64,000 bases of DNA, taken from contig NZ_JAQFIP010000001.1 in the NCBI RefSeq assembly GCF_029504735.1, positions 1-64,000 of the forward strand, written 5' to 3'. Source of the stretch: Ereboglobus sp. PH5-10 (GTDB taxonomy: Bacteria > Verrucomicrobiota > Verrucomicrobiia > Opitutales > Opitutaceae). Under the pieces are notes generated by a model, which ran no database searches, was not told the origin of the DNA, and worked only from the letters and a program-made list of their open reading frames with translations. The translations under genes were made by a program, and so were the position numbers. Below are positions 1 through 64,000 of this stretch, piece by piece (the stretch's first letter is position 1; the number at the start of each line of letters is the position of its first letter).

Positions 1-204
1 CTGCTTCAGGTGGCTCCGGAGCCATCCGATGCCTCGGTTGCCAAGCACTCGCAATGATTGGAGCTTCATGGTGTTGACTTTTGCTTTGCTTCCGGACCGT
101 TGCCCCGGGTCAACATGTCTATGGGTCTTTCTGGTAATTGAACAGATGAAAACTCCGTTCGCAGGCAGCTGTGCCACTGAAAAGAGGCGACGCGGAGCGC
201 CGTC

Positions 205-228
205 CATGGGCGGGTCGCCCATGCCACT
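205..228. repeat. Family D palindrome, intergenic copy
   Basis: CATGGGCG, a three-base loop and CGCCCATG form a perfect 8-bp stem, followed by the usual CCACTC flank. The same element recurs at 1082-1108 and inside nuoM, nuoG and the E2 gene. The remainder of bases 1-284 shows no gene I can support. Confidence 0.75.
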
Positions 229-284
229 CTATCCACATGGGCAGGATGTCTATGCTACCCAAGCCCTCGGACTGGAAACCCGTG

Positions 285-785
285 TTACGAAAACTTCTTC
301 AACATGTCCGAAGGGGACACAATTTCCAGGCAGCCGACATCATGCGCGTCAAGCAGAGCGTGCAGTTTTGCCTTGGGGATTTCGAGCATGTGGTGGTCGG
401 AGGAAATGATCATTTCGCACAGCGCAAGCGCGGCTTCAGCGACAATAAACGAGTCGTTTCGCTCCTCCTCCGGAAGCAGTCCTTGAGCGCGCATTTTATC
501 GGCGATCCGTTCGGTGATTGCATGGCCCGCAGGTATATAATTCACCGGTTGAAATCCCCATGCCCGCATTTGATGGAGCGCTCGCGTGGCAAGCATCCGA
601 ACCTCGGCATCGCCTTTTATTGAGAGATACCGGAGTTCCAGAATCACCGTCGGCAGCACGATAAACGCGCAACCGGGCATGTGTTCGCGCATCAAATCCA
701 CCGCATCAGTTGCCGCATCCTTGGGAACAGCAATATCCAGAAGGATATTCGTATCAACGGCGACGACTTTGGGCTTTGGGGGCAT
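285..785 (-). CDS. PIN-domain protein, probable VapC-like ribonuclease toxin
   Basis: This 166-residue protein starts with a beta strand ending in the PIN signature VAVDTN (Asp11). Further acidic residues sit where the family has its metal-binding site: Glu50, Asp111 in NDSFIVAEA, and Asp130 in ISSDHHML. PIN domains are Mg-dependent ribonucleases, and most stand-alone bacterial ones are toxins of type II toxin-antitoxin pairs. Its start lies 32 bases inside the end of a small upstream ORF (754-954), the usual spacing of a toxin-antitoxin operon. The family assignment is firm. The toxin role is inferred from architecture and context, because the partner is not a recognised antitoxin family. 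Confidence 0.8.
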   Translation of the reverse strand: MPPKPKVVAVDTNILLDIAVPKDAATDAVDLMREHMPGCAFIVLPTVILELRYLSIKGDAEVRMLATRALHQMRAWGFQPVNYIPAGHAITERIADKMRAQGLLPEEERNDSFIVAEAALALCEMIISSDHHMLEIPKAKLHALLDAHDVGCLEIVSPSDMLKKFS

Positions 786-954
786 GAGAGGGCTTGGAAT
801 AAATCATCGCGAGGCCCTCGTTCAGGAGATCCAGTCTTTCAGCGTCCGTCAGCGTATTCATCTGCGCCCGATATTTTTGCACGACGAGCGTGCCCTTACT
901 GGGTTTCGATGCGCGTGATGTCGCTTTCATGACGGAAGGTTCGCTCGTATTCAT
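754..954 (-). CDS. Small basic protein upstream of PIN gene, candidate antitoxin
   Basis: This 66-residue ORF is rich in Lys and Arg and ends in an SRRR tail. A short amphipathic stretch around TDAERLDLLNEGLA could be a helix. It is placed upstream of and overlaps the PIN gene by 32 bases, so translation of the two is probably coupled. I do not recognise a DNA-binding domain of any known antitoxin family, so the role is inferred only from position, size and charge. It could also be a non-coding ORF. Confidence 0.5.
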   Translation of the reverse strand: MNTSEPSVMKATSRASKPSKGTLVVQKYRAQMNTLTDAERLDLLNEGLAMIYSKPSHAPKAQSRRR

Positions 955-1081
955 TAGGCCTGCAATGGGGTTTTGCCTGTGGTTTGGATTTTTAATAAGT
1001 TATTAAATGCTTTCCCCGGCAAGGAAAAACAAGCGAACGCGAAAGGTAAGCAGGAAGTTTTGATTTACAAAGATTGGCGGC

Positions 1082-1108
1082 GTGGCATGGGCGGAACGCC
1101 CATGCCAC
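1082..1108. repeat. Family D palindrome, intergenic copy
   Basis: GTGGCATGGGCG and CGCCCATGCCAC form a perfect 12-bp stem around a three-base loop (GAA). The core matches the copies translated inside nuoM, nuoG and the E2 gene, but this one is non-coding. Confidence 0.8.
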
Positions 1109-1202
1109 CCACGTTCACAAGATAATCGGCCACAGCAACTTGGACTGCCATGCTTGCTCATTTTTCGCTTTTCAAACAGGCCGACTTGGCAGTCCGCGCT
1201 AC

Positions 1203-1235
1203 AAAAAAACGGCGTCCGTTTTATGGGACGCCGTT
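1203..1235 (-). terminator. Rho-independent terminator after pnp
   Basis: Read on the minus strand, a 10-bp stem (AACGGCGTCC / GGACGCCGTT, 1208-1217 with 1226-1235, 8-base loop) is followed directly by a run of seven T (complement of A at 1203-1209). It starts 33 bases after the pnp stop codon. Confidence 0.9.
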
Positions 1236-1267
1236 GAGTGTGAATGATTGTTTTGTTTTTTTCTCGC

Positions 1268-3481
1268 TTAGCTGGCCGGGGTTTCCGGGGCGGCGGGAGG
1301 AGGCGTGTCGGCGGCGGGCGCGGCTTCGCCATTGGCGGCTTGCTGCTGGGTTTCCATTTCCTTCATCGCGGCTTTGCGCGAGAGGCGGACTTTGCCGGAG
1401 CGTTCGTCGATGCCGATGCACTTGACCCACATTTCGTCACCGACTTTGCAGACGTCCTCGGTGCGGCGCACGCGGAAATCAGCGAGTTCGCTGATGTGCA
1501 CGAGGCCTTCCTTGCCGGGGATGCATTCGACGAAGGCGCCGAATTCCTTCGTGCCTTTCACGACGCCGCGGTAGAGCTTGCCGACTTCGATTTGCGCGCC
1601 ACCGCCGCAGAGGATGTCGATTTCCTGGATGGCGCGGGTCATCGAGTCGGCGTTGTTCGAGTAGATGAAGACCTTGCCGGAGTCGTCCTCGGCGATGTCG
1701 ATTTGAGCGCCGGTGGTCTCGACGATGCGGCGGATGGTCTTGCCGCCCGGGCCAATGAGGAGGCCGATGTTGTCCGGATCGATCTGGATGGTCTGGATGC
1801 GCGGCGCGTAGGTGCTGAGCTGGGCGCGGGGCGCGGGGATCGAGGCGAGCATGACTTTCAGGATTTCAATGCGCGCGTCGCGGGCCTGATAGATGGCTTT
1901 CTTGGCGATCTCGAAGGGGAGACCGTTGATCTTGAGGTCGAGCTGGAAGCCGGTGATGCCGGTGGTGGTGCCGGCGAGCTTGAAGTCCATGTCGCCGAAG
2001 TGATCTTCCTCGCCGAGGATGTCGGTGACGGTGACCCATTTGGAGATCGAGCCGTCGTCGGCGTTTTCGGTCATGAGGCCGCAGGAGATGCCGGCGACGG
2101 GCGCGATGATGGGCACGCCGGCGTCCATGAGCGAGAGGCAGCCGCCGCAGATGGAGGCCATCGAGGTGGAGCCGTTGGAGGCCATGATGTCGGAGACGAC
2201 GCGGATCGAATACGGGAAGACGTCCTCGGGCGGGAGCACGGGAACGAGGGAGCGCTCGGCGAGCGCGCCGTGGCCGACTTCGCGGCGGCCGGGGCTGCCG
2301 AAGCGGCCGGTTTCACCGACGGAATACGGCGGGAAGTTGTAGTGGAGGATGAACGATTTCGACTTGGCGCCGCCGGTGAGGGCGTCGAGGTCCTGGGCTT
2401 CCTTGGTGGGGCCGAGGGTGGTCGTGACGATGGTCTGGGTATCGCCGCGCTTGAACATGGCGGAGCCGTGCACGCGGGGGAGGATGCCGGCCTCGGCGGC
2501 GATGGGACGCAGCGAGGTCGAGTCGCGTCCGTCGGCGCGGGTGCCGCGTTCGAGAACGGCCTTGCGGTAGGCGCTGTATTGGAGGTCTTCGAAGACGATG
2601 CCGATGTCGTGATCCGCGAAATTGCCTTCGCCGAGCTCGGCGGTGAGGGCGGCTTTGCACTCCTCCTTGAGGGCGGCGACGTTGGCGGAGCGGACTTGTT
2701 TTTCCTTGCCGAAGATGGCGTCAACGATCTTGGGGGCGGCGATGCGCTCGACGATGGCGCGCGCCTCGGGCTTGGCGGCGACGAGCGGGTATTCGCGCTT
2801 GGGTTTGCCGGCGATGGAGACGAGTTGCTTGATTCCGGCGATGATGGGCTGGATGGCCTTGTGCGCGAATTCGAGCGCCTCGATGAAGCGGTCCTCGGGG
2901 AGCTGCGCGGCGGAGCCCTCGATCATGAGCATGTCTTTTTCGGTGCCGACGTAGATGAGGTCGAGGTCGGACGAATACATTTGCTCGATGGTGGGGTTGG
3001 CGACGAACTGGCCGTCGATCTGGCCGACGCGCACGGCGCCGATGGGGCCGGACCAGGGAATGTCGGAGATGGCGAGCGCGGCGCTGGCGCCGTTGACCAT
3101 GGAGATGTCGGCGTCGTTGATTTGGTCGGCAGAGAGGAGCAGGCCGATGACCTGCACTTCATTGAGGAAGCCGGCGGGAAAGAGCGGGCGGCAGGGGCGG
3201 TCGCAAAGGCGCGAGGTGAGGATTTCCTTTTCGGAGGGGCGGCCTTCGCGCTTGAAATACCCCCCGGGGAAACGTCCGGCGGCGGAATATTTTTCGCGGT
3301 AATCGACTGTGAGCGGGAAGAAGTCCTGGCCGGGCTTGATGTTTTCGGCGGCGGTGGCGGCGACGAAGAGCGTGGTTTCGCCGACTTGGACGGTGACCGC
3401 GCCGTTGGCGAGGTGCGCGAGCGAGCCGGTGCCAAAGGTGATGCCGAGCTCGGGGACTGTGACTGTGTGTTTTTGATTCAT
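1268..3481 (-). CDS. pnp: Polyribonucleotide nucleotidyltransferase (PNPase)
   Basis: The 737-residue protein has the complete PNPase architecture. There is a first RNase PH-like domain (about 10-145), an all-helical linker domain, and a second RNase PH domain (about 320-545) with GDTQT at 346-350 and the acidic catalytic site near Asp493 to Asp499 (FGDMDFK). A KH domain follows with GPGG at 577-580, then an S1 domain at about 634-703. The last 30 residues are a low-complexity Ala/Pro/Glu tail. PNPase is a phosphate-dependent 3'-to-5' exoribonuclease and degradosome component. It lies downstream of rpsO on the same strand, the classical rpsO-pnp arrangement. The ATG at 3481 fits the family N-terminus. 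Confidence 0.97.
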
Positions 3482-3572
3482 GTTCGTATTTTGGATTTTG
3501 TATTCTCGATTTTGGATTGATGAACCACGGAAGATAATTCGAGAGGGTATTGATGGTTTCCGGGTTTATTTT

Positions 3573-3671
3573 TTAACCGCGAATGGACGCTAAAGGACGC
3601 GAATAAATACAAATGAAACACGGGTCGAAAATCGGCCTGTTATTCGCGTCTATTCGCGTTCGTTCGCGGTT
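3573..3671. repeat. Family H-like inverted repeat (AACCGCGAATGGACGC arms)
   Basis: The left arm 3573-3605 and right arm 3641-3671 are imperfect reverse complements built from GCGAAT/ACGCGAATA units around a loop of about 35 bases. The pattern resembles the arms at 33134-33226 and 43077-43156, where GGAT replaces GCGAAT. It has no ORF and lies in the probable pnp leader or promoter region. Confidence 0.75.
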
Positions 3672-3883
3672 CTAAATCTCTGACTGGTTTTTATTATGGG
3701 CAAAAACTCGCGGACAATGGTGTTCGCGTTGCTTTTGCCGGGAGGTGTCTTTTTTGCATCCTCGTTCAGTGTTCGAGAGATTTCCGTTTGGCGCCCGCGC
3801 CGTTTTTTGTGGCGGAAGAGACAAGCGGAAATGTCCCGGAATCTGTGGCGAGTGTCGTTGGCTGCGCGGGGCAGTTAAGACAA

Positions 3884-3910
3884 CGGGCGACCCGCGGATC
3901 GGGTCGCCCG
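3884..3910 (-). terminator. Hairpin terminator after rpsO
   Basis: CGGGCGACCC (3884-3893) and GGGTCGCCCG (3901-3910) are perfect 10-bp arms with a 7-base loop, starting 18 bases past the rpsO stop. The T-tract on the minus strand is short (TTGTCTTAA), so termination may be partial. The hairpin could instead be an RNase processing or PNPase autoregulation structure. Confidence 0.6.
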
Positions 3911-3927
3911 TGTGCTGAAAAGAGTGG

Positions 3928-4191
3928 TTAGCGACGGAGGCTGAGCCTTTGCAGCATCTCGTTATACTTGGGCAGATCGTTGCGCTTCAAGTAATCGAGG
4001 AGTTTGCGGCGGCGGCTGGCCATCTGGAGAAGGCCGCGGCGGCTGTGGAAGTCCTTGCGATGCGTGCGCAGATGCTCGGTCAAGTGATTGATGCGAGCGG
4101 TGAGCAACGCGATCTGGACTTCGGAAGATCCGGTGTCCTTCTCGTGTGTTTTGAACTGACTGATGATTTCTGGTTTTACTACTGTTGACAT
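3928..4191 (-). CDS. rpsO: 30S ribosomal protein S15
   Basis: The 87-residue protein starts [10 protein letters not shown] and carries the S15 motifs [14 protein letters not shown] and [20 protein letters not shown], ending [13 protein letters not shown]15 is a primary 16S rRNA-binding protein of the 30S subunit. The reading frame stays open upstream to 4368, but the extra residues have no S15 counterpart and the 87-residue form has the usual family length (about 88-89), so the ATG at 4191 is chosen. pnp lies downstream on the same strand. In E. coli S15 represses its own translation through a leader structure. No such structure could be verified here. Confidence 0.96.
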
Positions 4192-4574
4192 GTGGTTTTG
4201 TGGTTTTGAACTGCACGACCGTAGGGGCGCCTTGTTGAAGGGCGTCCGCGCAACCCGCTCCTGCCTGCGAAGTTGTGAGACAACGCGGGCGTTTGCCGGT
4301 GGCACCGTTCCAATCCGGCGGGATGCCGGACCGGTCATGGTGGGAATCCGCAACCGACGGACTTCCACTAACGCAAGCCGCGATATATCTAGGAGCGCGC
4401 AAGGCGGCGCAAGAAGAATTTACGCAAATCCTCACGGAGTCGACCTCGCGAATGCCCCCACCCTTTCCAAAAAAATTCGAGCGAACCCAAAGCACACTCA
4501 TCGTCACCACCCAAACCTTTGCCCGGAAAAACGCAGGGAACCCCACACACACGCATTGTGCGCGCATCGAATGC
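4192..4574. other. rpsO upstream region
   Basis: This 383-base gap lies between rpsO and the end of the acyl-CoA-synthetase-like gene, and both are on the minus strand. It should contain the rpsO promoter. An AT-rich TAGATATA on the minus strand (around 4382-4391) is a possible -10 element but lacks a convincing -35 partner. A GTAGGGGCGCC segment near 4220 resembles one end of a family C palindrome. No gene is supported. Confidence 0.45.
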
Positions 4575-6011
4575 TCACTTTGCGATCAGCTTTATCAGCG
4601 CGGCGCGGTCGGTTTTGCCGCGCTGGGTGAGCGGGAATGCCGGCAGCACAACAATGCGGTCGGGGATTTTCCACGCGGCGAGGCGCGGGGTGAGCTGGCG
4701 GCGGATGTCGGCGGCGGTCGGCAAGGGCGCGTCGGTGGCGACGGCGGCGGCGATGGCGTCGGGGCGCGTCGGATGCGCGGCGACAAAGGCTTCGCGCACA
4801 CCGGTCAGGGCGCGGAGCATCGTTTCCACTTCGCCGGGGTCGAGACGACGGCCCGCGATTTTCAGCGTGCGTCCGGCGCGGCCAAGCAGGGTGAGTTCAC
4901 CGGCAGGGTTGAATTCACCGCGATCGGGCGGCGAATAGCGTCCGCGTCCGTGGACGGAGGGGCTTTCGACGGTGAAGCGTTTGCCGCGGCGGAAGGTGAT
5001 GCGCACGCCGTCGATGAGTTGCCCGATGGCGCGGCCAGTTTCCGCGGCGTCGCCGTTGCGGTCGTAGGCGATGCCGCCGGTTTCGCTGGTGCCGTAGAAA
5101 TTGTGGACGTGTTTGCCGTATTTGTTTGCGAAGGCGAGCGCGTCGGCGGGCTGGAGCGGCGCGCCGGCGGAAATGACGAGACGCAGGCTGGCGAGCGCGA
5201 CGGGCGAAACGTCGGTGTTTGAGAGCGCGCGCAGGAGCGTGGGCACGGCGGGAAAAACGGTCGGTTTCCAGCGGGCGCAATCGGCGGCGATGGATTGTGG
5301 AAACGGGCTGGCGGCGCTGAGGAGGGGCGTGCCTTGTTCGAGGAGCGGAATGACGAGGTGCCCGAGTCCGTAGGAGTGCCCGAAGGGGATGATGCCGAGG
5401 TTGAGGTCGCCGGGGCCGATGCGCATGGTGGCGCAAATCTGGCGTCCGTCGGCGAGCATTTGCGCGTGGGTGAAAACGAGCGCCTTGGGAACACCGGTGC
5501 TGCCGCTGGTGAGTTTGATGAGCAATTCGTCGCGGCGTCGAACGGGCGGGCGAGGCGCGAGCAGGGTGAGTTCACCGTCGCGCAAGATCGCGGCGGCGCG
5601 GCTGGCGTCGGCAATGGCGGCAAGGCGGTCGGGTGTTTCCTTGGAATCGGCGAGCGCGGGGACGGCGCCGATTTCGAGCAGACCGAGAAAAATATAAAAC
5701 CAACGCGCGCTGTTCGGCTCGGCCATGACCACGCGACGGCGCGTGATGTGCGCGCGGGCGTCGGCAGGAAGTGAATCGAGCCAGGCGCGCGCGGCGGCGG
5801 CGAGTTCGGCGCGAGTCCAGACGCGCGCGGTGTCGCCGTCGATGACAGCGGTGGCGGTTGGCGATTGCGCGACAAGTGCGCGCCAGGTGGCGAGGAGGGA
5901 TGTTAGGTAGGGCGAAGCCTCCGGCTGAGCCGATTGCTTTTTCGCGTTCGGTGACAATTCCGGCTCAGCCGGAGGCTTCGCCCTACCTTTGGTATCGCCG
6001 ACCGGAGCCAT
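4575..6011 (-). CDS. AMP-dependent synthetase/ligase (acyl-CoA synthetase-like)
   Basis: This 478-residue ANL-superfamily protein has the phosphate-binding motif LTSGSTGVPK at 167-176, the adenine-binding YGTSETGG at 306-313, the hinge region GRAGRTLKIAGRR near 378-389, and a C-terminal lysine (Lys466, in GKTDRA) in the position that catalyses adenylation. These enzymes activate a carboxylic acid as acyl-AMP and usually pass it to CoA or a carrier protein. The substrate cannot be told from sequence. The ATG overlaps the gatB stop (TAATG), indicating translational coupling. Residues 9-36 are encoded by a perfect 27-bp palindrome (5906-5987). No in-frame ATG follows before residue 96, so the repeat is probably translated unless a non-ATG start is used. 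Confidence 0.85.
   Translation of the reverse strand: MAPVGDTKGRAKPPAEPELSPNAKKQSAQPEASPYLTSLLATWRALVAQSPTATAVIDGDTARVWTRAELAAAARAWLDSLPADARAHITRRRVVMAEPNSARWFYIFLGLLEIGAVPALADSKETPDRLAAIADASRAAAILRDGELTLLAPRPPVRRRDELLIKLTSGSTGVPKALVFTHAQMLADGRQICATMRIGPGDLNLGIIPFGHSYGLGHLVIPLLEQGTPLLSAASPFPQSIAADCARWKPTVFPAVPTLLRALSNTDVSPVALASLRLVISAGAPLQPADALAFANKYGKHVHNFYGTSETGGIAYDRNGDAAETGRAIGQLIDGVRITFRRGKRFTVESPSVHGRGRYSPPDRGEFNPAGELTLLGRAGRTLKIAGRRLDPGEVETMLRALTGVREAFVAAHPTRPDAIAAAVATDAPLPTAADIRRQLTPRLAAWKIPDRIVVLPAFPLTQRGKTDRAALIKLIAK
5906..5987. repeat. Family E palindrome inside a coding sequence
   Basis: Arms 5906-5932 and 5961-5987 (GGTAGGGCGAAGCC... and its complement) are perfect 27-bp reverse complements around a 28-base loop. 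It is read in frame as residues 9-36 of the AMP-ligase. A second perfect family E copy with different inner bases is at 52317-52380. Confidence 0.92.
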
Positions 6012-7480
6012 TATTCTGCCAGCAACCGCCGCAAGGTTTCGTCAACGAGCTTTGGATTCGCCTTGCCTTTGCTGGCTTTCATCACGGGGCCTTTTAGGCC
6101 GTTGATGGCGCTTTCCTTGCCGGCTCGGAATTCTTCGGCGGCCTTCGCGTTGGCGGCGATCGCGTCGCGGCACCATTGTTCGAGTTCGTTGGCGTCGGTG
6201 GGGACGGCTTTTAGGTTTTTGCGGTCGGCGATTGGCTCGGGGGCGTCGCCGGTGGCGAACATTTCGGCGAAGACTTCCTTGGCGGTGTTGGTCGTGAGCG
6301 TGCCGGCAGCGATGAGTTTGACGAGGGCGACGAGGTGCGCGGGCGGGATTTTTGCGACAGCTTCCTCAAAGGTGGCCTTGGTCGCGCCGAGTTCGCGGAG
6401 GAGGTCATTGGTAATCCAGTTGCCGAGGGGTTGCGCGAGCGCGGGGGCGTCGGGGCCGGCGAGTTTCACGGCGGCGTCGTAGTAGTCGGCGAGGGGTTTG
6501 TCCCAGATGAGGACGGAGGTGATTGTGTAGGGGAGGTTGTGGTCGGCCATGAGGCGGCGCTGGCGGTCGAAGGGGCGCTCGGGGAGCGTGGCGGCAAGGG
6601 AGTTTTTCCACTCGGCGCTGACGTGCACGGGCATGAGGTCGGGGTCGGGGAAATAGCGGTAGTCGTGCGCGTCCTCCTTGGTGCGGAGCGATTGCGAGAC
6701 GCCGGTCAGGCCGTCGTAGTCGCGGGTTTCCTGGACGACGGAGCCGCCTTTTTCGACGAGGGCGGTCTGGCGCTTGATTTCGTGCTCGATGGCGTCGCGG
6801 ACGTAGGAGATGGAGTTGAGGTTTTTCATCTCGACCTTGGTGCCGAGCGCGGTGGAGCCGACGGGGCGGATGGAGACGTTGGCGTCGCAACGCATCTGGC
6901 CTTTTTCCATGTCGCAATCGGAGACGCCGCCTTGCTGCATCGTGGCGCGGAGGATGGTGAGGAACGCGGCGGCTTCGTCGCCGCTGGCGAGCGCGGGTTC
7001 GGTGACGAGTTCCATGAGCGGCGTGCCGGCGCGGTTGTAATCGACGAGCGACTCGGTGGCGAAGTGGTTGAGCTTGCCGACGTCCTCCTCGAGGTGGATG
7101 CGGTTGAGCGGAATCGTTTTGTGCTCGCCCATGATGTTGCGCGCGGAGCCGGGGAGCTCGATTTCGACGGAGCCGCCGAGGCAGATGGGGGCGAATTGCT
7201 GGGTGAGCTGGTAGTTTTTGGGCGAGTCGGGGTAGAAGTAGTTTTTGCGGTCCCAACGGCATTCGTCGGCGATGCGGCAGTTGACGAGGAGGCCGGCGCG
7301 GATGATCTGGTCGATGGCGGCTTTGTTGAGCACGGGCAGCGCGCCGGGGAGCGCGAGGACGACCGGGTCGGTGAGCGTGTTGGGTTCGTGCCCGTAACCG
7401 GAGGCGGCGCGGGTGAACATTTTTGTGCGGGTCTTGAGCTGAATGTGAACTTCAAGACCGATGACGGCTTCGTATTTCAT
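6011..7480 (-). CDS. gatB: Aspartyl/glutamyl-tRNA amidotransferase subunit B
   Basis: The 489-residue protein begins MKYEAVIGLEVHIQL and has the GatB kinase-like core (EVHIQLKT, YFYPDSPKNYQL-type motif, DYNRAGTPLMELVTEP) followed by the helical GatB/YqeY tail domain at the C-terminus. GatB activates the misacylated Glu-tRNA(Gln) or Asp-tRNA(Asn) for amidation by ammonia supplied from GatA. It is complete and of normal length. It is in the same-strand run gatC-gatA-[GxxExxY]-gatB, so the three subunits are probably co-transcribed despite the inserted gene. Confidence 0.97.
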   Translation of the reverse strand: MKYEAVIGLEVHIQLKTRTKMFTRAASGYGHEPNTLTDPVVLALPGALPVLNKAAIDQIIRAGLLVNCRIADECRWDRKNYFYPDSPKNYQLTQQFAPICLGGSVEIELPGSARNIMGEHKTIPLNRIHLEEDVGKLNHFATESLVDYNRAGTPLMELVTEPALASGDEAAAFLTILRATMQQGGVSDCDMEKGQMRCDANVSIRPVGSTALGTKVEMKNLNSISYVRDAIEHEIKRQTALVEKGGSVVQETRDYDGLTGVSQSLRTKEDAHDYRYFPDPDLMPVHVSAEWKNSLAATLPERPFDRQRRLMADHNLPYTITSVLIWDKPLADYYDAAVKLAGPDAPALAQPLGNWITNDLLRELGATKATFEEAVAKIPPAHLVALVKLIAAGTLTTNTAKEVFAEMFATGDAPEPIADRKNLKAVPTDANELEQWCRDAIAANAKAAEEFRAGKESAINGLKGPVMKASKGKANPKLVDETLRRLLAE

Positions 7481-7501
7481 TTTTTTGGAAAAATTCTTTT
7501 T

Positions 7502-7979
7502 TTAACCACGGAGGACACGGAGATGCACGGAGTCAGAGGACTCTGCGAAATATGCCATCCTTGAGCAGGGGAACGTTGAAATTGATGAGGAAACCGATGC
7601 GGTGTCCGGAGAGTTTTAGGTAGGTGATGAGTTGCGCCTCGTGAACGGCGTGAAGCTCTTCCACGGCTTTCAGCTCGAGGACGACTTCGTTTTCCACTAG
7701 CAAATCCAAACGATAACCGACTTCGATGAGAAAACCCTTATAGTTCACGGGCATTTCTTTTTGGCGCTCATATTTCAGGCCCCTCAGTCCGAGCTCGAAT
7801 GCGAGAGCGGCCTCATAGGTTGACTCAAGCAGTCCCGGCCCGAGCACCTTGTGCACCTCAATGGCCGCTCCGATAATTTTTTCAGTGAGTTCTTCCTGAA
7901 GTAATGTGATTTTCATGTGGAAATAAAGTCGGCCCTCATCTCTGCATTCTCCGTGTCTCTCCGTGTTCTCCGTGGTTAA
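7502..7979. mobile_element. Family B palindromic element carrying a GxxExxY gene
   Basis: Terminal inverted repeats 7502-7532 (TTAACCACGGAGGACACGG...) and 7949-7979 match at 28 of 31 positions. The 127-codon GxxExxY gene occupies the interior and is on the same strand as the flanking gatA and gatB. An otherwise equivalent element without a gene lies at 61494-61592. The mobile nature is inferred from this filled/empty contrast. No transposase is present. Confidence 0.7.
7533..7916 (-). CDS. GxxExxY protein
   Basis: The 127-residue protein contains the naming motif in [13 protein letters not shown] (about 27-39), then the conserved [11 protein letters not shown] and [24 protein letters not shown] segments, and ends with the family-typical [17 protein letters not shown]. 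The D, E and ELK residues resemble a reduced PD-(D/E)XK nuclease core, a similarity noted for this family, but its function is unknown. It lies between gatA and gatB and within the terminal inverted repeats of a family B element, which suggests it arrived as cargo. The start at 7916 gives a full-length family member. Confidence 0.88.
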
Positions 7980-7983
7980 TAAA

Positions 7984-9438
7984 TCAGAGATTGGGTTGAC
8001 GCTTTGCCCAGTCGTGCGCGCTGTCGTAGGCGTGGGCGATTGACAGCAACTCGGCTTCCTTGAAGGGCTGGCCGATGAGTTGCACGCCGATGGGGAGGCC
8101 GGTTTGCGTGAAGCCGCAGGGCATGCTCAGGCCGGGGAGGCCGGCCATGTTCACGCCGATGGTGTAGATGTCGCCGAGGTAGGCCTCGAGGGGCGTCTTG
8201 TGCGAGCCTTTGAGGAAGGCGGGCGTGGGCGAGGTGGGCGCGATGATGGCGTCAACTTGCTTGTAGGCGTCGATGAAATCCTGGCGGATAAGCGTGCGGA
8301 CTTTTTGCGCGCGCAAATAATACGCGTCGTAATATCCGCTGCTGAGAACGTAGGTGCCGAGGATGATGCGGCGCTTGACTTCCTCGCCAAAGCCTTCGGC
8401 GCGGGTTTTCGAGTAGATGTCAACGGCGTCGGTCGCGGCGGTCGAGCGGTGGCCGTAGCGAATGCCGTCGAAGCGGGCCATGTTGGAGGAGCACTCGGCG
8501 GTCGCGACGATGTAGTAAACGGCGATACCGTATTCGGTGTGCGGGAGCGAGACTTCGCGGATTTCGCAGCCTTGGTTTTTGTAGAAATTGATCGCGGCTT
8601 GGACGGCGGCGGCGACTTCGGGATCGAGTCCGTCGCCAAAATATTCCTTCGGGACGCCGAGCCGCCACGGGCCTTTTTTCTGGTGGAGCGCGGCGCGGTA
8701 GTCGGGGATTTCGGCGAGGATGGAGGTGGAGTCGAGCGGGTCGTGCCCGGCGATGGCGGAGAGCATGATGGCGGCGTCCTCGACGGTGCGGGCGATGGGG
8801 CCGACTTGGTCGAGCGAGGAGGCGTAGGCGGAGACGCCGTAGCGCGAGACGAGGCCGTAGGTGGGCTTGAGGCCGACGAGGTTGCAGAACGACGCGGGCT
8901 GGCGGATCGAGCCGCCGGTGTCGGTGCCGAGCGCGGCGGTGACTTCGCCCGCGGCGATGGCGGCGGCGCTTCCGCCGGAGGAGCCGCCCGCGACGCGCGC
9001 GAGGTCGTAGGGATTGTTGGTGGGTCCCATCGCGGAATTTTCGGTGGAGGAGCCCATCGCAAATTCGTCGAGATTGAGGCGTCCCCAGAAAACGGCGCCG
9101 GCTTCGCGGAGCTTGCGCGTCACGGTGGCGTCGTAGGGCGAGATGTAATTGGCGAGCATCTTCGACGATGCGGTGAGCGGCTGATCCTTTACGGAGATGA
9201 TGTCCTTGAGGCCGACGGGAATGCCGTCGAGCGGGCCGAGCGTTTTACCGGCGGCGCGGCGTTCGTCGGACGCGCGGGCTTGAGCGAGCGCGGCGGCTTC
9301 GTCGAAGGAGTTGAACGCGCCGACGCGGGAATCAACGGCCTTGGTGCGGTCGATGCAGGCTTGGAGGAGTTCGACGGCGGAGATCGCGCGGGAGTCGAGT
9401 TGCGAGGAGACTTGGGTGAGCGGGAGGTTGATTGGCAT
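7984..9438 (-). CDS. gatA: Aspartyl/glutamyl-tRNA amidotransferase subunit A
   Basis: This 484-residue amidase-signature protein has the Ser-cisSer-Lys triad in place: Lys78 in GIPVGLKD, Ser153 in the Gly/Ser loop GGSSGGS (151-157) and Ser177 in GTDTGGS. GatA hydrolyses glutamine and channels ammonia to GatB. Length and N-terminus fit the family. It follows gatC by 137 bases that are mostly a family F palindrome, and precedes the GxxExxY element. Confidence 0.97.
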
Positions 9439-9450
9439 CTGGGAGATTGG

Positions 9451-9560
9451 AATTTTCGATTTTCGATTCTCGATTTTCGATTGGGGAGCTTCCGCTCCGT
9501 TTTCGATTTCGGTGCCGCGCGGTAGCGCGCAATCGAAAATCGAGAATCCAAAATCGAAAA
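9451..9560. repeat. Family F palindrome between gatC and gatA
   Basis: The left arm 9451-9482 and right arm 9531-9560 are near-perfect complements made of TTTTCGATT/CTCGATT units. The loop contains a second small palindrome (GGAGCTTCCGCTCC) and GCGCGGTAGCGCGC. The same family lies between nuoM and nuoL (21431-21561). Confidence 0.85.
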
Positions 9561-9575
9561 TGCGAACGTCTTTGG

Positions 9576-9869
9576 TTATTCGACTACTTTCGGCACACTG
9601 ATCATGTTGTCGCGCTGGGCGGGGGCGTTGCGGAGGGCTTCGTCGGCGGTGAAGCCGGGCGTGACGTTGTCCTCGGCCCAGACGTTGGAAATGGGGAAGC
9701 CGTGCGCGGTCGGCTCAATGCCGGTGATGTCAACGCGCTTGAGCTGATCGACGTATTTGAGGACGTCGCCGAGCTGCGCGGCGAACTTCTCCTTTTCGTC
9801 GGGCGCGAGGTCGATGCGCGCGAGCGAGGCGAGTTTTTCGATGTCGAGATTTGGTGATGTGGCGGCCAT
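9576..9869 (-). CDS. gatC: Aspartyl/glutamyl-tRNA amidotransferase subunit C
   Basis: The 97-residue protein starts MAATSPNLDIEKLASLARIDL and has the GatC pattern of an N-terminal helical pair (LASLARIDLAPDEKEKFAAQLGDVLKYVDQL) followed by a belt segment with EPTAHGFPI and LRNAPAQRDNMISVPKVVE at the end. GatC wraps around GatA and GatB and stabilises the complex. The frame is open to 9911, but family alignment favours the ATG at 9869. It is the first gene of the gat group. Confidence 0.95.
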   Translation of the reverse strand: MAATSPNLDIEKLASLARIDLAPDEKEKFAAQLGDVLKYVDQLKRVDITGIEPTAHGFPISNVWAEDNVTPGFTADEALRNAPAQRDNMISVPKVVE

Positions 9870-9897
9870 GTGAAAAAGGAAATGAATGAGCGGGAAT

Positions 9898-10695
9898 CTA
9901 CTCGCAAGCAACGTCTGCGATTGTGACGGCGCCGTCGTTGCCGGAATACATGCGGCGGTTATTTGAGTTGAATTCGTATTTCACGTCGAGCGCGAGTTGC
10001 TCGATCGAGATGAGTTTGTAGTGGACGAGCTGGTAGGTGTCGCCGGCGCGCACGGTCTCGAAGGCGATGAGGAGGTGGACGGCGTCGCACGCGATTTTCG
10101 GGTCGTCGGAGGGCGAGAGATAAAAGGTGCGCATGGTGGTGCCGGCCGTGGCGGCGCTGTAGGTTTTGCACTCCATGTAGAAACGCTCGTCGTTGAACGT
10201 GAAGGTGATGTCGGGGTAGCCGACACCGCGCGCCCTGCCGCTTTTCGCGCCGGTGGGAACGGCGGAGGGCAGCCCCTCGGCGTCGAGCGCGTCGCGGACG
10301 TATTTCTCGACGGTGTTGCCGACTTCGTTGACGCGTTTGCTGTTGATGCCGCCCTCGGATTTTATTTTCGCAACAACCGCGGCGGCGGCGCGATTCAGGC
10401 GCTTGAGGACCTCGGCGTGGTTTGGATTTTCGAAATCGAAGGGGAGAACTTTGTGGCCCGTGAGCGACTCGACGACGACGCTGAGCGGAACCGAGCGAAT
10501 CGGCGCGCGCATGTGCGCGATGGCGGCCTTGGTTTGCCCGGTGTCGGCGACGGGCGGCGCGGTCGTGCCCGTGGGTGTTTGCGCGGGGGCAGTGACGCAG
10601 AAGAAAAAAGCAAACCATGCGCAAGCCAACGCGAACGGTCGCAGGCGCGAGCCCGGGCGCCGGCGGGGTTTTATAAAGTTGGGAGGGGTATTCAT
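9898..10695 (-). CDS. Exported protein with a PD-(D/E)XK nuclease-like motif
   Basis: This 265-residue protein has a basic N-terminus (Arg/Lys at 10-19) and a hydrophobic segment (about 21-36) ending APAQ, a likely signal peptide cleaved near residue 38. The mature part carries a helix with Glu124 and Glu130, then GYPDITFTF (Asp162) and FYMECKTYS (Glu175-x-Lys177), followed by alternating strands and helices. That order matches the PD-(D/E)XK restriction-endonuclease-like fold. I do not recognise the specific family. If the signal peptide is real the protein would act outside the cytoplasm, which is unusual for this fold. It ends 28 bases before gatC and is likely in the same transcript. Confidence 0.6.
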   Translation of the reverse strand: MNTPPNFIKPRRRPGSRLRPFALACAWFAFFFCVTAPAQTPTGTTAPPVADTGQTKAAIAHMRAPIRSVPLSVVVESLTGHKVLPFDFENPNHAEVLKRLNRAAAAVVAKIKSEGGINSKRVNEVGNTVEKYVRDALDAEGLPSAVPTGAKSGRARGVGYPDITFTFNDERFYMECKTYSAATAGTTMRTFYLSPSDDPKIACDAVHLLIAFETVRAGDTYQLVHYKLISIEQLALDVKYEFNSNNRRMYSGNDGAVTIADVACE

Positions 10696-10746
10696 GTCGG
10701 AGTTGGGTTGGGTGTTTTGCGGTCGGCGCGGGCTGGTATGTTCGCG

Positions 10747-13014
10747 CTACTGCGCCATTGCGCGCTTGAGCAGGAGGTGCGGAAACGAGGGGGCGTAGTT
10801 CCTAACCTTGGCTTCATTCCAAAAGGCGTCGCGGTGGGAGGGATGACGGAAACCGAGAAGACAAAAAATTATGCGATCCTCGCAAGATCGCCCCGTGCCT
10901 TTCATAACCGCAACAATACTAGGAGGCGCCTCGCGGGACGATTCGAGAATATCGGCAAGCACGCGACCCCGCCGATCCGCCCTGCGCAATGAGTCAATGC
11001 CCTTTGCGTAATAGGCGTCAGCACTGGCAGCATCGTTTCCATGATGCGCGACAATGGCTGCGAGAAACCAGACGTGCGCCAGGGGATCGTCCAGCGAATC
11101 CTGTATTTTGGCCACCGCAACATGGTCGCCCCGGCTGAGCGCGTAATTCAACGCCTGCCCGCCGCCTTGCTGATTCGGACGAATCAGCGCCAAGTAGCGG
11201 TTTTCATCGCCCATGCCATAAGCGTATGAAGATTCCAAAAGGGCGCGAAATTCGGCGCGAATATCCCTGGTCATCTTGGAGCCAAACGCATCATCAAAAG
11301 CGATGAGCATACGCGTGGCTTCCGTGCTTGGACGTTTGCACACGCCGAGCATGAGCATGGCGTCAACCGCATGATTCATGCGCTTGGGCGAGGCCAGCGC
11401 CCATTTGTTCGCGAGCGCGAGCGCGTCGTCAGGACGGTTGAGCGCCACAAGAAGATTGAGCCGTTCCACGTTGCGGTCGTTTTGTTCATCTTTGGCCGCG
11501 GATTTTTCGAAACAGTCAAGCGCCCTGGCGTGGTCACCATTGCGAAGGGCCAGGAAACCGAGCCCGTTCCACGCAAACGCGCATGGTTCCTCGGGGGCGG
11601 TGAGCGCCTTTTCGTAAAGCTCACGCGCCTCGTCGTCATCGGAAATAACACGCGCCAGCAAGTAACTGTATGCACCGTTTTGCGGATTTGCCGTGAGGCG
11701 CGCGCGGTAGCCGGCGACCAAATCAACATCGGGAAACCCGATTTCCATGCACGACTGGTAGTGACGATGCCATTGCACGTTGACCGGACGCGCGTCGATG
11801 TGTCTTTCAAAAAGCCGCCGCATCTCATCCGGCTTCATTTGGGTGGCGATGTTAAAGAGCACGTCAACCGCGCTGACGCCGTAGACGAGACTGGCGTTCG
11901 CGGCGTAATCCGCCAAGGCCTCCGGTGTGCAGAATTTATGAATAAGATCGCCCGCACCCATCAGCGACATACCTCGAACAACATCGAGATGCGTGCGCGT
12001 GGAGTTCGAACCTTTTTTCAAGCGAAGCGCGGACGGCGCATCCGTGAAATAATAATCGGGCTTCCGAATGTCGTAAACGCCCTCGTTGACGAACAACTCG
12101 ATGGGATTGGGCGCGTCGTCGCCGTCCTTGCCGGACGCGGTGCGCGCGGTGTAGGTGATTCTTTCCCGATAGACGATGGCGAGCCGGTCGGGATTTATAA
12201 TGACGGCGCGATGAAGCCCGCCGGGCCACGTCCAGATGGAAGCCGGCCCCACGTGGATCGTGGCGGTGAACGCCTGGCTCACGCCGGGAAGCTCGGCGCG
12301 CACCTCGTAGCGGCCGCCCGGAAGCTCGATGTGTTTGACCGGAGCGCCCTCCCCCGCCGCCGCGGGACACTCGTGCGAAGCGTCGTTAAACGCGACCTTG
12401 TAGGAAACGCCCAGCCCGTTGACGAGCGTGACCGTGCGCGTCGTGTTCATCGTCCAGAAACCGAGGCAAACATAGACGGCCAAAACAAACACGCACAGCA
12501 CGGCGGCGAGCCTGAACGCAACAAACACCGGCGACGGGCGCGAAGTGTGTTGCGCATCGTCGCGAAAACTGGCGGGAGTTGACGAATCCGGGCCGAACTG
12601 CGTCGGCATCGGCGCGGCGGGTTGCGGACGGTTGAAAGACGAAGGCGCCGGTTGCTGTTGTTCGGAAGGTGAAAGATTTGCCGCACGCCCGGCGCGCAAC
12701 GACTCATCGTAGTATTTGCGCCAATCGTCGGTCAGGTCGGTGCCGCCGCTGATTGTCCGCCAGAGCGCGGCGGGCGTGTAGATGATTCCCCACGGAAAAC
12801 CCCACCAGCCGAAGAGGAGCGAAACAAGCACCCACGGAAGCGCGCAGCCGAACCCGCCGGCCCCCGGATGGATCAGATACGCGCGCGTGCTGCGGCGAAG
12901 AGTGACCACGAGAAATGACACGCAGTAGGAATAAACAACGAGACGCGCGCCGCGCTCGATCTCGCCGCGCAGTTCCGCCTCGGTGTAGTCGGCCGGGTTG
13001 TTGCTGGATTTCAT
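10747..13014 (-). CDS. Membrane-anchored TPR-like protein of unknown function
   Basis: The 755-residue protein has hydrophobic segments at about 24-40, 58-80 and 164-187. The first two bracket a Gly-rich stretch, and a Pro/Ser/Gln-rich linker (112-160) separates them from the third. A beta-rich region follows (about 190-330). The C-terminal half is helical with TPR-like repeats, clearest around AWNGLGFLALRNGDHARALDCF (about 470-495). TPR domains mediate protein-protein contacts. No catalytic motif is visible. It is the second gene of the minus-strand run after the DUF2721 gene. Function unknown. Confidence 0.65.
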   Translation of the reverse strand: MKSSNNPADYTEAELRGEIERGARLVVYSYCVSFLVVTLRRSTRAYLIHPGAGGFGCALPWVLVSLLFGWWGFPWGIIYTPAALWRTISGGTDLTDDWRKYYDESLRAGRAANLSPSEQQQPAPSSFNRPQPAAPMPTQFGPDSSTPASFRDDAQHTSRPSPVFVAFRLAAVLCVFVLAVYVCLGFWTMNTTRTVTLVNGLGVSYKVAFNDASHECPAAAGEGAPVKHIELPGGRYEVRAELPGVSQAFTATIHVGPASIWTWPGGLHRAVIINPDRLAIVYRERITYTARTASGKDGDDAPNPIELFVNEGVYDIRKPDYYFTDAPSALRLKKGSNSTRTHLDVVRGMSLMGAGDLIHKFCTPEALADYAANASLVYGVSAVDVLFNIATQMKPDEMRRLFERHIDARPVNVQWHRHYQSCMEIGFPDVDLVAGYRARLTANPQNGAYSYLLARVISDDDEARELYEKALTAPEEPCAFAWNGLGFLALRNGDHARALDCFEKSAAKDEQNDRNVERLNLLVALNRPDDALALANKWALASPKRMNHAVDAMLMLGVCKRPSTEATRMLIAFDDAFGSKMTRDIRAEFRALLESSYAYGMGDENRYLALIRPNQQGGGQALNYALSRGDHVAVAKIQDSLDDPLAHVWFLAAIVAHHGNDAASADAYYAKGIDSLRRADRRGRVLADILESSREAPPSIVAVMKGTGRSCEDRIIFCLLGFRHPSHRDAFWNEAKVRNYAPSFPHLLLKRAMAQ

Positions 13015-13067
13015 GATTGGTTAAATGGATTATGGTTCTTGTCCGGAAAAACGTCCGCGAGCGCGCA

Positions 13068-13466
13068 TTAGATTTCCGGCACCTTTGCGCGCTTGAATTC
13101 CACCTCGATCGCGTCGATCGAAAGCGTGATCTCGTGCACGCACGTCGCGAGCGACGACACGAAGCAGACCAGCGCGAGCGCGAGTGTGATTTCGCCGGAA
13201 TACCACGGCACGGAAAAATACATGAGCCCCATCGACAACGCCGCGAGCAACAGCGCAGCGAGGCCGAGCATCTGCATACGCTTGATCAGATGCAGCCGGT
13301 GCCGGATGTTGATCAACTGCACCTCCCAATGCGGCTGCGGCGCGACCGAGTGCTCCTTCAGGATTCCGCGCGCCAGCGTCGTCAGCGCGAGAAACCGGTT
13401 TGTGTAGGCAAGGCACAACAGCGAGATCGCGGGAAAAATCAGCGCGGGAATGGAGGCGTTGGTCAT
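13068..13466 (-). CDS. DUF2721 family membrane protein
   Basis: This 132-residue protein has three predicted membrane segments (about 7-26, 66-86, 94-112) with the family-like ILxNxRHRL element represented by LINIRHRLHLIKRMQMLG between the first two. The reading frame remains open far upstream across the recombinase gene on the other strand, but that part is an antisense artefact. The ATG at 13466 gives the normal family length. Function of DUF2721 is unknown. It is divergent from the Xer recombinase, with a 120-base shared upstream region. Confidence 0.75.
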   Translation of the reverse strand: MTNASIPALIFPAISLLCLAYTNRFLALTTLARGILKEHSVAPQPHWEVQLINIRHRLHLIKRMQMLGLAALLLAALSMGLMYFSVPWYSGEITLALALVCFVSSLATCVHEITLSIDAIEVEFKRAKVPEI

Positions 13467-13586
13467 GCGCGCAAGCGTGCAATCCCGCGGCCCCGCTGAA
13501 AAGGCAAAAGCACGGCGAATGCGCCCGCCGCATCGCGGCTTGCCCGTTTTTGCCGCGATGTCATTTATTGCGCGCAACACACGCCG

Positions 13587-14540
13587 ATGCCGCCTCCGAA
13601 AAAATACCGCAAACTTGAGCCAAGCCGCGCCCCCGCCGGGCTCGCGGAACGCATCGACGCATTCATCGCCTACCTCGGCCTCGAACGAGGCCTCTCGTTC
13701 AACACCCAGTCCGCCTACCAAAACGATCTCGACGCCTGCGCCGCGTTCCTCGCCGAAAAACGCGGCCTCAAGTCGTGGCTCGACGCGAGCGCCGAGGACG
13801 CCACCGCGTGGCTGCACGCGCTGCGCGACGACGGCATGAGCGCTGCGAGCAGCGCGCGCAAGCTCACCTCGCTGCGCGTCTTCGCCCGCCAGCTCGTGCG
13901 CGACCAACTGCGCCCCGACGACTTCACCGAGCTCATTTCCATGCCCAAGCTCCCGCGCCGCATCCCAGGCACATTGAGCGAGACGGAAATGAAAAAAATA
14001 CTCTCGGCCCCGACCGGCGGCTCCGCGCTGGCCGTGCGCGACCGCGCCATCCTCGAGCTGTTTTACTCGAGCGGACTGCGCGTCTCCGAACTCTCCACGC
14101 TCACAATCCCGCAAATCAACCTCGACGACGGATTCCTGCGCGTGTTCGGCAAAGGCTCCAAGGAGCGCGTCGTGCCGATCGGCGGCAAGGCAATCGAGGC
14201 GCTGCGCGTCTATCTCGACGCCGCCCGCCCGGGCTTCGTGCGCACGGGAAAAACCGGCGCCGAGGTTTTCCTGAGCAAACGCGGCACGGCGATTTCCCGC
14301 AAAACGCTCTGGGTTCTCGTCACGCAATACGCGCGGCGCGCCGGACTCGAAAAAAAAGTGAAGCCCCACCTGCTGCGCCACTCGTTCGCCACGCACCTGC
14401 TCGGCGGCGGCGCGGACCTGCGGGCGATCCAGGAAATGCTCGGCCACGCGAGCCTCGCCACCACGCAAATCTACACGGCCGTCGAGTCCAGGCGCCTGAT
14501 CGACCAGCACGCGCAATTCCATCCGCGAAACAAGGGGTGA
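13587..14540 (+). CDS. xerC: Tyrosine recombinase XerC/XerD
   Basis: The 317-residue protein has a SAM-like N-terminal DNA-binding domain (about 18-105) and a catalytic domain with all six active residues: Arg165 (SSGLRVSEL), Lys189 (GKGSKER), His261 and Arg264 (HLLRH), His287 (LGHASL) and the nucleophile Tyr296 (TTQIYT). It resolves chromosome dimers at dif sites with a partner Xer. The length is typical of XerC/D and longer than a minimal phage integrase core. It lies among unrelated chromosomal genes with no island signature. Whether it is XerC or XerD cannot be settled here. Confidence 0.9.
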   Translation: MPPPKKYRKLEPSRAPAGLAERIDAFIAYLGLERGLSFNTQSAYQNDLDACAAFLAEKRGLKSWLDASAEDATAWLHALRDDGMSAASSARKLTSLRVFARQLVRDQLRPDDFTELISMPKLPRRIPGTLSETEMKKILSAPTGGSALAVRDRAILELFYSSGLRVSELSTLTIPQINLDDGFLRVFGKGSKERVVPIGGKAIEALRVYLDAARPGFVRTGKTGAEVFLSKRGTAISRKTLWVLVTQYARRAGLEKKVKPHLLRHSFATHLLGGGADLRAIQEMLGHASLATTQIYTAVESRRLIDQHAQFHPRNKG

Positions 14541-14642
14541 CCGCCGCCATCGCCAGGCCGCCCGTAATCCCCGTGTTCACGCATTGACGCGCGGCTCCGC
14601 TTGCAACTTAAACTTCATCCTCAACCTTAAACCTTTTCCGCG

Positions 14643-15971
14643 ATGAGCAACGTATCCACATCCCCCGCGCCCGCCGCCACCGCCACGACGATCAAACCCG
14701 TGGACCTGCGCGGCATCCTCAAATACGTGCCCCGCTTCAAGGACCAAATCTTTGTCATCGCGCTCGACGGCGCCATCATCGCCGACGAAAATTTCGGCAA
14801 CCTCCTCGTGGACATCGCCGTGCTCCGCAGCCTCGGCATCAAGGTCGTGCTTGTCCACGGCATCGGCAAACAACTCCGCGAACTCTCCGAACTGCGCCGC
14901 GTTCCCATCACCGACGAAGCCGGCACAGGCGTGGCCGACGCCGCCACGCTCGACCTCGCCATCCGCGCCTCCTCGCGCGTCTCGCACGTCATCCTCGAGG
15001 GTCTCACGCAAAACGCCATCAAGTGCGCCATCACCAACGCCGTCCGCGCCCTCCCCCTCGGCATCCTCCGCGGCGTCGACCATCAGTTCACCGGCAAAGT
15101 TGACCAAATCGACACCGAGTTTCTCAACACGCTCATCGGAAAAAATATCACCCCCATCGTCTCGCCCATCGGTTTCGGCCCCGACGGGAAGGCGCTCCGC
15201 ATAAACTCCGACCTCCTCGCCGCCGAGCTCGCCGAGGCGCTCCGCGCCACAAAAATCATTTACCTCGCCCCCCTCCCCGGCCTCGAAATCAAGGGCGAGT
15301 TGCGCCGCGACATTCCCGCGCCCACGCTCAAAAACATCCTCGAAAAAACACCCGAGCAGATCGCGCCCGACGCGCAAAGCAAGGCGGTCAACGCCCTTCG
15401 CGCCATCGAAACCGGCACCCCGCGCGTGCACATCATCGACGGACGCGCATTCGACAGCCTGCTCAACGAAATCTTTTCCAACGAAGGCGTCGGCACGCTC
15501 ATCTACGGAAACGACTACCAGCAAATCCGCCGAGCCAGGCGCGGCGACGTGCGCGCCATCCACAACCTCACCCGCGGCGCGGTCCGCCGCGAGGAGCTCA
15601 TCTACCGCACGCAGCAGGCCATTGAAAAAAACATCGACCAGTTTTACCTTTTCGAAATCGACGACACCCTCATCGGCTGCGTGTCGCTCTACTTTTATCC
15701 CGACAAACCCGAGCTCGCCGAAATCGGCTCGCTGTATGTTTCGCCGAACCACCAAAACCGCGGCATCGGGCGCAAACTCGTCACCTACGCCTGCATGAAG
15801 GCGCAGGAGCGCGGCGCGACAACCGCCGTCGCCCTCTCCACGCAAAGCTACTCCTTCTTCACCGCCGCGATGGACTTCGGTGAAACCGACAAAAAAATCC
15901 TCCCCGAGGCCCGCCTCAAACTCTACGAGGAAAGCGGCCGCAACCCGAAGGTGCTTGTAAAGACGCTGTGA
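14643..15971 (+). CDS. argA: Amino-acid N-acetyltransferase (N-acetylglutamate synthase, ArgA type)
   Basis: This 442-residue protein fuses an amino-acid-kinase-like domain (about 25-290, with VVLVHGIGKQLREL near 68-82) to a C-terminal GNAT acetyltransferase domain (about 293-440, acetyl-CoA loop NRGIGRKL at 372-379 preceded by IGSLYVSP). This is the architecture of classical ArgA, which makes N-acetylglutamate from glutamate and acetyl-CoA as the first step of arginine synthesis and is feedback-inhibited through the kinase-like domain. It stands alone rather than in an arg operon. A less likely alternative is an acetylglutamate kinase-GNAT fusion. The GIGK rather than GGG motif argues against kinase activity. 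Confidence 0.9.
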   Translation: MSNVSTSPAPAATATTIKPVDLRGILKYVPRFKDQIFVIALDGAIIADENFGNLLVDIAVLRSLGIKVVLVHGIGKQLRELSELRRVPITDEAGTGVADAATLDLAIRASSRVSHVILEGLTQNAIKCAITNAVRALPLGILRGVDHQFTGKVDQIDTEFLNTLIGKNITPIVSPIGFGPDGKALRINSDLLAAELAEALRATKIIYLAPLPGLEIKGELRRDIPAPTLKNILEKTPEQIAPDAQSKAVNALRAIETGTPRVHIIDGRAFDSLLNEIFSNEGVGTLIYGNDYQQIRRARRGDVRAIHNLTRGAVRREELIYRTQQAIEKNIDQFYLFEIDDTLIGCVSLYFYPDKPELAEIGSLYVSPNHQNRGIGRKLVTYACMKAQERGATTAVALSTQSYSFFTAAMDFGETDKKILPEARLKLYEESGRNPKVLVKTL

Positions 15972-16107
15972 AACGCCGTGGCCAGGCCGCCACGCCCGGT
16001 TCGATTGCTCGCGCGGCGACATAACAATTCGCGGCACTTGCGGCGCGTTGAGATGTCTTGCATCATGCGGCGCAGATGCGATTTTCACCATCCAGACACC
16101 CGACACC

Positions 16108-16806
16108 GTGAGCCAAAAAACCGACAACATCGAAACACAGGTCGTGACCATATGCGGCTGGAAACGCATGCTGATATGGCCGCTCGGCATGCTCGTGCGG
16201 CTCTGGTGCGCATCGATCCGTTTTGATTGCGACAAGGAAAGCGAGAAAGCCCTCCGAAACGAGGACACGCCCGTCGCGTTTATCATCTGGCACAACCGGC
16301 TGTTCTTGATCGGCGAAGTTTTCAGGCGCTACCGCCGGCGCAATCTCTACGCGCTCGTCAGCGCCAGCAAGGATGGCGCGTGGCTCGCCGCGTTTTTCGA
16401 CATCATCGGCATCAAGTGCGTGCGCGGATCCAGCAGTTTCAACGCGCGCGAATCAGTCGCCCTGCTCATCAATGTCATGCAACAGGGCCACGACATCGGA
16501 ATCACCCCCGACGGACCGCGCGGCCCCATTTACGGATTCAAGGGCGGCGGCATGATCGTGGCGCGCCGCGCAAAAGCCGCCGCCGTGCTCATCGGCATGC
16601 AATTCCAGCACGCCCGGCAACTGCGCAGCTGGGACCGTTTTTATCTGCCGCGCCCGTTCTCGCGCGTGCGCCTGCGCGGCGAACTGGTGTCGCCCGGGGA
16701 ATTGCGCGACCGCGCCACGACGCCCGAATCGCTCAGCCGGCGTCTTTGCGCGCTTAGTCCCGACAAAAAATTGGGCGCGGGCCGTGATGCGAAAGCCGTA
16801 GTCTGA
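16108..16806 (+). CDS. DUF374-type lysophospholipid acyltransferase family protein
   Basis: The protein has the HN of IIWHNRLFLIGE and, further on, ITPDGPRGPIYGFKGG, the two hallmarks of the DUF374 branch of the lysophospholipid acyltransferase superfamily. A membrane segment at the start (MLIWPLGMLVRLW) would hold it at the cytoplasmic membrane. Such proteins are probable acyltransferases for lipid or lipid A modification. The frame is open from an ATG at 16048, but those first 20 residues look non-coding, so the GTG at 16108 is preferred. The CDF transporter gene starts 7 bases after its stop codon. Confidence 0.8.
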   Translation: MSQKTDNIETQVVTICGWKRMLIWPLGMLVRLWCASIRFDCDKESEKALRNEDTPVAFIIWHNRLFLIGEVFRRYRRRNLYALVSASKDGAWLAAFFDIIGIKCVRGSSSFNARESVALLINVMQQGHDIGITPDGPRGPIYGFKGGGMIVARRAKAAAVLIGMQFQHARQLRSWDRFYLPRPFSRVRLRGELVSPGELRDRATTPESLSRRLCALSPDKKLGAGRDAKAVV

Positions 16807-16812
16807 ATCCGC

Positions 16813-18201
16813 ATGGAAGCCTCCCACACGCACGCAGCCGTCCGCAAGGAGCGCGTCGCCCGCTGGTCCATCATTGCGAGCGCGGTGATCACGGTCGGCA
16901 AGTTGCTGGCGGGATTGTTTTCGGGTTCGCTCGCGCTGCTCTCCGAGGCCGCGCACGCGCTTGTCGACACATTCGCGACCACCGTCACCTGGTTTGCCAT
17001 CCGCGCATCAAACAAACCCGCCGACGACGAGCATCAATACGGCCATGCGAAATTCGAAAGCGTCGCCGCGCTCGTGGAAACAGGAATCCTGTTTTTGCTC
17101 GCGCTTGCCGTGCTTGCGCAAGCGGCCGGAAACATTTTTTCGGGCGGGCACATTATCGAGGCCACGCCGCTGGTGTTTGCCGTTGTCATTGTTTCAATCC
17201 TGATCGACCTGAACCGCATTCGCGCGCTCCGCAAAGTGGCGCGCGACACGGGCAGTCAGGCGCTCGCGGCCGATGTGCTGCATTTTTCGTCCGACATGGC
17301 CGGGTCGGTGCTCGTGCTGCTCGGGTTGATCGCATCGCGCTTTGGTTTTCTCTACGGCGACGCAATCGCGGCGCTGGGTGTCGCGGGGTTCATCGCCGTT
17401 GCGGGCTGGCGGCTCGGGCGGCGCACGCTCGACACGCTGCTCGACGCCGCGCCGAAGGGGCGTGTCGCCCGGCTGCGCACAATCGCCTCCGCCGAGCCCG
17501 GCGTGCTCGGCACGGGCGACATTCGCCTGCGCGCCGCCGGGCACGAGGTTTTTGGCGAAATGACGCTGATGGTCGCGCGCACGCTTTCAATGGAGCAGGC
17601 CTCCGCGATTCGCGCCAGGGTCCTCGCCGCTATCCGCAAGGAATTCCCTGACACCATGCTGACCGTGACAACCTCGCCTGTCGCCCCGCGCAGCGAAACC
17701 GTGCGCGAACGCGTCACGCACATTGCATACAGGCGCGGACTGGCCGTGCATCATGTCACGGTGCAGGATATCGGCGCGCATCTTTCGATCAGTTTCGACC
17801 TGGAACTGGATGGCCGCATGAGTCTCGGCGAGGCGCATGAAACCGCCGAGTCACTGAAGGCGAAAATCCGCGCCGAGTTTGGCGCGGGAACCGAGGTCGA
17901 GCCGCATATCGAGCCGCTGGAAGTCAAACATCTCACCGGTCAGGATGCGCCGCCCGAAACTGTCTCCGAAATCACGAGGCTCCTCGAAAAACTCGCCGCG
18001 CAAAGCGGATCGGTTTCAGACATCCACAATGTCCGCGTGCGCCGGACGCCGGGCGGCCTGGTGGTCAATTATCATTGCCGCGCCGCCGCGTCGCTCGATG
18101 TTGCGCGCGCTCACCGGTTGATCGACGAAATCGAGCACCACGCGCGCGACGAATATCCCGCCATCACGCGCATCGTCGGCCACACGGATTTGCTGAAATA
18201 G
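16813..18201 (+). CDS. Cation diffusion facilitator family transporter with extended C-terminus
   Basis: This 462-residue protein has a CDF membrane domain (about 15-205, six segments) with the metal-site motifs SEAAHALVDT (first HxxxD) and HFSSDMAGS (second HxxxD). A normal cytoplasmic dimerisation domain (about 210-290) follows. Two further domains of similar size then occur (about 300-370, HHVTVQDIGAHLSISFDLEL, and 385-460, HNVRVRRTPGGLVVNYHCR). CDF proteins export divalent metals by proton antiport. Ordinary members are about 300 residues, so this is a long form with apparently triplicated cytoplasmic domains. The metal cannot be assigned. Confidence 0.85.
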   Translation: MEASHTHAAVRKERVARWSIIASAVITVGKLLAGLFSGSLALLSEAAHALVDTFATTVTWFAIRASNKPADDEHQYGHAKFESVAALVETGILFLLALAVLAQAAGNIFSGGHIIEATPLVFAVVIVSILIDLNRIRALRKVARDTGSQALAADVLHFSSDMAGSVLVLLGLIASRFGFLYGDAIAALGVAGFIAVAGWRLGRRTLDTLLDAAPKGRVARLRTIASAEPGVLGTGDIRLRAAGHEVFGEMTLMVARTLSMEQASAIRARVLAAIRKEFPDTMLTVTTSPVAPRSETVRERVTHIAYRRGLAVHHVTVQDIGAHLSISFDLELDGRMSLGEAHETAESLKAKIRAEFGAGTEVEPHIEPLEVKHLTGQDAPPETVSEITRLLEKLAAQSGSVSDIHNVRVRRTPGGLVVNYHCRAAASLDVARAHRLIDEIEHHARDEYPAITRIVGHTDLLK

Positions 18202-18245
18202 CGGGGGCGCCGGTTGGCTCGCCCTTCGCATGCGATTGCTTCAGG

Positions 18246-19811
18246 TCAAAATATCCGCAGCAAATTCAGGAACTCGATGACGGGTTTTTGATACAAGCCG
18301 AAACACAGCGTGGACAGTGTGAGCACGATGAGCAGCAGCCGCATCATGACGGGCACCCTGATTCGGTCGGCGGGATGCACGGGCGTTTCGTCGGGCACGG
18401 CGGAGGACTGCCAGTTTTGGAAAAATGCCGCGCGTATCCACCCGAAGTAGTAATAAATCGAAACCACCACGGCGAGAATCGAAACCGCCAGCAGCCAGTA
18501 AAAGCCCGCCTGGAACGCATCGATGAAAATGAGCAGCTTGCCCATGAAACCAAACAGCGGAGGCAGGCCCGCGAGCGAGCCGAGTGCAACAACAAGCACC
18601 GCCGCGAGAAGCGGATTGCGCTTTGCCAGTCCGTGATAATCGCTGAATTCCTGCTCGGCATCGTTTTCACCGGCCACAAGCGCCATGACGCCGAACACCG
18701 CAAACGAGGCGAGCGTGTAGGCGATTATGTAAATGAACAGAGGGATGTCCGAGGAGCCCTTCAAGTGAATGCCCGCCACGATTCCCATCATCAGAAAACC
18801 CGCGTGCGAGACGCCCGACAGCCCCATGAGCCGTTTGACATTGTATTGGGTGAGCGCGGCGAGATTGCCAAAAATGATCGTGGCAAACGTCACCACCACA
18901 AGCAGCGGCACAACCACGCGAAAAACGGGCGAGATTATGGGCAGCAGCGCAAAGAGGAGTGCGAATCCCGCGACCTTGGAACCGACCGAGAGAAACGCCG
19001 TCACGGGCGTGGGCGCGCCTTGATACACGTCGGGAATCCAAATTTGGAAGGGCACCAAGCCAATCTTGAAGGCAATGCCGCTGAGCACCAAGAGCACCCC
19101 AAGGTTGCCGATGAAGTTGTCGGCGTTGTTTGCCAGAAAATGATGCACTTGCAGGTAACTGAGGGGATCGAGCATCGGATAACGTCCCGCTGCAGCCGGA
19201 TTACCCGCCATGCCGTAAAGCAGCACGATGCCGAAAAGCAGCAGTCCCGAACTGAGCGAACCGAGCACGAGATATTTTAATCCCGCCTCAAGGGAAAACG
19301 CGCTCGCGCGATAATAACTGACGAGGACGTAGAACCCGACGGTGATTGTTTCCAGCGCCACAAAAAGCATCAGGAAATGGCTTGCTTGGGCGAGCAGCAT
19401 CATCGCCGCGGTAATCACGAGCACGATATGGAAAAACTCGACTCGCGGCACGCGTTGTTTTGGCAGCGAGATCATCGCGATGGCGTGCACCAGAATCGAG
19501 GTGATGACAAAAAACACGCGGAAGAATTGTCCCGTGGGCGTGAATTTCAGCATGCCGTAGAAAATGGAGCCGGTCAGGGTGCTGCCGTTTATCTTTGGCT
19601 CAAGCGCCCACAGAAGCGCCGCCGCGAGCACGCAAATCTGCCCCACGATCGAAATGGCGGGAATGAAACGGCGCATGGCCTTGGGCAGCGCCAGCTCAAA
19701 CACGAGCAGCAAGAGTGCGAGCCCGGCGAGGAGGATTTCCGGCGCAATAAGCGTCCACTCATTGCCGGCGCCGGCGCGCGCGAGGGATTTTAGTAAAAAT
19801 TCGGAGGTCAT
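18246..19811 (-). CDS. nuoN: NADH-quinone oxidoreductase subunit N
   Basis: The 521-residue protein is an antiporter-like subunit with about 14 membrane segments. It has the proton-channel core AGLKYLVLGSLSSGLLLFG (broken-helix region TM7) and the later RLMGLSGVSHAGF segment with its channel Lys/His residues. It forms part of the proton-pumping membrane arm of complex I. It is the last gene of the nuo operon, 24 bases after nuoM and convergent with the CDF gene. No obvious terminator hairpin was found in the 44 bases between the two stops. Confidence 0.95.
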   Translation of the reverse strand: MTSEFLLKSLARAGAGNEWTLIAPEILLAGLALLLLVFELALPKAMRRFIPAISIVGQICVLAAALLWALEPKINGSTLTGSIFYGMLKFTPTGQFFRVFFVITSILVHAIAMISLPKQRVPRVEFFHIVLVITAAMMLLAQASHFLMLFVALETITVGFYVLVSYYRASAFSLEAGLKYLVLGSLSSGLLLFGIVLLYGMAGNPAAAGRYPMLDPLSYLQVHHFLANNADNFIGNLGVLLVLSGIAFKIGLVPFQIWIPDVYQGAPTPVTAFLSVGSKVAGFALLFALLPIISPVFRVVVPLLVVVTFATIIFGNLAALTQYNVKRLMGLSGVSHAGFLMMGIVAGIHLKGSSDIPLFIYIIAYTLASFAVFGVMALVAGENDAEQEFSDYHGLAKRNPLLAAVLVVALGSLAGLPPLFGFMGKLLIFIDAFQAGFYWLLAVSILAVVVSIYYYFGWIRAAFFQNWQSSAVPDETPVHPADRIRVPVMMRLLLIVLTLSTLCFGLYQKPVIEFLNLLRIF

Positions 19812-19835
19812 CGGTTTCGTTTCCTGATAAAAAAA

Positions 19836-21425
19836 TTATTTCGCGGGCGCCGATCGCGAGGGGTTGGGTGGCACGGGCGACCCGCCCGTGTTTTGCGCAT
19901 CCGCAGCCATGCTCATGGGCGAGTCGCCCATGCCACTCAATCCCGTTAATTGCGCGTTGAGCGGGGTGGTCACGATTTTGGGCCAGACACCTACGAGCAC
20001 CAACGCGGCGAGCAGCACGAACGCGGGCACTCGCTCGCTCCAGCGCAGGTCGGTCACGGGATTCTCGGCGGCGATTTTTGCGAAGGTTTCCGTCGGCGGC
20101 CCGAAGAAGATGCGCGCCGCGGCGCGCAGGCCGTAAATTGCCGAAATGATGATGCCCGCGACGGCGGCAATCGTCATCCATTTGGAAAAGCCCCACAGCG
20201 CGACAAAGATGGTCAGCTCACCCCAGAAGTTTGCGAAGCCGGGCAGTCCGATGCTCGCGAATATCGCCGCGACGAAGAGCGCGGAGAGCAGCGGCGCTTG
20301 TTTTGCGAGGCCGCCCATCGAGGCCATGTCGAAGGTTTGCGTGCGGTGATGGATGCTCGTTGAAAGGAGGAAGAGCAGCGCGACCGACAGGCCGTGCGCG
20401 ATCATCATGAGCACCACGCCGCCGGCGCCGAGCGCGCTCATCGCGGCCACGCCTAGAAACGCGTAGCCCATGTGCATCACGGAACTGTAACCGATCATCT
20501 GCTTGAGGTCGGTTTGCGCGATGGTCACGAAGCCGATGATGACGACATTGCACAGCGCGAGAATCGCGAGGATGTGCGACCAGTGCGCCGCGCCGCTCGG
20601 GATGAGAGGGAGCGCGATTTGCACGAGCCCGTAGAGTCCGAACTTTTTCAACACGCCCGCGTGCAGCATCGCCGCCGAGCTGGGCGCGGCGCCGTAGCCG
20701 AGCGGCGCCCACGAGTGCAACGGAAACAGCGAGACCAGGATGCCGAAGCCAAACATGAGGATGCCGAAAATGTTTTTCTGCACGACCTCGGAGAGCGGTT
20801 GCGAGGCGATGGCGTCGCGGAGCGCGATGAGGTCGAAGTTCGCCGCGCCGCTGGTCCAGTAGATGGCGATGAGTCCGGCGAGCGAGAGCATCGCGCCGAG
20901 TGTCAGGTAGATTGTCATCATCATCGCGGCGTAGTTGCGGTCGCGGCCGCCCCAGACGCCGACCATGATGAATGTCGCGATGAGCGCGAACTCGTGGAAG
21001 AAGTAGAAAAAGAAAATATCAACGCTCGCGAACACGCCCATCAACCCGCCCTGCATGACGAGGAGGAGCAGCAGGTATTGGCGCAGGCGCTCCGCTCCGG
21101 ATTGGATTGCGTAAAACCCCGCGGCGAAACCGACGATTCCGGCGAGCGCAAAAAGCCCGAGCGAAATGCCGTTGAGCCCGAGCGTGAGCTTGATGCCCCA
21201 CGCGGCGAGTCCCAGGTCGTAACTGGTGAAGTAGGCGTAACCGTGGTGCAGCGGCATTCCGGCAAACTTGCCGACGAGATAGATCGCGACGAGCGCCGGC
21301 ACCGAAAAGCCGATGTAGGCGAGAATCATCGCGATTTTCCGCGACGGCCCGAACGCGATGATAAGCGCGGCGGCCAGCGGTGTCGCTATCGAGAGAAGGA
21401 GAAGATCGATCGGGAATGGATTCAT
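19836..21425 (-). CDS. nuoM: NADH-quinone oxidoreductase subunit M
   Basis: The 529-residue antiporter-like subunit starts MNPFPIDLLLLS and has the conserved FFYFFHEFALIATFIM region and the quinone-arm channel motif HSWAPLGYGAAPSSAAMLHAG with its following Lys. The last 35 residues are not family-like. They are encoded by a family D palindrome (about residues 495-520: GMGDSPM ... GGSPVPPNPS) and extend beyond the final helix. The frame is open upstream to 21515 through family F repeat sequence, but the ATG at 21425 is the family start. The tail is presumably tolerated because it follows the last membrane helix. Confidence 0.93.
   Translation of the reverse strand: MNPFPIDLLLLSIATPLAAALIIAFGPSRKIAMILAYIGFSVPALVAIYLVGKFAGMPLHHGYAYFTSYDLGLAAWGIKLTLGLNGISLGLFALAGIVGFAAGFYAIQSGAERLRQYLLLLLVMQGGLMGVFASVDIFFFYFFHEFALIATFIMVGVWGGRDRNYAAMMMTIYLTLGAMLSLAGLIAIYWTSGAANFDLIALRDAIASQPLSEVVQKNIFGILMFGFGILVSLFPLHSWAPLGYGAAPSSAAMLHAGVLKKFGLYGLVQIALPLIPSGAAHWSHILAILALCNVVIIGFVTIAQTDLKQMIGYSSVMHMGYAFLGVAAMSALGAGGVVLMMIAHGLSVALLFLLSTSIHHRTQTFDMASMGGLAKQAPLLSALFVAAIFASIGLPGFANFWGELTIFVALWGFSKWMTIAAVAGIIISAIYGLRAAARIFFGPPTETFAKIAAENPVTDLRWSERVPAFVLLAALVLVGVWPKIVTTPLNAQLTGLSGMGDSPMSMAADAQNTGGSPVPPNPSRSAPAK
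19868..19944. repeat. Family D palindromes at the 3' end of nuoM
   Basis: Two stems lie head to head: GGTGGCACGGGCGACCCGCCCGTG and the CATGGGCGAGTCGCCCATG unit near 19914-19934. Both are translated in frame as the C-terminal tail of NuoM (GDSPM and GGSPVPPN peptides). Confidence 0.85.
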
Positions 21426-21430
21426 TGGAG

Positions 21431-21561
21431 GAATTTTCGATTTTCGATTCTCGATTTGGCAGACTGTCGGCCTTCGGCCTCGAAACGATTGGGCGCTTCC
21501 GCGCCGGATGCGCAATGGAGCGGCAGCTCCCCAATCGAAAATCGAGAATCGAAAATCGAAA
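21431..21561. repeat. Family F palindrome between nuoL and nuoM
   Basis: The left arm at about 21431-21458 and right arm at about 21533-21561 consist of TTTTCGATTCTCGATT units in opposite orientation. A second inner palindrome with GGAGCTGCCGCTCC character sits in the loop. It is homologous to 9451-9560. It fills most of the 184-base nuoL-nuoM gap. Confidence 0.85.
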
Positions 21562-21609
21562 ATAATTTCATGGGTTGGGTTAAATTGGTGAAAAGGTTGT
21601 CGGTAAAAT

Positions 21610-23559
21610 TCAGCTTAGAAAGCCGGTGGCGAAGGCCCAGATGAGGACGACGCCGATGAAGAACCAATAGACGTAGGCGTGGATGCTGCCGACGTGCAGC
21701 GCGCGCGCGCCGAGGCCGAAGAAACCCGTCAGCCCCGCAAGGCCGCGCACGATCAGTCCGCCGATGAGGAATTGGTCGAGGAAGTTCAGCAAAAGCGCGA
21801 AGCGTTGCTGGAGTTTTGTGACGTAGTAGTTGTAAACGCGGTCGGGCGTTTCCTTGAGATGCGTGAGGATGGTGAACACGCCCGGGATGCGGTCGCGCAG
21901 CGTGTCGGTCGCCGCCGACTTGTAGAACGCCAGCGCCGCGCCCGCGCCGATGAGCATGACGGCAATGCTGGTGATGAGGATGATGGTGTGGGCGGTGCCT
22001 TGAGCAAGCGGCACATTATCAAATACGCCAAGAAACGCCTTGTAGAAAACCGGAACATAAACAAACCCCACCGCGAGCAACGCCAAAACAATAAGCGGCG
22101 TTGTCATTGAGATACTGCTTTCTTTGGCATGCGATGCCTCCTCACTGCGGGATTGTCCCAAGAATGTAATCTTCCACATGCGAACCATGTAAAACGCAGT
22201 CAGCACCGCTGTAAGCGTAAGAATACTGAAGGCCGCCATGTTATTATGCATCGCCAAGTAGAGGATGGAATCCTTGGAAAAAAATCCTGAAAGAAACGGC
22301 ATGCCGATGATCGCCAGCACACCAATCGTGAATGTAATGAATGTTATCGGCATTTTTCTCCGAAGTCCGCCCATCTTGAAAATATTCTGCTCGTGATGAC
22401 AGCCTGCGATAACAGAACCTGAACCGAGGAAAAGGAGTGCCTTAAAAAATGCGTGTGTAGTGAGATGGAACATCGCGGCCGCTGCGCCTGTGCCAAAAAT
22501 GAGAAAAAGGGGAGCCATTTCTCCGTTGCCCGATGGCTGCATCCCCACGTCCTTGACAATATTCCCCAAGCCAAACGCCGCGACCATGTAGCCGAGTTGG
22601 GAGAGCGTGGAGTATGCGAGGACTTTTTTGATGTCGCTTTGCGTGATGGCGCAAAGAGCGGCGTAGAGCGCGGTGATGACGCCGGCCCACATGACGACGT
22701 TCAGCGCGGCGGGCACGGCGGCGAAGATCGGCTCGATGCGGCAGAGCATGTAGATACCGGCGGCAACCATCGTCGCGGCGTGGATGAGCGCGGAGACGGG
22801 CGTGGGACCTTCCATCGCGTCGGGCAGCCAGACGTGCAACGGGAATTGCGCCGACTTGCCGACCGCGCCGCAGAAGAGCGCAAGGGGAATGCAGGTGGCA
22901 ACGGCCGCGCCTCCGGCGATTTTCGCGGACATTTCGGTGAGATTGGTTGTGCCGAAAACGTAATAGCACGCGATGATGCCGAGGAGGAAACCGAAGTCGC
23001 CGACGCGGTTTACGATGAAAGCTTTTTTGGAGGCGTCGGCGGCGAATTGTTTTTCGCGATAGTGGTTGATGAGCAGCCAGGAACTGAATCCGACGAGTTC
23101 CCAGAATATGAACATCATGAAAAGATTGTCCGCGAGCACGATGCCCGTCATCGAAAACATGAAGATCGAGAGTCCGCCGAAGTAACGCGCGCGCGCCTTG
23201 TCGTCGCGCATGTAGCCGATGGAAAAGATGTGAACGCACAGGCCGACAATCGCGACGATGACGAGCATGAGCGCGGCTAGGTCGTCGAATTTGATTCCCA
23301 ACGAAAGTGTGAAGTCACCGATGCTCAGCCAGTCGAAGGATGCGTTGACGGCTTCATCGCGATACCCCGGAAGTGTGGTTTTGAGAAGCTGGCGCGAACC
23401 TCCGAACGCCAGCATGAGCGCGGCGGCGGCATACGCGGCGCAGGCCGTGACGGAGATGATTTGCGCAAGCGTGCCGGAGCGTCGCAGGAAGAGCGCGATG
23501 ATCGCAGCCGACGCGAGCGGCACGAGCAGGGTGATGAGGGCGAGATGTGTGGGAGACAT
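21610..23559 (-). CDS. nuoL: NADH-quinone oxidoreductase subunit L
   Basis: This 649-residue protein is the largest antiporter-like subunit, with about 16 membrane segments. It carries FMMFIFWELVGFSSWLLI and the channel region FPLHVWLPDAMEGPTPVSALIHAATMV, which are highly conserved in NuoL. A long C-terminal amphipathic region precedes the final helix (YVYWFFIGVVLIWAFATGFL). It forms the distal proton channel and the lateral helix of complex I. Length is normal. It is separated from nuoK by a 196-base gap filled with a family A element. Confidence 0.96.
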   Translation of the reverse strand: MSPTHLALITLLVPLASAAIIALFLRRSGTLAQIISVTACAAYAAAALMLAFGGSRQLLKTTLPGYRDEAVNASFDWLSIGDFTLSLGIKFDDLAALMLVIVAIVGLCVHIFSIGYMRDDKARARYFGGLSIFMFSMTGIVLADNLFMMFIFWELVGFSSWLLINHYREKQFAADASKKAFIVNRVGDFGFLLGIIACYYVFGTTNLTEMSAKIAGGAAVATCIPLALFCGAVGKSAQFPLHVWLPDAMEGPTPVSALIHAATMVAAGIYMLCRIEPIFAAVPAALNVVMWAGVITALYAALCAITQSDIKKVLAYSTLSQLGYMVAAFGLGNIVKDVGMQPSGNGEMAPLFLIFGTGAAAAMFHLTTHAFFKALLFLGSGSVIAGCHHEQNIFKMGGLRRKMPITFITFTIGVLAIIGMPFLSGFFSKDSILYLAMHNNMAAFSILTLTAVLTAFYMVRMWKITFLGQSRSEEASHAKESSISMTTPLIVLALLAVGFVYVPVFYKAFLGVFDNVPLAQGTAHTIILITSIAVMLIGAGAALAFYKSAATDTLRDRIPGVFTILTHLKETPDRVYNYYVTKLQQRFALLLNFLDQFLIGGLIVRGLAGLTGFFGLGARALHVGSIHAYVYWFFIGVVLIWAFATGFLS

Positions 23560-23599
23560 ACCGGGAATGAATGAGAATACGGAATGCAGAATGTAGAAT

Positions 23600-23751
23600 A
23601 CAGGAGTCAGGAGTCAGGAGTCAGGAGTCGGAACTTCGGCTGACGCGTGGTTGATGGAAATTGGGTCATGGCGTTTTGTTGGTGTGATTGTTGTGTGCGC
23701 GGCTTTTTATGGTTTGGAGCTGACTCCTGTATTCTGACTCCTGACTCCTTT
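23600..23751. repeat. Family A palindromic element, nuoK-nuoL spacer
   Basis: It is an intact copy. The left end has four GGAGTCA repeats (from about 23601), then the core GGAACTTCGGCTGACG, a GTCATGGCGTTTTGTTGG segment and TTATGGTTTGGAGC. The right end is complementary (TGACTCCTG, CTGACTCCTGACTCC). It is the reference for locating the insertions in the copies at 24071-25090 and 29640-30127. Confidence 0.9.
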
Positions 23752-23755
23752 TTCT

Positions 23756-24061
23756 TTAATTTTTCAACGCGTTGAGTTTGGCGACATCGACGGTGCCGCG
23801 GCGGCGGAAGAGGGCGACGACGATGGCGAGGCCGACAGCCACCTCGGCGGCGGCGACGGTGAGGATGAAGAAGACAAACACGTTGCCCTCGATGGTGCCG
23901 TTGAAGCGCGAGAAGGCGACGAGCGCGAGCGTCGCGGCGACAAGCATCAGCTCAAGGCACATGTAAATGATGAGCGTGTTCTTGCGCAGGAGCACCCCGA
24001 AGAAGCCGATGGCGAAAAGCGTCACGGCAAGCACAAGGTAATGATAAAGGCCGATGGTCAT
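23756..24061 (-). CDS. nuoK: NADH-quinone oxidoreductase subunit K
   Basis: This 101-residue protein has three membrane helices and conserved buried acidic residues: Glu37 in [10 protein letters not shown] and the glutamate of [12 protein letters not shown]. NuoK is a small subunit in the proton path next to NuoJ. Length and start match the family exactly. The stop codon lies just outside the family A repeat that follows it. An interrupted family A element separates it from nuoJ upstream. Confidence 0.96.
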
Positions 24062-24070
24062 GGTGGGAAA

Positions 24071-25090
24071 AGGAGTCAGGAGTCAGAATACAGGAGGCAG
24101 GAGTCGGAGCTTCGGTTGGCGCGTGGTTGATGGAAATTTGGTCATAAGTTTAAACAGGGCTGCAGGATTGTTTATTTTAGTCGTCGCGTGGCAGTGTTTT
24201 CCAGTAGCGATTTCATCTGGGTGATGGCGGCGGTGTTGAGCTGAACAAGACGGTCTTTTTGCGCGAGCCCCTGGCGTATGAGAAGCGCGTTGATGCTCTC
24301 CATGTTTGAAAGCACGACCAGTTGCTCCAGCGTCGCTGTGTCACGGATATTTTCCTTTGAGGACGCATCCGGGTTTTCGGCGCGCCATTGCGCGGCAGTC
24401 TTGCCAAAAAGCGCGACGTTGAGCAGGTCGGCTTCCGAGGCATAAACGATTGACGCCTGTTTTTTTGTAACAACGGCCGGAATTATCCGCTCCTTGATGG
24501 CATCAGTGTGAATGCGGTAGTTGATCTTGGAAAGCGTGCGCTGGAGGTTCCACTCGAAAGAGAGGCGGTGCTGTTCGTCCTCTTTGAGACGCTGAAACTC
24601 CAGCAGCAGATAAAGCTTGAATTCGGAGCTCACCCACGAGGCGAATTCAAAGGCTATGTCCTTGTGCGCGTATGTGCCGCCCCCGGAGCCCGCTTTTGTC
24701 ATTATGCCAATGGCACTGGTGGTTTCGATCCACTTGCTGGGGCTCATTGTGAACGCGTTGCTGCCGGCTTCGAAGAGAAGGGGGTCGATTTCGACCCCTT
24801 TGAAACCGGGGTTATGTATTTTTTCCCACAGGGCCAGAAACTCAATGGTGCTGCGATTGCGCATCCAATTTTTCACAACGTCCTTCGGCTCCTTTGGGTT
24901 TCTGTGGCGCGCGATGTCAGTAATGCAGATATACTCCTTGCCATGCCGGTCGAAGACGACGATGTCCGTTCCTTGAACGGTAATGGTGTCTGTTTTGGGT
25001 TTAGGCATGGAGTGAATGGAGTGCGATTGTTGTGCGCGAGGTCTTATGGTTTGTCTCCTGGCTCCTGTATTCTGTCTCCTGGCTCCTTTT
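24071..25090. mobile_element. Family A element interrupted by a KilA-N gene
   Basis: The left half (24071-24145) matches intact family A copies up to GGTCAT. The right half (25021-25090) resumes at GTGCGATTGTTGTG and ends with CTCCTGG repeats. Between them lies the complete KilA-N gene in place of about 14 bases of core sequence (GGCGTTTTGTTGG in the intact copy). The gene therefore sits inside the palindrome rather than beside it. Confidence 0.75.
24172..25008 (-). CDS. KilA-N domain protein, first copy
   Basis: This 278-residue protein has an N-terminal KilA-N domain (about 10-130, with ITDIARHRNPKEP, NWMRNRSTIEFLALWE and AFEFASWVSSEFKLYL). A conserved helical C-terminal region follows (YASEADLLNVALFGKTAAQW, LVVLSNMESINALLIRQGL). 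KilA-N domains bind DNA in phage and viral proteins. Bacterial chromosomal members of this layout are common but uncharacterised. A paralogue of identical length lies at 32218-33054 in the same operon. It is embedded in a family A element, on the same strand as nuo, so it does not obviously block transcription. Confidence 0.88.
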   Translation of the reverse strand: MPKPKTDTITVQGTDIVVFDRHGKEYICITDIARHRNPKEPKDVVKNWMRNRSTIEFLALWEKIHNPGFKGVEIDPLLFEAGSNAFTMSPSKWIETTSAIGIMTKAGSGGGTYAHKDIAFEFASWVSSEFKLYLLLEFQRLKEDEQHRLSFEWNLQRTLSKINYRIHTDAIKERIIPAVVTKKQASIVYASEADLLNVALFGKTAAQWRAENPDASSKENIRDTATLEQLVVLSNMESINALLIRQGLAQKDRLVQLNTAAITQMKSLLENTATRRLK

Positions 25091-25592
25091 CCTCATGCTT
25101 TTTGCTGATGACGATGACGCCGAGCATGCCGACGAGGAGGAGGAAACCGACGAGTTGCACGGGGAGCATGTAGGTGGTGAAGAGTTTCGCGCCGTAGATT
25201 TTCAGGTCGGTGAAAAACGCGGGGGCTTGGGCGAGCGCGAGCTCGTCGGTCGAAAACTGGCCGCGCGCGAAAAACGAGAACGCGCCGAAGATGAGGAGCG
25301 CGCCGGCAATGGAGCTGGCGACTATGGTCATCTTTTTGAACGGGGGGCGTTTTCCGCCGTGCATGTCGAGGAGCATGATGATGAAGAGGAACAGCGCCAC
25401 GACCGCGCCCGCGTATACGAGGATGAGCAGGAACGCGAGCAGGTGGGCGTCAAGCATCACGAAGAGCACCGAGATGCCGCACAGGCAGACAAAAAAACTG
25501 AGCGCGGACGCGACGGCGTTGCGATTGGCGACCAAGCCGATCGCGGCGGCAAGCGTGAGGGCGCTAAAGATGTAGAAGAGGATGGCGGGCAT
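25044..25592 (-). CDS. nuoJ: NADH-quinone oxidoreductase subunit J
   Basis: This 182-residue protein has five membrane segments and the conserved LILVYAGAVVALFLFIIMLLD stretch containing the TM3 pi-bulge region. NuoJ lies between NuoA/H and NuoK in the membrane arm and takes part in coupling. The last 15 or so residues (EKEPGDRIQEPGDKP) are encoded by the family A repeat at the start of the downstream spacer, which also supplies the TAA stop. Similar tails occur on NuoE and NuoG. Confidence 0.95.
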   Translation of the reverse strand: MPAILFYIFSALTLAAAIGLVANRNAVASALSFFVCLCGISVLFVMLDAHLLAFLLILVYAGAVVALFLFIIMLLDMHGGKRPPFKKMTIVASSIAGALLIFGAFSFFARGQFSTDELALAQAPAFFTDLKIYGAKLFTTYMLPVQLVGFLLLVGMLGVIVISKKHEEKEPGDRIQEPGDKP

Positions 25593-25623
25593 GGAGAAAA
25601 GAATATGGGAATCGGAATACGGA

Positions 25624-25774
25624 ATACAGGAGTCAGGAGTCAGGAGTCAGGAGTCGGAACTTCGGCTGGCGAAGGCTTGCTGGAAATTTGGACATGGCGT
25701 TTTGTTGGTGCGATTGTTGCGGGCGGCTTTTTATGGTTTGAAGCTGACTCCTGTATTCTGACTCCTGACTCCTT
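25624..25774. repeat. Family A palindromic element, nuoJ-nuoI spacer
   Basis: Intact copy: GGAGTCA repeats, GGAACTTCGGCTGGCG, GACATGGCGTTTTGTTGGTGCG, then TTATGGTTTG and the complementary CTGACTCC end. It lies between the nuoJ start and the nuoI stop codon. The NuoI stop falls immediately before the arm. Confidence 0.9.
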
Positions 25775-25777
25775 CTT

Positions 25778-26308
25778 TTAATGCTTTTCAGCGGCGGCTT
25801 TCTTCTTGTCCCACTTGAGGTGGGTGTCGGGGAGCGTGCCGCCGAGTTCGTAGAGTTTTTGTTTGTTGTTCACCATTTCGGCGCGGGTGTATCCGCTGGA
25901 TGAATACACGTTTTGCAGCCAGATGGCCTCCTCGGGGCAGACTTCCTGGCAGAGGCCGCAATAGATGCAGCGGAGCATGTTGATCTCGAATTCCCTCGGG
26001 CCTTTCTCGACGTGGGCGTTGGGCGAATCGGCGGGGATTTCGCCGGGCGTGATGCGGATGGCCTTGGGCGGGCAAACGAATTCGCAGAGCTGGCACGAGA
26101 CGCATTTTTCGCGTCCGTGCGGGTCGCGCACAAGCGTGGGCACGCCGCGGTAGCCGGGCGGGATTTCCGGACGCTCCTCGGGGTAGTTCACCGTGACCGG
26201 CTTGGCGACGATGTGCTTCATCGTCGTCTTCATGCCCGACAGGATTTGCGGGATGTATGTGCGCTCGGCGAGCGAGAGCGGTTTGCGTTGGACTTGGATG
26301 ACGGACAT
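25778..26308 (-). CDS. nuoI: NADH-quinone oxidoreductase subunit I
   Basis: The 176-residue ferredoxin-like subunit has two complete 4Fe-4S motifs: Cys69, 72, 75, 79 (CVSCQLCEFVCP) and Cys114, 117, 120, 124 (CIYCGLCQEVCP). These hold clusters N6a and N6b in the peripheral arm, relaying electrons towards NuoB. The N-terminus and length are normal. It lies 103 bases after nuoH. Confidence 0.97.
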   Translation of the reverse strand: MSVIQVQRKPLSLAERTYIPQILSGMKTTMKHIVAKPVTVNYPEERPEIPPGYRGVPTLVRDPHGREKCVSCQLCEFVCPPKAIRITPGEIPADSPNAHVEKGPREFEINMLRCIYCGLCQEVCPEEAIWLQNVYSSSGYTRAEMVNNKQKLYELGGTLPDTHLKWDKKKAAAEKH

Positions 26309-26310
26309 GG

Positions 26311-26345
26311 GAAATGCGGAATGCGGAGTTCGGAATGCGGAATTG
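26311..26345. repeat. Family G repeat (AATGCGGAATGCGGA), nuoI-nuoH spacer
   Basis: Tandem AATGCGGA/GTTCGGA units form one arm. No clear complementary arm is seen in the remaining 65 bases, which include a short GGCCCGATCGGGC palindrome. The same units are translated inside the E2 gene at 59626-59660. Confidence 0.7.
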
Positions 26346-26410
26346 AGTGGACTGATTGGCCCGATCGGGCGGATGAGTCTGATTGGAAATTTTTACGAGT
26401 GGCGGCGGTT

Positions 26411-27577
26411 TTATTTTTGCAGAAGCGCGATGGCGATTATGTAGACCACGAGGTTGGCGATGGACAGCGGGAGGAGGCGCTGCCAGCCGATGCGCATGAC
26501 TTGGTCGTAGCGGAAGCGCGGGAGCGTCCAGCGCACCCACATGAAGATGAAGATGAAGATGAGCACTTTTGTGACAAAGATGCCAATCGAGAGCAGGCCG
26601 ACAAAGATCGGGTGCATGAGCCATTGCCAGTGCAGGAGGTCGTGCAGCCAGTTGACCAGGTCGGCGAGCGGTATCCACGGAAGCGGATTCCAGCCGCCGA
26701 GGAAGAGCAGGATGAAGATGCCCGAGCCGACAATCATCTGGCAATACTCGGCGACAAAGAAGAGCGACCATTTGTAGGAGCCGTATTCGGTGTGGTAGCC
26801 GCCGACGAGATCAGCCTCGGACTCGGGCATGTCGAACGGCTGGCGGTTGGTCTCGGCAAAGATCGTGATGAGGAAGATGAAGGCCGAGACGGGCATGATA
26901 AACACAAACCACATGCCGCCCCAAAATCCGGGCTGGCTTTGGAACTCGACCACGCGCACGAGGCTGAGCGAGCCGGTGGTGCCGGGCGCGTTGATCCAGA
27001 GGAGCACGGGCACGACGGCGAGCGTCATGGAGAGCTCGTAGGAGATGAGTTGCGCGCTGGCGCGAATGGCGCCGAGGAACGGATACTTGGAGTTCGACGC
27101 CCAGCCGGCGAGGATGAGCGAATACACGCTGAGCGATGCGAGCGCGAAGACGCCGAGGATGCCGATGTCGACGTTGGCGAGCATCACGGGGAGGATTTGC
27201 CCGGCGCTGTCGAGATACGCGCCGAAGGGCACAAACACGATCGTAGAGAGCGCGGGTGTCATGGCCACGATGGGCGCCATGACGAAGTAGAATTTGTTAA
27301 CGTGACCGGGGGTGATGTCCTCGCGGAAGAGGAGTTTGCCGCCGTCGGCCATGAGGTTGAAAATGCCAAAGTATCCGAGGATCGGGCCGATGATCGGAAT
27401 CCGCGCGAGCAGCCACGGGCGCGCGCGATTGGGGCCGGGGCGATCCTGCGCCCACGCCGCGACTTTGCGCTCGGCCATCGAGCAGGCGGCGCCAACGGGA
27501 AAGAGAAAACAGATCACCGCTATCCCTTGGATGATGTAGCGGACGATGTCTGGCAGGCTGAAATAGAAGTCGATCAT
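26411..27577 (-). CDS. nuoH: NADH-quinone oxidoreductase subunit H
   Basis: This 388-residue membrane protein has the NuoH motifs RKVAAWAQDRPGPNRARPW near residue 40, the acidic funnel FAETNRQPFDMPESEADLVGGYHTEYGSYKWSLFFVAEY, and FRYDQVMRIGWQRLLPLS near the end. NuoH couples the quinone chamber to the antiporter subunits. It is complete. It is followed by a 103-base gap and preceded by a family A element separating it from nuoG. Confidence 0.97.
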   Translation of the reverse strand: MIDFYFSLPDIVRYIIQGIAVICFLFPVGAACSMAERKVAAWAQDRPGPNRARPWLLARIPIIGPILGYFGIFNLMADGGKLLFREDITPGHVNKFYFVMAPIVAMTPALSTIVFVPFGAYLDSAGQILPVMLANVDIGILGVFALASLSVYSLILAGWASNSKYPFLGAIRASAQLISYELSMTLAVVPVLLWINAPGTTGSLSLVRVVEFQSQPGFWGGMWFVFIMPVSAFIFLITIFAETNRQPFDMPESEADLVGGYHTEYGSYKWSLFFVAEYCQMIVGSGIFILLFLGGWNPLPWIPLADLVNWLHDLLHWQWLMHPIFVGLLSIGIFVTKVLIFIFIFMWVRWTLPRFRYDQVMRIGWQRLLPLSIANLVVYIIAIALLQK

Positions 27578-27600
27578 TTTGGAAAGAATGCTGGAAAGAA

Positions 27601-27762
27601 TACAGGAGTCAGGAGCCAGGAGTCAGGAGTCGGAGCTTCGGCTGACGAGGGTTTGATGTAAATTGGGACATGGTGTTTTGTCGGCGTATGATTGTTGTGC
27701 GCGCGTTTTTTGCAGTTTTATGGTCTGGCTTCTGACTCCTGCATTCTGGCTCCTGACTCCTC
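27601..27762. repeat. Family A palindromic element, nuoH-nuoG spacer
   Basis: Intact copy: GGAGTCA repeats, CGGAGCTTCGGCTGACG core, GGACATGGTGTTTTGTCGG, TTATGGTC and CTGACTCC repeats. The right 45 bases overlap the 3' end of nuoG and encode its last residues and stop codon. Confidence 0.9.
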
Positions 27763-29604
27763 CTGCCGCTCCGCGGCAGGTTTGTAGTGCAGCCCCTCGG
27801 TTTCGGGGAATGCGAGGTGGGCGAAACGGGTGGAGTCGAGGACGCGACCGGTTTCGGGGATTGTCAGGTAGTCGAGGCCGGCGAGTTCCGGGGTTTCCTC
27901 GGAGAGACGGCTCCAGGCGGCGATGGGGCTGCCGGCAAAATCGTGCCCGCCGAGGTTCACGAGAATATGCGAGAGAACCACGAGGTCGTTGTGGGTGCCG
28001 GGATGGCCGGGGATGGCGGCCTTGGAACGTTGCAGGCGGAACTGCTGGTTCACGAAACTGCTGTCTTTCTCGAACACGGTTTGCGTGGGGATGACAACTT
28101 TCGCGGCGGCGCTGGTGGCGTTGGCGTGCGTGCCGAGATAGATGATGGAAACTTTTGCGAGCTGCTCGGGCGTGATGCCGGCTTCGGCGAGGTCTTCGTT
28201 GATGACGAGGAGCGTCTTGATTTTTCCGGCGTCGATGTCGGCGGCGAGTTGCGTGAGTTGCGGCTTGGGGAGCCCGGTGGCGAGGCCGCAGAGGAGCGCG
28301 CCGCGCGTGTTCGGCGTGCGGTCGGCGGAAACGAGAAGCCCGTCGCCCTGGCCGAGATGCGCGGGGACGTGGATCGCGCCGACGGGAATGCCGAGCTGGT
28401 CGGCGATTTTTTTGCAGAGGTATTGCTCGGCCATCGTGCTGCGGGCGGAGGCTACCAAGGCGATGGATTGCGTGGCACGGGCGACTCGCCCGTGAGGGTT
28501 GTGTGGCACGGACGACTCGTCCGTGCTTGGCGCGGCGGCGCCTGTTCGCATGGCCGGGTCGGCCATGCCACCCGAACCCATGGGCGAGTCGCCCATGCCA
28601 CTCGATCCGGGCGCTGCCGCGCCAGTGAGAAGGGATTTGGCTTGCGCGATGAGGTCGGCGAGCGGCGTCTCGGTGGTGAGGCGGTTTTCGGCGCGGACTT
28701 GTTTGTAGAGGAGGCGTCCGCTGTCGGGCATCCAGGTGTCGTTGACCTCGTCGTTGCGACGCGGGGTGATGCGGTAGATTTGGCCTTCGCGCGACCAGAC
28801 GACGGTGTTGGCGCCGACGCTCGATTCGGTGTCGATGCTGTTGGTTTGCTTGAGAAACCAGACGCGCATCTTGAAACGGAAATCGGTCGAGGTGAGCGCG
28901 CCGACGGGGCAGATATCGACGGTGTTGAGCGAGTAGTTGTTGGAGAGTTGTTTGCCGGGATAGCAGGTGAGCGTCGAGTGGCTGCCGCGGTCGATGAAGC
29001 CGAGCACGTCGTCCTTCGCGATTTCCTTGGTGAAACGAATGCAGCGCGAGCAGAGGATGCAGCGCTCGTCGTCGAGCATGACGCGCGGGCCGAGCTGTGT
29101 GTGCTTGGGTTTCACGTTTTTGTCCTCAATGTAGCGCGAGCAACCGCGCCCGTAGGCGATGGCTTGCTCCTGCAAATCGCATTCGCCGGCCTGGTCGCAA
29201 ATGGGGCAGTCGAGCGGGTGGTTGACGAGGAGGAATTCCGTGACGGATTCGCGCGCCTGGCGCACCGCGGGCGTGGTGGTGCGAATGTGGAGGCCGGGCG
29301 TGGCGTTGGTGCCGCAGCCGATTTGGAGCTTGGGCATCCAGTTGATTTTTTGTTTGCCGGTGGCGGGATCGATGACGGGCTGCCGGGTTTCGCGATCGAC
29401 GGCGGGCACGCCCATTTCGACGAGGCACATGCGGCAATTTCCGACGACGGGGAGTTTCGGGTGGTAGCAATAATGCGGCACGTTGACGCCGAGGAGTCGC
29501 GCGGCCTCGACGACGTTTGTGCCGCGCGGAACGGCGATGTCGCGACCGTCGATGTTGACGGTGACGAGGTCGGGGGTGGCGGCGGTGGCTGTTGGTGCGG
29601 ACAT
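27718..29604 (-). CDS. nuoG: NADH-quinone oxidoreductase subunit G
   Basis: This 628-residue subunit has the N-terminal 2Fe-2S cluster (Cys46, 57, 60, 97), the His-Cys3 4Fe-4S site (His129, Cys133, 136, 142) and the third cluster (Cys182, 185, 188, 232), followed by a shortened molybdopterin-oxidoreductase-like domain. Two repeat-derived parts stand out. Residues about 333-380 are low-complexity peptide (GMGDSPMGSGGMADPAM ... HGRVARATQS) encoded by several family D palindromes at the start of the molybdopterin-like domain. The last 15 or so residues (EESGARMQESEARP) come from a family A element. Both are in frame. The protein is shorter than E. coli NuoG (about 900 residues), as in many bacteria. 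Confidence 0.94.
   Translation of the reverse strand: MSAPTATAATPDLVTVNIDGRDIAVPRGTNVVEAARLLGVNVPHYCYHPKLPVVGNCRMCLVEMGVPAVDRETRQPVIDPATGKQKINWMPKLQIGCGTNATPGLHIRTTTPAVRQARESVTEFLLVNHPLDCPICDQAGECDLQEQAIAYGRGCSRYIEDKNVKPKHTQLGPRVMLDDERCILCSRCIRFTKEIAKDDVLGFIDRGSHSTLTCYPGKQLSNNYSLNTVDICPVGALTSTDFRFKMRVWFLKQTNSIDTESSVGANTVVWSREGQIYRITPRRNDEVNDTWMPDSGRLLYKQVRAENRLTTETPLADLIAQAKSLLTGAAAPGSSGMGDSPMGSGGMADPAMRTGAAAPSTDESSVPHNPHGRVARATQSIALVASARSTMAEQYLCKKIADQLGIPVGAIHVPAHLGQGDGLLVSADRTPNTRGALLCGLATGLPKPQLTQLAADIDAGKIKTLLVINEDLAEAGITPEQLAKVSIIYLGTHANATSAAAKVVIPTQTVFEKDSSFVNQQFRLQRSKAAIPGHPGTHNDLVVLSHILVNLGGHDFAGSPIAAWSRLSEETPELAGLDYLTIPETGRVLDSTRFAHLAFPETEGLHYKPAAERQEESGARMQESEARP
28469..28612. repeat. 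Family D palindrome cluster inside nuoG
   Basis: Four stems in about 144 bases: GTGGCACGGGCGACTCGCCC, GTGGCACGGACGACTCGTCC, CATGGCCGGGTCGGCCATG and CATGGGCGAGTCGCCCATG. The cluster length is a multiple of three and the frame is kept, adding roughly 48 residues to NuoG. Confidence 0.9.
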
Positions 29605-29639
29605 TGGTGGAAGAGAAGAAAAGAAGAAGAAGAAATAGA

Positions 29640-30127
29640 ATACAGGAGTCAGGAGTCAGGAGTCAGGAGTCGGAACTTCGGATGGCGAAAGATTGAGGGG
29701 AATTTCACGGGGAGGGTGCTTGGATGGCGTTGGTGTAGGCGGTGAGCAGGCGGCTGATCTCGGCTAGTTGATGGTTGAGTTCGGTGGTGTCACCGTAGTT
29801 CAGGTCGCGCGTCAGGATGAGATAGTAACGACATTCCTCAAGCGAGCCTTGGGCGATGTTGAAGAAGCGGCGTTTGTCCGCCGCGCCTGTTTTTTTATAG
29901 CCCTCGGCAATGTTGGCGGGAATGGAAACCGCGGCGCGCCGCAGCTGGCTGGTCAGCCCGTAGAGTTCGTGTGATGGAAACTTCGCGCTCAGCCGGTAAA
30001 CTCCAAGCACCCACGCATGCGCCTTTTGCCAGACGATCAAATCCTCAAAAGTGCGCGAGGGAGCCCTCGAGCCCTCGAAGCCGGAGGTTTCCCTCCTGAC
30101 TCCCGACTCCTGACTCCTGACTCCTTT
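29640..30127. mobile_element. Family A element carrying an S23 gene
   Basis: The left part (29640-29704) matches the nuoF-nuoE copy through GGAACTTCGGATGGCGAAAGATTGAGGGGA and then switches to the S23 stop codon. The right part is only the terminal arm (30093-30127, CTGACTCC repeats), which lies inside the 5' coding region of the S23 gene. The gene therefore replaces the interior of the element. Confidence 0.7.
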
Positions 30128-30145
30128 TTGAATCATCGTTGGCAT
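29705..30145 (-). CDS. Four-helix bundle protein (S23 / 23S rRNA intervening-sequence family)
   Basis: The 146-residue protein has the S23 family core: FEDLIVWQKAH at the start of helix 1, LTSQLRRAAVSIPANIAEGY, RRFFNIAQGSLEECRYYLILTRDLNY and LLTAYTNAI. Members form homopentameric four-helix bundles. Some are encoded in 23S rRNA intervening sequences, others are free-standing, and the function is unknown. The domain begins at about residue 32. Residues 5-18 (IQKGVRSQESGVRR) come from a family A arm, so the N-terminus is repeat-derived. It lies between nuoG and nuoF and shares their strand. Confidence 0.88.
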   Translation of the reverse strand: MPTMIQKGVRSQESGVRRETSGFEGSRAPSRTFEDLIVWQKAHAWVLGVYRLSAKFPSHELYGLTSQLRRAAVSIPANIAEGYKKTGAADKRRFFNIAQGSLEECRYYLILTRDLNYGDTTELNHQLAEISRLLTAYTNAIQAPSP

Positions 30146-30160
30146 ATCAATGGTCGAATT

Positions 30161-31504
30161 TTAGATTAACGGAACGCAGTCCGCTCCTCGCGGTGTTTTC
30201 TTTGTTTCGTAATAGTTGCCGAAATCCTCGGGGAATTTTTCGACGTAGCTTTGCGTGGGCCAGGCGCAGGCCTCGCCCATCGCGCAGATCGTGCGTCCGG
30301 GGATTTGGTCGGCGACGCTTTTCAACAGCGCGGCGTCCTCGGCGCGGGCGGCGCCGTGAACCATGCGCGCGGTGATGCGCTTCATCCAGAGCGAGCCTTC
30401 GCGGCAGGGCGTGCACTGGCCGCAGGATTCGTGCGCGTAGAAGGCGTTTATGTTGGCGAGCGCCTCGACCATGTTGACGGTGTCGTCCATCACAATCACG
30501 CCGCCGGAGCCGCCCATCGTGCCGCACGCGGCGAGTGTGTCGAAGTCCATCGGGATGTCCTCGACGGCGAGCGTGCGCGTGGAGCCGTCCTTGTTTTTGA
30601 GCGTGAAGGTTTCGCCGAAGCGAAGGATTTTCGACGAGGAGCCGCCGGGGATGACCGCCTTGAACGCGCGGCCGGGACGCGGGCCGCCGCACACGTCGTT
30701 GAGGAGCTGGCCGAGCGTGATTTTGCCGCACTCGAATTCGTAGTAGCCGGGACGCTGCACGTGGCCGGAGACGCAGTAGATGCGCGTGCCGGTGTTGTTG
30801 GGCGTGCCGATTTTTGCGAAGGCCTCGCCGCCCATGTCGATGATGTGTTTTACGTGGCAGATGGTTTCGACGTTGTTGACGATGGTCGGGCACTGGTAGA
30901 GGCCGAGGACGGCGGGGAAATACGGGGGCTTGATGCGCGGGTTGGCGCGCTTGCCTTCGAGCGATTCAATGAGGCCGGTTTCCTCGCCGCAGATGTAGGC
31001 GCCGGCGCCGCGGTGCACGTAGATTTCGCACGAGTAACCGGTGCCGAGAATGTTCGGGCCGACGAGGTTTGCGGCGCGCGCCTCGGCGATGGCGCGCTCG
31101 AGGATGCGCGCGCCCTCTGGCATTTCGCCGCGGATGTAGATGTAGGCTTGCTTCACGTTGTTCGCGAAGCAGGCGATCATCGTGCCCTCGATGAGCTGGT
31201 GAGGGTCCTGGTGGATGATGTAGCGGTCCTTGAATGTGCCGGGTTCGGATTCGTCTGCGTTGACGACGAGGTAGATGGGCTTGCCGGATTTGCGGTCAAC
31301 GAGGTTCCACTTCACGCCGGCGGGAAAACCCGCGCCGCCGCGCCCGCGGACACCGGATTTCTTGACCTCGTCAATGAGTTCGGCGGGAGGGCGGGCGACG
31401 GCCTTGCGGAGGACATCGTAGCCGCCGTTGCGCTGGTAGCACGCGAGGTCGTTGGTGTAACCGGGCTCGTCGATGTGCTTGAAAATGATGCGGCGTTGTT
31501 GCAT
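30161..31504 (-). CDS. nuoF: NADH-quinone oxidoreductase subunit F
   Basis: The 447-residue subunit has the NADH/FMN-binding loop GRGGAGFPAG (54-63), the conserved NADESEPGTFKDR (82-94), ICGEETGLIESLEG (171-184) and the N3 4Fe-4S cysteines Cys361, 364, 367 (ESCGQCTPCREG) and Cys407. It binds NADH and FMN and passes electrons to the peripheral-arm clusters. Its start codon is at 31504, 148 bases beyond the nuoE stop and a family A element. It is complete. Confidence 0.97.
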   Translation of the reverse strand: MQQRRIIFKHIDEPGYTNDLACYQRNGGYDVLRKAVARPPAELIDEVKKSGVRGRGGAGFPAGVKWNLVDRKSGKPIYLVVNADESEPGTFKDRYIIHQDPHQLIEGTMIACFANNVKQAYIYIRGEMPEGARILERAIAEARAANLVGPNILGTGYSCEIYVHRGAGAYICGEETGLIESLEGKRANPRIKPPYFPAVLGLYQCPTIVNNVETICHVKHIIDMGGEAFAKIGTPNNTGTRIYCVSGHVQRPGYYEFECGKITLGQLLNDVCGGPRPGRAFKAVIPGGSSSKILRFGETFTLKNKDGSTRTLAVEDIPMDFDTLAACGTMGGSGGVIVMDDTVNMVEALANINAFYAHESCGQCTPCREGSLWMKRITARMVHGAARAEDAALLKSVADQIPGRTICAMGEACAWPTQSYVEKFPEDFGNYYETKKTPRGADCVPLI

Positions 31505-31519
31505 GGGAGAAAAAGAATA

Positions 31520-31697
31520 CAGGAGTCAGAACACAGAACACAGAATACAGGAGTCAGGAGTCAGGAGACGGAACTTCGGATGGCGAAAGATTGAGGGGAG
31601 TTTGGACATGGTATTTTGGTGCGCGCGATTGTTTGTGTGCGTTTTCGAGGTCTTATGGTTTGGCTTCCGACTCCTGACTCCTGACTCCTGACTCCTT
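31520..31697. repeat. Family A palindromic element, nuoF-nuoE spacer
   Basis: Slightly longer intact copy (about 178 bases) because the left arm carries an extra AGAACACAGAACACAGAA stretch. The core is GGAACTTCGGATGGCG, GACATGGTATTTTGGTGCGCG and TTATGGTTTGGC, with right arm CTGACTCC repeats. The right arm encodes the NuoE tail. Confidence 0.9.
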
Positions 31698-32162
31698 TTT
31701 GATCTCGTTCGCGAGATCAACGGCTTTCTGCTCGTCCACGTTTTCGTGGAGGGTTTCGTTGATCATCACGACGGGGGCGGTGCCGCAACTGGCGAGGCAT
31801 TCGACAAACTCGATCGTGACCTCGCCGTCGGGCGTGACTTCGTCGAGTTCGACGCCGAATTCTTTTTTGAAGGTGTCGCAAACCTTGTAGCTGCCCATCA
31901 GCGCGCAAGAGAGCGTGCGGCAAACCTTGATGTGGCGGCGTCCGACGGGCTTGCGCTTGAACATCGGGTAAAAGGTGACGACCTCGTAAACATTGATCGG
32001 CTCGAGCTCCAGCTTGGCGGCAACCCACTCGATGGCTTCGTCGGGGATGTGCCCGATGTCCTCTTGTATGAGGTGCAACAACGGCAGCGTGGCGCTGCGC
32101 TTGGCGGCGTAGTGCGTTATGACCTCGTCGATTTGTTTGAGTGTTTCGGGTTTGAGATTCAT
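31653..32162 (-). CDS. nuoE: NADH-quinone oxidoreductase subunit E
   Basis: This 169-residue thioredoxin-like subunit has the four ligands of the N1a 2Fe-2S cluster: Cys81 and Cys86 (CRTLSCALMG) and Cys122 and Cys126 (ECLASCG). The last 14 residues (ESGVRSQESEAKP) do not belong to the family. They are encoded by the family A arm, whose TAA in CCATAA ends the ORF. The normal end would be near ANEIKK. A second KilA-N gene lies upstream. Confidence 0.95.
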   Translation of the reverse strand: MNLKPETLKQIDEVITHYAAKRSATLPLLHLIQEDIGHIPDEAIEWVAAKLELEPINVYEVVTFYPMFKRKPVGRRHIKVCRTLSCALMGSYKVCDTFKKEFGVELDEVTPDGEVTIEFVECLASCGTAPVVMINETLHENVDEQKAVDLANEIKKESGVRSQESEAKP

Positions 32163-32217
32163 CAGGTGAAAAAAAGTGGCGGGTAGCGAGTGGGAAACAG
32201 ATTAAGAGGATGATGCT

Positions 32218-33054
32218 TTACTTTAGCCTTTTCAAACCGCTGGCTCCTAGCAACGACTTCATTTGTGCGATGGCGGTGGTGTTTAGTTGCACCAGACGTT
32301 CGCTTTGGGAAAGACCTTGGCGTATCAGAAGCGCGTTTATGCTTTCCATGTTTGAAAGGACGACGAGTTGTTCGAGCGTGGCGCCGTCGCGAATGTTCTC
32401 CTTTTTGGCGAGCGCAGGATTGGCGGCGCGCCATTGGGCGGCGGTCTTGCCAAAAAGCGCGACATTGAGCAAATCCGCCTCTGACGCATAAATGGCGGCG
32501 GCTTGCTCCTTGGTCACGGCAGCCGGAATTATCCGCTCGCTTATGGCGTCGGTATGGATGCGGTAATTGATTTTGGAAATGGTGCGCCGCAGACTCCATT
32601 CCAACCGTTGATGCCCGCTTTCCTCAATTTTCAGGCGCTTAAACTCGGTAATCAGGTATAGCTTAAATTCGGACGAAATCCACGAAGCGAATTCAAACGC
32701 AATATCCACATGCGCATAAGTGCCGCCATACCTGCCTGACTTGGAAACAATGCCAATAGCGTTTGTGGACGCAATCCATCGCTGCGGCGAAAGCACAAAA
32801 GAGTTGCTTCCCGCCTCCATTCTAAACCTCTCGAATTCGATAGGTTTAAAAGCGGGGTTGTTTAGTTTTTCCCAAAGACCGATGAACTCGATTGTGGCAC
32901 GACTGCGCATCCAGTTGTTGATAATGGAAAAAGGCTCCACGGCGTTTCTGTGCCGGGCTATGTCCGTCAATGAAACGTAAGCACCCGCCGCCGCCGAATA
33001 CAGCACGACTTCAGTCCCCTGGACGGTAATGGTGTCTTGTTTGGATTTAGCCAT
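32218..33054 (-). CDS. KilA-N domain protein, second copy
   Basis: This 278-residue paralogue of the protein at 24172-25008 has the same length and, by eye, about two thirds identical residues. The C-terminal half is nearly invariant (YASEADLLNVALFGKTAAQW). The KilA-N domain is about 10-130 (LTDIARHRN, NWMRSRATIEFIGLWE, AFEFASWISSEFKLYL). It lies between nuoE and nuoD on the operon strand. Unlike the first copy it is not enclosed by recognisable family A halves, though a nested family B element follows its upstream side (33092-33260). DNA binding is inferred from the domain. The biological role is unknown. Confidence 0.88.
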   Translation of the reverse strand: MAKSKQDTITVQGTEVVLYSAAAGAYVSLTDIARHRNAVEPFSIINNWMRSRATIEFIGLWEKLNNPAFKPIEFERFRMEAGSNSFVLSPQRWIASTNAIGIVSKSGRYGGTYAHVDIAFEFASWISSEFKLYLITEFKRLKIEESGHQRLEWSLRRTISKINYRIHTDAISERIIPAAVTKEQAAAIYASEADLLNVALFGKTAAQWRAANPALAKKENIRDGATLEQLVVLSNMESINALLIRQGLSQSERLVQLNTTAIAQMKSLLGASGLKRLK

Positions 33055-33091
33055 TGTTCGTCTCCGGTTTCATCAGAAAATACAAATTGGG

Positions 33092-33260
33092 TTAACCACG
33101 GAGGACACGAAGAAGCATAAAGGAAAAACCTTTTTAACCGAAGATGGACACGGATAAACGCGACTGAAATTTACGCCGTTTTGCCGGACTGAAAATCTGT
33201 GTTTATCTGTGTTCATCTGCGGTTGGTTATCTCCGTGGACTCCGTGGGCTCCGTGGTTGA
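33092..33260. repeat. Nested family B and family H-like palindromes, upstream of KilA-N copy 2
   Basis: The outer arms are 33092-33118 (TTAACCACGGAGGACACGAAG) and about 33231-33260 (CTCCGTGGACTCCGTGGGC...GGTTGA). Inside lies an independent inverted repeat, 33134-33160 (TTAACCGAAGATGGACACGG) with 33199-33226 (TCTGTGTTCATCTGCGGTT). One palindrome appears inserted in the loop of the other. Confidence 0.8.
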
Positions 33261-33271
33261 AATGTTTTTGT

Positions 33272-34546
33272 TTACCTGTCGCAGTCGCCCATGACGAAGT
33301 CGAGCGAGCCGAGGATGGCGACGATGTCGGTCATCATCACTCCCTTGCAGAGCTTGGGTAAAATCGAGAGCGTGCAGAACGACGGGCTGCGGATTTTCAT
33401 GCGCCACGGGACGCCGCCGCCCTTGCTCACGATGTAGAAACCGAGCGCGCCCTTGGGATTTTCCGCCTCGAAATACGCCTCGCCAGGAGGAATCTGCGGG
33501 CCGGTGGTCGTGATCATGAAGTTGTTGATCAACTCCTCCATTTTCGTGAGCACCTTGTCCTTGGGCGGCGCAAAAATGCGGCGCGCCTCCTCGGTGTCGT
33601 CCGCATACCAGGGGCCGTCGGGCATGTTTTTGATAATCTGGCGGACGATGCGCACGGACTGGCGCATTTCCTCGCCGCGGCAAAGATAGCGGTCGTAACA
33701 ATCGCCCACGGTGCCGACGGGCACGTCGAACTCGTATTGTTCGTAGCCACTGTAGGGTTTGTCCTTGCGCAGGTCGAAGCTGATGCCGGAGCCGCGCAAG
33801 TTCGGCCCGGTGAGCCCGTAGGCGAGCGCGTCCTCCTTCGAAATGACGGCGACGCCGACGGTGCGGTCCATGAAGATTTTGTTGCGCGTGAGCATCGCGA
33901 GCATCTCCTCGAGGCGCGGGAGAAACTGGTCGCAAAAATCGCTGACACGTCCGAGCCAGCCTTCGGGCAGATCGCGGGTGACGCCGCCGATGCGCGTGTA
34001 GCTGGTGGTCAGGCGCGCGCCGGTCAGCTCCTCGAAAAGCGTGTAAAGTTTTTCGCGCTCGGTGAACTGGTAGAGGAAGGGCGTCCACGCGCCGGTATCC
34101 ATCGCGAACGATCCGTAGCCGAGCAGGTGCGACGATATGCGGGCGAGCTCGGCGACGAGCACGCGAATCGCGGCGCAACGCGGCGGGACTTTCAAGCCGG
34201 CGAGTTTTTCGACGGCGAGGACATAGGCGACATTGTTGGCGAGCGGGGCGAGGTAATCGAGCCGGTCCGTGTAGGGCACGAACTGGTTATAAGTCATGTT
34301 CTCGGCGATTTTTTCGTCGCCGCGGTGCAAGTAGCCGATGACCGGATCGCAATGGGAAACATCGTCGCCGTCGAGTTCGAGCTGGAGCCGGAGCACGCCG
34401 TGCGTCGATGGATGCGAGGGCCCCATCGAAAGGGACATTTTCTCGGTGTCAAAAATGGGCGCGTCGTCGGGCAAGTGGCCGGCGGCGACAGCGGCAGCGC
34501 TGGCGTTCTTGGCGGCGTTGTCCTGAAAAGTGTATTCGGTGGGCAT
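33272..34546 (-). CDS. nuoD: NADH-quinone oxidoreductase subunit D
   Basis: The 424-residue protein is a NiFe-hydrogenase-large-subunit homologue with MGPSHPSTHGVLRL, the quinone-site His of that segment, GYLHRGDEKIAENMTYNQF, and a C-terminal DIVAILGSLDFVMGDCDR identical in pattern to the family end. With NuoB it forms the quinone reduction site. N-terminal residues 1-36 are an Ala-rich extension before the family core. It is separated from nuoC by a family A2 element. Confidence 0.96.
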   Translation of the reverse strand: MPTEYTFQDNAAKNASAAAVAAGHLPDDAPIFDTEKMSLSMGPSHPSTHGVLRLQLELDGDDVSHCDPVIGYLHRGDEKIAENMTYNQFVPYTDRLDYLAPLANNVAYVLAVEKLAGLKVPPRCAAIRVLVAELARISSHLLGYGSFAMDTGAWTPFLYQFTEREKLYTLFEELTGARLTTSYTRIGGVTRDLPEGWLGRVSDFCDQFLPRLEEMLAMLTRNKIFMDRTVGVAVISKEDALAYGLTGPNLRGSGISFDLRKDKPYSGYEQYEFDVPVGTVGDCYDRYLCRGEEMRQSVRIVRQIIKNMPDGPWYADDTEEARRIFAPPKDKVLTKMEELINNFMITTTGPQIPPGEAYFEAENPKGALGFYIVSKGGGVPWRMKIRSPSFCTLSILPKLCKGVMMTDIVAILGSLDFVMGDCDR

Positions 34547-34550
34547 GAGG

Positions 34551-34709
34551 GAAAGGCTGAAAGACTGAAGGACTGAAAGGCTGAAATTTTCGGAGCTTCG
34601 GTTGTGTTGGATTTTTAAGTGGCTTGGCGCGGTTGGATTGGTGCTGGCTTTCTGGCTTCTGGCCTTCTGTTTTTTTCAGCCTTTCAGCCCTTCGGTCCTT
34701 CAGCCTTTG
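34551..34709. repeat. Family A2 palindromic element, nuoD-nuoC spacer
   Basis: The left arm 34551-34585 has GGCTGAAAGACTGAAGG units and the right arm 34674-34709 has the complementary CAGCCTTTCAGCCCTTCGG units. The core begins CGGAGCTTCGGTTG, like family A, so A2 may be a relative with different arms. The right arm encodes the NuoC tail. A half-element of the same type lies at 35415-35456. Confidence 0.8.
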
Positions 34710-35364
34710 GATTTTCCTCGCTCCAGCTTTGGTCCTTTGCGCGCGGTTCGGACTCGGCGAGGTTGAGGTTTCCGGTGGAGGCGACAAACGGGCCGCCGGC
34801 CATCGGGGCGGCAACAAGCCGGGCTTTCGTTTCGGCCTCGACCTCAGGATCGGGCAGCTCGTCGTCCATGCCGGCGAGCGGAAATTCCTTGCGCAACGGA
34901 TGGTGCGGATAGCCGTCCCACATGAGGATGCGGCGCAAATCGGGATGGCCGGTGAAAACGATGCCGAACATGTCGAACGTCTCGCGCTCGTGCCAGTTCG
35001 CGGCGGGCCAGATGTCCGCGACGCTGGGCATTTCCGGCTCGGTGTCGCTCGCGCAATCGGCCGCGACACGCAGGCACACGCCGGGATTGATCGTAACCGA
35101 AAGCAAATGCCACACGACGGTGAAGCGCGGCGACGCGCCCTCCGCCCAATCGACCGCCGTCAAATCCGAAAGCATTTCGTAACCGTGCTCGTCGCGCAGA
35201 TACGTGAGAATCGCCATCGCGGCGTCGGCGGGCACGTTCACCGCGGGATGGTCGGCGGAGGCGCGCGGCGTGATCTTCTCCGCGCTTTGCGGAAATTTCT
35301 CGCGCAAAGTGGCGACGATCCCGGAAGTCGCGGTGGTGTTTGTTTCGGAAATTGCGTCGGACAT
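34684..35364 (-). CDS. nuoC: NADH-quinone oxidoreductase subunit C
   Basis: This 226-residue protein has the NuoC core YEMLSDLTAVDWAEG, RFTVVWHLLSV, WPAANWHERETFDMFGIVFTGHPDLRRILMWDGYPHHPLRKEFPL. The HERETFDMFG signature is typical. It forms part of the peripheral arm near NuoB and NuoD. The last residues (NPKAEGPKG) are encoded by the family A2 right arm, which also supplies the TGA stop. It is a separate NuoC, not a NuoCD fusion. Confidence 0.95.
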   Translation of the reverse strand: MSDAISETNTTATSGIVATLREKFPQSAEKITPRASADHPAVNVPADAAMAILTYLRDEHGYEMLSDLTAVDWAEGASPRFTVVWHLLSVTINPGVCLRVAADCASDTEPEMPSVADIWPAANWHERETFDMFGIVFTGHPDLRRILMWDGYPHHPLRKEFPLAGMDDELPDPEVEAETKARLVAAPMAGGPFVASTGNLNLAESEPRAKDQSWSEENPKAEGPKG

Positions 35365-35414
35365 TTTTTGAAAATTGTTTCTATTTTTCGGCCTTCCGGC
35401 CTTTGTCTTCCTTT

Positions 35415-35456
35415 TTTCAGCCTTCAGTCTTCAGGTTTTCAGGCTTTCAGGCTTTC
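35415..35456. repeat. Half of a family A2 element, nuoC-nuoB spacer
   Basis: Only the right-arm type sequence (TTTTCAGCCTTCAGTC, TTTCAGGCTTTCAGGCTTTCC) is present. A short CGGCCTTCCGGCC palindrome sits at about 35389-35402. No left arm is seen, so this copy looks degraded. Confidence 0.65.
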
Positions 35457-35460
35457 CACC

Positions 35461-35982
35461 CTACCCCTTATATTCCTCCTTGAAGAGCATCCTGGCGGAA
35501 GGTTCGCGGCGGATTTTTTCCTGCATCTTGATGAGCGCGTCGAGAATCGCCTCCGGACGCGGCGGGCAGCCGCTGATGTAAACATCGACGGGCAAAATCC
35601 GATCCACGCCCTGCATCGTCGAGTAGCTGCGATACATGCCGCCGGTGCTTGCGCACGCGCCCATGGCGATCACCCATTTCGGCGACGCCATCTGGTCATA
35701 AATGCGGCGGATGTGCGGGGCCATCTTGTAAGTCACCGTGCCGGCCACGATCATGCAGTCCGACTGGCGCGGCGAAAACCGCATCACCTCGGCGCCGAAG
35801 CGCGCAATGTCGAAGCGCGCCCCGCCCGCCCCCATGAGCTCGATGCCGCAGCAAGCGAGCCCCATCGGCATGGGCCAGATTGAGTTCGAGCGGATCCAAT
35901 TGATCACCGCATCAAGGCGCGTGACGACGATGTCGCCCTCGATCGCCGAGTTGTAAGTCGCTTCTTTGTTTGCAGTAACCAT
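35461..35982 (-). CDS. nuoB: NADH-quinone oxidoreductase subunit B
   Basis: The 173-residue protein has the four ligands of the terminal cluster N2: Cys44, Cys45 (GLACCGIE), Cys110 (MGACASTGG) and Cys139 (SGCPPRPE). N2 donates electrons to quinone with NuoD. The frame extends to 36042, but the ATG at 35982 gives the normal N-terminus. It is the first complex I gene present. nuoA, which normally precedes it, is not found between 35983 and the divergent permease gene at 36257. Confidence 0.97.
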
Positions 35983-36256
35983 CGTAGTAAAAATGACAAT
36001 TTTCAGCCGGAAGCGGCAAACGTAATGCCGCCCCCACCTCATGCAAGGCCTTTTATGCCGCGTGCCGCGTTTGGGGCGTAATTCAAAATAAATTCAGATT
36101 GCGGCAAAAAAGCCCCAAACCGCCCGGCGCACAAAACGTTCCACCCCGAAAACTTGCGTCCCGAAAACTTTCTTCTTCACGCCGCCGCGTTGAGCGTGTC
36201 TTATTTGCGGCTTTCAGTTTTGCGGCATTGGCGCCGCTCCCGCCTCACTCCAACCG
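35983..36256. promoter_or_regulatory. Divergent nuo / ABC-permease promoter region, without nuoA
   Basis: This 274-base region lies between two divergently transcribed operons and must hold their promoters. On the minus strand TTGCCG near 36099 followed about 17 bases later by a weak AT-rich hexamer is a possible promoter but only a weak match. No ORF resembling the 120-residue, three-helix NuoA is present in any frame. Confidence 0.45.
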
Positions 36257-37243
36257 ATGACACGTTTTTTCATTTCACGACTCCTGCAGACGCTGCTCGC
36301 GTTGTTTGTCATCGTCACGGCGACATTTTTCATGTCGCGCTTCGCGCCGGGCGGGCCGTTCACCGCGGAAAAATCCACCACACCCGAAATCGAGGCCAAC
36401 ATCAAGGCCTACTACAATCTCGATAAGCCGCTCTGGTGGCAGTATCGCAAATACATGTGGGACGTGATGCCAAAAACCTTCCGCCCCACCCTGCTCTTTT
36501 CGGAGCAAGGCGGCATCGACCTCAAGGCCGGCCTCGGCGTGGATTTCGGCCCCTCCTACAAATACTCCAACCGCACCGTCAACGAGATCATCGCCGAAGA
36601 ACTCCCCGTTTCCATCCAGCTCGGCCTGCCCGCGCTCGCCATCGCGCTCGGCATCGGCATCACGCTCGGCGTGCTCGCCGCGCTCAAGCGCAACACCTGG
36701 GTCGATTACGCCGCGTCCACCTTCGGCATGGTCGGCCTCGCCGTGCCGACATTCGTCGTGGGACCGATTTTTGTGCTCATTTTCGCGCTGCAACTGCACT
36801 GGTTCAACGCCTCGGGCTGGTATACCGTTCAGGATCGCGTGCTGCCGTGCTTCGTGCTCGGCCTCGCCTACGCCGCGCCCATCGTGCGGCTCACGCGCGG
36901 CGGCATGCTCGAGGTGCTCAACCAGGATTTCATCCGCACCGCGCGCGCCAAGGGCGCGTCGGAGGCGCGCGTTGTTTTCCGCCACGCGCTGCGCGGCGGC
37001 CTGCTGCCCGTCGTGTCCTACCTCGGCCCCGCCGTGGCAAACATCCTCACGGGCTCGTTTGTCATCGAAACGATTTTCCAAATCCCGGGGCTCGGACGCG
37101 AATTCGTGAACAGCGCCTTCAACCGCGACTACTTCATGATCCTCGGCACGGTGATCCTCTACGCCACGCTCATCATGACGCTCAACCTCCTCGTCGACAT
37201 CGCACAGGCGTGGATGAACCCGAAAGTGCGACTGGAAAACTAA
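36257..37243 (+). CDS. ABC transporter permease, oligopeptide/microcin C type (OppB/YejB-like)
   Basis: This 328-residue membrane protein starts MTRFFISRLLQTLLALFVIV and has the conserved N-terminal MSRFAPGGPF motif and the EAA loop region FIRTARAKGASEARVVFRHALRG (about 230-250) for contact with the ATPase. Membrane-spanning pattern fits a BPD_transp_1 permease. An extra 40 residues between the first and second helices (PKTFRPTLLFSEQGG...) resemble YejB. It pairs with the permease 9 bases downstream. The ATPase and binding-protein genes are not in this window. Confidence 0.9.
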   Translation: MTRFFISRLLQTLLALFVIVTATFFMSRFAPGGPFTAEKSTTPEIEANIKAYYNLDKPLWWQYRKYMWDVMPKTFRPTLLFSEQGGIDLKAGLGVDFGPSYKYSNRTVNEIIAEELPVSIQLGLPALAIALGIGITLGVLAALKRNTWVDYAASTFGMVGLAVPTFVVGPIFVLIFALQLHWFNASGWYTVQDRVLPCFVLGLAYAAPIVRLTRGGMLEVLNQDFIRTARAKGASEARVVFRHALRGGLLPVVSYLGPAVANILTGSFVIETIFQIPGLGREFVNSAFNRDYFMILGTVILYATLIMTLNLLVDIAQAWMNPKVRLEN

Positions 37244-37252
37244 ACCGCGCGC

Positions 37253-38317
37253 ATGGCATCCATCGACACACCGCTTTCCCAGTTCGCCGCCGCCGAGCCG
37301 CTTGAAAAAGGCAGCTCGCTCTGGCACGACGCATGGCTGCGGCTGCGCAAAAACCACCTCGCGCTTTTCGGAGCCGGCGTGATGCTGGCGCTCGTCCTCG
37401 TTTGCATTGGCGGCTGGCTTTTCGGACAACCCTACTACGATCAAAACATCTACCTCGCCAACGCCACGCCCGGCTCCATCGGCATCCGCGTCACACCCGA
37501 CGACAGCCCGTATGATTTTGCGACGTTTGAAATGCTCGACGACGAGGGCGTGTTCACCGACGCGCCCGAATCGCAGGCGCTGCGCGCGGCGCTTCTCGGC
37601 GGCAAAACAATCCGCATCGGCGACAACCAGTATTCGCGCAACTACCACCTGCTCGGCACCGACAAGCTCGGACGCGATCTCTTCGCGCGCCTCTGCTGGG
37701 GCGGCCTCATTTCGCTCGGCGTGGGACTCGCCGCGACCGCCGTCGCGCTCATCATCGGCGTGACCTACGGCGCCATCGCTGGATTTTTCGGCGGCAAGCT
37801 CGACGCCTTCATGATGCGCGTCGTGGACATCATGTATTCGCTGCCCTTCACGATTTTCGTGATTCTGCTCATGGTGCTTTTCGGGCGGCACTTGATATTG
37901 CTCTTCGCGGCGATCGGCGCGGTCGAGTGGCTGACCATGGCGCGCATCGTGCGCTCGCAAGTCATGGCGATCAAGCGCATGGAGTTTATCGAGGCGGCGC
38001 GCTCGCTCGGATTTGGAAGGCGGCGCATTATTTTCCGCCACATCCTGCCAAACATCCTCGGGCCGGTGATTGTGTATATCACGCTCACGATTCCGTCGGT
38101 GATGCTGCTTGAGGCGTTCCTGAGTTATCTCGGCCTCGGCGTGCAGCCGCCGATCAGCTCGCTCGGCGTGCTGATAAAAGAAGGCTCGGAAGTCATGGAG
38201 GAATACAGTTGGCAGCTCATGTATCCGGCGGCGATTTTTTCGCTGATGATTTTCTCGCTAAACTTCCTCGGCGACGGCCTCCGCGACGCGCTCGACGTGA
38301 AGGCGTCGAAGGATTGA
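37253..38317 (+). CDS. ABC transporter permease, oligopeptide type (OppC/YejE-like)
   Basis: This 354-residue permease has an N-terminal OppC_N segment (WLRLRKNHLALFGAGVMLALVL), a periplasmic insertion (about 65-130), the HLLGTDKLGRDLFARLCWG motif typical of OppC, and the EAA loop EFIEAARSLGFGRRRIIFRHILPN near residues 243-266. It forms the transmembrane dimer with the preceding permease. The usual oppD and oppF genes do not follow. A TonB-domain gene comes instead. Substrate inferred only as peptide-like. Confidence 0.9.
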   Translation: MASIDTPLSQFAAAEPLEKGSSLWHDAWLRLRKNHLALFGAGVMLALVLVCIGGWLFGQPYYDQNIYLANATPGSIGIRVTPDDSPYDFATFEMLDDEGVFTDAPESQALRAALLGGKTIRIGDNQYSRNYHLLGTDKLGRDLFARLCWGGLISLGVGLAATAVALIIGVTYGAIAGFFGGKLDAFMMRVVDIMYSLPFTIFVILLMVLFGRHLILLFAAIGAVEWLTMARIVRSQVMAIKRMEFIEAARSLGFGRRRIIFRHILPNILGPVIVYITLTIPSVMLLEAFLSYLGLGVQPPISSLGVLIKEGSEVMEEYSWQLMYPAAIFSLMIFSLNFLGDGLRDALDVKASKD

Positions 38318-38362
38318 TGCAATTTGTCCGAATAATATATAAATCCCCAAACACTCATCTCC

Positions 38363-39148
38363 ATGTGGCGCGTAATTTTTGCATTATCTTGTATAATATT
38401 TTTATCCACATCCGTCGCGCGCGCCACTGATTATGACGAAGACATAAAATACGCACTCAACCAACTCCGCGCATACAAGCACGAATCGGGGTTGCCCGTG
38501 CTCGCCGGCTACTCTTCCGGCATAGGAGGCGCTCATGGAGCCTTTTATTTGCTTTATCCATACATCCGAACGCACGCCTCGCCGGAAAATGCGCGACTGA
38601 TGCTCAAGGACGCCAGTCCGGTCGTCCGCATAGCGGCTGCAAAGTGTATATTAACTCCAAGTCTCCGCCCGTTACCCTTGAAATCCCTCGATTGTCTGGC
38701 GAATGACAAGGAACAGCTCTGGGTTGGCCCGTTCCATAACGCCAAACAATCATACAAAGTCATGACCGTCGCCGAGGTCGTTGAAGAGATGAGAAAGGAC
38801 CCTGAATTTCTCTTCAAACACTACTATGGCGAAAAAGTCCGCATGGATTACATTACGGAAGCCCGACCGTTACAGTCTGTGCAACCAGTGAATGCGCCGT
38901 TGCCTGAGTTCCCCCATGAAATGCGGCGTGCGAACATGTCTGGATATGTCACGGTGCGTTTTACGGTCAATAAAAACGGATCAGTTGGCGAAGTTTTTAT
39001 CATCAAAAGCCCGCTCAAGGAATTTGAGCGTCCGGTAAAGAAAGCGGTGTCGAAGTGGCGTTTTTCCTTTTCAGATCAACTGCCGCAAGAAAAACGCACA
39101 CCCATCGTATTGGAGTGCAAATTCACGTTTTACTTTGAGAACGACTGA
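38363..39148 (+). CDS. Exported protein with C-terminal TonB-like domain
   Basis: The 261-residue protein has a signal peptide (MWRVIFALSCIIFLSTSVARA, cleaved after ARA) and, in the last 90 residues, a TonB C-terminal domain (LPEFPHEMRRANMSGYVTVRFTVNKNGSVGEVFIIKS ... KAVSKWRFSF). There is no N-terminal anchor, Pro-rich linker or ExbB/ExbD partner, so it is probably not an energising TonB. The middle part (VVRIAAAKCILTPS) resembles a HEAT-like fragment. GC content is visibly lower than in the permease genes, suggesting a different origin. Confidence 0.75.
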   Translation: MWRVIFALSCIIFLSTSVARATDYDEDIKYALNQLRAYKHESGLPVLAGYSSGIGGAHGAFYLLYPYIRTHASPENARLMLKDASPVVRIAAAKCILTPSLRPLPLKSLDCLANDKEQLWVGPFHNAKQSYKVMTVAEVVEEMRKDPEFLFKHYYGEKVRMDYITEARPLQSVQPVNAPLPEFPHEMRRANMSGYVTVRFTVNKNGSVGEVFIIKSPLKEFERPVKKAVSKWRFSFSDQLPQEKRTPIVLECKFTFYFEND

Positions 39149-39150
39149 GT

Positions 39151-39193
39151 CGGTCCGGTGATCGTGTGTATATCACACTCACGATTTCCACAT
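39151..39193 (+). pseudogene. Short fragment resembling part of the upstream OppC-like gene
   Basis: CGGTCCGGTGATCGTGTGTA and the following TATCACACTCACGATT match 38059-38095 of the permease gene (GGCCGGTGATTGTGTATATC, ACGCTCACGATT) with two small insertions that break the frame. It may be the remnant of a duplication or rearrangement. It is short, so chance similarity is not excluded. Confidence 0.4.
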
Positions 39194-39316
39194 CGAAAAA
39201 TCCCCTCGAGGGCGCACCTGGCGTGCGCCCTCGTTTGCGGAAAACTGTTTGCGGACGCTTCCCCAACTCGGGCGGACGCGAGGGCGCACGCCAGGTGCGC
39301 CCCTACGAAATCGCGG
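39193..39316. repeat. Family C palindrome, left copy flanking the 567-residue gene
   Basis: The element has inner arms GGGCGCACCTGGCGTGCGCCC (left half) and the complementary GGGCGCACGCCAGGTGCGCCCC at the right, with a loop holding TTTGCGGAAAACTGTTTGCGG. About 124 bases are a direct repeat of 41313-41437, in the same orientation, on the other side of the 567-residue gene. Confidence 0.9.
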
Positions 39317-39353
39317 CCGGTCGCCCGATTCGGGACGCTTGCTTTTGCCCGTG

Positions 39354-41057
39354 TTATTTTCGCTGCTTTTCAATCAGATCCCGGAACTTTTTGTCCCTCG
39401 TGAGATTGCTCACAATGAGATTGCCGATGCCCTCCGCCGTTGCCTTTCCCGGTGACGCTTTCAGCGCCTTCGAAATGTGCGCATCAATCAGTTTTCGAAC
39501 GGAGGAGTCATTGAGCATGCGCTCCAGGTCTTTTTGCGGAATTTTGTCCCCCTTCAGGGCATGGCCGACGCGCAAATAAAAATTTTTGTCCAGCCATGTG
39601 TTCAAGCTCATTATCTGTTCGAGATGGGAATACACCTTGTTTGCGAGGTGCTTTACCAAGTTCCCCTCGTCGGTGATCGAGGCCAGCCCCTTCATTATTG
39701 CCGTAATGAGGGTTTCAGCCAAAGAGTCCATTGCCTTCGCGACAAACTCGGTAAGATCGGCGAGGCTGACGTTTTTGAGCCAGCCGTGCCTAAACTTAGG
39801 CGCAAGGATTTTGGCAACATCGGGCGAGAATTTCCTGAACACTTTATCCAGCGAAGTTTGGCCAAAAATCCCTCCGAAAGCCGCGCTGACAATGAATTCC
39901 TTCGCTGTGTCATAAAATACTTGGTCGCGCGCCGACGCCCAGCCCTTGCTTGTTCCAGCGAAGACTTTGCCCAGCTCATTCGAGGCGCTTTTTATTGTCT
40001 CGATGCCGGCATCCGTAAATGGATCGGCTCTGCCTCCGGTTCTCATTGAAGTGAGGATTTTCAGCACCTCAAAGGTGCCGTCACGAAAAATCTCAACCCC
40101 CTTGCAAACGGTTTCAAGTATCTCCACCGAGGTCCACGTCTTCTTCGTAAATTCCCTGAGCTCGCGGGTTCCCTTGATGATATGCTCGCACGCTTTGTTT
40201 CGCGATGAAATCACACCGTCAAAGTCCCCCTGGCTGTTGTATCGCGCAAGGTTGGAGAGTTCAGCCCTGGCGTTGTTGGCCTGATTCAACACACCTTTTG
40301 GCGGGGTGATCAAGGGGTTCTTATTTTCCTTAACGATGGCGTTATACATGGACTCGAGGGCGTCCACCCGCCGATGCAAGGCTCCCGCGTCCTTGGTGAA
40401 CACATCCTTGGCTTGCTTGATTGCCGCATCAATGACGGCTTGCTGTTTCTTGCGTTTTTCGGCCGCCGCTTTCCGCTCTTTTTGCTCCCGCTCCCGCTGA
40501 TTTTCCGCATGGGCGATTTCTGACAGGGCCACCGCGGCTTTGGCAACCACGCTCGTGAACGCGGAATCCTTTGACGCAGCCGCAATGATCTCGGCCCTGA
40601 TGGGTTTCTTCCTTGCGATTGCAACACGGGCGGCATCCCTGACTATTCGTTTCAAGGCGCCCGCGCCTCCGCCGTCCATGGCATCCGTCACCGCCTCGGC
40701 GTTCATGAGCAGTATGTCCCCCTTATGCGAGTCGGCAAACTCGATGAAAAAGTAGTCCTCCACCCACCTGTTCAAATCCTTGAACGGGCATTGTTTTGCG
40801 ACGCCATCCGCGAGCGATTTGACAAGCTTGTCCGGTATGGCGGGCGACACTCCGTTTGTTTTCTCAAACGCCGCGACGGTGTCGTTCACAAGTTTCAGGC
40901 CGCCCGCCTTGGCCCACAGGACGACAAGTTCCTCTGCGTCACTTTTGGCGAGCCACTTTCCCGAGTCGATCATGGGGGCGGCTTTTTTTGCAGTTTCTGC
41001 GATTAATTTGGCGAGCCTGGCCTTGTCGTCCAATATGGATTTTTGTGTCGGAGGCAT
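39354..41057 (-). CDS. Large helical protein of unknown function
   Basis: This 567-residue protein has no signal peptide and is mostly helical. A charged coiled coil lies at about 195-235 (EREQKERKAAAEKRKKQQ). Short hydrophobic stretches (about 385-400, EFIVSAAFGGIFGQTS) are not clear membrane spans. The C-terminal 120 residues include a globular-looking region ending NLTRDKKFRDLIEKQRK. I do not recognise a family. A large soluble effector or toxin-like protein is conceivable but unsupported. The region is AT-richer than its neighbours and is bracketed by two direct copies of a family C palindrome, suggesting acquisition as a unit. Confidence 0.6.
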   Translation of the reverse strand: MPPTQKSILDDKARLAKLIAETAKKAAPMIDSGKWLAKSDAEELVVLWAKAGGLKLVNDTVAAFEKTNGVSPAIPDKLVKSLADGVAKQCPFKDLNRWVEDYFFIEFADSHKGDILLMNAEAVTDAMDGGGAGALKRIVRDAARVAIARKKPIRAEIIAAASKDSAFTSVVAKAAVALSEIAHAENQREREQKERKAAAEKRKKQQAVIDAAIKQAKDVFTKDAGALHRRVDALESMYNAIVKENKNPLITPPKGVLNQANNARAELSNLARYNSQGDFDGVISSRNKACEHIIKGTRELREFTKKTWTSVEILETVCKGVEIFRDGTFEVLKILTSMRTGGRADPFTDAGIETIKSASNELGKVFAGTSKGWASARDQVFYDTAKEFIVSAAFGGIFGQTSLDKVFRKFSPDVAKILAPKFRHGWLKNVSLADLTEFVAKAMDSLAETLITAIMKGLASITDEGNLVKHLANKVYSHLEQIMSLNTWLDKNFYLRVGHALKGDKIPQKDLERMLNDSSVRKLIDAHISKALKASPGKATAEGIGNLIVSNLTRDKKFRDLIEKQRK

Positions 41058-41423
41058 GATGGTTTATGGTGTTTGGTTGTTATGACAGGCTTGTGGCAAA
41101 ACCCTGTCGTGTTTTTTGACTTGCAAGGAACAAGGCGAAACCGGGGAGACATCGCCCTTTGGCGTTGACGGCGAAAGCAGAACTGACGTTGGAGGCGACC
41201 AAGATGATGGGGGCGTTTTGCGCGGGTATCAATTTTATTCTCTCGAGGGCAAGCCGCCGGACCGGGACACGCCCATGCCTTGCTTTTTAACATGACGCAG
41301 GAGTCGCGCCGCGTCGAAAAATCCCCGTGGGGGCGCACCTGGCGTGCGCCCTCGTTTGCGAAAAACTGTTTGCGAACGCATCCTCAAAGCGGGCGGGCGC
41401 GAGGGCGCACGCAAAGGGCGCCC
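41058..41423. other. Intergenic region upstream of the 567-residue gene
   Basis: A 366-base gap. It must contain the minus-strand promoter of the 567-residue gene. Its right third is the second family C palindrome copy (41313-41437), which runs into the end of the alkaline phosphatase gene. No further gene or RNA is recognised. Confidence 0.5.
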
Positions 41424-41437
41424 CTACGAAACCGCGG
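41313..41437. repeat. Family C palindrome, right copy flanking the 567-residue gene
   Basis: Direct repeat of 39193-39316, including the outer TCGAAAAATCCCC and the end CCCCTACGAA. The right arm has decayed (GGGCGCACGCAAAGGGCGCCCC). CTA at 41424-41426, part of the element, is the stop codon of the minus-strand alkaline phosphatase gene. Confidence 0.9.
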
Positions 41438-42896
41438 CGGTCAGTTTGCCGCTTCGCGAGAGGCCCAGGGCACCGGTCATGACGTCGAAGAGTTCCGTGT
41501 TTTGCATCAATCCGCAAATGGGCTCGCTGCCGGGGCCGATCGCCGCCAGCTCCACATGGTCGCTCGTGTGCGCGATGCCGGTCCAGCCAATCGACGTGTA
41601 GTTCGCGATCAACTGGCCGAGCGTAATCGTAGCGCGGTTGCGCACACGGTATCCCTCGCGCGGCGCGGGATCCTTTTTTAACGCCCGCATGAGCAACTCG
41701 ATTTCGTCATCGAGCAGCTCGATGCCATTCGCGGTTTTCACGCGGTTGCGGATTTGCGCGGGCGTGCTTTTTTTGGAAAGCTTCGAGCGCACCCACCTGT
41801 TGCTCCGGCGAAAATCGCCCAGTCGGTCAAAACACTTCTGGGTGTCGCCGTAGCTGCCGCCGCGGCTGTCGAAACTGCCGCCGGTTCCGTTCAGGCCGGG
41901 ATTCGAGTTACCGTGGTCGGTCGTGACAATGACCAGCGTGTCGTCGCGCCCGGCGGCGAACTCAAGCGCCGCACCCACGGCGTCGTCGAAGTCAATCTGC
42001 TCGTGAATCAGCGCGCCGATGTCGTTGGCGTGCGCGGCGTAGTCGATGTTGGCCCCCTCGATTTGCATGAGAAAGCCGCCGGGGTGTTTCGCCATGCGGC
42101 CGATGGCGGCGCGCGCCATCTCGGCAAGTGACGGAATTGCCGCGCTGAGCGCCGCGTCCGCCTTCCGGTCAATCGCGTATGGCAGGTGGTCGTCGTCAAA
42201 CACGCCGAGCAGCCGCCCGCCGTTCGACGCCAAAAGCTCCTCGCGGTTGCGCAACACACTGTATCCGTTGTTTGAATACTCGATGAGGAGGTCGCGCTCG
42301 TCGTTGCGTTTTTCGGAATCAAAAAAACGCACGCCGCCCCCGAGCAACACGTCGTAGCGCGTGTCGAGATACTGGATCGCGATGTCGCCCTCGTCCACGC
42401 GCGACTCGATCGACGCGCCAAAACCCGCGGGCGTGGCATGCGTGAGGCGCGCCGTGGTGACAAGCGCGGTGCCGATGCCCGCCTCGGCCGCGAGGCGCAG
42501 GATGGGCTTGTGCAGGCGCCCGTCGGGAGTCTGGTTGAGCGCGCCGTTTTTGACCTTGTGGCCGCAGCCCCACGCCGACGCGGCGGCGGCGGAATCGGTC
42601 ACGAGCGCGTTGGCCGAGCAGGTGTCCATCAGGGCGCGGCGAACATTGGGATATTTTTTATACATCCCGAGCCAGTGCGTGCCGCGGTTTTCGAAACGGC
42701 GCAGGTAGCGCTCCGTCATCGTGAGCGTGCCGAGGCTCATGCCGTCGGACACGAGCAGGATGACATTGCGGGCGCGCCGCGGCCCGGCGGTGATCGCGGC
42801 GGATGGCGCGGATGCCGAACCGCGCAAGCCTGTTGAGAGCAAAACGGAACCGGCGATGCCGGTGCGAAGAAAATCGCGGCGGGTAAACTTGGACAT
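41424..42896 (-). CDS. Alkaline phosphatase, probably Tat-exported
   Basis: This 490-residue protein starts MSKFTRRDFLRTG, a twin-arginine signal, followed by a hydrophobic stretch. It has the alkaline phosphatase signature: Asp51 in VSDGM (metal ligand), the phosphorylated Ser102 in TDSAAAASAWGCG, and C-terminal metal-site motifs VTTDHGNSNPG and GIAHTSDHVELAAIGPG. These enzymes release phosphate from organic esters outside the cytoplasmic membrane. The frame opens at 42935, but the Tat start at 42896 is preferred. The stop codon is supplied by a family C palindrome, so the last few residues may differ from relatives. Confidence 0.93.
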   Translation of the reverse strand: MSKFTRRDFLRTGIAGSVLLSTGLRGSASAPSAAITAGPRRARNVILLVSDGMSLGTLTMTERYLRRFENRGTHWLGMYKKYPNVRRALMDTCSANALVTDSAAAASAWGCGHKVKNGALNQTPDGRLHKPILRLAAEAGIGTALVTTARLTHATPAGFGASIESRVDEGDIAIQYLDTRYDVLLGGGVRFFDSEKRNDERDLLIEYSNNGYSVLRNREELLASNGGRLLGVFDDDHLPYAIDRKADAALSAAIPSLAEMARAAIGRMAKHPGGFLMQIEGANIDYAAHANDIGALIHEQIDFDDAVGAALEFAAGRDDTLVIVTTDHGNSNPGLNGTGGSFDSRGGSYGDTQKCFDRLGDFRRSNRWVRSKLSKKSTPAQIRNRVKTANGIELLDDEIELLMRALKKDPAPREGYRVRNRATITLGQLIANYTSIGWTGIAHTSDHVELAAIGPGSEPICGLMQNTELFDVMTGALGLSRSGKLTAAVS

Positions 42897-43249
42897 GCGG
42901 CGTATGGTTACGCATCGAAAAAACAAAATCAACATGCGGATGTCGTTTTCATTGCCATTATTTATTCACAAACACGGTGATTTTCAAACAGCAGAAAGGA
43001 GCACGGAGGCCCGCAGAGTTTTTTGGGGCCCGCAAGACGTCACACATCCACATCAAAACGAACACAAAAAATACCGACCACGGATTACACGGATTATCAC
43101 GGATAAATACAAAACAGCGGAGTCTGCATCCGTGCAAATCCGTGTAATCCGTGGTTAAAAAACAATCCTCCTTTTGCGAAATCTCATCTCGCGCCCGCTG
43201 GCGGGATCGTTCAGCGTGTGCGGCAATTCACGTCATAGCAAACCGCCGC
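42897..43249. other. Divergent phosphatase / ABC exporter region
   Basis: This 353-base gap lies between divergently oriented genes. It holds a family H inverted repeat (43077-43156) that covers the probable exporter leader. The frame of the exporter remains open to 43151, within the repeat, but that extension looks like read-through of repeat sequence. No promoter hexamer can be named with confidence. Confidence 0.5.
43077..43156. repeat. Family H inverted repeat (ACCACGGATTACACGG)
   Basis: The left arm 43077-43104 (ACCACGGATTACACGGATTA) and right arm 43128-43156 (AATCCGTGTAATCCGTGGTT) are near-perfect complements with a loop of about 23 bases. It resembles the repeat at 33134-33226. Confidence 0.85.
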
Positions 43250-45055
43250 ATGAAGCGTTTCATTCCCTATTACTCGCACCTCAAGCAAGTCCGCTGGCCC
43301 TTTATCGGCGGCATTTTCTTCGGCATCTGTTTCGGCATCTCGAGCGGTTTCGGGATTCCGTTCATGCTGAAAAAAGTGCTGCCCGCGCTTTTCCCCGACA
43401 CCGGAGAGGGCGTCACGCCGCTTGTGCTTTTGTCCGGCGAGGAGGCCTCGTGGATGCCCGCCATCATCGTGCCCGAGCAATACGTCCTCATTGTCGCGCT
43501 TTTCCTGCTTCCGGTGACGTTTTCGATACGCGGCATCAGCCAGTTTCTCAACGCCTACCTGCTCAACTACGCCGGCCTGCGCGTCCTCGAGTCCATACGC
43601 GCCGACATCTTCGCGCACCTGCAGTTTCTGCATCTCGACTATTTCCGCAAACACAAGTCGGGCGATCTCATCAGCCGCGTTTCAAACGACACCACGGTTG
43701 TCAAGGGAGTGATTGTCGAGGCCACCAACGACATCCTCATCCAACCCTTCACGCTCATCGGCGCCATGGGTTATCTCGTGTGGGAAACGCTGCAGCATCC
43801 CGAGGTGCTGCACTTCCTCGCCTGCCTGCTGGTGGTGCCCCTCTGTATTCTTCCCATTCGCTACGTGGGCAAAAAAACCCTGCGCAAATCCCAGGCGATG
43901 CTCGGCCAGGCGGGCGAGCTCAACGCCATCCTCACCGAAAGCCTCCAGTCGCCGCGCGACATCCGCGCCTACAACCTTGAGCAGCGCGAAATCTCCCGCT
44001 TCCGCCAGCAAGTGCGGAAGTTTTTCAAACTTCAACTGAAGGTCGTCAAATACGACAAGATGCTCTCGCCCATCATCGAGGTCGTCGCCGCCTTCGGCAT
44101 TTCCCTCGCCATCTACCAAATCCACGGCAGCGGCCTGGACCAGGAATCCGTCATCGCGCTTATCGGCGCGCTCTATTTCGCCTACACGCCCATCAAAAAA
44201 CTCGGCGGCCTCAACAACCGCATCCGCCAGGGCGAATCCGCGCTCAACCGCATCGAGGAGGTTCTCTACTCCCCAATCGAGGTCGCCTCGCCCGCAACCC
44301 CGGCGCCCATTCCCGCCGGCGGGGGCGATGTCGCCTTTGAAAACGTCACGTTCGGCTACGACCCGGAAAATCCAATTCTCAAGGATGTCAACATCGGCAT
44401 TCGCACCGGGGAAATCGTCGCGCTAGTCGGGGCCACCGGCGCGGGCAAGAGCACCTTCATCAACCTCATCCCGCGCTTCTACGACGTCACCTCCGGCCGC
44501 ATCACGCTCAACGGAATCGACCTTCGCAAAGCCTCGCTCGCCGACCTGCGCAGCCACATCGCGCTCGTCTCGCAGCAACCCATTCTTTTCAACGACACCA
44601 TTTACAACAACATCCTGCTCGGGCGCCCCGATGCCTCGCGCGCCGAGGTCGAGGAGGCGGCCCGCCGCGCCTATGCGTTTGAATTTATCACCGGGCTTCC
44701 CGAAGGCTGGGAGACCATTGTCGGCGAGCGCGGCGACCGGCTCTCCGGCGGACAACGCCAGCGCATCGCCATCGCGCGCGCGTTCCTTCGCAACGCGCCC
44801 ATCCTGATACTCGACGAGGCCACCAGCGCGCTCGACACCGAGTCCGAGGCGCAAGTGCAAGGCGCGCTCGAGGAGCTCACCCGTGGCAAGACAACATTCA
44901 TCATCGCGCACCGTTTCAGCACGATTCGCAACGCGACCAAAATCCTCGTCCTCGACCAAGGCCGCATCATCGCCACCGGCACCCACGCCGAGCTCTACCA
45001 AGACAGCCCCGTCTACAAAAACCTCTACGATTTGCAGACGGTGAGCGCGGGGTGA
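43250..45055 (+). CDS. ABC transporter, permease and ATPase (MsbA-like exporter)
   Basis: This 601-residue half-transporter has a six-helix ABC membrane domain (about 15-320) with LRVLESIRADIFAHLQFLHLDYF and the coupling region DIRAYNLEQREI. Its ATPase domain has Walker A GATGAGKST (394-402), signature LSGGQRQ (498-504), Walker B ILILDEA (518-524) and the H-loop IIAHRFST. It functions as a homodimer, and the family includes lipid A flippase MsbA and drug exporters. The ATG at 43250 is preferred over the upstream 43151, which lies in repeat sequence. Lipid export is inferred from similarity only. Confidence 0.93.
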   Translation: MKRFIPYYSHLKQVRWPFIGGIFFGICFGISSGFGIPFMLKKVLPALFPDTGEGVTPLVLLSGEEASWMPAIIVPEQYVLIVALFLLPVTFSIRGISQFLNAYLLNYAGLRVLESIRADIFAHLQFLHLDYFRKHKSGDLISRVSNDTTVVKGVIVEATNDILIQPFTLIGAMGYLVWETLQHPEVLHFLACLLVVPLCILPIRYVGKKTLRKSQAMLGQAGELNAILTESLQSPRDIRAYNLEQREISRFRQQVRKFFKLQLKVVKYDKMLSPIIEVVAAFGISLAIYQIHGSGLDQESVIALIGALYFAYTPIKKLGGLNNRIRQGESALNRIEEVLYSPIEVASPATPAPIPAGGGDVAFENVTFGYDPENPILKDVNIGIRTGEIVALVGATGAGKSTFINLIPRFYDVTSGRITLNGIDLRKASLADLRSHIALVSQQPILFNDTIYNNILLGRPDASRAEVEEAARRAYAFEFITGLPEGWETIVGERGDRLSGGQRQRIAIARAFLRNAPILILDEATSALDTESEAQVQGALEELTRGKTTFIIAHRFSTIRNATKILVLDQGRIIATGTHAELYQDSPVYKNLYDLQTVSAG

Positions 45056-45070
45056 ATCCGGATGTGTTTC

Positions 45071-45170
45071 GTAGGGGCGCACCTTGCGTGCGCCCTCGTT
45101 TGCGGAAAACCGCAGCTAACATTCGCACAAAGCGGGCTAACGTCAGGGCGCACGCAAGGTGCGCCCCTAC
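45071..45170. repeat. Family C palindrome, downstream of the ABC exporter
   Basis: GTAGGGGCGCACCTTGCGTGC at the left and the complementary GCGCACGCAAGGTGCGCCCC at the right form strong 20-bp arms. The loop holds AAACCGCAGCTAACATTCGC. It lies 16 bases after the exporter stop and could act as a terminator hairpin. Confidence 0.9.
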
Positions 45171-45310
45171 AATTTGGTTTCGCAACCGCGTGACGCCGCG
45201 CCCGCAATCGTCCTCTGCAAATCAACGCATTCACTGGAATAAAGGTTTGGTTCGGCCCTTCCGCTTGGTAACGTGGCGCGTTTTTTATTAACCCTCATCA
45301 TTACCCGAGC

Positions 45311-46075
45311 ATGAATCTGAAACACGCATTCCACGCGGCGGTCATCTCCGCGACATTGTTTTTCCCAGCCTCGCTTTTCGCGGACGACGCGCCGTTTTAC
45401 ACCAGGGATCCGATGGACATCGTCGCGCAACTTCCCCCGCCGCCGTCCGATGACTCGCCCGCCGGAATGGCGGATTTGGAAACCATTCTCCAAGTGCAAA
45501 AGGACCGGACGCCGGAGCAGGTGAAGCGCGCGACCAGCGTTGCCGGAAACACAACATTTTCGATGGGAGCGCATGTCTTCGGGCCGGAGTTCACGCCTGA
45601 GAATCTTCCCCGCGTGTCGGCGATTCTTTACAAGGCTCGTCTGGGACTGCGCAAGGTGCTCCAACCGGCGAAAAAAAACTGGAGCCGTGAACGTCCCAGC
45701 GTGAGGGACGGGCGCGTCGAGCCCTGCGTGGCGATTCCAAAGGCCAACAATTATTATTCCTATCCGAGCGGCCATTCTTCGGCGGAGGCGTTGTTTTTTG
45801 CCTTTTATAGCGAAGCCATGCCCGAGTATGCGGCGCTTTTTGAGGACTATGTCCGGGAGACGATGTGGTGCCGGGTGATCGGCGGCGTGCATTATCCGAC
45901 GGATACGCAAGCCGGGAACATGCTCGGGAAACTGGTGGCGGAGGAAATGCTGAAGAACCAGTCAACGCGGAATGCGATCGCGGAAATGCGCACGGAGATT
46001 CTCGACTTTCTAAAGAAGCATCCGGACGCCCTCGAAAGCGCGGAGGCGGCGAAAAAGAAAGCGGCGCGCCGGTAG
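45311..46075 (+). CDS. Class A acid phosphatase (PAP2 / PhoN-like)
   Basis: The 254-residue protein has a signal peptide (MNLKHAFHAAVISATLFFPASLFA, cleavage near residue 24) and the three PAP2 motifs: Lys121-x6-Arg128-Pro129, Pro-Ser-Gly-His at 152-155 and Arg188-x5-His194-x3-Asp198. PhoN enzymes are periplasmic non-specific acid phosphatases. Spacing and length fit class A. The alkaline phosphatase lies upstream on the other strand across the exporter gene, but no shared operon is evident. Confidence 0.93.
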   Translation: MNLKHAFHAAVISATLFFPASLFADDAPFYTRDPMDIVAQLPPPPSDDSPAGMADLETILQVQKDRTPEQVKRATSVAGNTTFSMGAHVFGPEFTPENLPRVSAILYKARLGLRKVLQPAKKNWSRERPSVRDGRVEPCVAIPKANNYYSYPSGHSSAEALFFAFYSEAMPEYAALFEDYVRETMWCRVIGGVHYPTDTQAGNMLGKLVAEEMLKNQSTRNAIAEMRTEILDFLKKHPDALESAEAAKKKAARR

Positions 46076-46104
46076 CGTGCCATATCATTTTCAGAAGAAA
46101 TTAA

Positions 46105-46132
46105 GGTAGGGCGGTTTCGCCGAAACCGCCGT
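46105..46132. repeat. Family E-like GGTAGGGCGG palindrome
   Basis: GGTAGGGCGGTTTCGCCGAAACCGCC contains a perfect GGCGGTTTCG / CGAAACCGCC stem. The first bases match family E (GGTAGGGCG). It lies between the convergent acid phosphatase and LacI-family genes and may act in termination. Confidence 0.65.
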
Positions 46133-46191
46133 GTTTGCATTCAATATTCCCGGCACGCTCGACGAGCGCGCCCCACCCTTCCGGAGTCTGA

Positions 46192-47214
46192 TTACGGCGC
46201 GTCTTTCCAGATGCCGTCCATCAACATCGAGACCGGACACTCGGGGACGCCGAGGTTGTTTGCGTGCATTTGGGCGACCACCATGTCCACGGCGTTTGCC
46301 GCAAGCTCGTCGTTGCGCAAATTGACCCCGGAGAGGACGCCCTGCGGATGCCATTCAAGCGTGATTATCTTGCGGGTCTTGGGCGATATTCTGCGTATCA
46401 ACTCGACTGCCTGCCGGTCGATTTGCCATGCCATTATCAGCACGTCCGGCTTTGTTTTTCGCAGCCATTTTTCCATTGGCGAAAAGTCCTTGGGCGTTCC
46501 GTAGGCGACGCATTTCATCGCATCTTTTGGATTCGGGTGATTCGTGATGAACGCGGCCGTCTGCATGAAGTGGATGCGCTCCTGCACCTCCTGGTTGAGA
46601 ATGATCGCCGGGCGGGTGTGCCCTTCCCTGCCCAGGCGTTCGAGCACCCGCCAGACGCTCCGATAATGAAAATGCGCCGAGCGGCTTATGGACGGCGTGA
46701 ACTCCGTGTGGCCGATGACCGCCGTCGCAAAGGGGCTCCAATCCCAATCCAGTGCAATGCTCCCGCGACAATCCATCGGCGCGAAAATGACACCGGAGAT
46801 TCCGCGTGAAACCAGTATCTTCCACAGGCGCGCCGGGGACAGCCCGTCCCCGAAGAGCCGGAACTGGTCAAGCGCGCAGCCGTGCTGCTCCGCCCGGCGC
46901 GTCACGCCGAGCAGGATGTTTTTTGCGAATTCCCGCGTGGCCGTGGCCAACCCCGACAATTCGCGCGGGGTGTTGATCCAGACCAGGGCAAGGGTTTCCC
47001 CTTTTTCAAGACGCCGCCCGCGCCGGATGTTTGCCATGAGCGATTTGATGCGCAAGTCGGGCTTGTAGCCGAGCTCCGCGGCCACCTTTCGCACGCGCTC
47101 CACGGTCGCGCGCGAGATGTTCGGATGTCCGCGCAATGCGTAGGAAGTGCCGCCAATGCTCAACCCCGCAGCCTTCGCGACATCCGTGAGGGTAACCTTT
47201 ATGAGCTTCGACAT
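46192..47214 (-). CDS. LacI-family transcriptional regulator
   Basis: This 340-residue protein starts with a LacI helix-turn-helix (VTLTDVAKAAGLSIGGTSYALRGHPNISRATVERV, about 5-40) including the hinge start LGYKPD. A periplasmic-binding-protein-like sensor domain follows. The frame opens at 47250, but the ATG at 47214 fits the family N-terminus. It is divergent from the symporter-oxidoreductase-kinase genes and probably regulates them in response to a sugar-type ligand. Ligand unknown. Confidence 0.92.
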   Translation of the reverse strand: MSKLIKVTLTDVAKAAGLSIGGTSYALRGHPNISRATVERVRKVAAELGYKPDLRIKSLMANIRRGRRLEKGETLALVWINTPRELSGLATATREFAKNILLGVTRRAEQHGCALDQFRLFGDGLSPARLWKILVSRGISGVIFAPMDCRGSIALDWDWSPFATAVIGHTEFTPSISRSAHFHYRSVWRVLERLGREGHTRPAIILNQEVQERIHFMQTAAFITNHPNPKDAMKCVAYGTPKDFSPMEKWLRKTKPDVLIMAWQIDRQAVELIRRISPKTRKIITLEWHPQGVLSGVNLRNDELAANAVDMVVAQMHANNLGVPECPVSMLMDGIWKDAP

Positions 47215-47269
47215 GTTCCCGAAGTTTTCAGGCGGAAATTGCGCGGTCAAGCACTGCCGCCCGAGCGGA

Positions 47270-47283
47270 CATTAACGCTTTCA
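47270..47283. promoter_or_regulatory. Candidate LacI-family operator
   Basis: CATTAACGCTTTCA contains a near-match to the family operator core AANCGNTT (TAACGCTT, 7 of 8). It lies 56 bases upstream of the regulator start and 80 upstream of the symporter start, where repression of both would make sense. The outer bases are not symmetric, so this is tentative. Confidence 0.3.
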
Positions 47284-47362
47284 GTTCGCTTTGCGTTTCA
47301 TTTGTTGCGCAAGCCTGTTGAATGGAGCAGCAATCAATTCCCCCCATTTACCCAATCAATAC

Positions 47363-49099
47363 ATGACCTCAATCGACTACCTGATCATATTGTTATACTT
47401 CGTCGGACTCTTGATTTTGGGAGCGACGGTCGGGCGCAGGATCAAAAGCTCCAAGGAGATGTTTATCGCCGGAAGAAACTCCTCGTGGTGGCTCTCCGGC
47501 CTGTCCACTTACATGACAATATTCTCGGCGGGGACGTTTGTCGTGTGGGGCGGCGTCGCCTACCGTTCCGGCGTGGTGGCGATTGTCGTGGGGCTCATGC
47601 TGGGTTTCGCGTCGCTGCTCGTGGGATTGTTTCTCGCCGGCAAATGGTCGCGGATGCGCATTAATTCTCCCGCGGAATATCTCGGCATCCGCTTCGGCAA
47701 GCCAACCATCCGCTTCTACACTGTTTTCGGAATGATCGGCAAAGGAGTCCACACGGCCGTGGCGCTCTACGCCGTCGCAATCATGGCCGTGGCGCTGATG
47801 CCGTTGCCCGAGGGCCATTTCCTCGCCGATCCGCGAACGGGCCACCTGTCGATCACCTGCGCGGTCATCGTGCTCGGGCTTATCACCTTCGTTTATACGG
47901 CGGCGGGCGGATTTCTCGCGGTGCTGATGACCGACGTCGTGCAGTTTGCGATCCTCATAGCGATGATACTCATCATGATTCCGCTCTCGTTCAACAGCGT
48001 GGGCGGGGTTCAAGAGTTCATCGCCAAGGCGCCGCCCGAGTATTTCTCCCTTTTCACCAGCCAGTATTCCTGGGTGTGGATGATCCTGTGGTGCCTGTTG
48101 CACGCCTTCATGATCGGCGGCGACTGGGCTTTCGTTCAACGCTACATCAGCGTGCCGACGCCCCGGGATGCGAAGAAGAGCGTCTTTCTTGTCGCCGGTC
48201 TTTATTTCGTCACGCCGCTGTTTTTTTATGTGCCGGCGCTGGTTTACCGCGTCATCAATCCCGACGCCAATCCCGAGCAAGCCTACATGTTGATGAGCCA
48301 ATACATCCTGACCACGGGCATGCTGGGAATGATGATGGCCGCCATGCTCTCGGCGACAATGAGCATGGTTTCAGGCACGCTCAACGTCTACGCCAACGTC
48401 TTCACCTACGACATTTTTAAATCCCTCCGTCCGCAATCAACCGACAGGACATTGATGCGGGTCGGGCGTGTTTTCACGTTCATCTACGGTTCGCTCATCA
48501 CGCTGGTCGCCATTCTCATCCCGTTCCTCGGTGGCGCCGAGCGCGTGGTCGTGTCGTTCCTCACGCTGGTCATTTCGCCACTCTTCATTCCGTCGATATG
48601 GGGACTGTTCTCCAAGCGCATCGGCCAGAAATCCGTCTTCATAAGCATGGGCATCACCTTCGGCACCGCCATTTTGGTGAAGGCCGGATTGCTATTCCCC
48701 GACGTTGTCAGCCGGCACCCCACGTTTGTCGACGCCTTCATCGGCCTGGTGTTCCCCGTCACCATTCTGACCATCCTCGAACTCATCCTGTGGAAAAAAC
48801 CGCAGGCCGAGGGATTCCTCAAAATCGCCGCGCGCTACAAGAAAGAGGACGAGGTGCTGACCGCGGAACAGATCCAAAAGAACAAACAGGCCGGCGCGAT
48901 GTATTCGAACATGGCCTTCAAAATCATGATGGGCACCTACGCCGCCATCGGCCTCGCGATGGTGCTGCTCGCCCTCGGCAACAAGGACGACCGCGGCTCG
49001 ATGCTGCTCTACGGAGGCATCTTCCTCGGCCTGTCCACACTGGCGTTCCTGCTCTACCACGGCATCAGGGCGAAACGAAAAAACTCAAACGCCGGCTGA
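47363..49099 (+). CDS. Sodium:solute symporter family transporter
   Basis: This 578-residue protein has about 13-14 membrane segments and SSS-family motifs: GRRIKSSKEMFIAGRNSSWWLSGLSTYMT in the first cytoplasmic region and a long helix with TYTAAGGFLAVLMTDVVQFAI (VYTAAGG.. TD..Q). These proteins import sugars, proline, vitamins or similar solutes with sodium. The frame opens at 47291, but the ATG at 47363 is the family start. It leads an operon with an FAD oxidoreductase (24 bases later) and a ribulokinase-like kinase, so a sugar or sugar-acid substrate is inferred. Confidence 0.92.
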   Translation: MTSIDYLIILLYFVGLLILGATVGRRIKSSKEMFIAGRNSSWWLSGLSTYMTIFSAGTFVVWGGVAYRSGVVAIVVGLMLGFASLLVGLFLAGKWSRMRINSPAEYLGIRFGKPTIRFYTVFGMIGKGVHTAVALYAVAIMAVALMPLPEGHFLADPRTGHLSITCAVIVLGLITFVYTAAGGFLAVLMTDVVQFAILIAMILIMIPLSFNSVGGVQEFIAKAPPEYFSLFTSQYSWVWMILWCLLHAFMIGGDWAFVQRYISVPTPRDAKKSVFLVAGLYFVTPLFFYVPALVYRVINPDANPEQAYMLMSQYILTTGMLGMMMAAMLSATMSMVSGTLNVYANVFTYDIFKSLRPQSTDRTLMRVGRVFTFIYGSLITLVAILIPFLGGAERVVVSFLTLVISPLFIPSIWGLFSKRIGQKSVFISMGITFGTAILVKAGLLFPDVVSRHPTFVDAFIGLVFPVTILTILELILWKKPQAEGFLKIAARYKKEDEVLTAEQIQKNKQAGAMYSNMAFKIMMGTYAAIGLAMVLLALGNKDDRGSMLLYGGIFLGLSTLAFLLYHGIRAKRKNSNAG

Positions 49100-49123
49100 A
49101 CAATTTTCCGGAAAAACAAAATC

Positions 49124-50425
49124 ATGGAATCAATCACACAGACAAAAAACGTCCCCGTCGCGGGGCAATACGACGTGGTGGTGTGCGGAGGCGGCCCCGC
49201 CGGATTCATCGCAGCGATCGCCGCCGCGCGAGGCGGGGCGCGCACCGCGCTCATCGAACGATATGGGTTTGCGGGCGGAATGGCCACCGCCGGACTCGTC
49301 GCCCCGATCAGCGTTTTCAATTACAACGGACGCCGGATAATCGGCGGCCTGCCATGGGAGTTCGTTGAGCGGCTCATGGAAATAGGCGGCGCGGAGGAGG
49401 AAAAGCCGCTCGGCAACATCACCTTCTCGCCCGAGAAATACAAACTCACCGCCCAGCGCATGCTTCTGGAGGCCGGAGTGTCGCTCTATTACCACTCCTA
49501 CCTGAGCGGCTGCCAAAAAACAGGCGACAGCATCACCCATGTGATCATGGAAAACAAAAACGGCACGGAGGCCCTCACCGCGAAGTATTTCATCGATTGC
49601 ACAGGCGACGCCGATCTCGCCATGCAAGCCGGCGTTCCGATGCAGCCCTCAGCCAAACCGCTGCAACCGGCCTCGCTCATTTTCATGCTCGGCGGCGTGG
49701 ACACCGGCGCGCTGCCGATGATCCGGCACAGCCAGCAAGGGGTTAATTATCACGATCTCGCCATCCGCGAAACGCTCACCGAGCTGCGCAAAACGCAGGA
49801 TATCCCCGTGTTCGGCGGCCCGTGGTATTGCGGCGTGCTGGCCCCCGGAATCGTGCTTCTCAACATGACGCGCGCGCAAGCCGACATGGCGGACAATCGC
49901 GAGGCCACCAACACGGAATGCCTTCTGCGCGAGCACGCCCATCTGTTCGCCGGACTTCTTCGCGAACACATCCCCGCGTTCCGCAACTCAAGCCTGATCG
50001 GCACCGCCACGCAAACCGGTGTTCGCGAGACGCGCCGCATCAAGGGAGCCCACACGCTCACCGGCGACGAATACCTCAACGCGGTCGATTTCCCCGACGC
50101 CATCTCGCGCGGATGCCATCCGGTTGACATACACGCCTCCGAAACGACGCAGCAACGATGCGAGTTCCTCAAGAACGCCGCGTTCATTCCCTACCGCTGC
50201 CTGATCGCGCCCGGCTTCCCGAACCTTCTGGTTGCCGGCAGATCATTCTCCTCGGACGAAATCGCCTCGGCCTCCGTGCGCGTGCAAGCCTCGGTCATGG
50301 GATTGGGGCAGGCCGCCGGAACCGCCGCCGCCCTGTGCCTCAAGGCAAACGCCGCCGTGTCAGCCGTGGATGTCAACGCGCTCCGGAACCGACTGACGCA
50401 AGACGGTGTAAACCTCGCGGCGTAA
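49124..50425 (+). CDS. FAD-dependent oxidoreductase (FAD_oxidored family)
   Basis: The 433-residue protein has the dinucleotide-binding loop CGGGPAGF (21-28) in a Rossmann fold, a conserved QRMLLEAGVSLYYHS segment, YFIDCTGDADLA, and the C-terminal REtrRI-type motif (RETRRIKGAHTLTGDEYL) of the family. Members are often found in sugar-utilisation clusters of Verrucomicrobiota and Bacteroidota. The substrate is unknown. It lies in the same operon as the symporter and the kinase and may oxidise the imported solute or a breakdown product. Confidence 0.88.
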   Translation: MESITQTKNVPVAGQYDVVVCGGGPAGFIAAIAAARGGARTALIERYGFAGGMATAGLVAPISVFNYNGRRIIGGLPWEFVERLMEIGGAEEEKPLGNITFSPEKYKLTAQRMLLEAGVSLYYHSYLSGCQKTGDSITHVIMENKNGTEALTAKYFIDCTGDADLAMQAGVPMQPSAKPLQPASLIFMLGGVDTGALPMIRHSQQGVNYHDLAIRETLTELRKTQDIPVFGGPWYCGVLAPGIVLLNMTRAQADMADNREATNTECLLREHAHLFAGLLREHIPAFRNSSLIGTATQTGVRETRRIKGAHTLTGDEYLNAVDFPDAISRGCHPVDIHASETTQQRCEFLKNAAFIPYRCLIAPGFPNLLVAGRSFSSDEIASASVRVQASVMGLGQAAGTAAALCLKANAAVSAVDVNALRNRLTQDGVNLAA

Positions 50426-50462
50426 TTTGGCATGAAAATGCGAAATGCGCACATGCGTTTTC

Positions 50463-50565
50463 GTAGGGGCGCACCTGGCGTGCGCCCTAATGCCCGCCCG
50501 CTTTCCGCGAACGCACGCAAACAGTCTTTCGCATACGAGGGCGCACGCCAGTGTATGCGTCCCTA
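50463..50565. repeat. Family C palindrome, between oxidoreductase and kinase genes
   Basis: GTAGGGGCGCACCTGGCGTG at the left and CGCACGCCAGTGTATGCGTCCC at the right are imperfect complements with a loop containing CCCGCCCGCTTTCCGCG. The right arm has decayed (TGTATGCG for GTGCG). It lies inside the presumed operon. Confidence 0.85.
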
Positions 50566-50622
50566 TGGTTGCGACTCGCACGCAACACCTTTTTGATTCA
50601 GAAAAACTGGCAACAAATCATC

Positions 50623-52287
50623 ATGCACAACGCCCCGCATGTCATAGGCCTCGATTTCGGCACGGATTCTGTCCGCGCCCTGTTGGTGAACGCGGTCACC
50701 GGCGAGGAAATCGACTCCGCCGTTTTTAATTATCCCCGCTGGTCGCAAGGGCTGTATTGCGACGCGCAAAAGACGCAATTCCGCCAGCATCCGCTCGACC
50801 ACATCGAGGGCCTGACGAACGTGATCAGAAACCTGACCGCGGCCCACCCCGAAATCGCAAAACAAATAAAAGCCGTCTCCGCCGACACCACCGGAAGCTC
50901 GCCCTGCCTCGTGGACAAGGAATGCCGCCCGCTCGCCCTGCGCCCCGAATACGCGGAAAACCCCAACGCGATGTTTGTCCTCTGGAAAGACCACACCGGC
51001 GAAAAGGAATCCGCCGAAATCACCGCCCTGTGCGCGGCGTCGCCCGTCGATTATTCGGTGCACACCGGCGGCCACTACTCCTCGGAAAACTTCTGGTCAA
51101 AAATAACGCACATCTTCCGCGACGAACCGGAAATCAAAAAACACGCCCATGCCGCCATCGAACTCTGCGACTTCATCCCCGCGCTCCTCGCGGACGTGAG
51201 CAACACCGCCGATTTGAAAATGGGCTACTGCGCCGTCAGCCAAAAATGGTTGTGGTCTGAAAGATGGGGCGGTTATCCACCGCCGTCATTTTTCGCGCAA
51301 CTGGAGCCGGACCTGCCGGAATTCGCCAGCCGCCTCAACACGAGTATTTACACCTGCGACCAGGCCGCCGGCACAATCACGGCGGAATGGGCCGACCGCC
51401 TTGGCCTGCCCCGCGACGTGAAAATAGGCACCGGAACAATCGACGCGCATTGCGGCGCGGTGGGTGCGGGAGTCGCCCATAAAACGATGGCGCTCAACAT
51501 AGGAACCTCGGCCTGCTACATGACGGTTGTGCCGCGCGAAATCCTGGGCGACCGCATGATAAAGGGAATCTACGGGCAGGGCGACAACTCCATCATCCCA
51601 GGCCTTGTCGGGTTCGAAATGGGTCTCTCCGCCTTTGGTGACGTCTATGCGTGGCTCCAAAAATTCCTGAGCTATCCCCTCGAGGAAATCCTGCGCAAAA
51701 GCAACCTGATCGACGACGGGACAAAACAAAAACTCATCGCTGAAACCCGCGGTAAAATCCTCCGCGAACTGGATGCGACGCCGGCGGTCGCGCCCGACGA
51801 AAACGCCCCCTTCGCCACGGACTGGCTGAACGGACGCCGCAGCCCCTCGGCAGACTTCACGCTGACGGGAAGCCTCATGGGATTGAGGCTCTCGACAACC
51901 GCGCCGCAAATCTATCACGCCCTTGTCGAGGCGACGGCATTCGCGACCAAAACGGCCATCGCCCACCTTGTTGACAACGGCATTGAAATCGAACGCCTCG
52001 TCGCCGCCGGAGGCATCCCGCAAAAATCCCCCTTCGTGATGCAAACCCTCGCCGACGTGCTCGGGCGCGAGATCCAAGTCACGGCCTGCCATCACACCGG
52101 CGCGCTGGGCGCGGCGATTCAGGCATCCGTCGTGGCGGGTGTGCATGCCACTGTGCAGGCGGCGCAAAAAGCGCTCTGCAAACCCGCCATCCGCGCCTAC
52201 ACGCCGAACATGGAAAATCACAAAATCCATCTCCGCCGATACGAAAACTACAAAGCCGCCGGCGCCTTCACCGAGAAGCGAATATAA
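50623..52287 (+). CDS. araB: Ribulokinase-like FGGY-family carbohydrate kinase
   Basis: This 554-residue protein has the FGGY phosphate-1 region VIGLDFGTDSVRALLV (DFGTDS at 11-16), the SADTTGSSPCLVD stretch typical of AraB, the GTGTIDAHCGAVGAG motif, and the adenosine loop ETVFAT-type region (EATAFATKTAIAH). AraB phosphorylates L-ribulose, and the length and motif pattern (DFGTDS rather than DLGTS) point to this subgroup. The symbol is tentative because araA and araD are not adjacent. The frame opens at 50551, with the ATG at 50623 being the family start. Confidence 0.85.
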   Translation: MHNAPHVIGLDFGTDSVRALLVNAVTGEEIDSAVFNYPRWSQGLYCDAQKTQFRQHPLDHIEGLTNVIRNLTAAHPEIAKQIKAVSADTTGSSPCLVDKECRPLALRPEYAENPNAMFVLWKDHTGEKESAEITALCAASPVDYSVHTGGHYSSENFWSKITHIFRDEPEIKKHAHAAIELCDFIPALLADVSNTADLKMGYCAVSQKWLWSERWGGYPPPSFFAQLEPDLPEFASRLNTSIYTCDQAAGTITAEWADRLGLPRDVKIGTGTIDAHCGAVGAGVAHKTMALNIGTSACYMTVVPREILGDRMIKGIYGQGDNSIIPGLVGFEMGLSAFGDVYAWLQKFLSYPLEEILRKSNLIDDGTKQKLIAETRGKILRELDATPAVAPDENAPFATDWLNGRRSPSADFTLTGSLMGLRLSTTAPQIYHALVEATAFATKTAIAHLVDNGIEIERLVAAGGIPQKSPFVMQTLADVLGREIQVTACHHTGALGAAIQASVVAGVHATVQAAQKALCKPAIRAYTPNMENHKIHLRRYENYKAAGAFTEKRI

Positions 52288-52316
52288 ACACACCGGCGTC
52301 CCATGGGATTTGATTT

Positions 52317-52380
52317 GGTAGGGCGAACCGTCCCGGTGAGCCGAAACAGTGAACGGCTCACCGGGACGGTTCGCCCTACC
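52317..52380. repeat. Family E perfect palindrome between convergent kinase and RluD genes
   Basis: Arms 52317-52343 and 52354-52380 are perfect 27-bp complements (GGTAGGGCGAACCGTC...) around a 10-base loop. It lies between two converging genes and is well placed to be a bidirectional terminator, though it has no T-run. The outer 11 bases match the family E copy inside the AMP-ligase gene. Confidence 0.92.
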
Positions 52381-52383
52381 CTG

Positions 52384-53454
52384 TCAGGCTGTTTTCGTCG
52401 CGTTTTTTGCCGCGGTTTTCAGGGCTTTCACCATTGCGGAAAAATCCCTTGGCACGGGGGCGCGAAGGTCGAGGGTTTTGCCGGTGATCGGGTGCGTCAC
52501 GACCAAATGCTCCGCGTGCAGCATCACGCGCTTGGGTTGCGATTTTTCCGGAACGCGCGCGTCGCGCTTCCAGCCATACACCGCGTCGCCGAGCAAAATA
52601 TGGCCGAGCGATTTCATGTGCACGCGGATTTGATGCGTGCGGCCCGTGTGAATGGCGCAGCGCACAAGCGCCGCGATTTTGCCGTAGCGTTCCACGACTT
52701 CCCAATCCGTGTGCGCGTCGCGTGGGCCGGACTTGCGACGCCCGCCGCCCGCGACCACGGAAGTGTTCTCGTCCTCATCCGCCTCCAAATCGTAGAACTC
52801 CGCAATTTTCTCCTCCGGCGCGAGGCTCCGGGCGGAATCCTCGAATGCCATCATTTTGTGCCGTTGCGAAGGATGCCGCCCGATGGCTTTTGTGATGCTG
52901 CCGCTCAGGAGCGAAGGCGCGCCGTTCACGAGCGCGAGGTATTCCTTTTGCAACGAACGCGCCGAAAACTGCTCCGCCAGGCCGCGATGCGCCGCGTCGG
53001 TTTTGGCGATCACCATCACGCCCGAAGTCTCGCGGTCGAGCCGGTGCACGATGCCGGGGCGCTCCACGCCGCCGATGCCGCTCAACGAGCCTTTGCAGTG
53101 CGCGAGCAGCGCGTGCACAAGCGTGTCCTCGCCCGTCGCCGCGCCCGGATGCACAACCATTCCCGCGGCCTTGTTGATCGCGAGCAGGTGCTTGTCCTCA
53201 TGCAAAACATCGAGCGGGATTTTCACCGGCCTCAATTCCGACGGCCTGGTTTGCGGCATTGAAAACACAATCTCATCGCCGCCGCTCACCGCCGAGTCGC
53301 GTGTGAGCGCGACGCCGCCACGCAAAACCAGTCCCGCGTCGAACGCGCGCTGCAACGCCGAGCGGCTGTGCTCGGGAAAGCCGATCGCAAGCGCCTTGTC
53401 GGCGCGAATCGAGCGCACTCCCGGCGCGATTGTGTAAGTGTGTTGGGAGGACAT
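52384..53454 (-). CDS. rluD: RluA-family pseudouridine synthase (RluD-like)
   Basis: This 356-residue protein has an N-terminal S4 domain (about 12-70) and the RluA-family catalytic motif HRLDRETSG with nucleophile Asp140, plus GRTHQIRVHM for RNA binding. RluD makes pseudouridines 1911, 1915 and 1917 of 23S rRNA helix 69. Other RluA members modify other sites. An S4 domain is typical of RluD. The ATG at 53454 is preferred over an extended frame to 53511. The gene is complete. Confidence 0.9.
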   Translation of the reverse strand: MSSQHTYTIAPGVRSIRADKALAIGFPEHSRSALQRAFDAGLVLRGGVALTRDSAVSGGDEIVFSMPQTRPSELRPVKIPLDVLHEDKHLLAINKAAGMVVHPGAATGEDTLVHALLAHCKGSLSGIGGVERPGIVHRLDRETSGVMVIAKTDAAHRGLAEQFSARSLQKEYLALVNGAPSLLSGSITKAIGRHPSQRHKMMAFEDSARSLAPEEKIAEFYDLEADEDENTSVVAGGGRRKSGPRDAHTDWEVVERYGKIAALVRCAIHTGRTHQIRVHMKSLGHILLGDAVYGWKRDARVPEKSQPKRVMLHAEHLVVTHPITGKTLDLRAPVPRDFSAMVKALKTAAKNATKTA

Positions 53455-53543
53455 CGTGAGAATTAAGACTTGGGAATTAAGCTTTGGGAAATCAGAAAAC
53501 AAACCGCGCAATTGATGGCGGCCCGCTTCTTAAATCTTAACGC

Positions 53544-55157
53544 TCAGCTCGTTTTTTTGAACCTTTCCACGACCCAGCGGGAGATCGCCTTGTCTGGGTT
53601 TTCGACAACGTCGCGGGTGATGACAAAGCGCTTTGAGCCGTCACCGCCGTCGTCCGCCACAAGGAGCTTCAGCCCATGGTGGAAGTTGTGAAACTTGTCC
53701 TCGCACAGCGCGCGGATCGTTTTGTCGGCGGCGAGGCTTTGCTCGATCAGCACATCGACAGCGCCGTCGTCAAAAACCAGCTCGAAGCCGTAATCCGTCT
53801 GAAAGCGTTGCGCGAATGCGTTCACGTCGGCGCGAAGCACCTCGTGCTGCTTTTGCGCGTTTTCCCTGAGCAACGAACACAGAACGGCCTCGGGCTCGGC
53901 GATGGTTTTTTCGTCAACACGAAAGGCTTTCACGGCGGTCGAGGGCAGCTCGAACTTGAAATTGCGAAACACCCGCTCAAGCACGGTCATCAATCCGCGC
54001 GCGCCCGTGTTTTCCTGATACGCCTGCGCGGCGATCTCGCATACAGCGGGTTGTGTGATTTCGAAGTCGATGCCGTAGCCGGCAAAGTCGGCGCGGTATT
54101 GCGAAAGGATGCTGCCTTCCGAGGTGACGAGGATCTTTTCCAAATCCGCCGCGGTGAGCGCTTGGCACGCCACGCGCACCGGCAGGCGCCCCACAAACTC
54201 CGGCTCCATGCCGTAGTCAATAATGTCGCGCGACTGCGCGAGGCGCAGAAAATCGCTGTCGTGCGTCACATGCGCCCGAGCCGCCGCCACCGCGCCCGCC
54301 GCTCCCGCGGCAAACCCGATGCTGCTGCTTTGCACACGGCGCTTGATCTGCTCGGAGAGTTTGTCGAACGCGCCGCTCACGATGAACAGGATGTGCCGCG
54401 TGTTGATCGTGCGCTTCCGGCTGCGACCCGTGCGTTGCATTTCCATCATCGCCTGCATTTGCGCGGCGAGGTCGGTCTGGCTGTGCAAGTTGACCTCGGT
54501 CTCCTCCATCAGCTTGAGCAGGTTTATCTGCACGCCGCGCCCCGACACATCGCGCCCGCCGCCGCCGGTGATGCTTCCCGACGAGGCGATTTTGTCGATT
54601 TCATCGATGTAAACGATGCCGTATTGAGCCAGCTCCACGTCGCCATCGGCGGCTTTCACCAAATCGCGAACCAAATCCTCGACATCACCGCCCACGTAAC
54701 CTGTTTCAGAAAATTTTGTCGCATCAGCCTTTACGAAAGGAACACCAATCAGCCGCGCGATGCAGCGCATCAGGTAGGTTTTCCCGACGCCGGTCGGCCC
54801 GAGCAACAGGATGTTTTGTTTTGCATAATCGATTTCGCGCAAGGACGGGTTCTCGATGCACTGGCGCACATGGTTATAGTGGTCGCAAATGGCCACCGAG
54901 AGCACTTTTTTAGCCTCCGCCTGCTGGATCACAAAACGATCCAGATAATCGCGTATCTCGCGAGGCTTCAAGTTGAAGCCTTGAATTCGCTTCAAGGTTT
55001 CCTCACGCGCCTCGACCCCCTGATCACCCTCCTCCGGGGATTCCGGATTATTTTCAGATTTCCCTACAAAAAATGTCTTAAACGGGGAACTTTTCATCAG
55101 ATCGCGAATCTCTTTAGGCAATTGATCCGTTGGCTCTTGTGAATCTTTATCACTCAT
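53544..55157 (-). CDS. clpX: ClpX-like AAA+ ATPase without zinc-binding domain
   Basis: This 537-residue protein has Walker A GPTGVGKT (120-127), the pore-loop GYVGGDVE (153-160), Walker B IVYIDEIDKI (181-190) and a sensor-2 GARGL segment near 403-408. IGF at 280-282 matches the loop by which ClpX docks onto ClpP. The usual N-terminal zinc-binding domain of four cysteines is absent and replaced by a charged 60-residue leader. The C-terminus is longer than E. coli ClpX (424 residues). It is therefore a ClpX paralogue or a lineage-specific variant. clpP is not in this window. An AGGAG ribosome site lies 9 bases before the ATG at 55157. Confidence 0.85.
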   Translation of the reverse strand: MSDKDSQEPTDQLPKEIRDLMKSSPFKTFFVGKSENNPESPEEGDQGVEAREETLKRIQGFNLKPREIRDYLDRFVIQQAEAKKVLSVAICDHYNHVRQCIENPSLREIDYAKQNILLLGPTGVGKTYLMRCIARLIGVPFVKADATKFSETGYVGGDVEDLVRDLVKAADGDVELAQYGIVYIDEIDKIASSGSITGGGGRDVSGRGVQINLLKLMEETEVNLHSQTDLAAQMQAMMEMQRTGRSRKRTINTRHILFIVSGAFDKLSEQIKRRVQSSSIGFAAGAAGAVAAARAHVTHDSDFLRLAQSRDIIDYGMEPEFVGRLPVRVACQALTAADLEKILVTSEGSILSQYRADFAGYGIDFEITQPAVCEIAAQAYQENTGARGLMTVLERVFRNFKFELPSTAVKAFRVDEKTIAEPEAVLCSLLRENAQKQHEVLRADVNAFAQRFQTDYGFELVFDDGAVDVLIEQSLAADKTIRALCEDKFHNFHHGLKLLVADDGGDGSKRFVITRDVVENPDKAISRWVVERFKKTS

Positions 55158-55180
55158 ATCCTAGTAACTCCTGATTAACG

Positions 55181-55186
55181 TATAAT
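55181..55186 (+). promoter_or_regulatory. Candidate -10 element for the HU gene
   Basis: A perfect TATAAT lies 60 bases upstream of the HU start in an AT-rich 88-base gap shared with the divergent ClpX-like gene. No convincing -35 hexamer is found at the usual 16-18 base spacing, so the call is tentative. Confidence 0.35.
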
Positions 55187-55245
55187 TTAGATTGCAAACC
55201 ATTTAACCGCAAATAGCTTAAAAATAACTCAACTCATTAATACCT

Positions 55246-55554
55246 ATGCCTTCAAATCTGACCAAACGCGAGATCGTATTGGAAATCTACGAAAAAACCC
55301 AATTCCCCCAAAAGGAAATTGTATCAACTGTGCAGATGACGCTTGATATCATCATGAAAGCGCTGGCTGAGGGTCGCAATGTCGAGTTGCGCAACTTCGG
55401 TGTGCTGGAGGTGCAACGCCGCAAAGAACGCGTGGGACGCAATCCCAACAAGCCCGAAAACAAGGTCATCATCCCCGAACGCGCCGTTGTTAAGTTCAAG
55501 TCTGGAAAAATCCTCAAACAACTCCTTAAAAAGCTCAATGTGAAGGAGCTCTGA
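55246..55554 (+). CDS. HU-family DNA-binding protein
   Basis: This 102-residue protein has the HU/IHF fold: N-terminal helices (TKREIVLEIYEKTQFPQKEI), the strand LRNFGVLEV and the DNA-binding arm with GRNPNKPE at 64-71 (family signature GRNPxTGE). It is slightly longer than E. coli HU (90 residues) because of a basic C-terminal extension KKLNVKEL. It compacts and bends DNA. A strong terminator follows. Confidence 0.93.
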   Translation: MPSNLTKREIVLEIYEKTQFPQKEIVSTVQMTLDIIMKALAEGRNVELRNFGVLEVQRRKERVGRNPNKPENKVIIPERAVVKFKSGKILKQLLKKLNVKEL

Positions 55555-55582
55555 GCAATCTGCGGCAGCACAAAAAAATTTC

Positions 55583-55611
55583 AAACCGGAGCCGGATGCT
55601 CCGGTTTTTTT
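55583..55611 (+). terminator. Rho-independent terminator after the HU gene
   Basis: AAACCGGAGC (55583-55592) and GCTCCGGTTT (55598-55607) form a perfect 10-bp stem with a 5-base loop, followed by a run of T (55605-55611). It is 29 bases past the stop codon. Confidence 0.9.
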
Positions 55612-55657
55612 GCGCCCAAATCCCGCCCCGACGGTGCCTCCGAGAATGTTTTTGCGA

Positions 55658-56098
55658 TCAGCGAAGCTGGTTGATCTCCACAACGCGGCCGTCGCGAAAT
55701 GTCACACGCAGGTAATCGTTAATGGTCGAGGGAGTGCCGTAGTATCCCGACCAGCCGTAATAACCGCCCCAATAACGCGGACGCATCGAATATGGACTGC
55801 CCCAGTAACCGTAAAATCCATAATCCGCCGAGGCGTCGTAACCGCGATAGCGCCACGTCACCGTCGTGCCGGTTTTGTCGATTTTTTGGGCGATCTGATC
55901 CGGCTCGCCAAGCGCGAGCTTCACCATGTCGGGCGTGAACCCGAGCGCGACGCGCCCCTGCTTGATAAGCTCCTGGTCGGCGGCGGAGATGGAGGCGAAC
56001 AATTCGGGGTTGTGCTTGATGCGCATGGAGGGCGTCGAGCAGCCCGCGATCACCAATGCCGCGACCGCCAGCGCAAGGGACGTTATCTTGGTTTTCAT
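55658..56098 (-). CDS. Lipoprotein, BamE/OmlA-like fold suspected
   Basis: This 146-residue protein starts MKTKITSLALAVAALVIAGC, a lipoprotein signal with Cys20 as the lipidation site. The mature part has a motif FTPDMVKLALGEPDQIAQK, resembling the MTKAQVRLALGTP-type segment of BamE/SmpA proteins, and a Tyr/Gly-rich segment (ADYGFYGYWGSPYS) unlike BamE. The next gene encodes a related lipoprotein. BamE-like function is inferred only from this motif. The ATG at 56098 is preferred to the open 56185. Confidence 0.75.
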   Translation of the reverse strand: MKTKITSLALAVAALVIAGCSTPSMRIKHNPELFASISAADQELIKQGRVALGFTPDMVKLALGEPDQIAQKIDKTGTTVTWRYRGYDASADYGFYGYWGSPYSMRPRYWGGYYGWSGYYGTPSTINDYLRVTFRDGRVVEINQLR

Positions 56099-56205
56099 GT
56101 GTATGGCCTTCCTTCTGTTAATTTCGCTAAAAGTGCGGATGCACGTTACGCAATCTATGACGCACGCGACCTGACAATGTTGCAAGCATCAGGGAGGTAA
56201 AAAAC

Positions 56206-56628
56206 TCACTTCGCCTGCTCCAGCGAGGTGACTCTGTCGTTTTCAAAAATAACGCGAACCTTGTCGTCGGAACGATCCCCGCCCGTCGAAATCCCAACGC
56301 CCGTGCCAACCGAAGTGCGTCCGCCCCCGCCGACGCCGAGCCCAAAGCTAATCGCAGGCGCCTTCGACCTGTAAGCCCATACTTCCGAGTTGCCGCGCTC
56401 GGTGGTGCGCGTGTAACGGCGGTCGGGCTCGCCGAGCGCCATCAGAACCATGTCCGGCGTGTAGCCGATATCAACCTTGCCTGCGCGAATGTTGGACTGC
56501 ACCTCGGCGGGGAAACTGTCAAAAAGCGGCTGGTTTTTCTTGATGCGGCCGGAAGTGGTTGAGCAACCCGCGAAAAGCAGCGCGACAAAAGCAAAAAGCG
56601 CGATGGCAATGATGTTTTGGACTTTCAT
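56206..56628 (-). CDS. Lipoprotein paralogous to the neighbouring lipoprotein
   Basis: The 140-residue protein has a lipoprotein signal ending LLFAGC (Cys22) and the same segment IGYTPDMVLMALGEPDRRYT as its neighbour, followed by GNSEVWAYRSKAP and a Gly-rich segment. The two differ outside these parts. They probably arose by tandem duplication. Localisation is to the cell envelope. Function unknown. Confidence 0.75.
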   Translation of the reverse strand: MKVQNIIAIALFAFVALLFAGCSTTSGRIKKNQPLFDSFPAEVQSNIRAGKVDIGYTPDMVLMALGEPDRRYTRTTERGNSEVWAYRSKAPAISFGLGVGGGGRTSVGTGVGISTGGDRSDDKVRVIFENDRVTSLEQAK

Positions 56629-56727
56629 AAAAAATGAACAGGAAGTATGTTTTGCGGTGCCGGGAAAAAGGCTTTTGGGTAAGACAGCCTAATCAACGGC
56701 AGGTTCAAACAATTTGCAAACGCATCC

Positions 56728-57174
56728 ATGAAAACATTCCAGATTGCCATTGGTTCCGACCACGCCGGTTTCAAATACAAGGAAACCATCAAAACCATGC
56801 TTCTCTCAGCCGGGCACACAGTGCGCGACTTCGGCGCGCATTCGGAGGCGGCGTGCGATTATCCCGACTTTGTCCGCCCGGTGGCCGAGGCGGTTGCGCG
56901 CGGCGAATACGAACGCGGCATCGTGCTTGGCGGCTCGGGCAATGGCGAGGCAATCGTCGCGAACCGCGTGAAAGGCATTCGCTGCGGGCTTTGCTGGAAC
57001 GAACAAGTGGCGATCTGGAATCGCGCGCACAACGACGGCAACGTGCTTTCGATCGGCCAGCGCACGATCAGCGAAGAAGAAGCGCTAAAAATTGTGCGCG
57101 TGTGGCTGACCACCGAGTTCGAGGGCGGCCGCCACCTCGCCCGCATCAACAAAATCGACAACCCCGCGGGATGA
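56728..57174 (+). CDS. rpiB: Ribose-5-phosphate isomerase B
   Basis: This 148-residue LacAB/RpiB protein has IGSDHAGFKYKE (9-18), GIVLGGSGNGEAI (64-76) and NEQVAIWNRAHNDGNVLSIGQR. The active site has Ser70 and Glu74 (GGSGNGE) where E. coli-type RpiB has a catalytic Cys (GTGIG), a pattern known from actinobacterial enzymes that use a glutamate base. It interconverts ribose and ribulose 5-phosphates in the pentose phosphate pathway. Galactose-6-phosphate isomerase is a less likely alternative. Confidence 0.9.
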   Translation: MKTFQIAIGSDHAGFKYKETIKTMLLSAGHTVRDFGAHSEAACDYPDFVRPVAEAVARGEYERGIVLGGSGNGEAIVANRVKGIRCGLCWNEQVAIWNRAHNDGNVLSIGQRTISEEEALKIVRVWLTTEFEGGRHLARINKIDNPAG

Positions 57175-57253
57175 AGCTCAAGAGCAACGTCAACACCCTC
57201 TGCCTTGGACAAATATATCGCGCATGAAACAGCTGCAAAACACGCATCGCGTT

Positions 57254-57853
57254 TCAGCTGGTTTCGATGGTTTTCATCAATTCGGGCCGCATTTCTTGCA
57301 ATGCTTTGTGTAACGCCTTGATCAAGGCATTCTGGTATTCGCTATCACTGCCGGTCCATATCAGGCCCGTGACTTGGCCGCGAAAATACCTTGCCGGGAT
57401 TCCCTCGCGTTCGAGCTTGAGCACGACGACTGCTGACTTGGTCTGGTAAACCTCGTGCAAGTAGGCTTTTGCTATGGAAATCACTGTTTGTCGCGTGTCT
57501 CGTTGGCCGGCGGTATCCGTTTGCGCTTCGGAAGAAATATTTTCCTGTTCAGTGATCTGTGCGTTTATGCGCACATCCGCCGTGCTCATGTTCCGCAGTT
57601 CAACCGCAACGCGGTCGTCAAGACCGGAGGTGACGACTCTTTTGCGATACACCGAACCGGCGCTGGTTTCATTATAAGGCAGCACGGTTACCGCGACCGA
57701 GCGGGCTGCCACGAATGCGGTGCCCACATGCTTTGCTTCCGGCGGCGCCAAGCTGAGTTTGATGGGGTCGTAACTCGCACAGCCGCCACAAACCAGCACT
57801 AGGGCGATCCACGCAAAAACCCCGGCATGCTTTTTATTATTCGGCTTGCGCAT
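57254..57853 (-). CDS. Putative lipoprotein of unknown function
   Basis: This 199-residue protein starts MRKPNNKKHAGVFAWIALVLVCGGC, a lipoprotein signal with Cys25. The mature part contains a beta-rich region around RSVAVTVLPYNETSA and no known motif. Its start overlaps the end of the upstream lipoprotein gene by 17 bases, so the two are translationally coupled. The earlier in-frame ATG at 57892 lies within that gene. Envelope location inferred. Function unknown. Confidence 0.75.
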   Translation of the reverse strand: MRKPNNKKHAGVFAWIALVLVCGGCASYDPIKLSLAPPEAKHVGTAFVAARSVAVTVLPYNETSAGSVYRKRVVTSGLDDRVAVELRNMSTADVRINAQITEQENISSEAQTDTAGQRDTRQTVISIAKAYLHEVYQTKSAVVVLKLEREGIPARYFRGQVTGLIWTGSDSEYQNALIKALHKALQEMRPELMKTIETS

Positions 57854-58763
57854 GGAGACTTCCGTCGGCGAGCCGCACCCACACGCGGCCATTTTCGGTC
57901 TTGATGAGCTTGGCGTTCGAGGGAATGCGGGAATTCATGTTGTATATATGCGTCCGGCGCGTTTCGCCCGGGATATCCGAATAATTTTCCCTCGCCGGTT
58001 GCGTCACGTCCCAATAGGCAAGCTCGGCGATTTCGTTGCACGCGGTTTGAAGCGCGTTGCGCACATGCACACCGCCGTCCATCGCCCATGCGGCGGCATA
58101 CTTTTCGCGCGCCTGCTCCGTGCTTTTCACACCGGGAGGAAGCGGCCAAATCGACTGAAATTTATTGCGATACAAAACCGGCACTTCCTGGTCGCCGTAT
58201 TTCCGAGGTTTGGCCAACGCCGTTAGTTCGGCGGATTTGGCACACACCACGATTTCGACCGGAATCACGGCCTCCGCAAAATCGGGGGAAAGAAGGTGGC
58301 GCACAAAAACAACGGCGACCGCATCGGCGGTGGACTCGCTAACAAGCCGCGACAACTCCGGTGCCGCCGTGTTTTTGGAAACGACCACGGAAAGCAGGGA
58401 CACGCTGGGCGCGTCCGAAAAACGCCGGGCAAAGGCGTCGCTCATTTCGCGGTCAAAGGCATATTCAATCAAGGCGTTACGAACATCGGCGACCGCGGCC
58501 TCCGCCTTTTTCGACGAACTGCTGTTGACCGCGGAATCCACTATCGCGCCGATCAAGCCGCCAACGGCAACTCCCGCGCCGGACGGATCTATGCTCGTGC
58601 CGATTTCATCTTTTTCGACGGCCACGATTCCGGCTGTATTCGCGAGCTTGCCTTGTGTTTCAGGGGCGAACGCTACACGGTAGGTGCTGGCGCAACCGCT
58701 CATAAAGACAACGAACGCTGAGGAAACTGCCACAATAACATTACGGGGGAGTGAGGATTTCAT
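57837..58763 (-). CDS. Putative lipoprotein, upstream partner of the preceding gene
   Basis: This 308-residue protein has a lipoprotein signal (MKSSLPRNVIVAVSSAFVVF, then MSGC; Cys24). The mature part includes AGVAVGGLIGAIVDSAVNSSSSKK, a Gly/Ala-rich hydrophobic stretch that could be a membrane-associated hairpin, and a C-terminal domain with no recognised family. It is co-transcribed with the lipoprotein gene it overlaps. The pair may form an envelope complex. Function unknown. The ATG at 58763 is preferred to the open 58850. Confidence 0.7.
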   Translation of the reverse strand: MKSSLPRNVIVAVSSAFVVFMSGCASTYRVAFAPETQGKLANTAGIVAVEKDEIGTSIDPSGAGVAVGGLIGAIVDSAVNSSSSKKAEAAVADVRNALIEYAFDREMSDAFARRFSDAPSVSLLSVVVSKNTAAPELSRLVSESTADAVAVVFVRHLLSPDFAEAVIPVEIVVCAKSAELTALAKPRKYGDQEVPVLYRNKFQSIWPLPPGVKSTEQAREKYAAAWAMDGGVHVRNALQTACNEIAELAYWDVTQPARENYSDIPGETRRTHIYNMNSRIPSNAKLIKTENGRVWVRLADGSLHAQAE

Positions 58764-58917
58764 AGGCTGGAAAGAAAAACAACCAACTGAAGAATTTGCA
58801 GAGGAAAGCAGACAGTTCGCACACGGTGCATGTTCATGATCGAAACGCAATCATGTTTCGCATCTTGCGCCACGCCGCCGCTCCCTCTGCGAGCAAAGAC
58901 AACCCGCCGCCGCTCCG

Positions 58918-60312
58918 TCACACCAGCAGCAGCGCGGGGGCTTCGAGGAGTTGCTTGAGCGCGGCGAGGTATTGCGCGCCGAGGGCGCCGTCCACCACGC
59001 GGTGGTCGCAACTGAGCGTGAGCCCCATCGTCTGGCCGATCACGATCTGGCCGTTTTTCACAACGGGTTTTGTCACGGTCGTGCCGACGCCGAGAATCGC
59101 CGAGTTAGGCGGGTTGATGATGGGATTGAATTTCGTGATGCCCATCATGCCGAGGTTGCTCACGCAGAACGTGCCGCCGGTGAACTCGGCGGGCGCGAGT
59201 TTTTTCTCCTTGGCGCGCTTGCCGAGCGTCTTCGCCTCGGCGCTGATTTGGAAAACGCTTTTGTTGTGCGCGTCGCGGATGACGGGCGTGATGAGGCCAT
59301 CCTCGATCGCCACGGCAAACGAGACGTGCGCCCCGCCGAAGTAGCGGATTTGCGTGCCTTCCCACGAGGCGTTCACCGCGGGCACGCGGCGGAGCGCCTC
59401 GGCGCTGGCCTTGAGGATGAAGTCGTTGACCGAGAGTTTGACGCCCTGCTTTTCGAGCGCGGCGTTGAGTTGCTGGCGCAACACGAGGAGCGGCTCGGCG
59501 TCGACTTCGATATCGAGATAAAAATGCGGGATGGTCGTCTTCGCCTCAAGGAGGCGGCGCGCGATGGTGGCGCGCATGTTGCCGACGACGACAGTGCGCT
59601 CCTCCTGGATCGGGCCGGTGGAGAATGCGGAATGCGGAGCGCGGAATGCGGAACTGGACGGGCCTCCGGCGGCGGTGGGTGCGGTGGAGGCGGGCGCGAG
59701 GAGCGAGGGGTTTTCCGCCGCGGCGATGATGTCGGCGCGCACGATGCGCCCGCCGCGTCCGCTGCCTTGGAGTCGCGTGTAGTCGATGCCTTTTTCGCGG
59801 GCAAACTTGCGCGCGAGCGGCGAGATGCGGATGCGTTCGTTGGGGATGCGGGGCGCCTCGGTTTGCGGTTTTGGCGGGGTGGCCGGAACCGGCGCGGGCG
59901 CGGCGGGGGCGTCGCTTGCGGCGTCCGGTTTGGGCGGTTCGGCGGGTTGGGGGGCGCAGGCGGCCCGCCCGTGTTCCGAAGACATGGCCGGGTCGGCCAT
60001 GCCACCCGATCCCACGGGCGAGTCGCCCGTGCCACTCGATCCGGCGGGCGGTTTTGGCGCCTCGACGGTTTCGCCGGGTTTGCCGACGGCGCAAAGCGCC
60101 ACTCCGATGGGGACTTGCGAGCCTTCGGGGGAGAAAATTTTCAACAGTGTGCCGTCGAAAAAGCTTTCCAGCTCCATCGTGGCTTTGTCGGTTTCGACTT
60201 CGGCGAGAATATCCCCGGTTTTGACGGGGTCGCCTTCCTTTTTGAGCCATTTTACCAGCGTGCCCACCGTCATGGTGTCGCTGAGTTTGGGCATGTCGAT
60301 GATTTGAGCCAT
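58918..60312 (-). CDS. pdhC: Pyruvate dehydrogenase complex dihydrolipoamide acetyltransferase (E2)
   Basis: This 464-residue protein has one N-terminal lipoyl domain with lipoylated Lys43 (ETDKATME), a peripheral-subunit-binding domain (about 161-197) and a catalytic domain with His437 and Asp441 (SCDHRVVDG). E2 transfers the acetyl group from E1 to CoA. Linkers are normally Ala/Pro-rich, but here the first linker (residues 90-120) is encoded by a family D palindrome (GTGDSPVGSGGMADPAM), and the second (about 218-230, SSSAFRAPHSAF) by family G units. It follows pdhB on the same strand, 160 bases later. No E3 gene is in the window. Confidence 0.94.
   Translation of the reverse strand: MAQIIDMPKLSDTMTVGTLVKWLKKEGDPVKTGDILAEVETDKATMELESFFDGTLLKIFSPEGSQVPIGVALCAVGKPGETVEAPKPPAGSSGTGDSPVGSGGMADPAMSSEHGRAACAPQPAEPPKPDAASDAPAAPAPVPATPPKPQTEAPRIPNERIRISPLARKFAREKGIDYTRLQGSGRGGRIVRADIIAAAENPSLLAPASTAPTAAGGPSSSAFRAPHSAFSTGPIQEERTVVVGNMRATIARRLLEAKTTIPHFYLDIEVDAEPLLVLRQQLNAALEKQGVKLSVNDFILKASAEALRRVPAVNASWEGTQIRYFGGAHVSFAVAIEDGLITPVIRDAHNKSVFQISAEAKTLGKRAKEKKLAPAEFTGGTFCVSNLGMMGITKFNPIINPPNSAILGVGTTVTKPVVKNGQIVIGQTMGLTLSCDHRVVDGALGAQYLAALKQLLEAPALLLV
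59626..59660. repeat. Family G repeat inside the E2 gene
   Basis: GAATGCGGAATGCGGAGCGC and GGAATGCGGA units are translated in frame as SSSAFRAPHSAF in the linker between the binding domain and the catalytic domain of E2. The same units lie between nuoI and nuoH (26311-26345). Confidence 0.8.
59955..60045. repeat. Family D palindrome cluster inside the E2 gene
   Basis: It includes GGCGGCCCGCCCGTG, CATGGCCGGGTCGGCCATG and CACGGGCGAGTCGCCCGTG. It encodes residues about 90-120 in the first E2 linker, in the same frame and with almost the same peptide as in NuoG (GDSP, GSGGMADPAM). Confidence 0.9.
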
Positions 60313-60472
60313 GGTGTTACACTTCGCTGAAAATTGAATGCTTAATGTTTAAGGGTTAAGAATGATGAGGCGAGGTATTTATAGTGCGCGCATTGTGTCG
60401 GTTTGTGCGCGTTATTTGCCGTCACCCAAGGTAGGTCAATGGCATGAGACGTTTGTGTTTTTTCACCACTGC

Positions 60473-61453
60473 TCATGAACCCATGGTGGCGAGCGCGGCC
60501 TTGAGAATACGTTGGGAGTTGGGCAGTTGCTCGATTTCGGCGGGCGGGCTGTAGATTGCGGGCGCGTCCACGGTGCCGAGGCGCTGGATGGGCGCGTCGA
60601 GTTCGTCGAAGGCTTCGTTTTGGATCATGTAGGCGAGTTGCGCGCCGACGCCGCAGAAGGGGCGCTGCTCCTCGACGATGAGGACGCGGTGCGTTTTGCG
60701 CACGGAGGCGAGCACGGTGTCGATGTCGAGCGGGCGGATGGTGCGCAGATCGACGATTTCGACGGAGAGGTTGTGCTCTTGCTGGAGTTGTTGCGCGGCG
60801 GCGAGCGACTGGATCACGGGGCGTCCGTAGGTGACGATGGTCAGGTCGGTGCCGGCGCGTTTCACGTCGGCATGGCCGAGCGGGATCAGGTATTCCTCGG
60901 AGGGGACTTCGCCCTCGAGTCCGTAGAGGATGGTGTTTTCGAGGACAAAGACGGGGTCGTTGTCGCGGATGGCGGATTTGAGGAGGCCTTTCGCGTCGTA
61001 GGGCGTGGAGGGCACGACGACTTTCACGCCGGGGTGGTGAGCGAGGATGTTTTCGGGCGTGTGCGAATGGGTCGCGCCGACGTTGGTGCCGCCGTTCGCC
61101 GGGCCGCGGATGACAATGGGGCAGTTGATTTGCCCGCCGCTCATGTAGCGGATGTTGGCTGCGTTGTTGAGGATTTGGTCAAACGCGACCGAGTAGAACG
61201 ACCAGAACATCAGCTCCATGACGGGGCGCACGCCGAGCATGGACGCGCCGACGCCGAGGCCGATGAAGCCGGCTTCGGAGATGGGCGTGTCGACGATGCG
61301 CTTGGGGCCGAACTTTTCGAGGAGACCCTCGGTGACCTTGTAGGCGCCGTGGAACTGGCCGACTTCCTCGCCGAGAATGACGACGTTTTCGTCGCGCGTG
61401 AGTTCCTCGGCCATAGCGTGGCGGAGCGCTTCGCGGTAAGTGATTAAAGGCAT
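60473..61453 (-). CDS. pdhB: Pyruvate dehydrogenase E1 component, beta subunit
   Basis: This 326-residue protein starts MPLITYREALRHAMAEELTRDENVVILGEEVGQ and has the E1-beta pattern: ISEAGFIGLGVGASMLGVRPVMELMF, NCPIVIRGPANGG, TVDAPAIYSPPAEIEQ and a transketolase C-terminal domain with VEIVDLRTIRPLDIDTVLASVRKTHRVLIVEE. With the alpha subunit it decarboxylates pyruvate using thiamine diphosphate. It lies between pdhA and pdhC. The sequence is complete. Confidence 0.95.
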   Translation of the reverse strand: MPLITYREALRHAMAEELTRDENVVILGEEVGQFHGAYKVTEGLLEKFGPKRIVDTPISEAGFIGLGVGASMLGVRPVMELMFWSFYSVAFDQILNNAANIRYMSGGQINCPIVIRGPANGGTNVGATHSHTPENILAHHPGVKVVVPSTPYDAKGLLKSAIRDNDPVFVLENTILYGLEGEVPSEEYLIPLGHADVKRAGTDLTIVTYGRPVIQSLAAAQQLQQEHNLSVEIVDLRTIRPLDIDTVLASVRKTHRVLIVEEQRPFCGVGAQLAYMIQNEAFDELDAPIQRLGTVDAPAIYSPPAEIEQLPNSQRILKAALATMGS

Positions 61454-61493
61454 GGTGTGGTGAAGGTGATTTTAGTTTTTGAAAGTGATTTGG

Positions 61494-61592
61494 TTCACCA
61501 CGGAGACACGGAGGAGCACGGAGTTCGGAAGAGTTTTTCTTCCACGGTTTTCTCTGTTTTGGCTCCGTGTTTCTCCGTGTCTCCGTGGTGAA
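61494..61592. repeat. Family B palindrome without cargo, pdhA-pdhB spacer
   Basis: Left arm 61494-61523 (TTCACCACGGAGACACGGAG...) and right arm 61563-61592 differ at about 2 of 30 positions when one is complemented, around a loop of about 39 bases. It lacks an ORF. The GxxExxY-bearing element at 7502-7979 has the same arms, so this copy is the empty form. Confidence 0.88.
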
Positions 61593-61603
61593 TTGAGTGG
61601 ATT

Positions 61604-62764
61604 CTAATTAAAGAACAATCTTCCTCCGCTCGTGCGCTGAGACGGATTGTCGGCTTCCCAATAAACGTCCTTCTGGATGTCTTCGGGAGTCGGGAAGGGA
61701 CTGGCCTCGGCAAAGTCGGCGGCGAAATCGGCCTCGGAGCGGGCCTCGGTGTCGATTTTCTCGATGAGCTCGTCGGTGAGCGCGCCCTCGGATTGGAGGA
61801 TCGCGCGGAAGAGGTTGATCGGGTCTTTTGTGCGCTGGTAATCCTCGATTTCGGTTTTGCTGCGGTAGGTTTTGTCGGGGTCGGCGACGGAGTGGCCGCG
61901 ATAGCGATACGTCATGATCTCGACGAGCGCGGGTTTCGATTCCTCGCGCGCGCGGCGGAGGAGCGGCTCCATTTTTGCGCGGACATCGTAGAGGTCGTGG
62001 CCGTCGATGATCTCCCATTTCATGTCGTAACCGGCGGCGCGCGTGGCGAGTTCGCCGGCGGAGGAGCGCGCCTGCGAGGTGCCCATCGAGTAGCCGTTGT
62101 TTTCAATGACAAAAACGACCGGCAGGCTCCAGAGCGAGGCGAGGTTGTAGGCTTCGTGGACGGCGCCCTGGTTCACCGCGCCGTCGCCCATGAACGCCAT
62201 CGCGGCGCCCTTGAGCCCCTTGTATTTGAGCGCGTAGGCGAGGCCGGCGCCGAGCGGAACCTGGCCGCCGACGATGCCGTGGCCGCCCCAGAAATTGCGC
62301 GCCGGATCGAAGTAGTGCATCGAGCCGCCCTTCCCTTTCGAGCAGCCGGTGACCTTGCCGTAGAGCTCGGCCATGAGCGCCTTCGTGTCCATGCCGACGG
62401 CGATGGCGTGGCCGTGGTCGCGGTAGGCGGTGATCACGTGGTCGTCCTTGCCCATGAGCGAACAGCAACCGACCGCGACCGCCTCCTGCCCGATGTAGAG
62501 GTGGAGAAACCCGCCGATTTTTTTCGCCTGATACGCGCGAAGCGAACGCTCCTCGAAGCGGCGGATGCGGACGAGTTTGCGGTAAAGCTCAACCTTCTCG
62601 TCGGCGGAAAGCGCGGTGTTGACGGGCGAGGAGTGCGAGGGATTGGGGCCGGACGCTGCGGGTTTTGGCGCGGCGGCGGGGGCCGCGTTTGCTCCGCCCG
62701 TCTTGGCGGCGGACGTCGTCTTTTTCGCGGCGGCGGCTGTTTTGTCGGTGGATTTTTTGCTCAC
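61604..62764 (-). CDS. pdhA: Pyruvate dehydrogenase E1 component, alpha subunit
   Basis: The 386-residue protein has the E1-alpha core: LHLYIGQEAVAVG, DHVITAYRDHGHAIAVG, and the thiamine-diphosphate motif MGDGAVNQGAVHEAYNLASLWSLPVVFVIENN (GDG at 193-195, NN at 222-223), followed by YRYRGHSVADPDKTYRSK. A Lys/Ala-rich N-terminus of about 45 residues is not conserved. No ATG fits this N-terminus, and the GTG at 62764 is the best start. An in-frame ATG at 62842 would add 26 residues. It is the first gene of pdhA-pdhB-pdhC. Confidence 0.92.
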   Translation of the reverse strand: MSKKSTDKTAAAAKKTTSAAKTGGANAAPAAAPKPAASGPNPSHSSPVNTALSADEKVELYRKLVRIRRFEERSLRAYQAKKIGGFLHLYIGQEAVAVGCCSLMGKDDHVITAYRDHGHAIAVGMDTKALMAELYGKVTGCSKGKGGSMHYFDPARNFWGGHGIVGGQVPLGAGLAYALKYKGLKGAAMAFMGDGAVNQGAVHEAYNLASLWSLPVVFVIENNGYSMGTSQARSSAGELATRAAGYDMKWEIIDGHDLYDVRAKMEPLLRRAREESKPALVEIMTYRYRGHSVADPDKTYRSKTEIEDYQRTKDPINLFRAILQSEGALTDELIEKIDTEARSEADFAADFAEASPFPTPEDIQKDVYWEADNPSQRTSGGRLFFN

Positions 62765-62980
62765 GGTAATAAGTGCGAATGACTCTTGGGTGCGGACTCT
62801 GTTGCTCAAGGAAAATATCCACGGCGGATATGCCCGATGCACCCAACATGCATTTCAAACGACTTTTGTCAAAAGCTGGAGATCACCGCAAAACCACGCC
62901 GTCACTCCCGCCGGACAATATAACCTATCAGCACCAAAATCCATCACGCCCCGTGCGGGTCAACACACGGGGCACATGAT

Positions 62981-63871
62981 TCAATTGCCACTCGTCACAG
63001 CATTGTGCGGATAGTCGTCGCCCAAGGATTCCAGGGGCATTTTCATCCATTTGCCGCGGACTTTCACCACGACTGCGCCGATGTCGGTGTCGTAGAAGAT
63101 TGAGCCGTCGGGAGCCTTTTTGATGGCCTCTTTTTTCACCCACTTTAGCTCCTCCTTGTAGGCCTCGCCGCTGCGCGCGTGCCTGTAATCCGCGTCGTTT
63201 TCATAGTCGGCGCGCGAATGGGTTTTGTTGAACTCCTCGGCGATGGCGGCGCGCTCGGCCTTGGTGGGAAAGGTGTCGCGCAAATCACCAGTCCCGATGC
63301 TGGCGAGGCTAAACAGGTTTTGCATCTCCACGTTTCCATAAAAAATCGCCCGGTCGCGGCCAAAAAGAAAACTGTGATAGGGCACGTCGGAACCGATCCT
63401 GAACCAGTTGTAGGCCTTGAGCCCCTGCCCGTAGCCGGCGGCGTAATAATACATTTCGGCGACCGGCAGCCCCTCCTCGATGTGCTTGTTCAGGATCATC
63501 GTTATGCGCGAGCGGCAGTCCTTGGCGTAGCCCTCGAAGACGTGCAGTCCCCAGCGCTTTTTGAAGGTGTTTTCGCCGCGCACGACGAGTGTCGAATCGG
63601 TCGAGATTGTTGCGTTGAACATGAACGGCAGCGGCACTTTGCCCGACTTCATGCCGTAGGCGATGGCCCTGTCCTTCCAGCCCTCCCAGTTCGGGTTTAT
63701 AAAGGAATCAAATGTCATGGGCGCCAGCGCGGGGGCGCGGATTTCACCGCGATTGCCTTCGGTCGCCGACGATTCGGTTTGCGCGGTCACGCCAACGGAA
63801 TCGCCCCTGGCGACAAACGACAAACATGAGAACGCCGCGACAAGGGCGATTAGGGTAATATTCTTTTTCAT
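62981..63871 (-). CDS. Secreted protein of unknown function
   Basis: This 296-residue protein has a signal peptide (MKKNITLIALVAAFSCLSFVARG; cleavage near residue 22). The mature part has many aromatic and charged residues, with EMYYYAAGYGQGLKAYNWFRIG and SFLFGRDRAIFYGNVEMQNLF as the most structured-looking segments, and no motif I recognise. It lies upstream of pdhA on the same strand, 216 bases away, and is not clearly in the same operon. The ATG at 63871 is preferred over the open 63937. Function unknown. Confidence 0.65.
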   Translation of the reverse strand: MKKNITLIALVAAFSCLSFVARGDSVGVTAQTESSATEGNRGEIRAPALAPMTFDSFINPNWEGWKDRAIAYGMKSGKVPLPFMFNATISTDSTLVVRGENTFKKRWGLHVFEGYAKDCRSRITMILNKHIEEGLPVAEMYYYAAGYGQGLKAYNWFRIGSDVPYHSFLFGRDRAIFYGNVEMQNLFSLASIGTGDLRDTFPTKAERAAIAEEFNKTHSRADYENDADYRHARSGEAYKEELKWVKKEAIKKAPDGSIFYDTDIGAVVVKVRGKWMKMPLESLGDDYPHNAVTSGN

Positions 63872-64000
63872 ATGGTGTTTTATGGGCTGTTTTTGCAAAG
63901 GGTGGCACAGGCATTCATTCCTGTTTGCGTGAAGCAAAACCCATTATTCACGGCACACGCAAGATTCTCCGCGCCACTTTCTTCAAGTGCCGCCCTGTTT

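Follow-up and report, generated by a model that had tools for sequence, protein, structure and literature searches.

Palindromic spacers of the nuo operon as a probable source of related C-terminal tails on three complex I subunits in Ereboglobus

How can three different subunits of one respiratory complex come to end in the same peptide? This question is raised by the nuo operon of Ereboglobus sp. PH5-10 (genome G000), which lies in a contig stretch of 64,000 nucleotides, called here the window. All features described below are located on its minus strand. The open reading frames of NuoE (31653-32162), NuoG (27718-29604) and NuoJ (25044-25592) share related C-terminal tails of 13 residues, their ends being ESGVRSQESEAKP, ESGARMQESEARP and EPGDRIQEPGDKP, respectively, each directly followed by a stop codon. 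The tail together with its TAA is coded for by a stretch of 44 nucleotides (31653..31696 in nuoE, 27718..27761 in nuoG and 25044..25087 in nuoJ), which in gene sense comprises the 5' arm of an inverted repeat and the first bases of its core. Counted from AGGAG through the last base of the TAA, which is contained in the motif CCATAA, this stretch is 44 nt long in all three genes, both in the window and in the sister species G001. The three frames are open up to this TAA with no earlier stop, and the last Pfam match always precedes the tail, at residue 154 of 169 in NuoE, 162 of 182 in NuoJ and 541 of 628 in NuoG.

The open frames suggest that the tails are translated. That they are a sequencing or annotation artefact and do not really belong to these genes is highly improbable: tandem arrays are prone to misassembly, but the frames hold no stop before CCATAA and the same tails are present in the separate, single-contig genome of G001. 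A structure model of NuoE with its tail was unusable (mean pLDDT 65.8, pTM 0.49); residues 161-169 had pLDDT below 50, but so had residues 84-95 and 121-142.

The spacers in question share a common build, in which an array of the heptamer AGGAGTC is followed by a core of about 90 nt and then by an inverted array. The second arm is found 88-105 nt further on in the nuoE-nuoF and nuoG-nuoH spacers of G000 and G001 and in nuoJ-nuoK of G001. Four hairpin spacers of the window, with inverted repeat scores of 19-23 and folding z from -3.4 to -6.2, are located between nuoE and nuoF (arms and core, 31514..31699, limits approximate; score 23, z -5.8), nuoG and nuoH (27595..27764, limits approximate; score 19, z -6.2), nuoI and nuoJ (25600..25774; score 19, z -5.8) and nuoK and nuoL (23574..23752; score 19, z -3.4). 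The last two begin past the stops of NuoI and NuoK, with the arm starting 4 nt and 6 nt beyond them. In the nuoJ-nuoK spacer (24066..25092; arms 25055-25092 and 24066-24103) the core is split by a KilA-N gene (24172..25008; PF04383, E 1.7e-20). The corresponding spacer of G001 has 119 nt and no KilA-N gene, and reaches a score of 30 and z of -11.3; G000 has just one further KilA-N match, a gene between nuoD and nuoE. The nuoF-nuoG spacer (29633..30129, limits approximate; arm-to-arm score 25) has heptamer arms flanking an S23 gene (29705..30145; PF05635, E 8.7e-36), with the 5' arm read as part of its N-terminus (KGVRSQESGVRR). Between nuoC and nuoD (34552..34708; score 26) the repeated word is GGCTGAA, and the first arm gives both the end of NuoC and its TGA stop. 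The cores of five spacers can be aligned across the two species G000 and G001. The initial annotation had claimed that NuoE, NuoG and NuoJ share a similar tail, that a palindrome arm and core encode this tail and its TAA, that NuoI and NuoK stop just before the element, and that NuoC ends in an arm of another family; all four points are borne out.

Are the tails an old property of these subunits? Nuo stretches from ten other genomes were compared, with the contig of G003 covering nuoC to nuoF only. G001, a sister species in the same genus with the operon on one contig, has the same three tails with one residue different in NuoJ. Over the last 48 nt the two species are identical in NuoE and NuoG, including the tail-coding DNA of both; NuoJ has a single difference, located within the tail. 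G002, of the same genus, ends its NuoE with KAAAKK and its NuoG with HYKPAK, and its NuoJ has an end of its own, QESGGKGARS, that is also heptamer-derived; the relatedness of its nuoJ-nuoK core was assessed by eye.

Comparison of protein lengths gives a less uniform picture. NuoE of the window (169 aa) is 3-9 residues longer than that of seven relatives (160-166 aa). G003 has a NuoE of the same 169 aa, but with the unrelated end RPAPPPAAS; since it attains this length without heptamers, NuoE length by itself proves nothing. G004 NuoE (178 aa) carries its own heptamer tail, RVRSQESGVRSQEPESRIHT, read in a different phase, and is the only case of a heptamer end among the seven other genera. NuoJ of the window (182 aa) exceeds six other-genus proteins (169-173 aa) by 9-13 residues, G007 having a NuoJ of 184 aa with its own end, and the window tail is absent from all seven other-genus NuoJ proteins (0/7). 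The end of NuoG lies 17 residues beyond that in G002 and G004, and 10 beyond that in G006. The expectation of the initial annotation that the family end would lie about 14 residues earlier thus holds unevenly (G003 NuoE and G007 NuoJ being as long or longer), while its other part stands: relatives without the spacer are without the tails, and the same tails were seen in no spacer-free relative among those examined. In a wider set of NuoE genes, 24 distinct and readable ones, ends derived from the heptamer were restricted to G000, G001, G004 and one of two G077 copies, the latter with a partial heptamer. This set was obtained from 26 rows, in which L226 repeats L009 and the end of L230 is unreadable, and its loci came from 20 of the 33 genomes with a NuoE match. 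Among the relatives examined, the tails described here are therefore restricted to G000 and G001. In six of seven other-genus operons the stop codon of nuoJ and the projected start of nuoK overlap, G004 having a spacer at this junction, so that an insertion at this place needed to bring a stop.

All three genes enter the arm in the phase that yields the shortest tail, of 13 residues. The other two phases would add 28-56 residues, or 304 via the KilA-N gene in nuoJ-nuoK of the window. If phases were random, all three genes would use this phase by chance once in 27, and selection for a short tail is for this reason the simplest reading. The two untranslated spacers of the window, nuoI-nuoJ and nuoK-nuoL, share an AGGAG-to-stop distance of 43 nt, compared with 44 in the translated ones. 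Between G000 and G001, 1 of 144 tail-codon positions differs, versus 12 of 257 in the cores after the stop (p 0.04). The lower number of changes in tail codons agrees with translation; the effect is slight, and the untranslated homologous arms are also little changed (4 substitutions and one indel). The same figure of 1 in 144 could be expected if the shared tail were adaptive, for example as a docking or degradation signal on complex I subunits. This we hold to be very improbable, because close relatives lack the tail or have unrelated ends, and the peptide is the coding content of the heptamer, which is met also within unrelated proteins. The tails appear rather to be nearly neutral.

Palindromic spacers are not limited to the two species. 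We scored nuo spacers of 40-330 nt from 11 operons, each against eight dinucleotide shuffles; the nuoJ-nuoK, nuoF-nuoG and nuoD-nuoE spacers of the window, among others, are outside this set. An inverted repeat score of at least 15 was found in 25 of 52 spacers, 13 of them outside G000 and G001, and the best of the eight shuffles of a spacer never exceeded 12. Inverted terminal arms such as characterize miniature inverted repeat transposable elements (MITEs) are thus present far above the shuffled background, with several different words among the 25 high-scoring spacers. In nine of the 25, the first arm reaches into the upstream gene by more than 3 nt, counted back from the last base of its stop codon (NuoC in three operons, NuoE in three, NuoG in two and NuoJ in one), so palindromic spacers entering the upstream gene recur in the family, and the window is the most striking case of them.

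Such recurrence, and folding far better than that of shuffled sequences (z down to -11.3), are what hairpins selected as processing, stability or translation signals would show; copying would then homogenise the signal and the tails would be a tolerated side effect. The other 27 of the 52 spacers, however, have no strong inverted repeat at this threshold, in other genera neighbouring nuo genes are often just a few bases apart, and words and arms change freely, which makes a signal function quite unlikely as the explanation. An element targeting Shine-Dalgarno sites, considered for the resemblance of AGGAG, was dropped on a by-eye reading of the spacers.

The heptamer itself is also found elsewhere in the genome. 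A search of G000 with the string AGGAGTCAGGAGTC gave 46 matches, of which 19 fall in nuo while the remaining 27 are spread over 19 further places; its reversed control has none. With these 46 two-unit matches AGGAGTC forms tandem heptamer arrays of the STRR type, and we take it to be the heptamer named STRR. At seven of the 19 non-nuo places in G000 the array lies inside an open reading frame and in frame. Six host genes were identified: LeuS, MetH, PurL, FeoB, an SNF2-type helicase and AcnA. Alignment with G001, G002 and G006 shows that G001 shares the inserts of MetH and PurL and most of that of AcnA; the LeuS heptamer is present in G000 and G002 and absent from G001, and that of FeoB is confined to G000. 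In the SNF2-type helicase the G001 insert is different and shorter, and G002 gave no match. These inserts sit at linkers of conserved proteins and show that proteins tolerate such arrays. Insertion in frame into unrelated conserved genes, the hallmark of Rickettsia palindromic elements (RPEs), is thus found in six genes, though whole palindromes only in part, most of the in-gene inserts resembling single arrays by eye. Further C-terminal tails were not seen at the 19 non-nuo heptamer places.

Beyond this genome, a 21-mer of the repeat occurs in 6 of 61 genomes of the family (reversed control in 1), and a 28-mer in several phyla, mostly Cyanobacteria among the at least 80 loci listed. Among the 87 arrays listed, an inverted two-unit partner lies within 600 nt in 2, three arrays end a long open reading frame, and nine long-frame rows (8 loci) run through the array.

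The core has a different distribution. A core-plus-stop pattern was found in five copies in G000 and four in G001, every copy lying within nuo and on the same strand; there were none outside nuo in these two genomes and none in G002 or in G003 (65% complete). As a control, the pattern written backwards also gave 1-2 matches in three genomes. In the four searched genomes of the genus, the same core is therefore not found at dispersed sites as would be typical of MITEs.

These observations bear on the possibility that a mobile palindromic element, MITE-like or RPE-like, reached the ends of nuoE, nuoG and nuoJ, as well as the other spacers, by separate insertions. The arms do look like terminal inverted repeats, G000 has the heptamer at the 19 other places, seven of them inside reading frames, and the heptamer tail of G004 NuoE uses another phase, so that nuoE has been struck more than once. 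Independent insertion is nevertheless unlikely, as in G000 and G001 the core was not found outside nuo and has a single orientation, and spacers overwrite each other. In nuoI-nuoJ of G001, the 3' half of the core has 0/43 differences from nuoK-nuoL and 8/43 from its own orthologue. Similarly, the end of the nuoF-nuoG spacer of the window has 4/43 differences from nuoE-nuoF of the window and 17/47 from its own orthologue. Because two spacers are nearer to a neighbour than to their orthologue, copying within the operon is favoured over three separate insertions; these are two comparisons, in cores carried by two genomes only. The operon gives the impression of a region of local exchange. The initial annotation had stated that the repeat overrode the original stop codon at least three times. 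This stands for three genes and one phase; independent insertion events are disfavoured by the confinement of the core to nuo, its single strand and the mutual overwriting of spacers.

We consider it probable that the tails derive from nuo-confined hairpin spacers copied from gap to gap within the operon. In such a process, a spacer confined to nuo would spread from one gap to others, the most likely mechanisms being non-allelic recombination and template switching, with the matching arms as sites of exchange. A new boundary lying ahead of a stop codon would remove this native stop together with the codons just before it, and the ribosome would read the arm up to the TAA of CCATAA; copies in the phase adding only 13 residues would be retained. 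With a boundary past the stop, as may have happened in NuoI and NuoK, the protein would be unchanged. The step at which a copied spacer makes a tail was not seen in the genomes compared. Local transposition would also give operon-confined copies, but orientation on one strand is not its obvious outcome.

The S23 gene between the arms of nuoF-nuoG points to a wider association. S23 genes are present in nuoF-nuoG of the heptamer operons G000, G001, G002 and G004 and absent from six other-genus operons; the arms in G004 use a word other than the heptamer. In Opitutaceae, 25 of 30 S23 loci score at least 15 for an inverted repeat spanning the gene, versus 0/180 random positions (30 loci of 46 matches in six genomes, with none in G006). 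When left and right flanks were mismatched, one of 60 pairs reached 17, the mean being 8.5. A phylum-wide sample of 29 new loci, two of which were skipped at contig ends, gave 15 of 27 at or above 15, versus 0/135 random positions; the three Opitutaceae loci in this sample scored 11-14. Taken together, 40 of the 57 scored S23 loci reach the threshold and 17 fall below it, versus 0/315 random positions, and among other open reading frames of 120-433 aa at the same loci 1 of 74 does. This rate is approximate, since strong matches are favoured and orthologues of sister species (the nuoF-nuoG copies, L247/L248 and L240/L241) are not independent. The words of the arms mostly differ from locus to locus, with the two arms of a locus matching each other.

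Derivation of the small cores from an S23 element by internal deletion was rejected: 18 comparisons with S23 of G001 and G002 all gave p of at least 0.17. Among 27 core-to-S23 comparisons, the three with p of at most 0.01 (nuoE-nuoF of the window and of G001, 0.003; nuoI-nuoJ of the window, 0.01) all involve the S23 stretch of the window, which itself looks copied from nuoE-nuoF. We tentatively propose to regard the nuo spacers as short representatives of a widespread type of hairpin between protein genes, the coding form of which holds S23 between repeated-word arms. As each locus mostly has its own word and yet its arms match, the palindrome would be regenerated locally and not inherited from one family; S23, perhaps a hairpin-binding protein, might keep or spread the hairpins, and tails and inserts would be by-products. 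Against this proposal speak the lack of similarity of the small core to S23 of G001 or G002, the different word in the nuoF-nuoG arms of G004, and the 17 of 57 S23 loci below the threshold.

Parts of this picture have known counterparts. Rickettsia palindromic elements are described as inserts of about 150 bp placed in frame within unrelated conserved genes (PMC10969869, PMC2229807). The heptamer arrays are likewise found in frame inside LeuS, MetH, PurL, FeoB, the SNF2 helicase and AcnA, but the core here is limited to one operon and copied among its spacers, and the in-gene inserts are, by eye, mostly single arrays. An enterobacterial RU-1 palindrome removes the stop and supplies the C-terminus of an amidase (PMC2759123), and EnhC of Coxiella is reported to take its final 33 residues from QMITE2 (PMC5896051). 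The outcome, a gene end supplied by a palindrome, is the same as here; unlike RU-1/ERIC and QMITE, which are described as dispersed at unrelated loci, the present spacer is confined to an operon and affects three subunits of one complex. The heptamer TAACTGA of Beggiatoaceae overlaps ends of open reading frames (PMC4679880) and, like cyanobacterial STRR, resembles our arrays in being tandem and mostly intergenic. These known arrays are mainly direct, whereas the arrays here are paired as inverted arms; in AGGAGTC arrays of other phyla an inverted partner is likewise rare (the 2 of 87 arrays listed). In the intervening sequence of Coxiella 23S rRNA, an S23 reading frame lies in the loop of a long stem formed by complementary ends (PMC4990558). 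The nuoF-nuoG spacer shares the S23 frame between complementary ends (score 25); it differs in its location between protein genes, nuoF and nuoG, instead of 23S rRNA, and in arms made of repeated words that mostly differ per locus.

Palindromes supplying a C-terminus with its stop, in-frame palindromic inserts and heptamers overlapping the ends of reading frames are therefore already known. Searches of titles and abstract openings, with subscription journals mostly outside their scope, found no report on this heptamer in Opitutaceae, on shared tails of complex I subunits or on S23 between repeated-word arms, and searches with the sequence strings themselves gave no match. As far as these searches show, the operon-confined core, the copying between spacers, the presence of one tail on three subunits and the S23 association are new.

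In this operon, spacer DNA appears to have come to encode part of a core respiratory complex. Close relatives represent the states before and after, and the apparent route is copying within a single operon, not dispersal. If the association with S23 holds, a widespread protein family of unclear function would gain a testable substrate, namely hairpins whose arms match each other but mostly match no other locus.

Palindromes also occur in the nuo spacers of other genera (loci L022-L030). They consist of different repeated words, such as CACGGAG, AATTAAG and GCAAAGC, and often occupy the whole gap between stop and start codon. Within the window's own NuoG, an in-frame palindromic insertion (28465-28624, with arms at 28465-28494 and 28579-28608) adds about 47 residues; its word, GGCACGGGCGACTCGCCCGTG, is other than AGGAGTC, the heptamer of the nuo hairpin arms. 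This insertion is missing from NuoG of four relatives, two of the same genus (G001 and G002) and two of other genera of the family (G004 and G006), and NuoG of G007, from a further genus, carries a different insertion at the same place.

Peptides encoded in frame by the heptamer are found inside LeuS, MetH, PurL, FeoB, an SNF2-type helicase and AcnA (loci L079, L080, L081, L083, L084 and L085), at sites where the linkers of relatives are short or unrelated. Among the matches listed (L089-L168), a tandem array of four exact AGGAGTC units is present in Cyanobacteria, Bacteroidota, Acidobacteria, Planctomycetota, Nitrospirae, Anaerolineae and others.

Two gaps of the nuo operon each contain a KilA-N gene (24172-25008 and 32218-33054). 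These two genes are related, and the genome gave no further KilA-N match; one match was obtained in G002 and none in G001. The S23 (PF05635) gene at 29705-30145, inside the nuoF-nuoG spacer, and S23 genes at loci L232-L290 are flanked by inverted arms of short repeated words. Such arms, at an inverted-repeat score of at least 15, accompany 40 of the 57 S23 loci scored and 1 of 74 other ORFs within the same loci, taken as control; the arm word mostly differs from one S23 locus to another.
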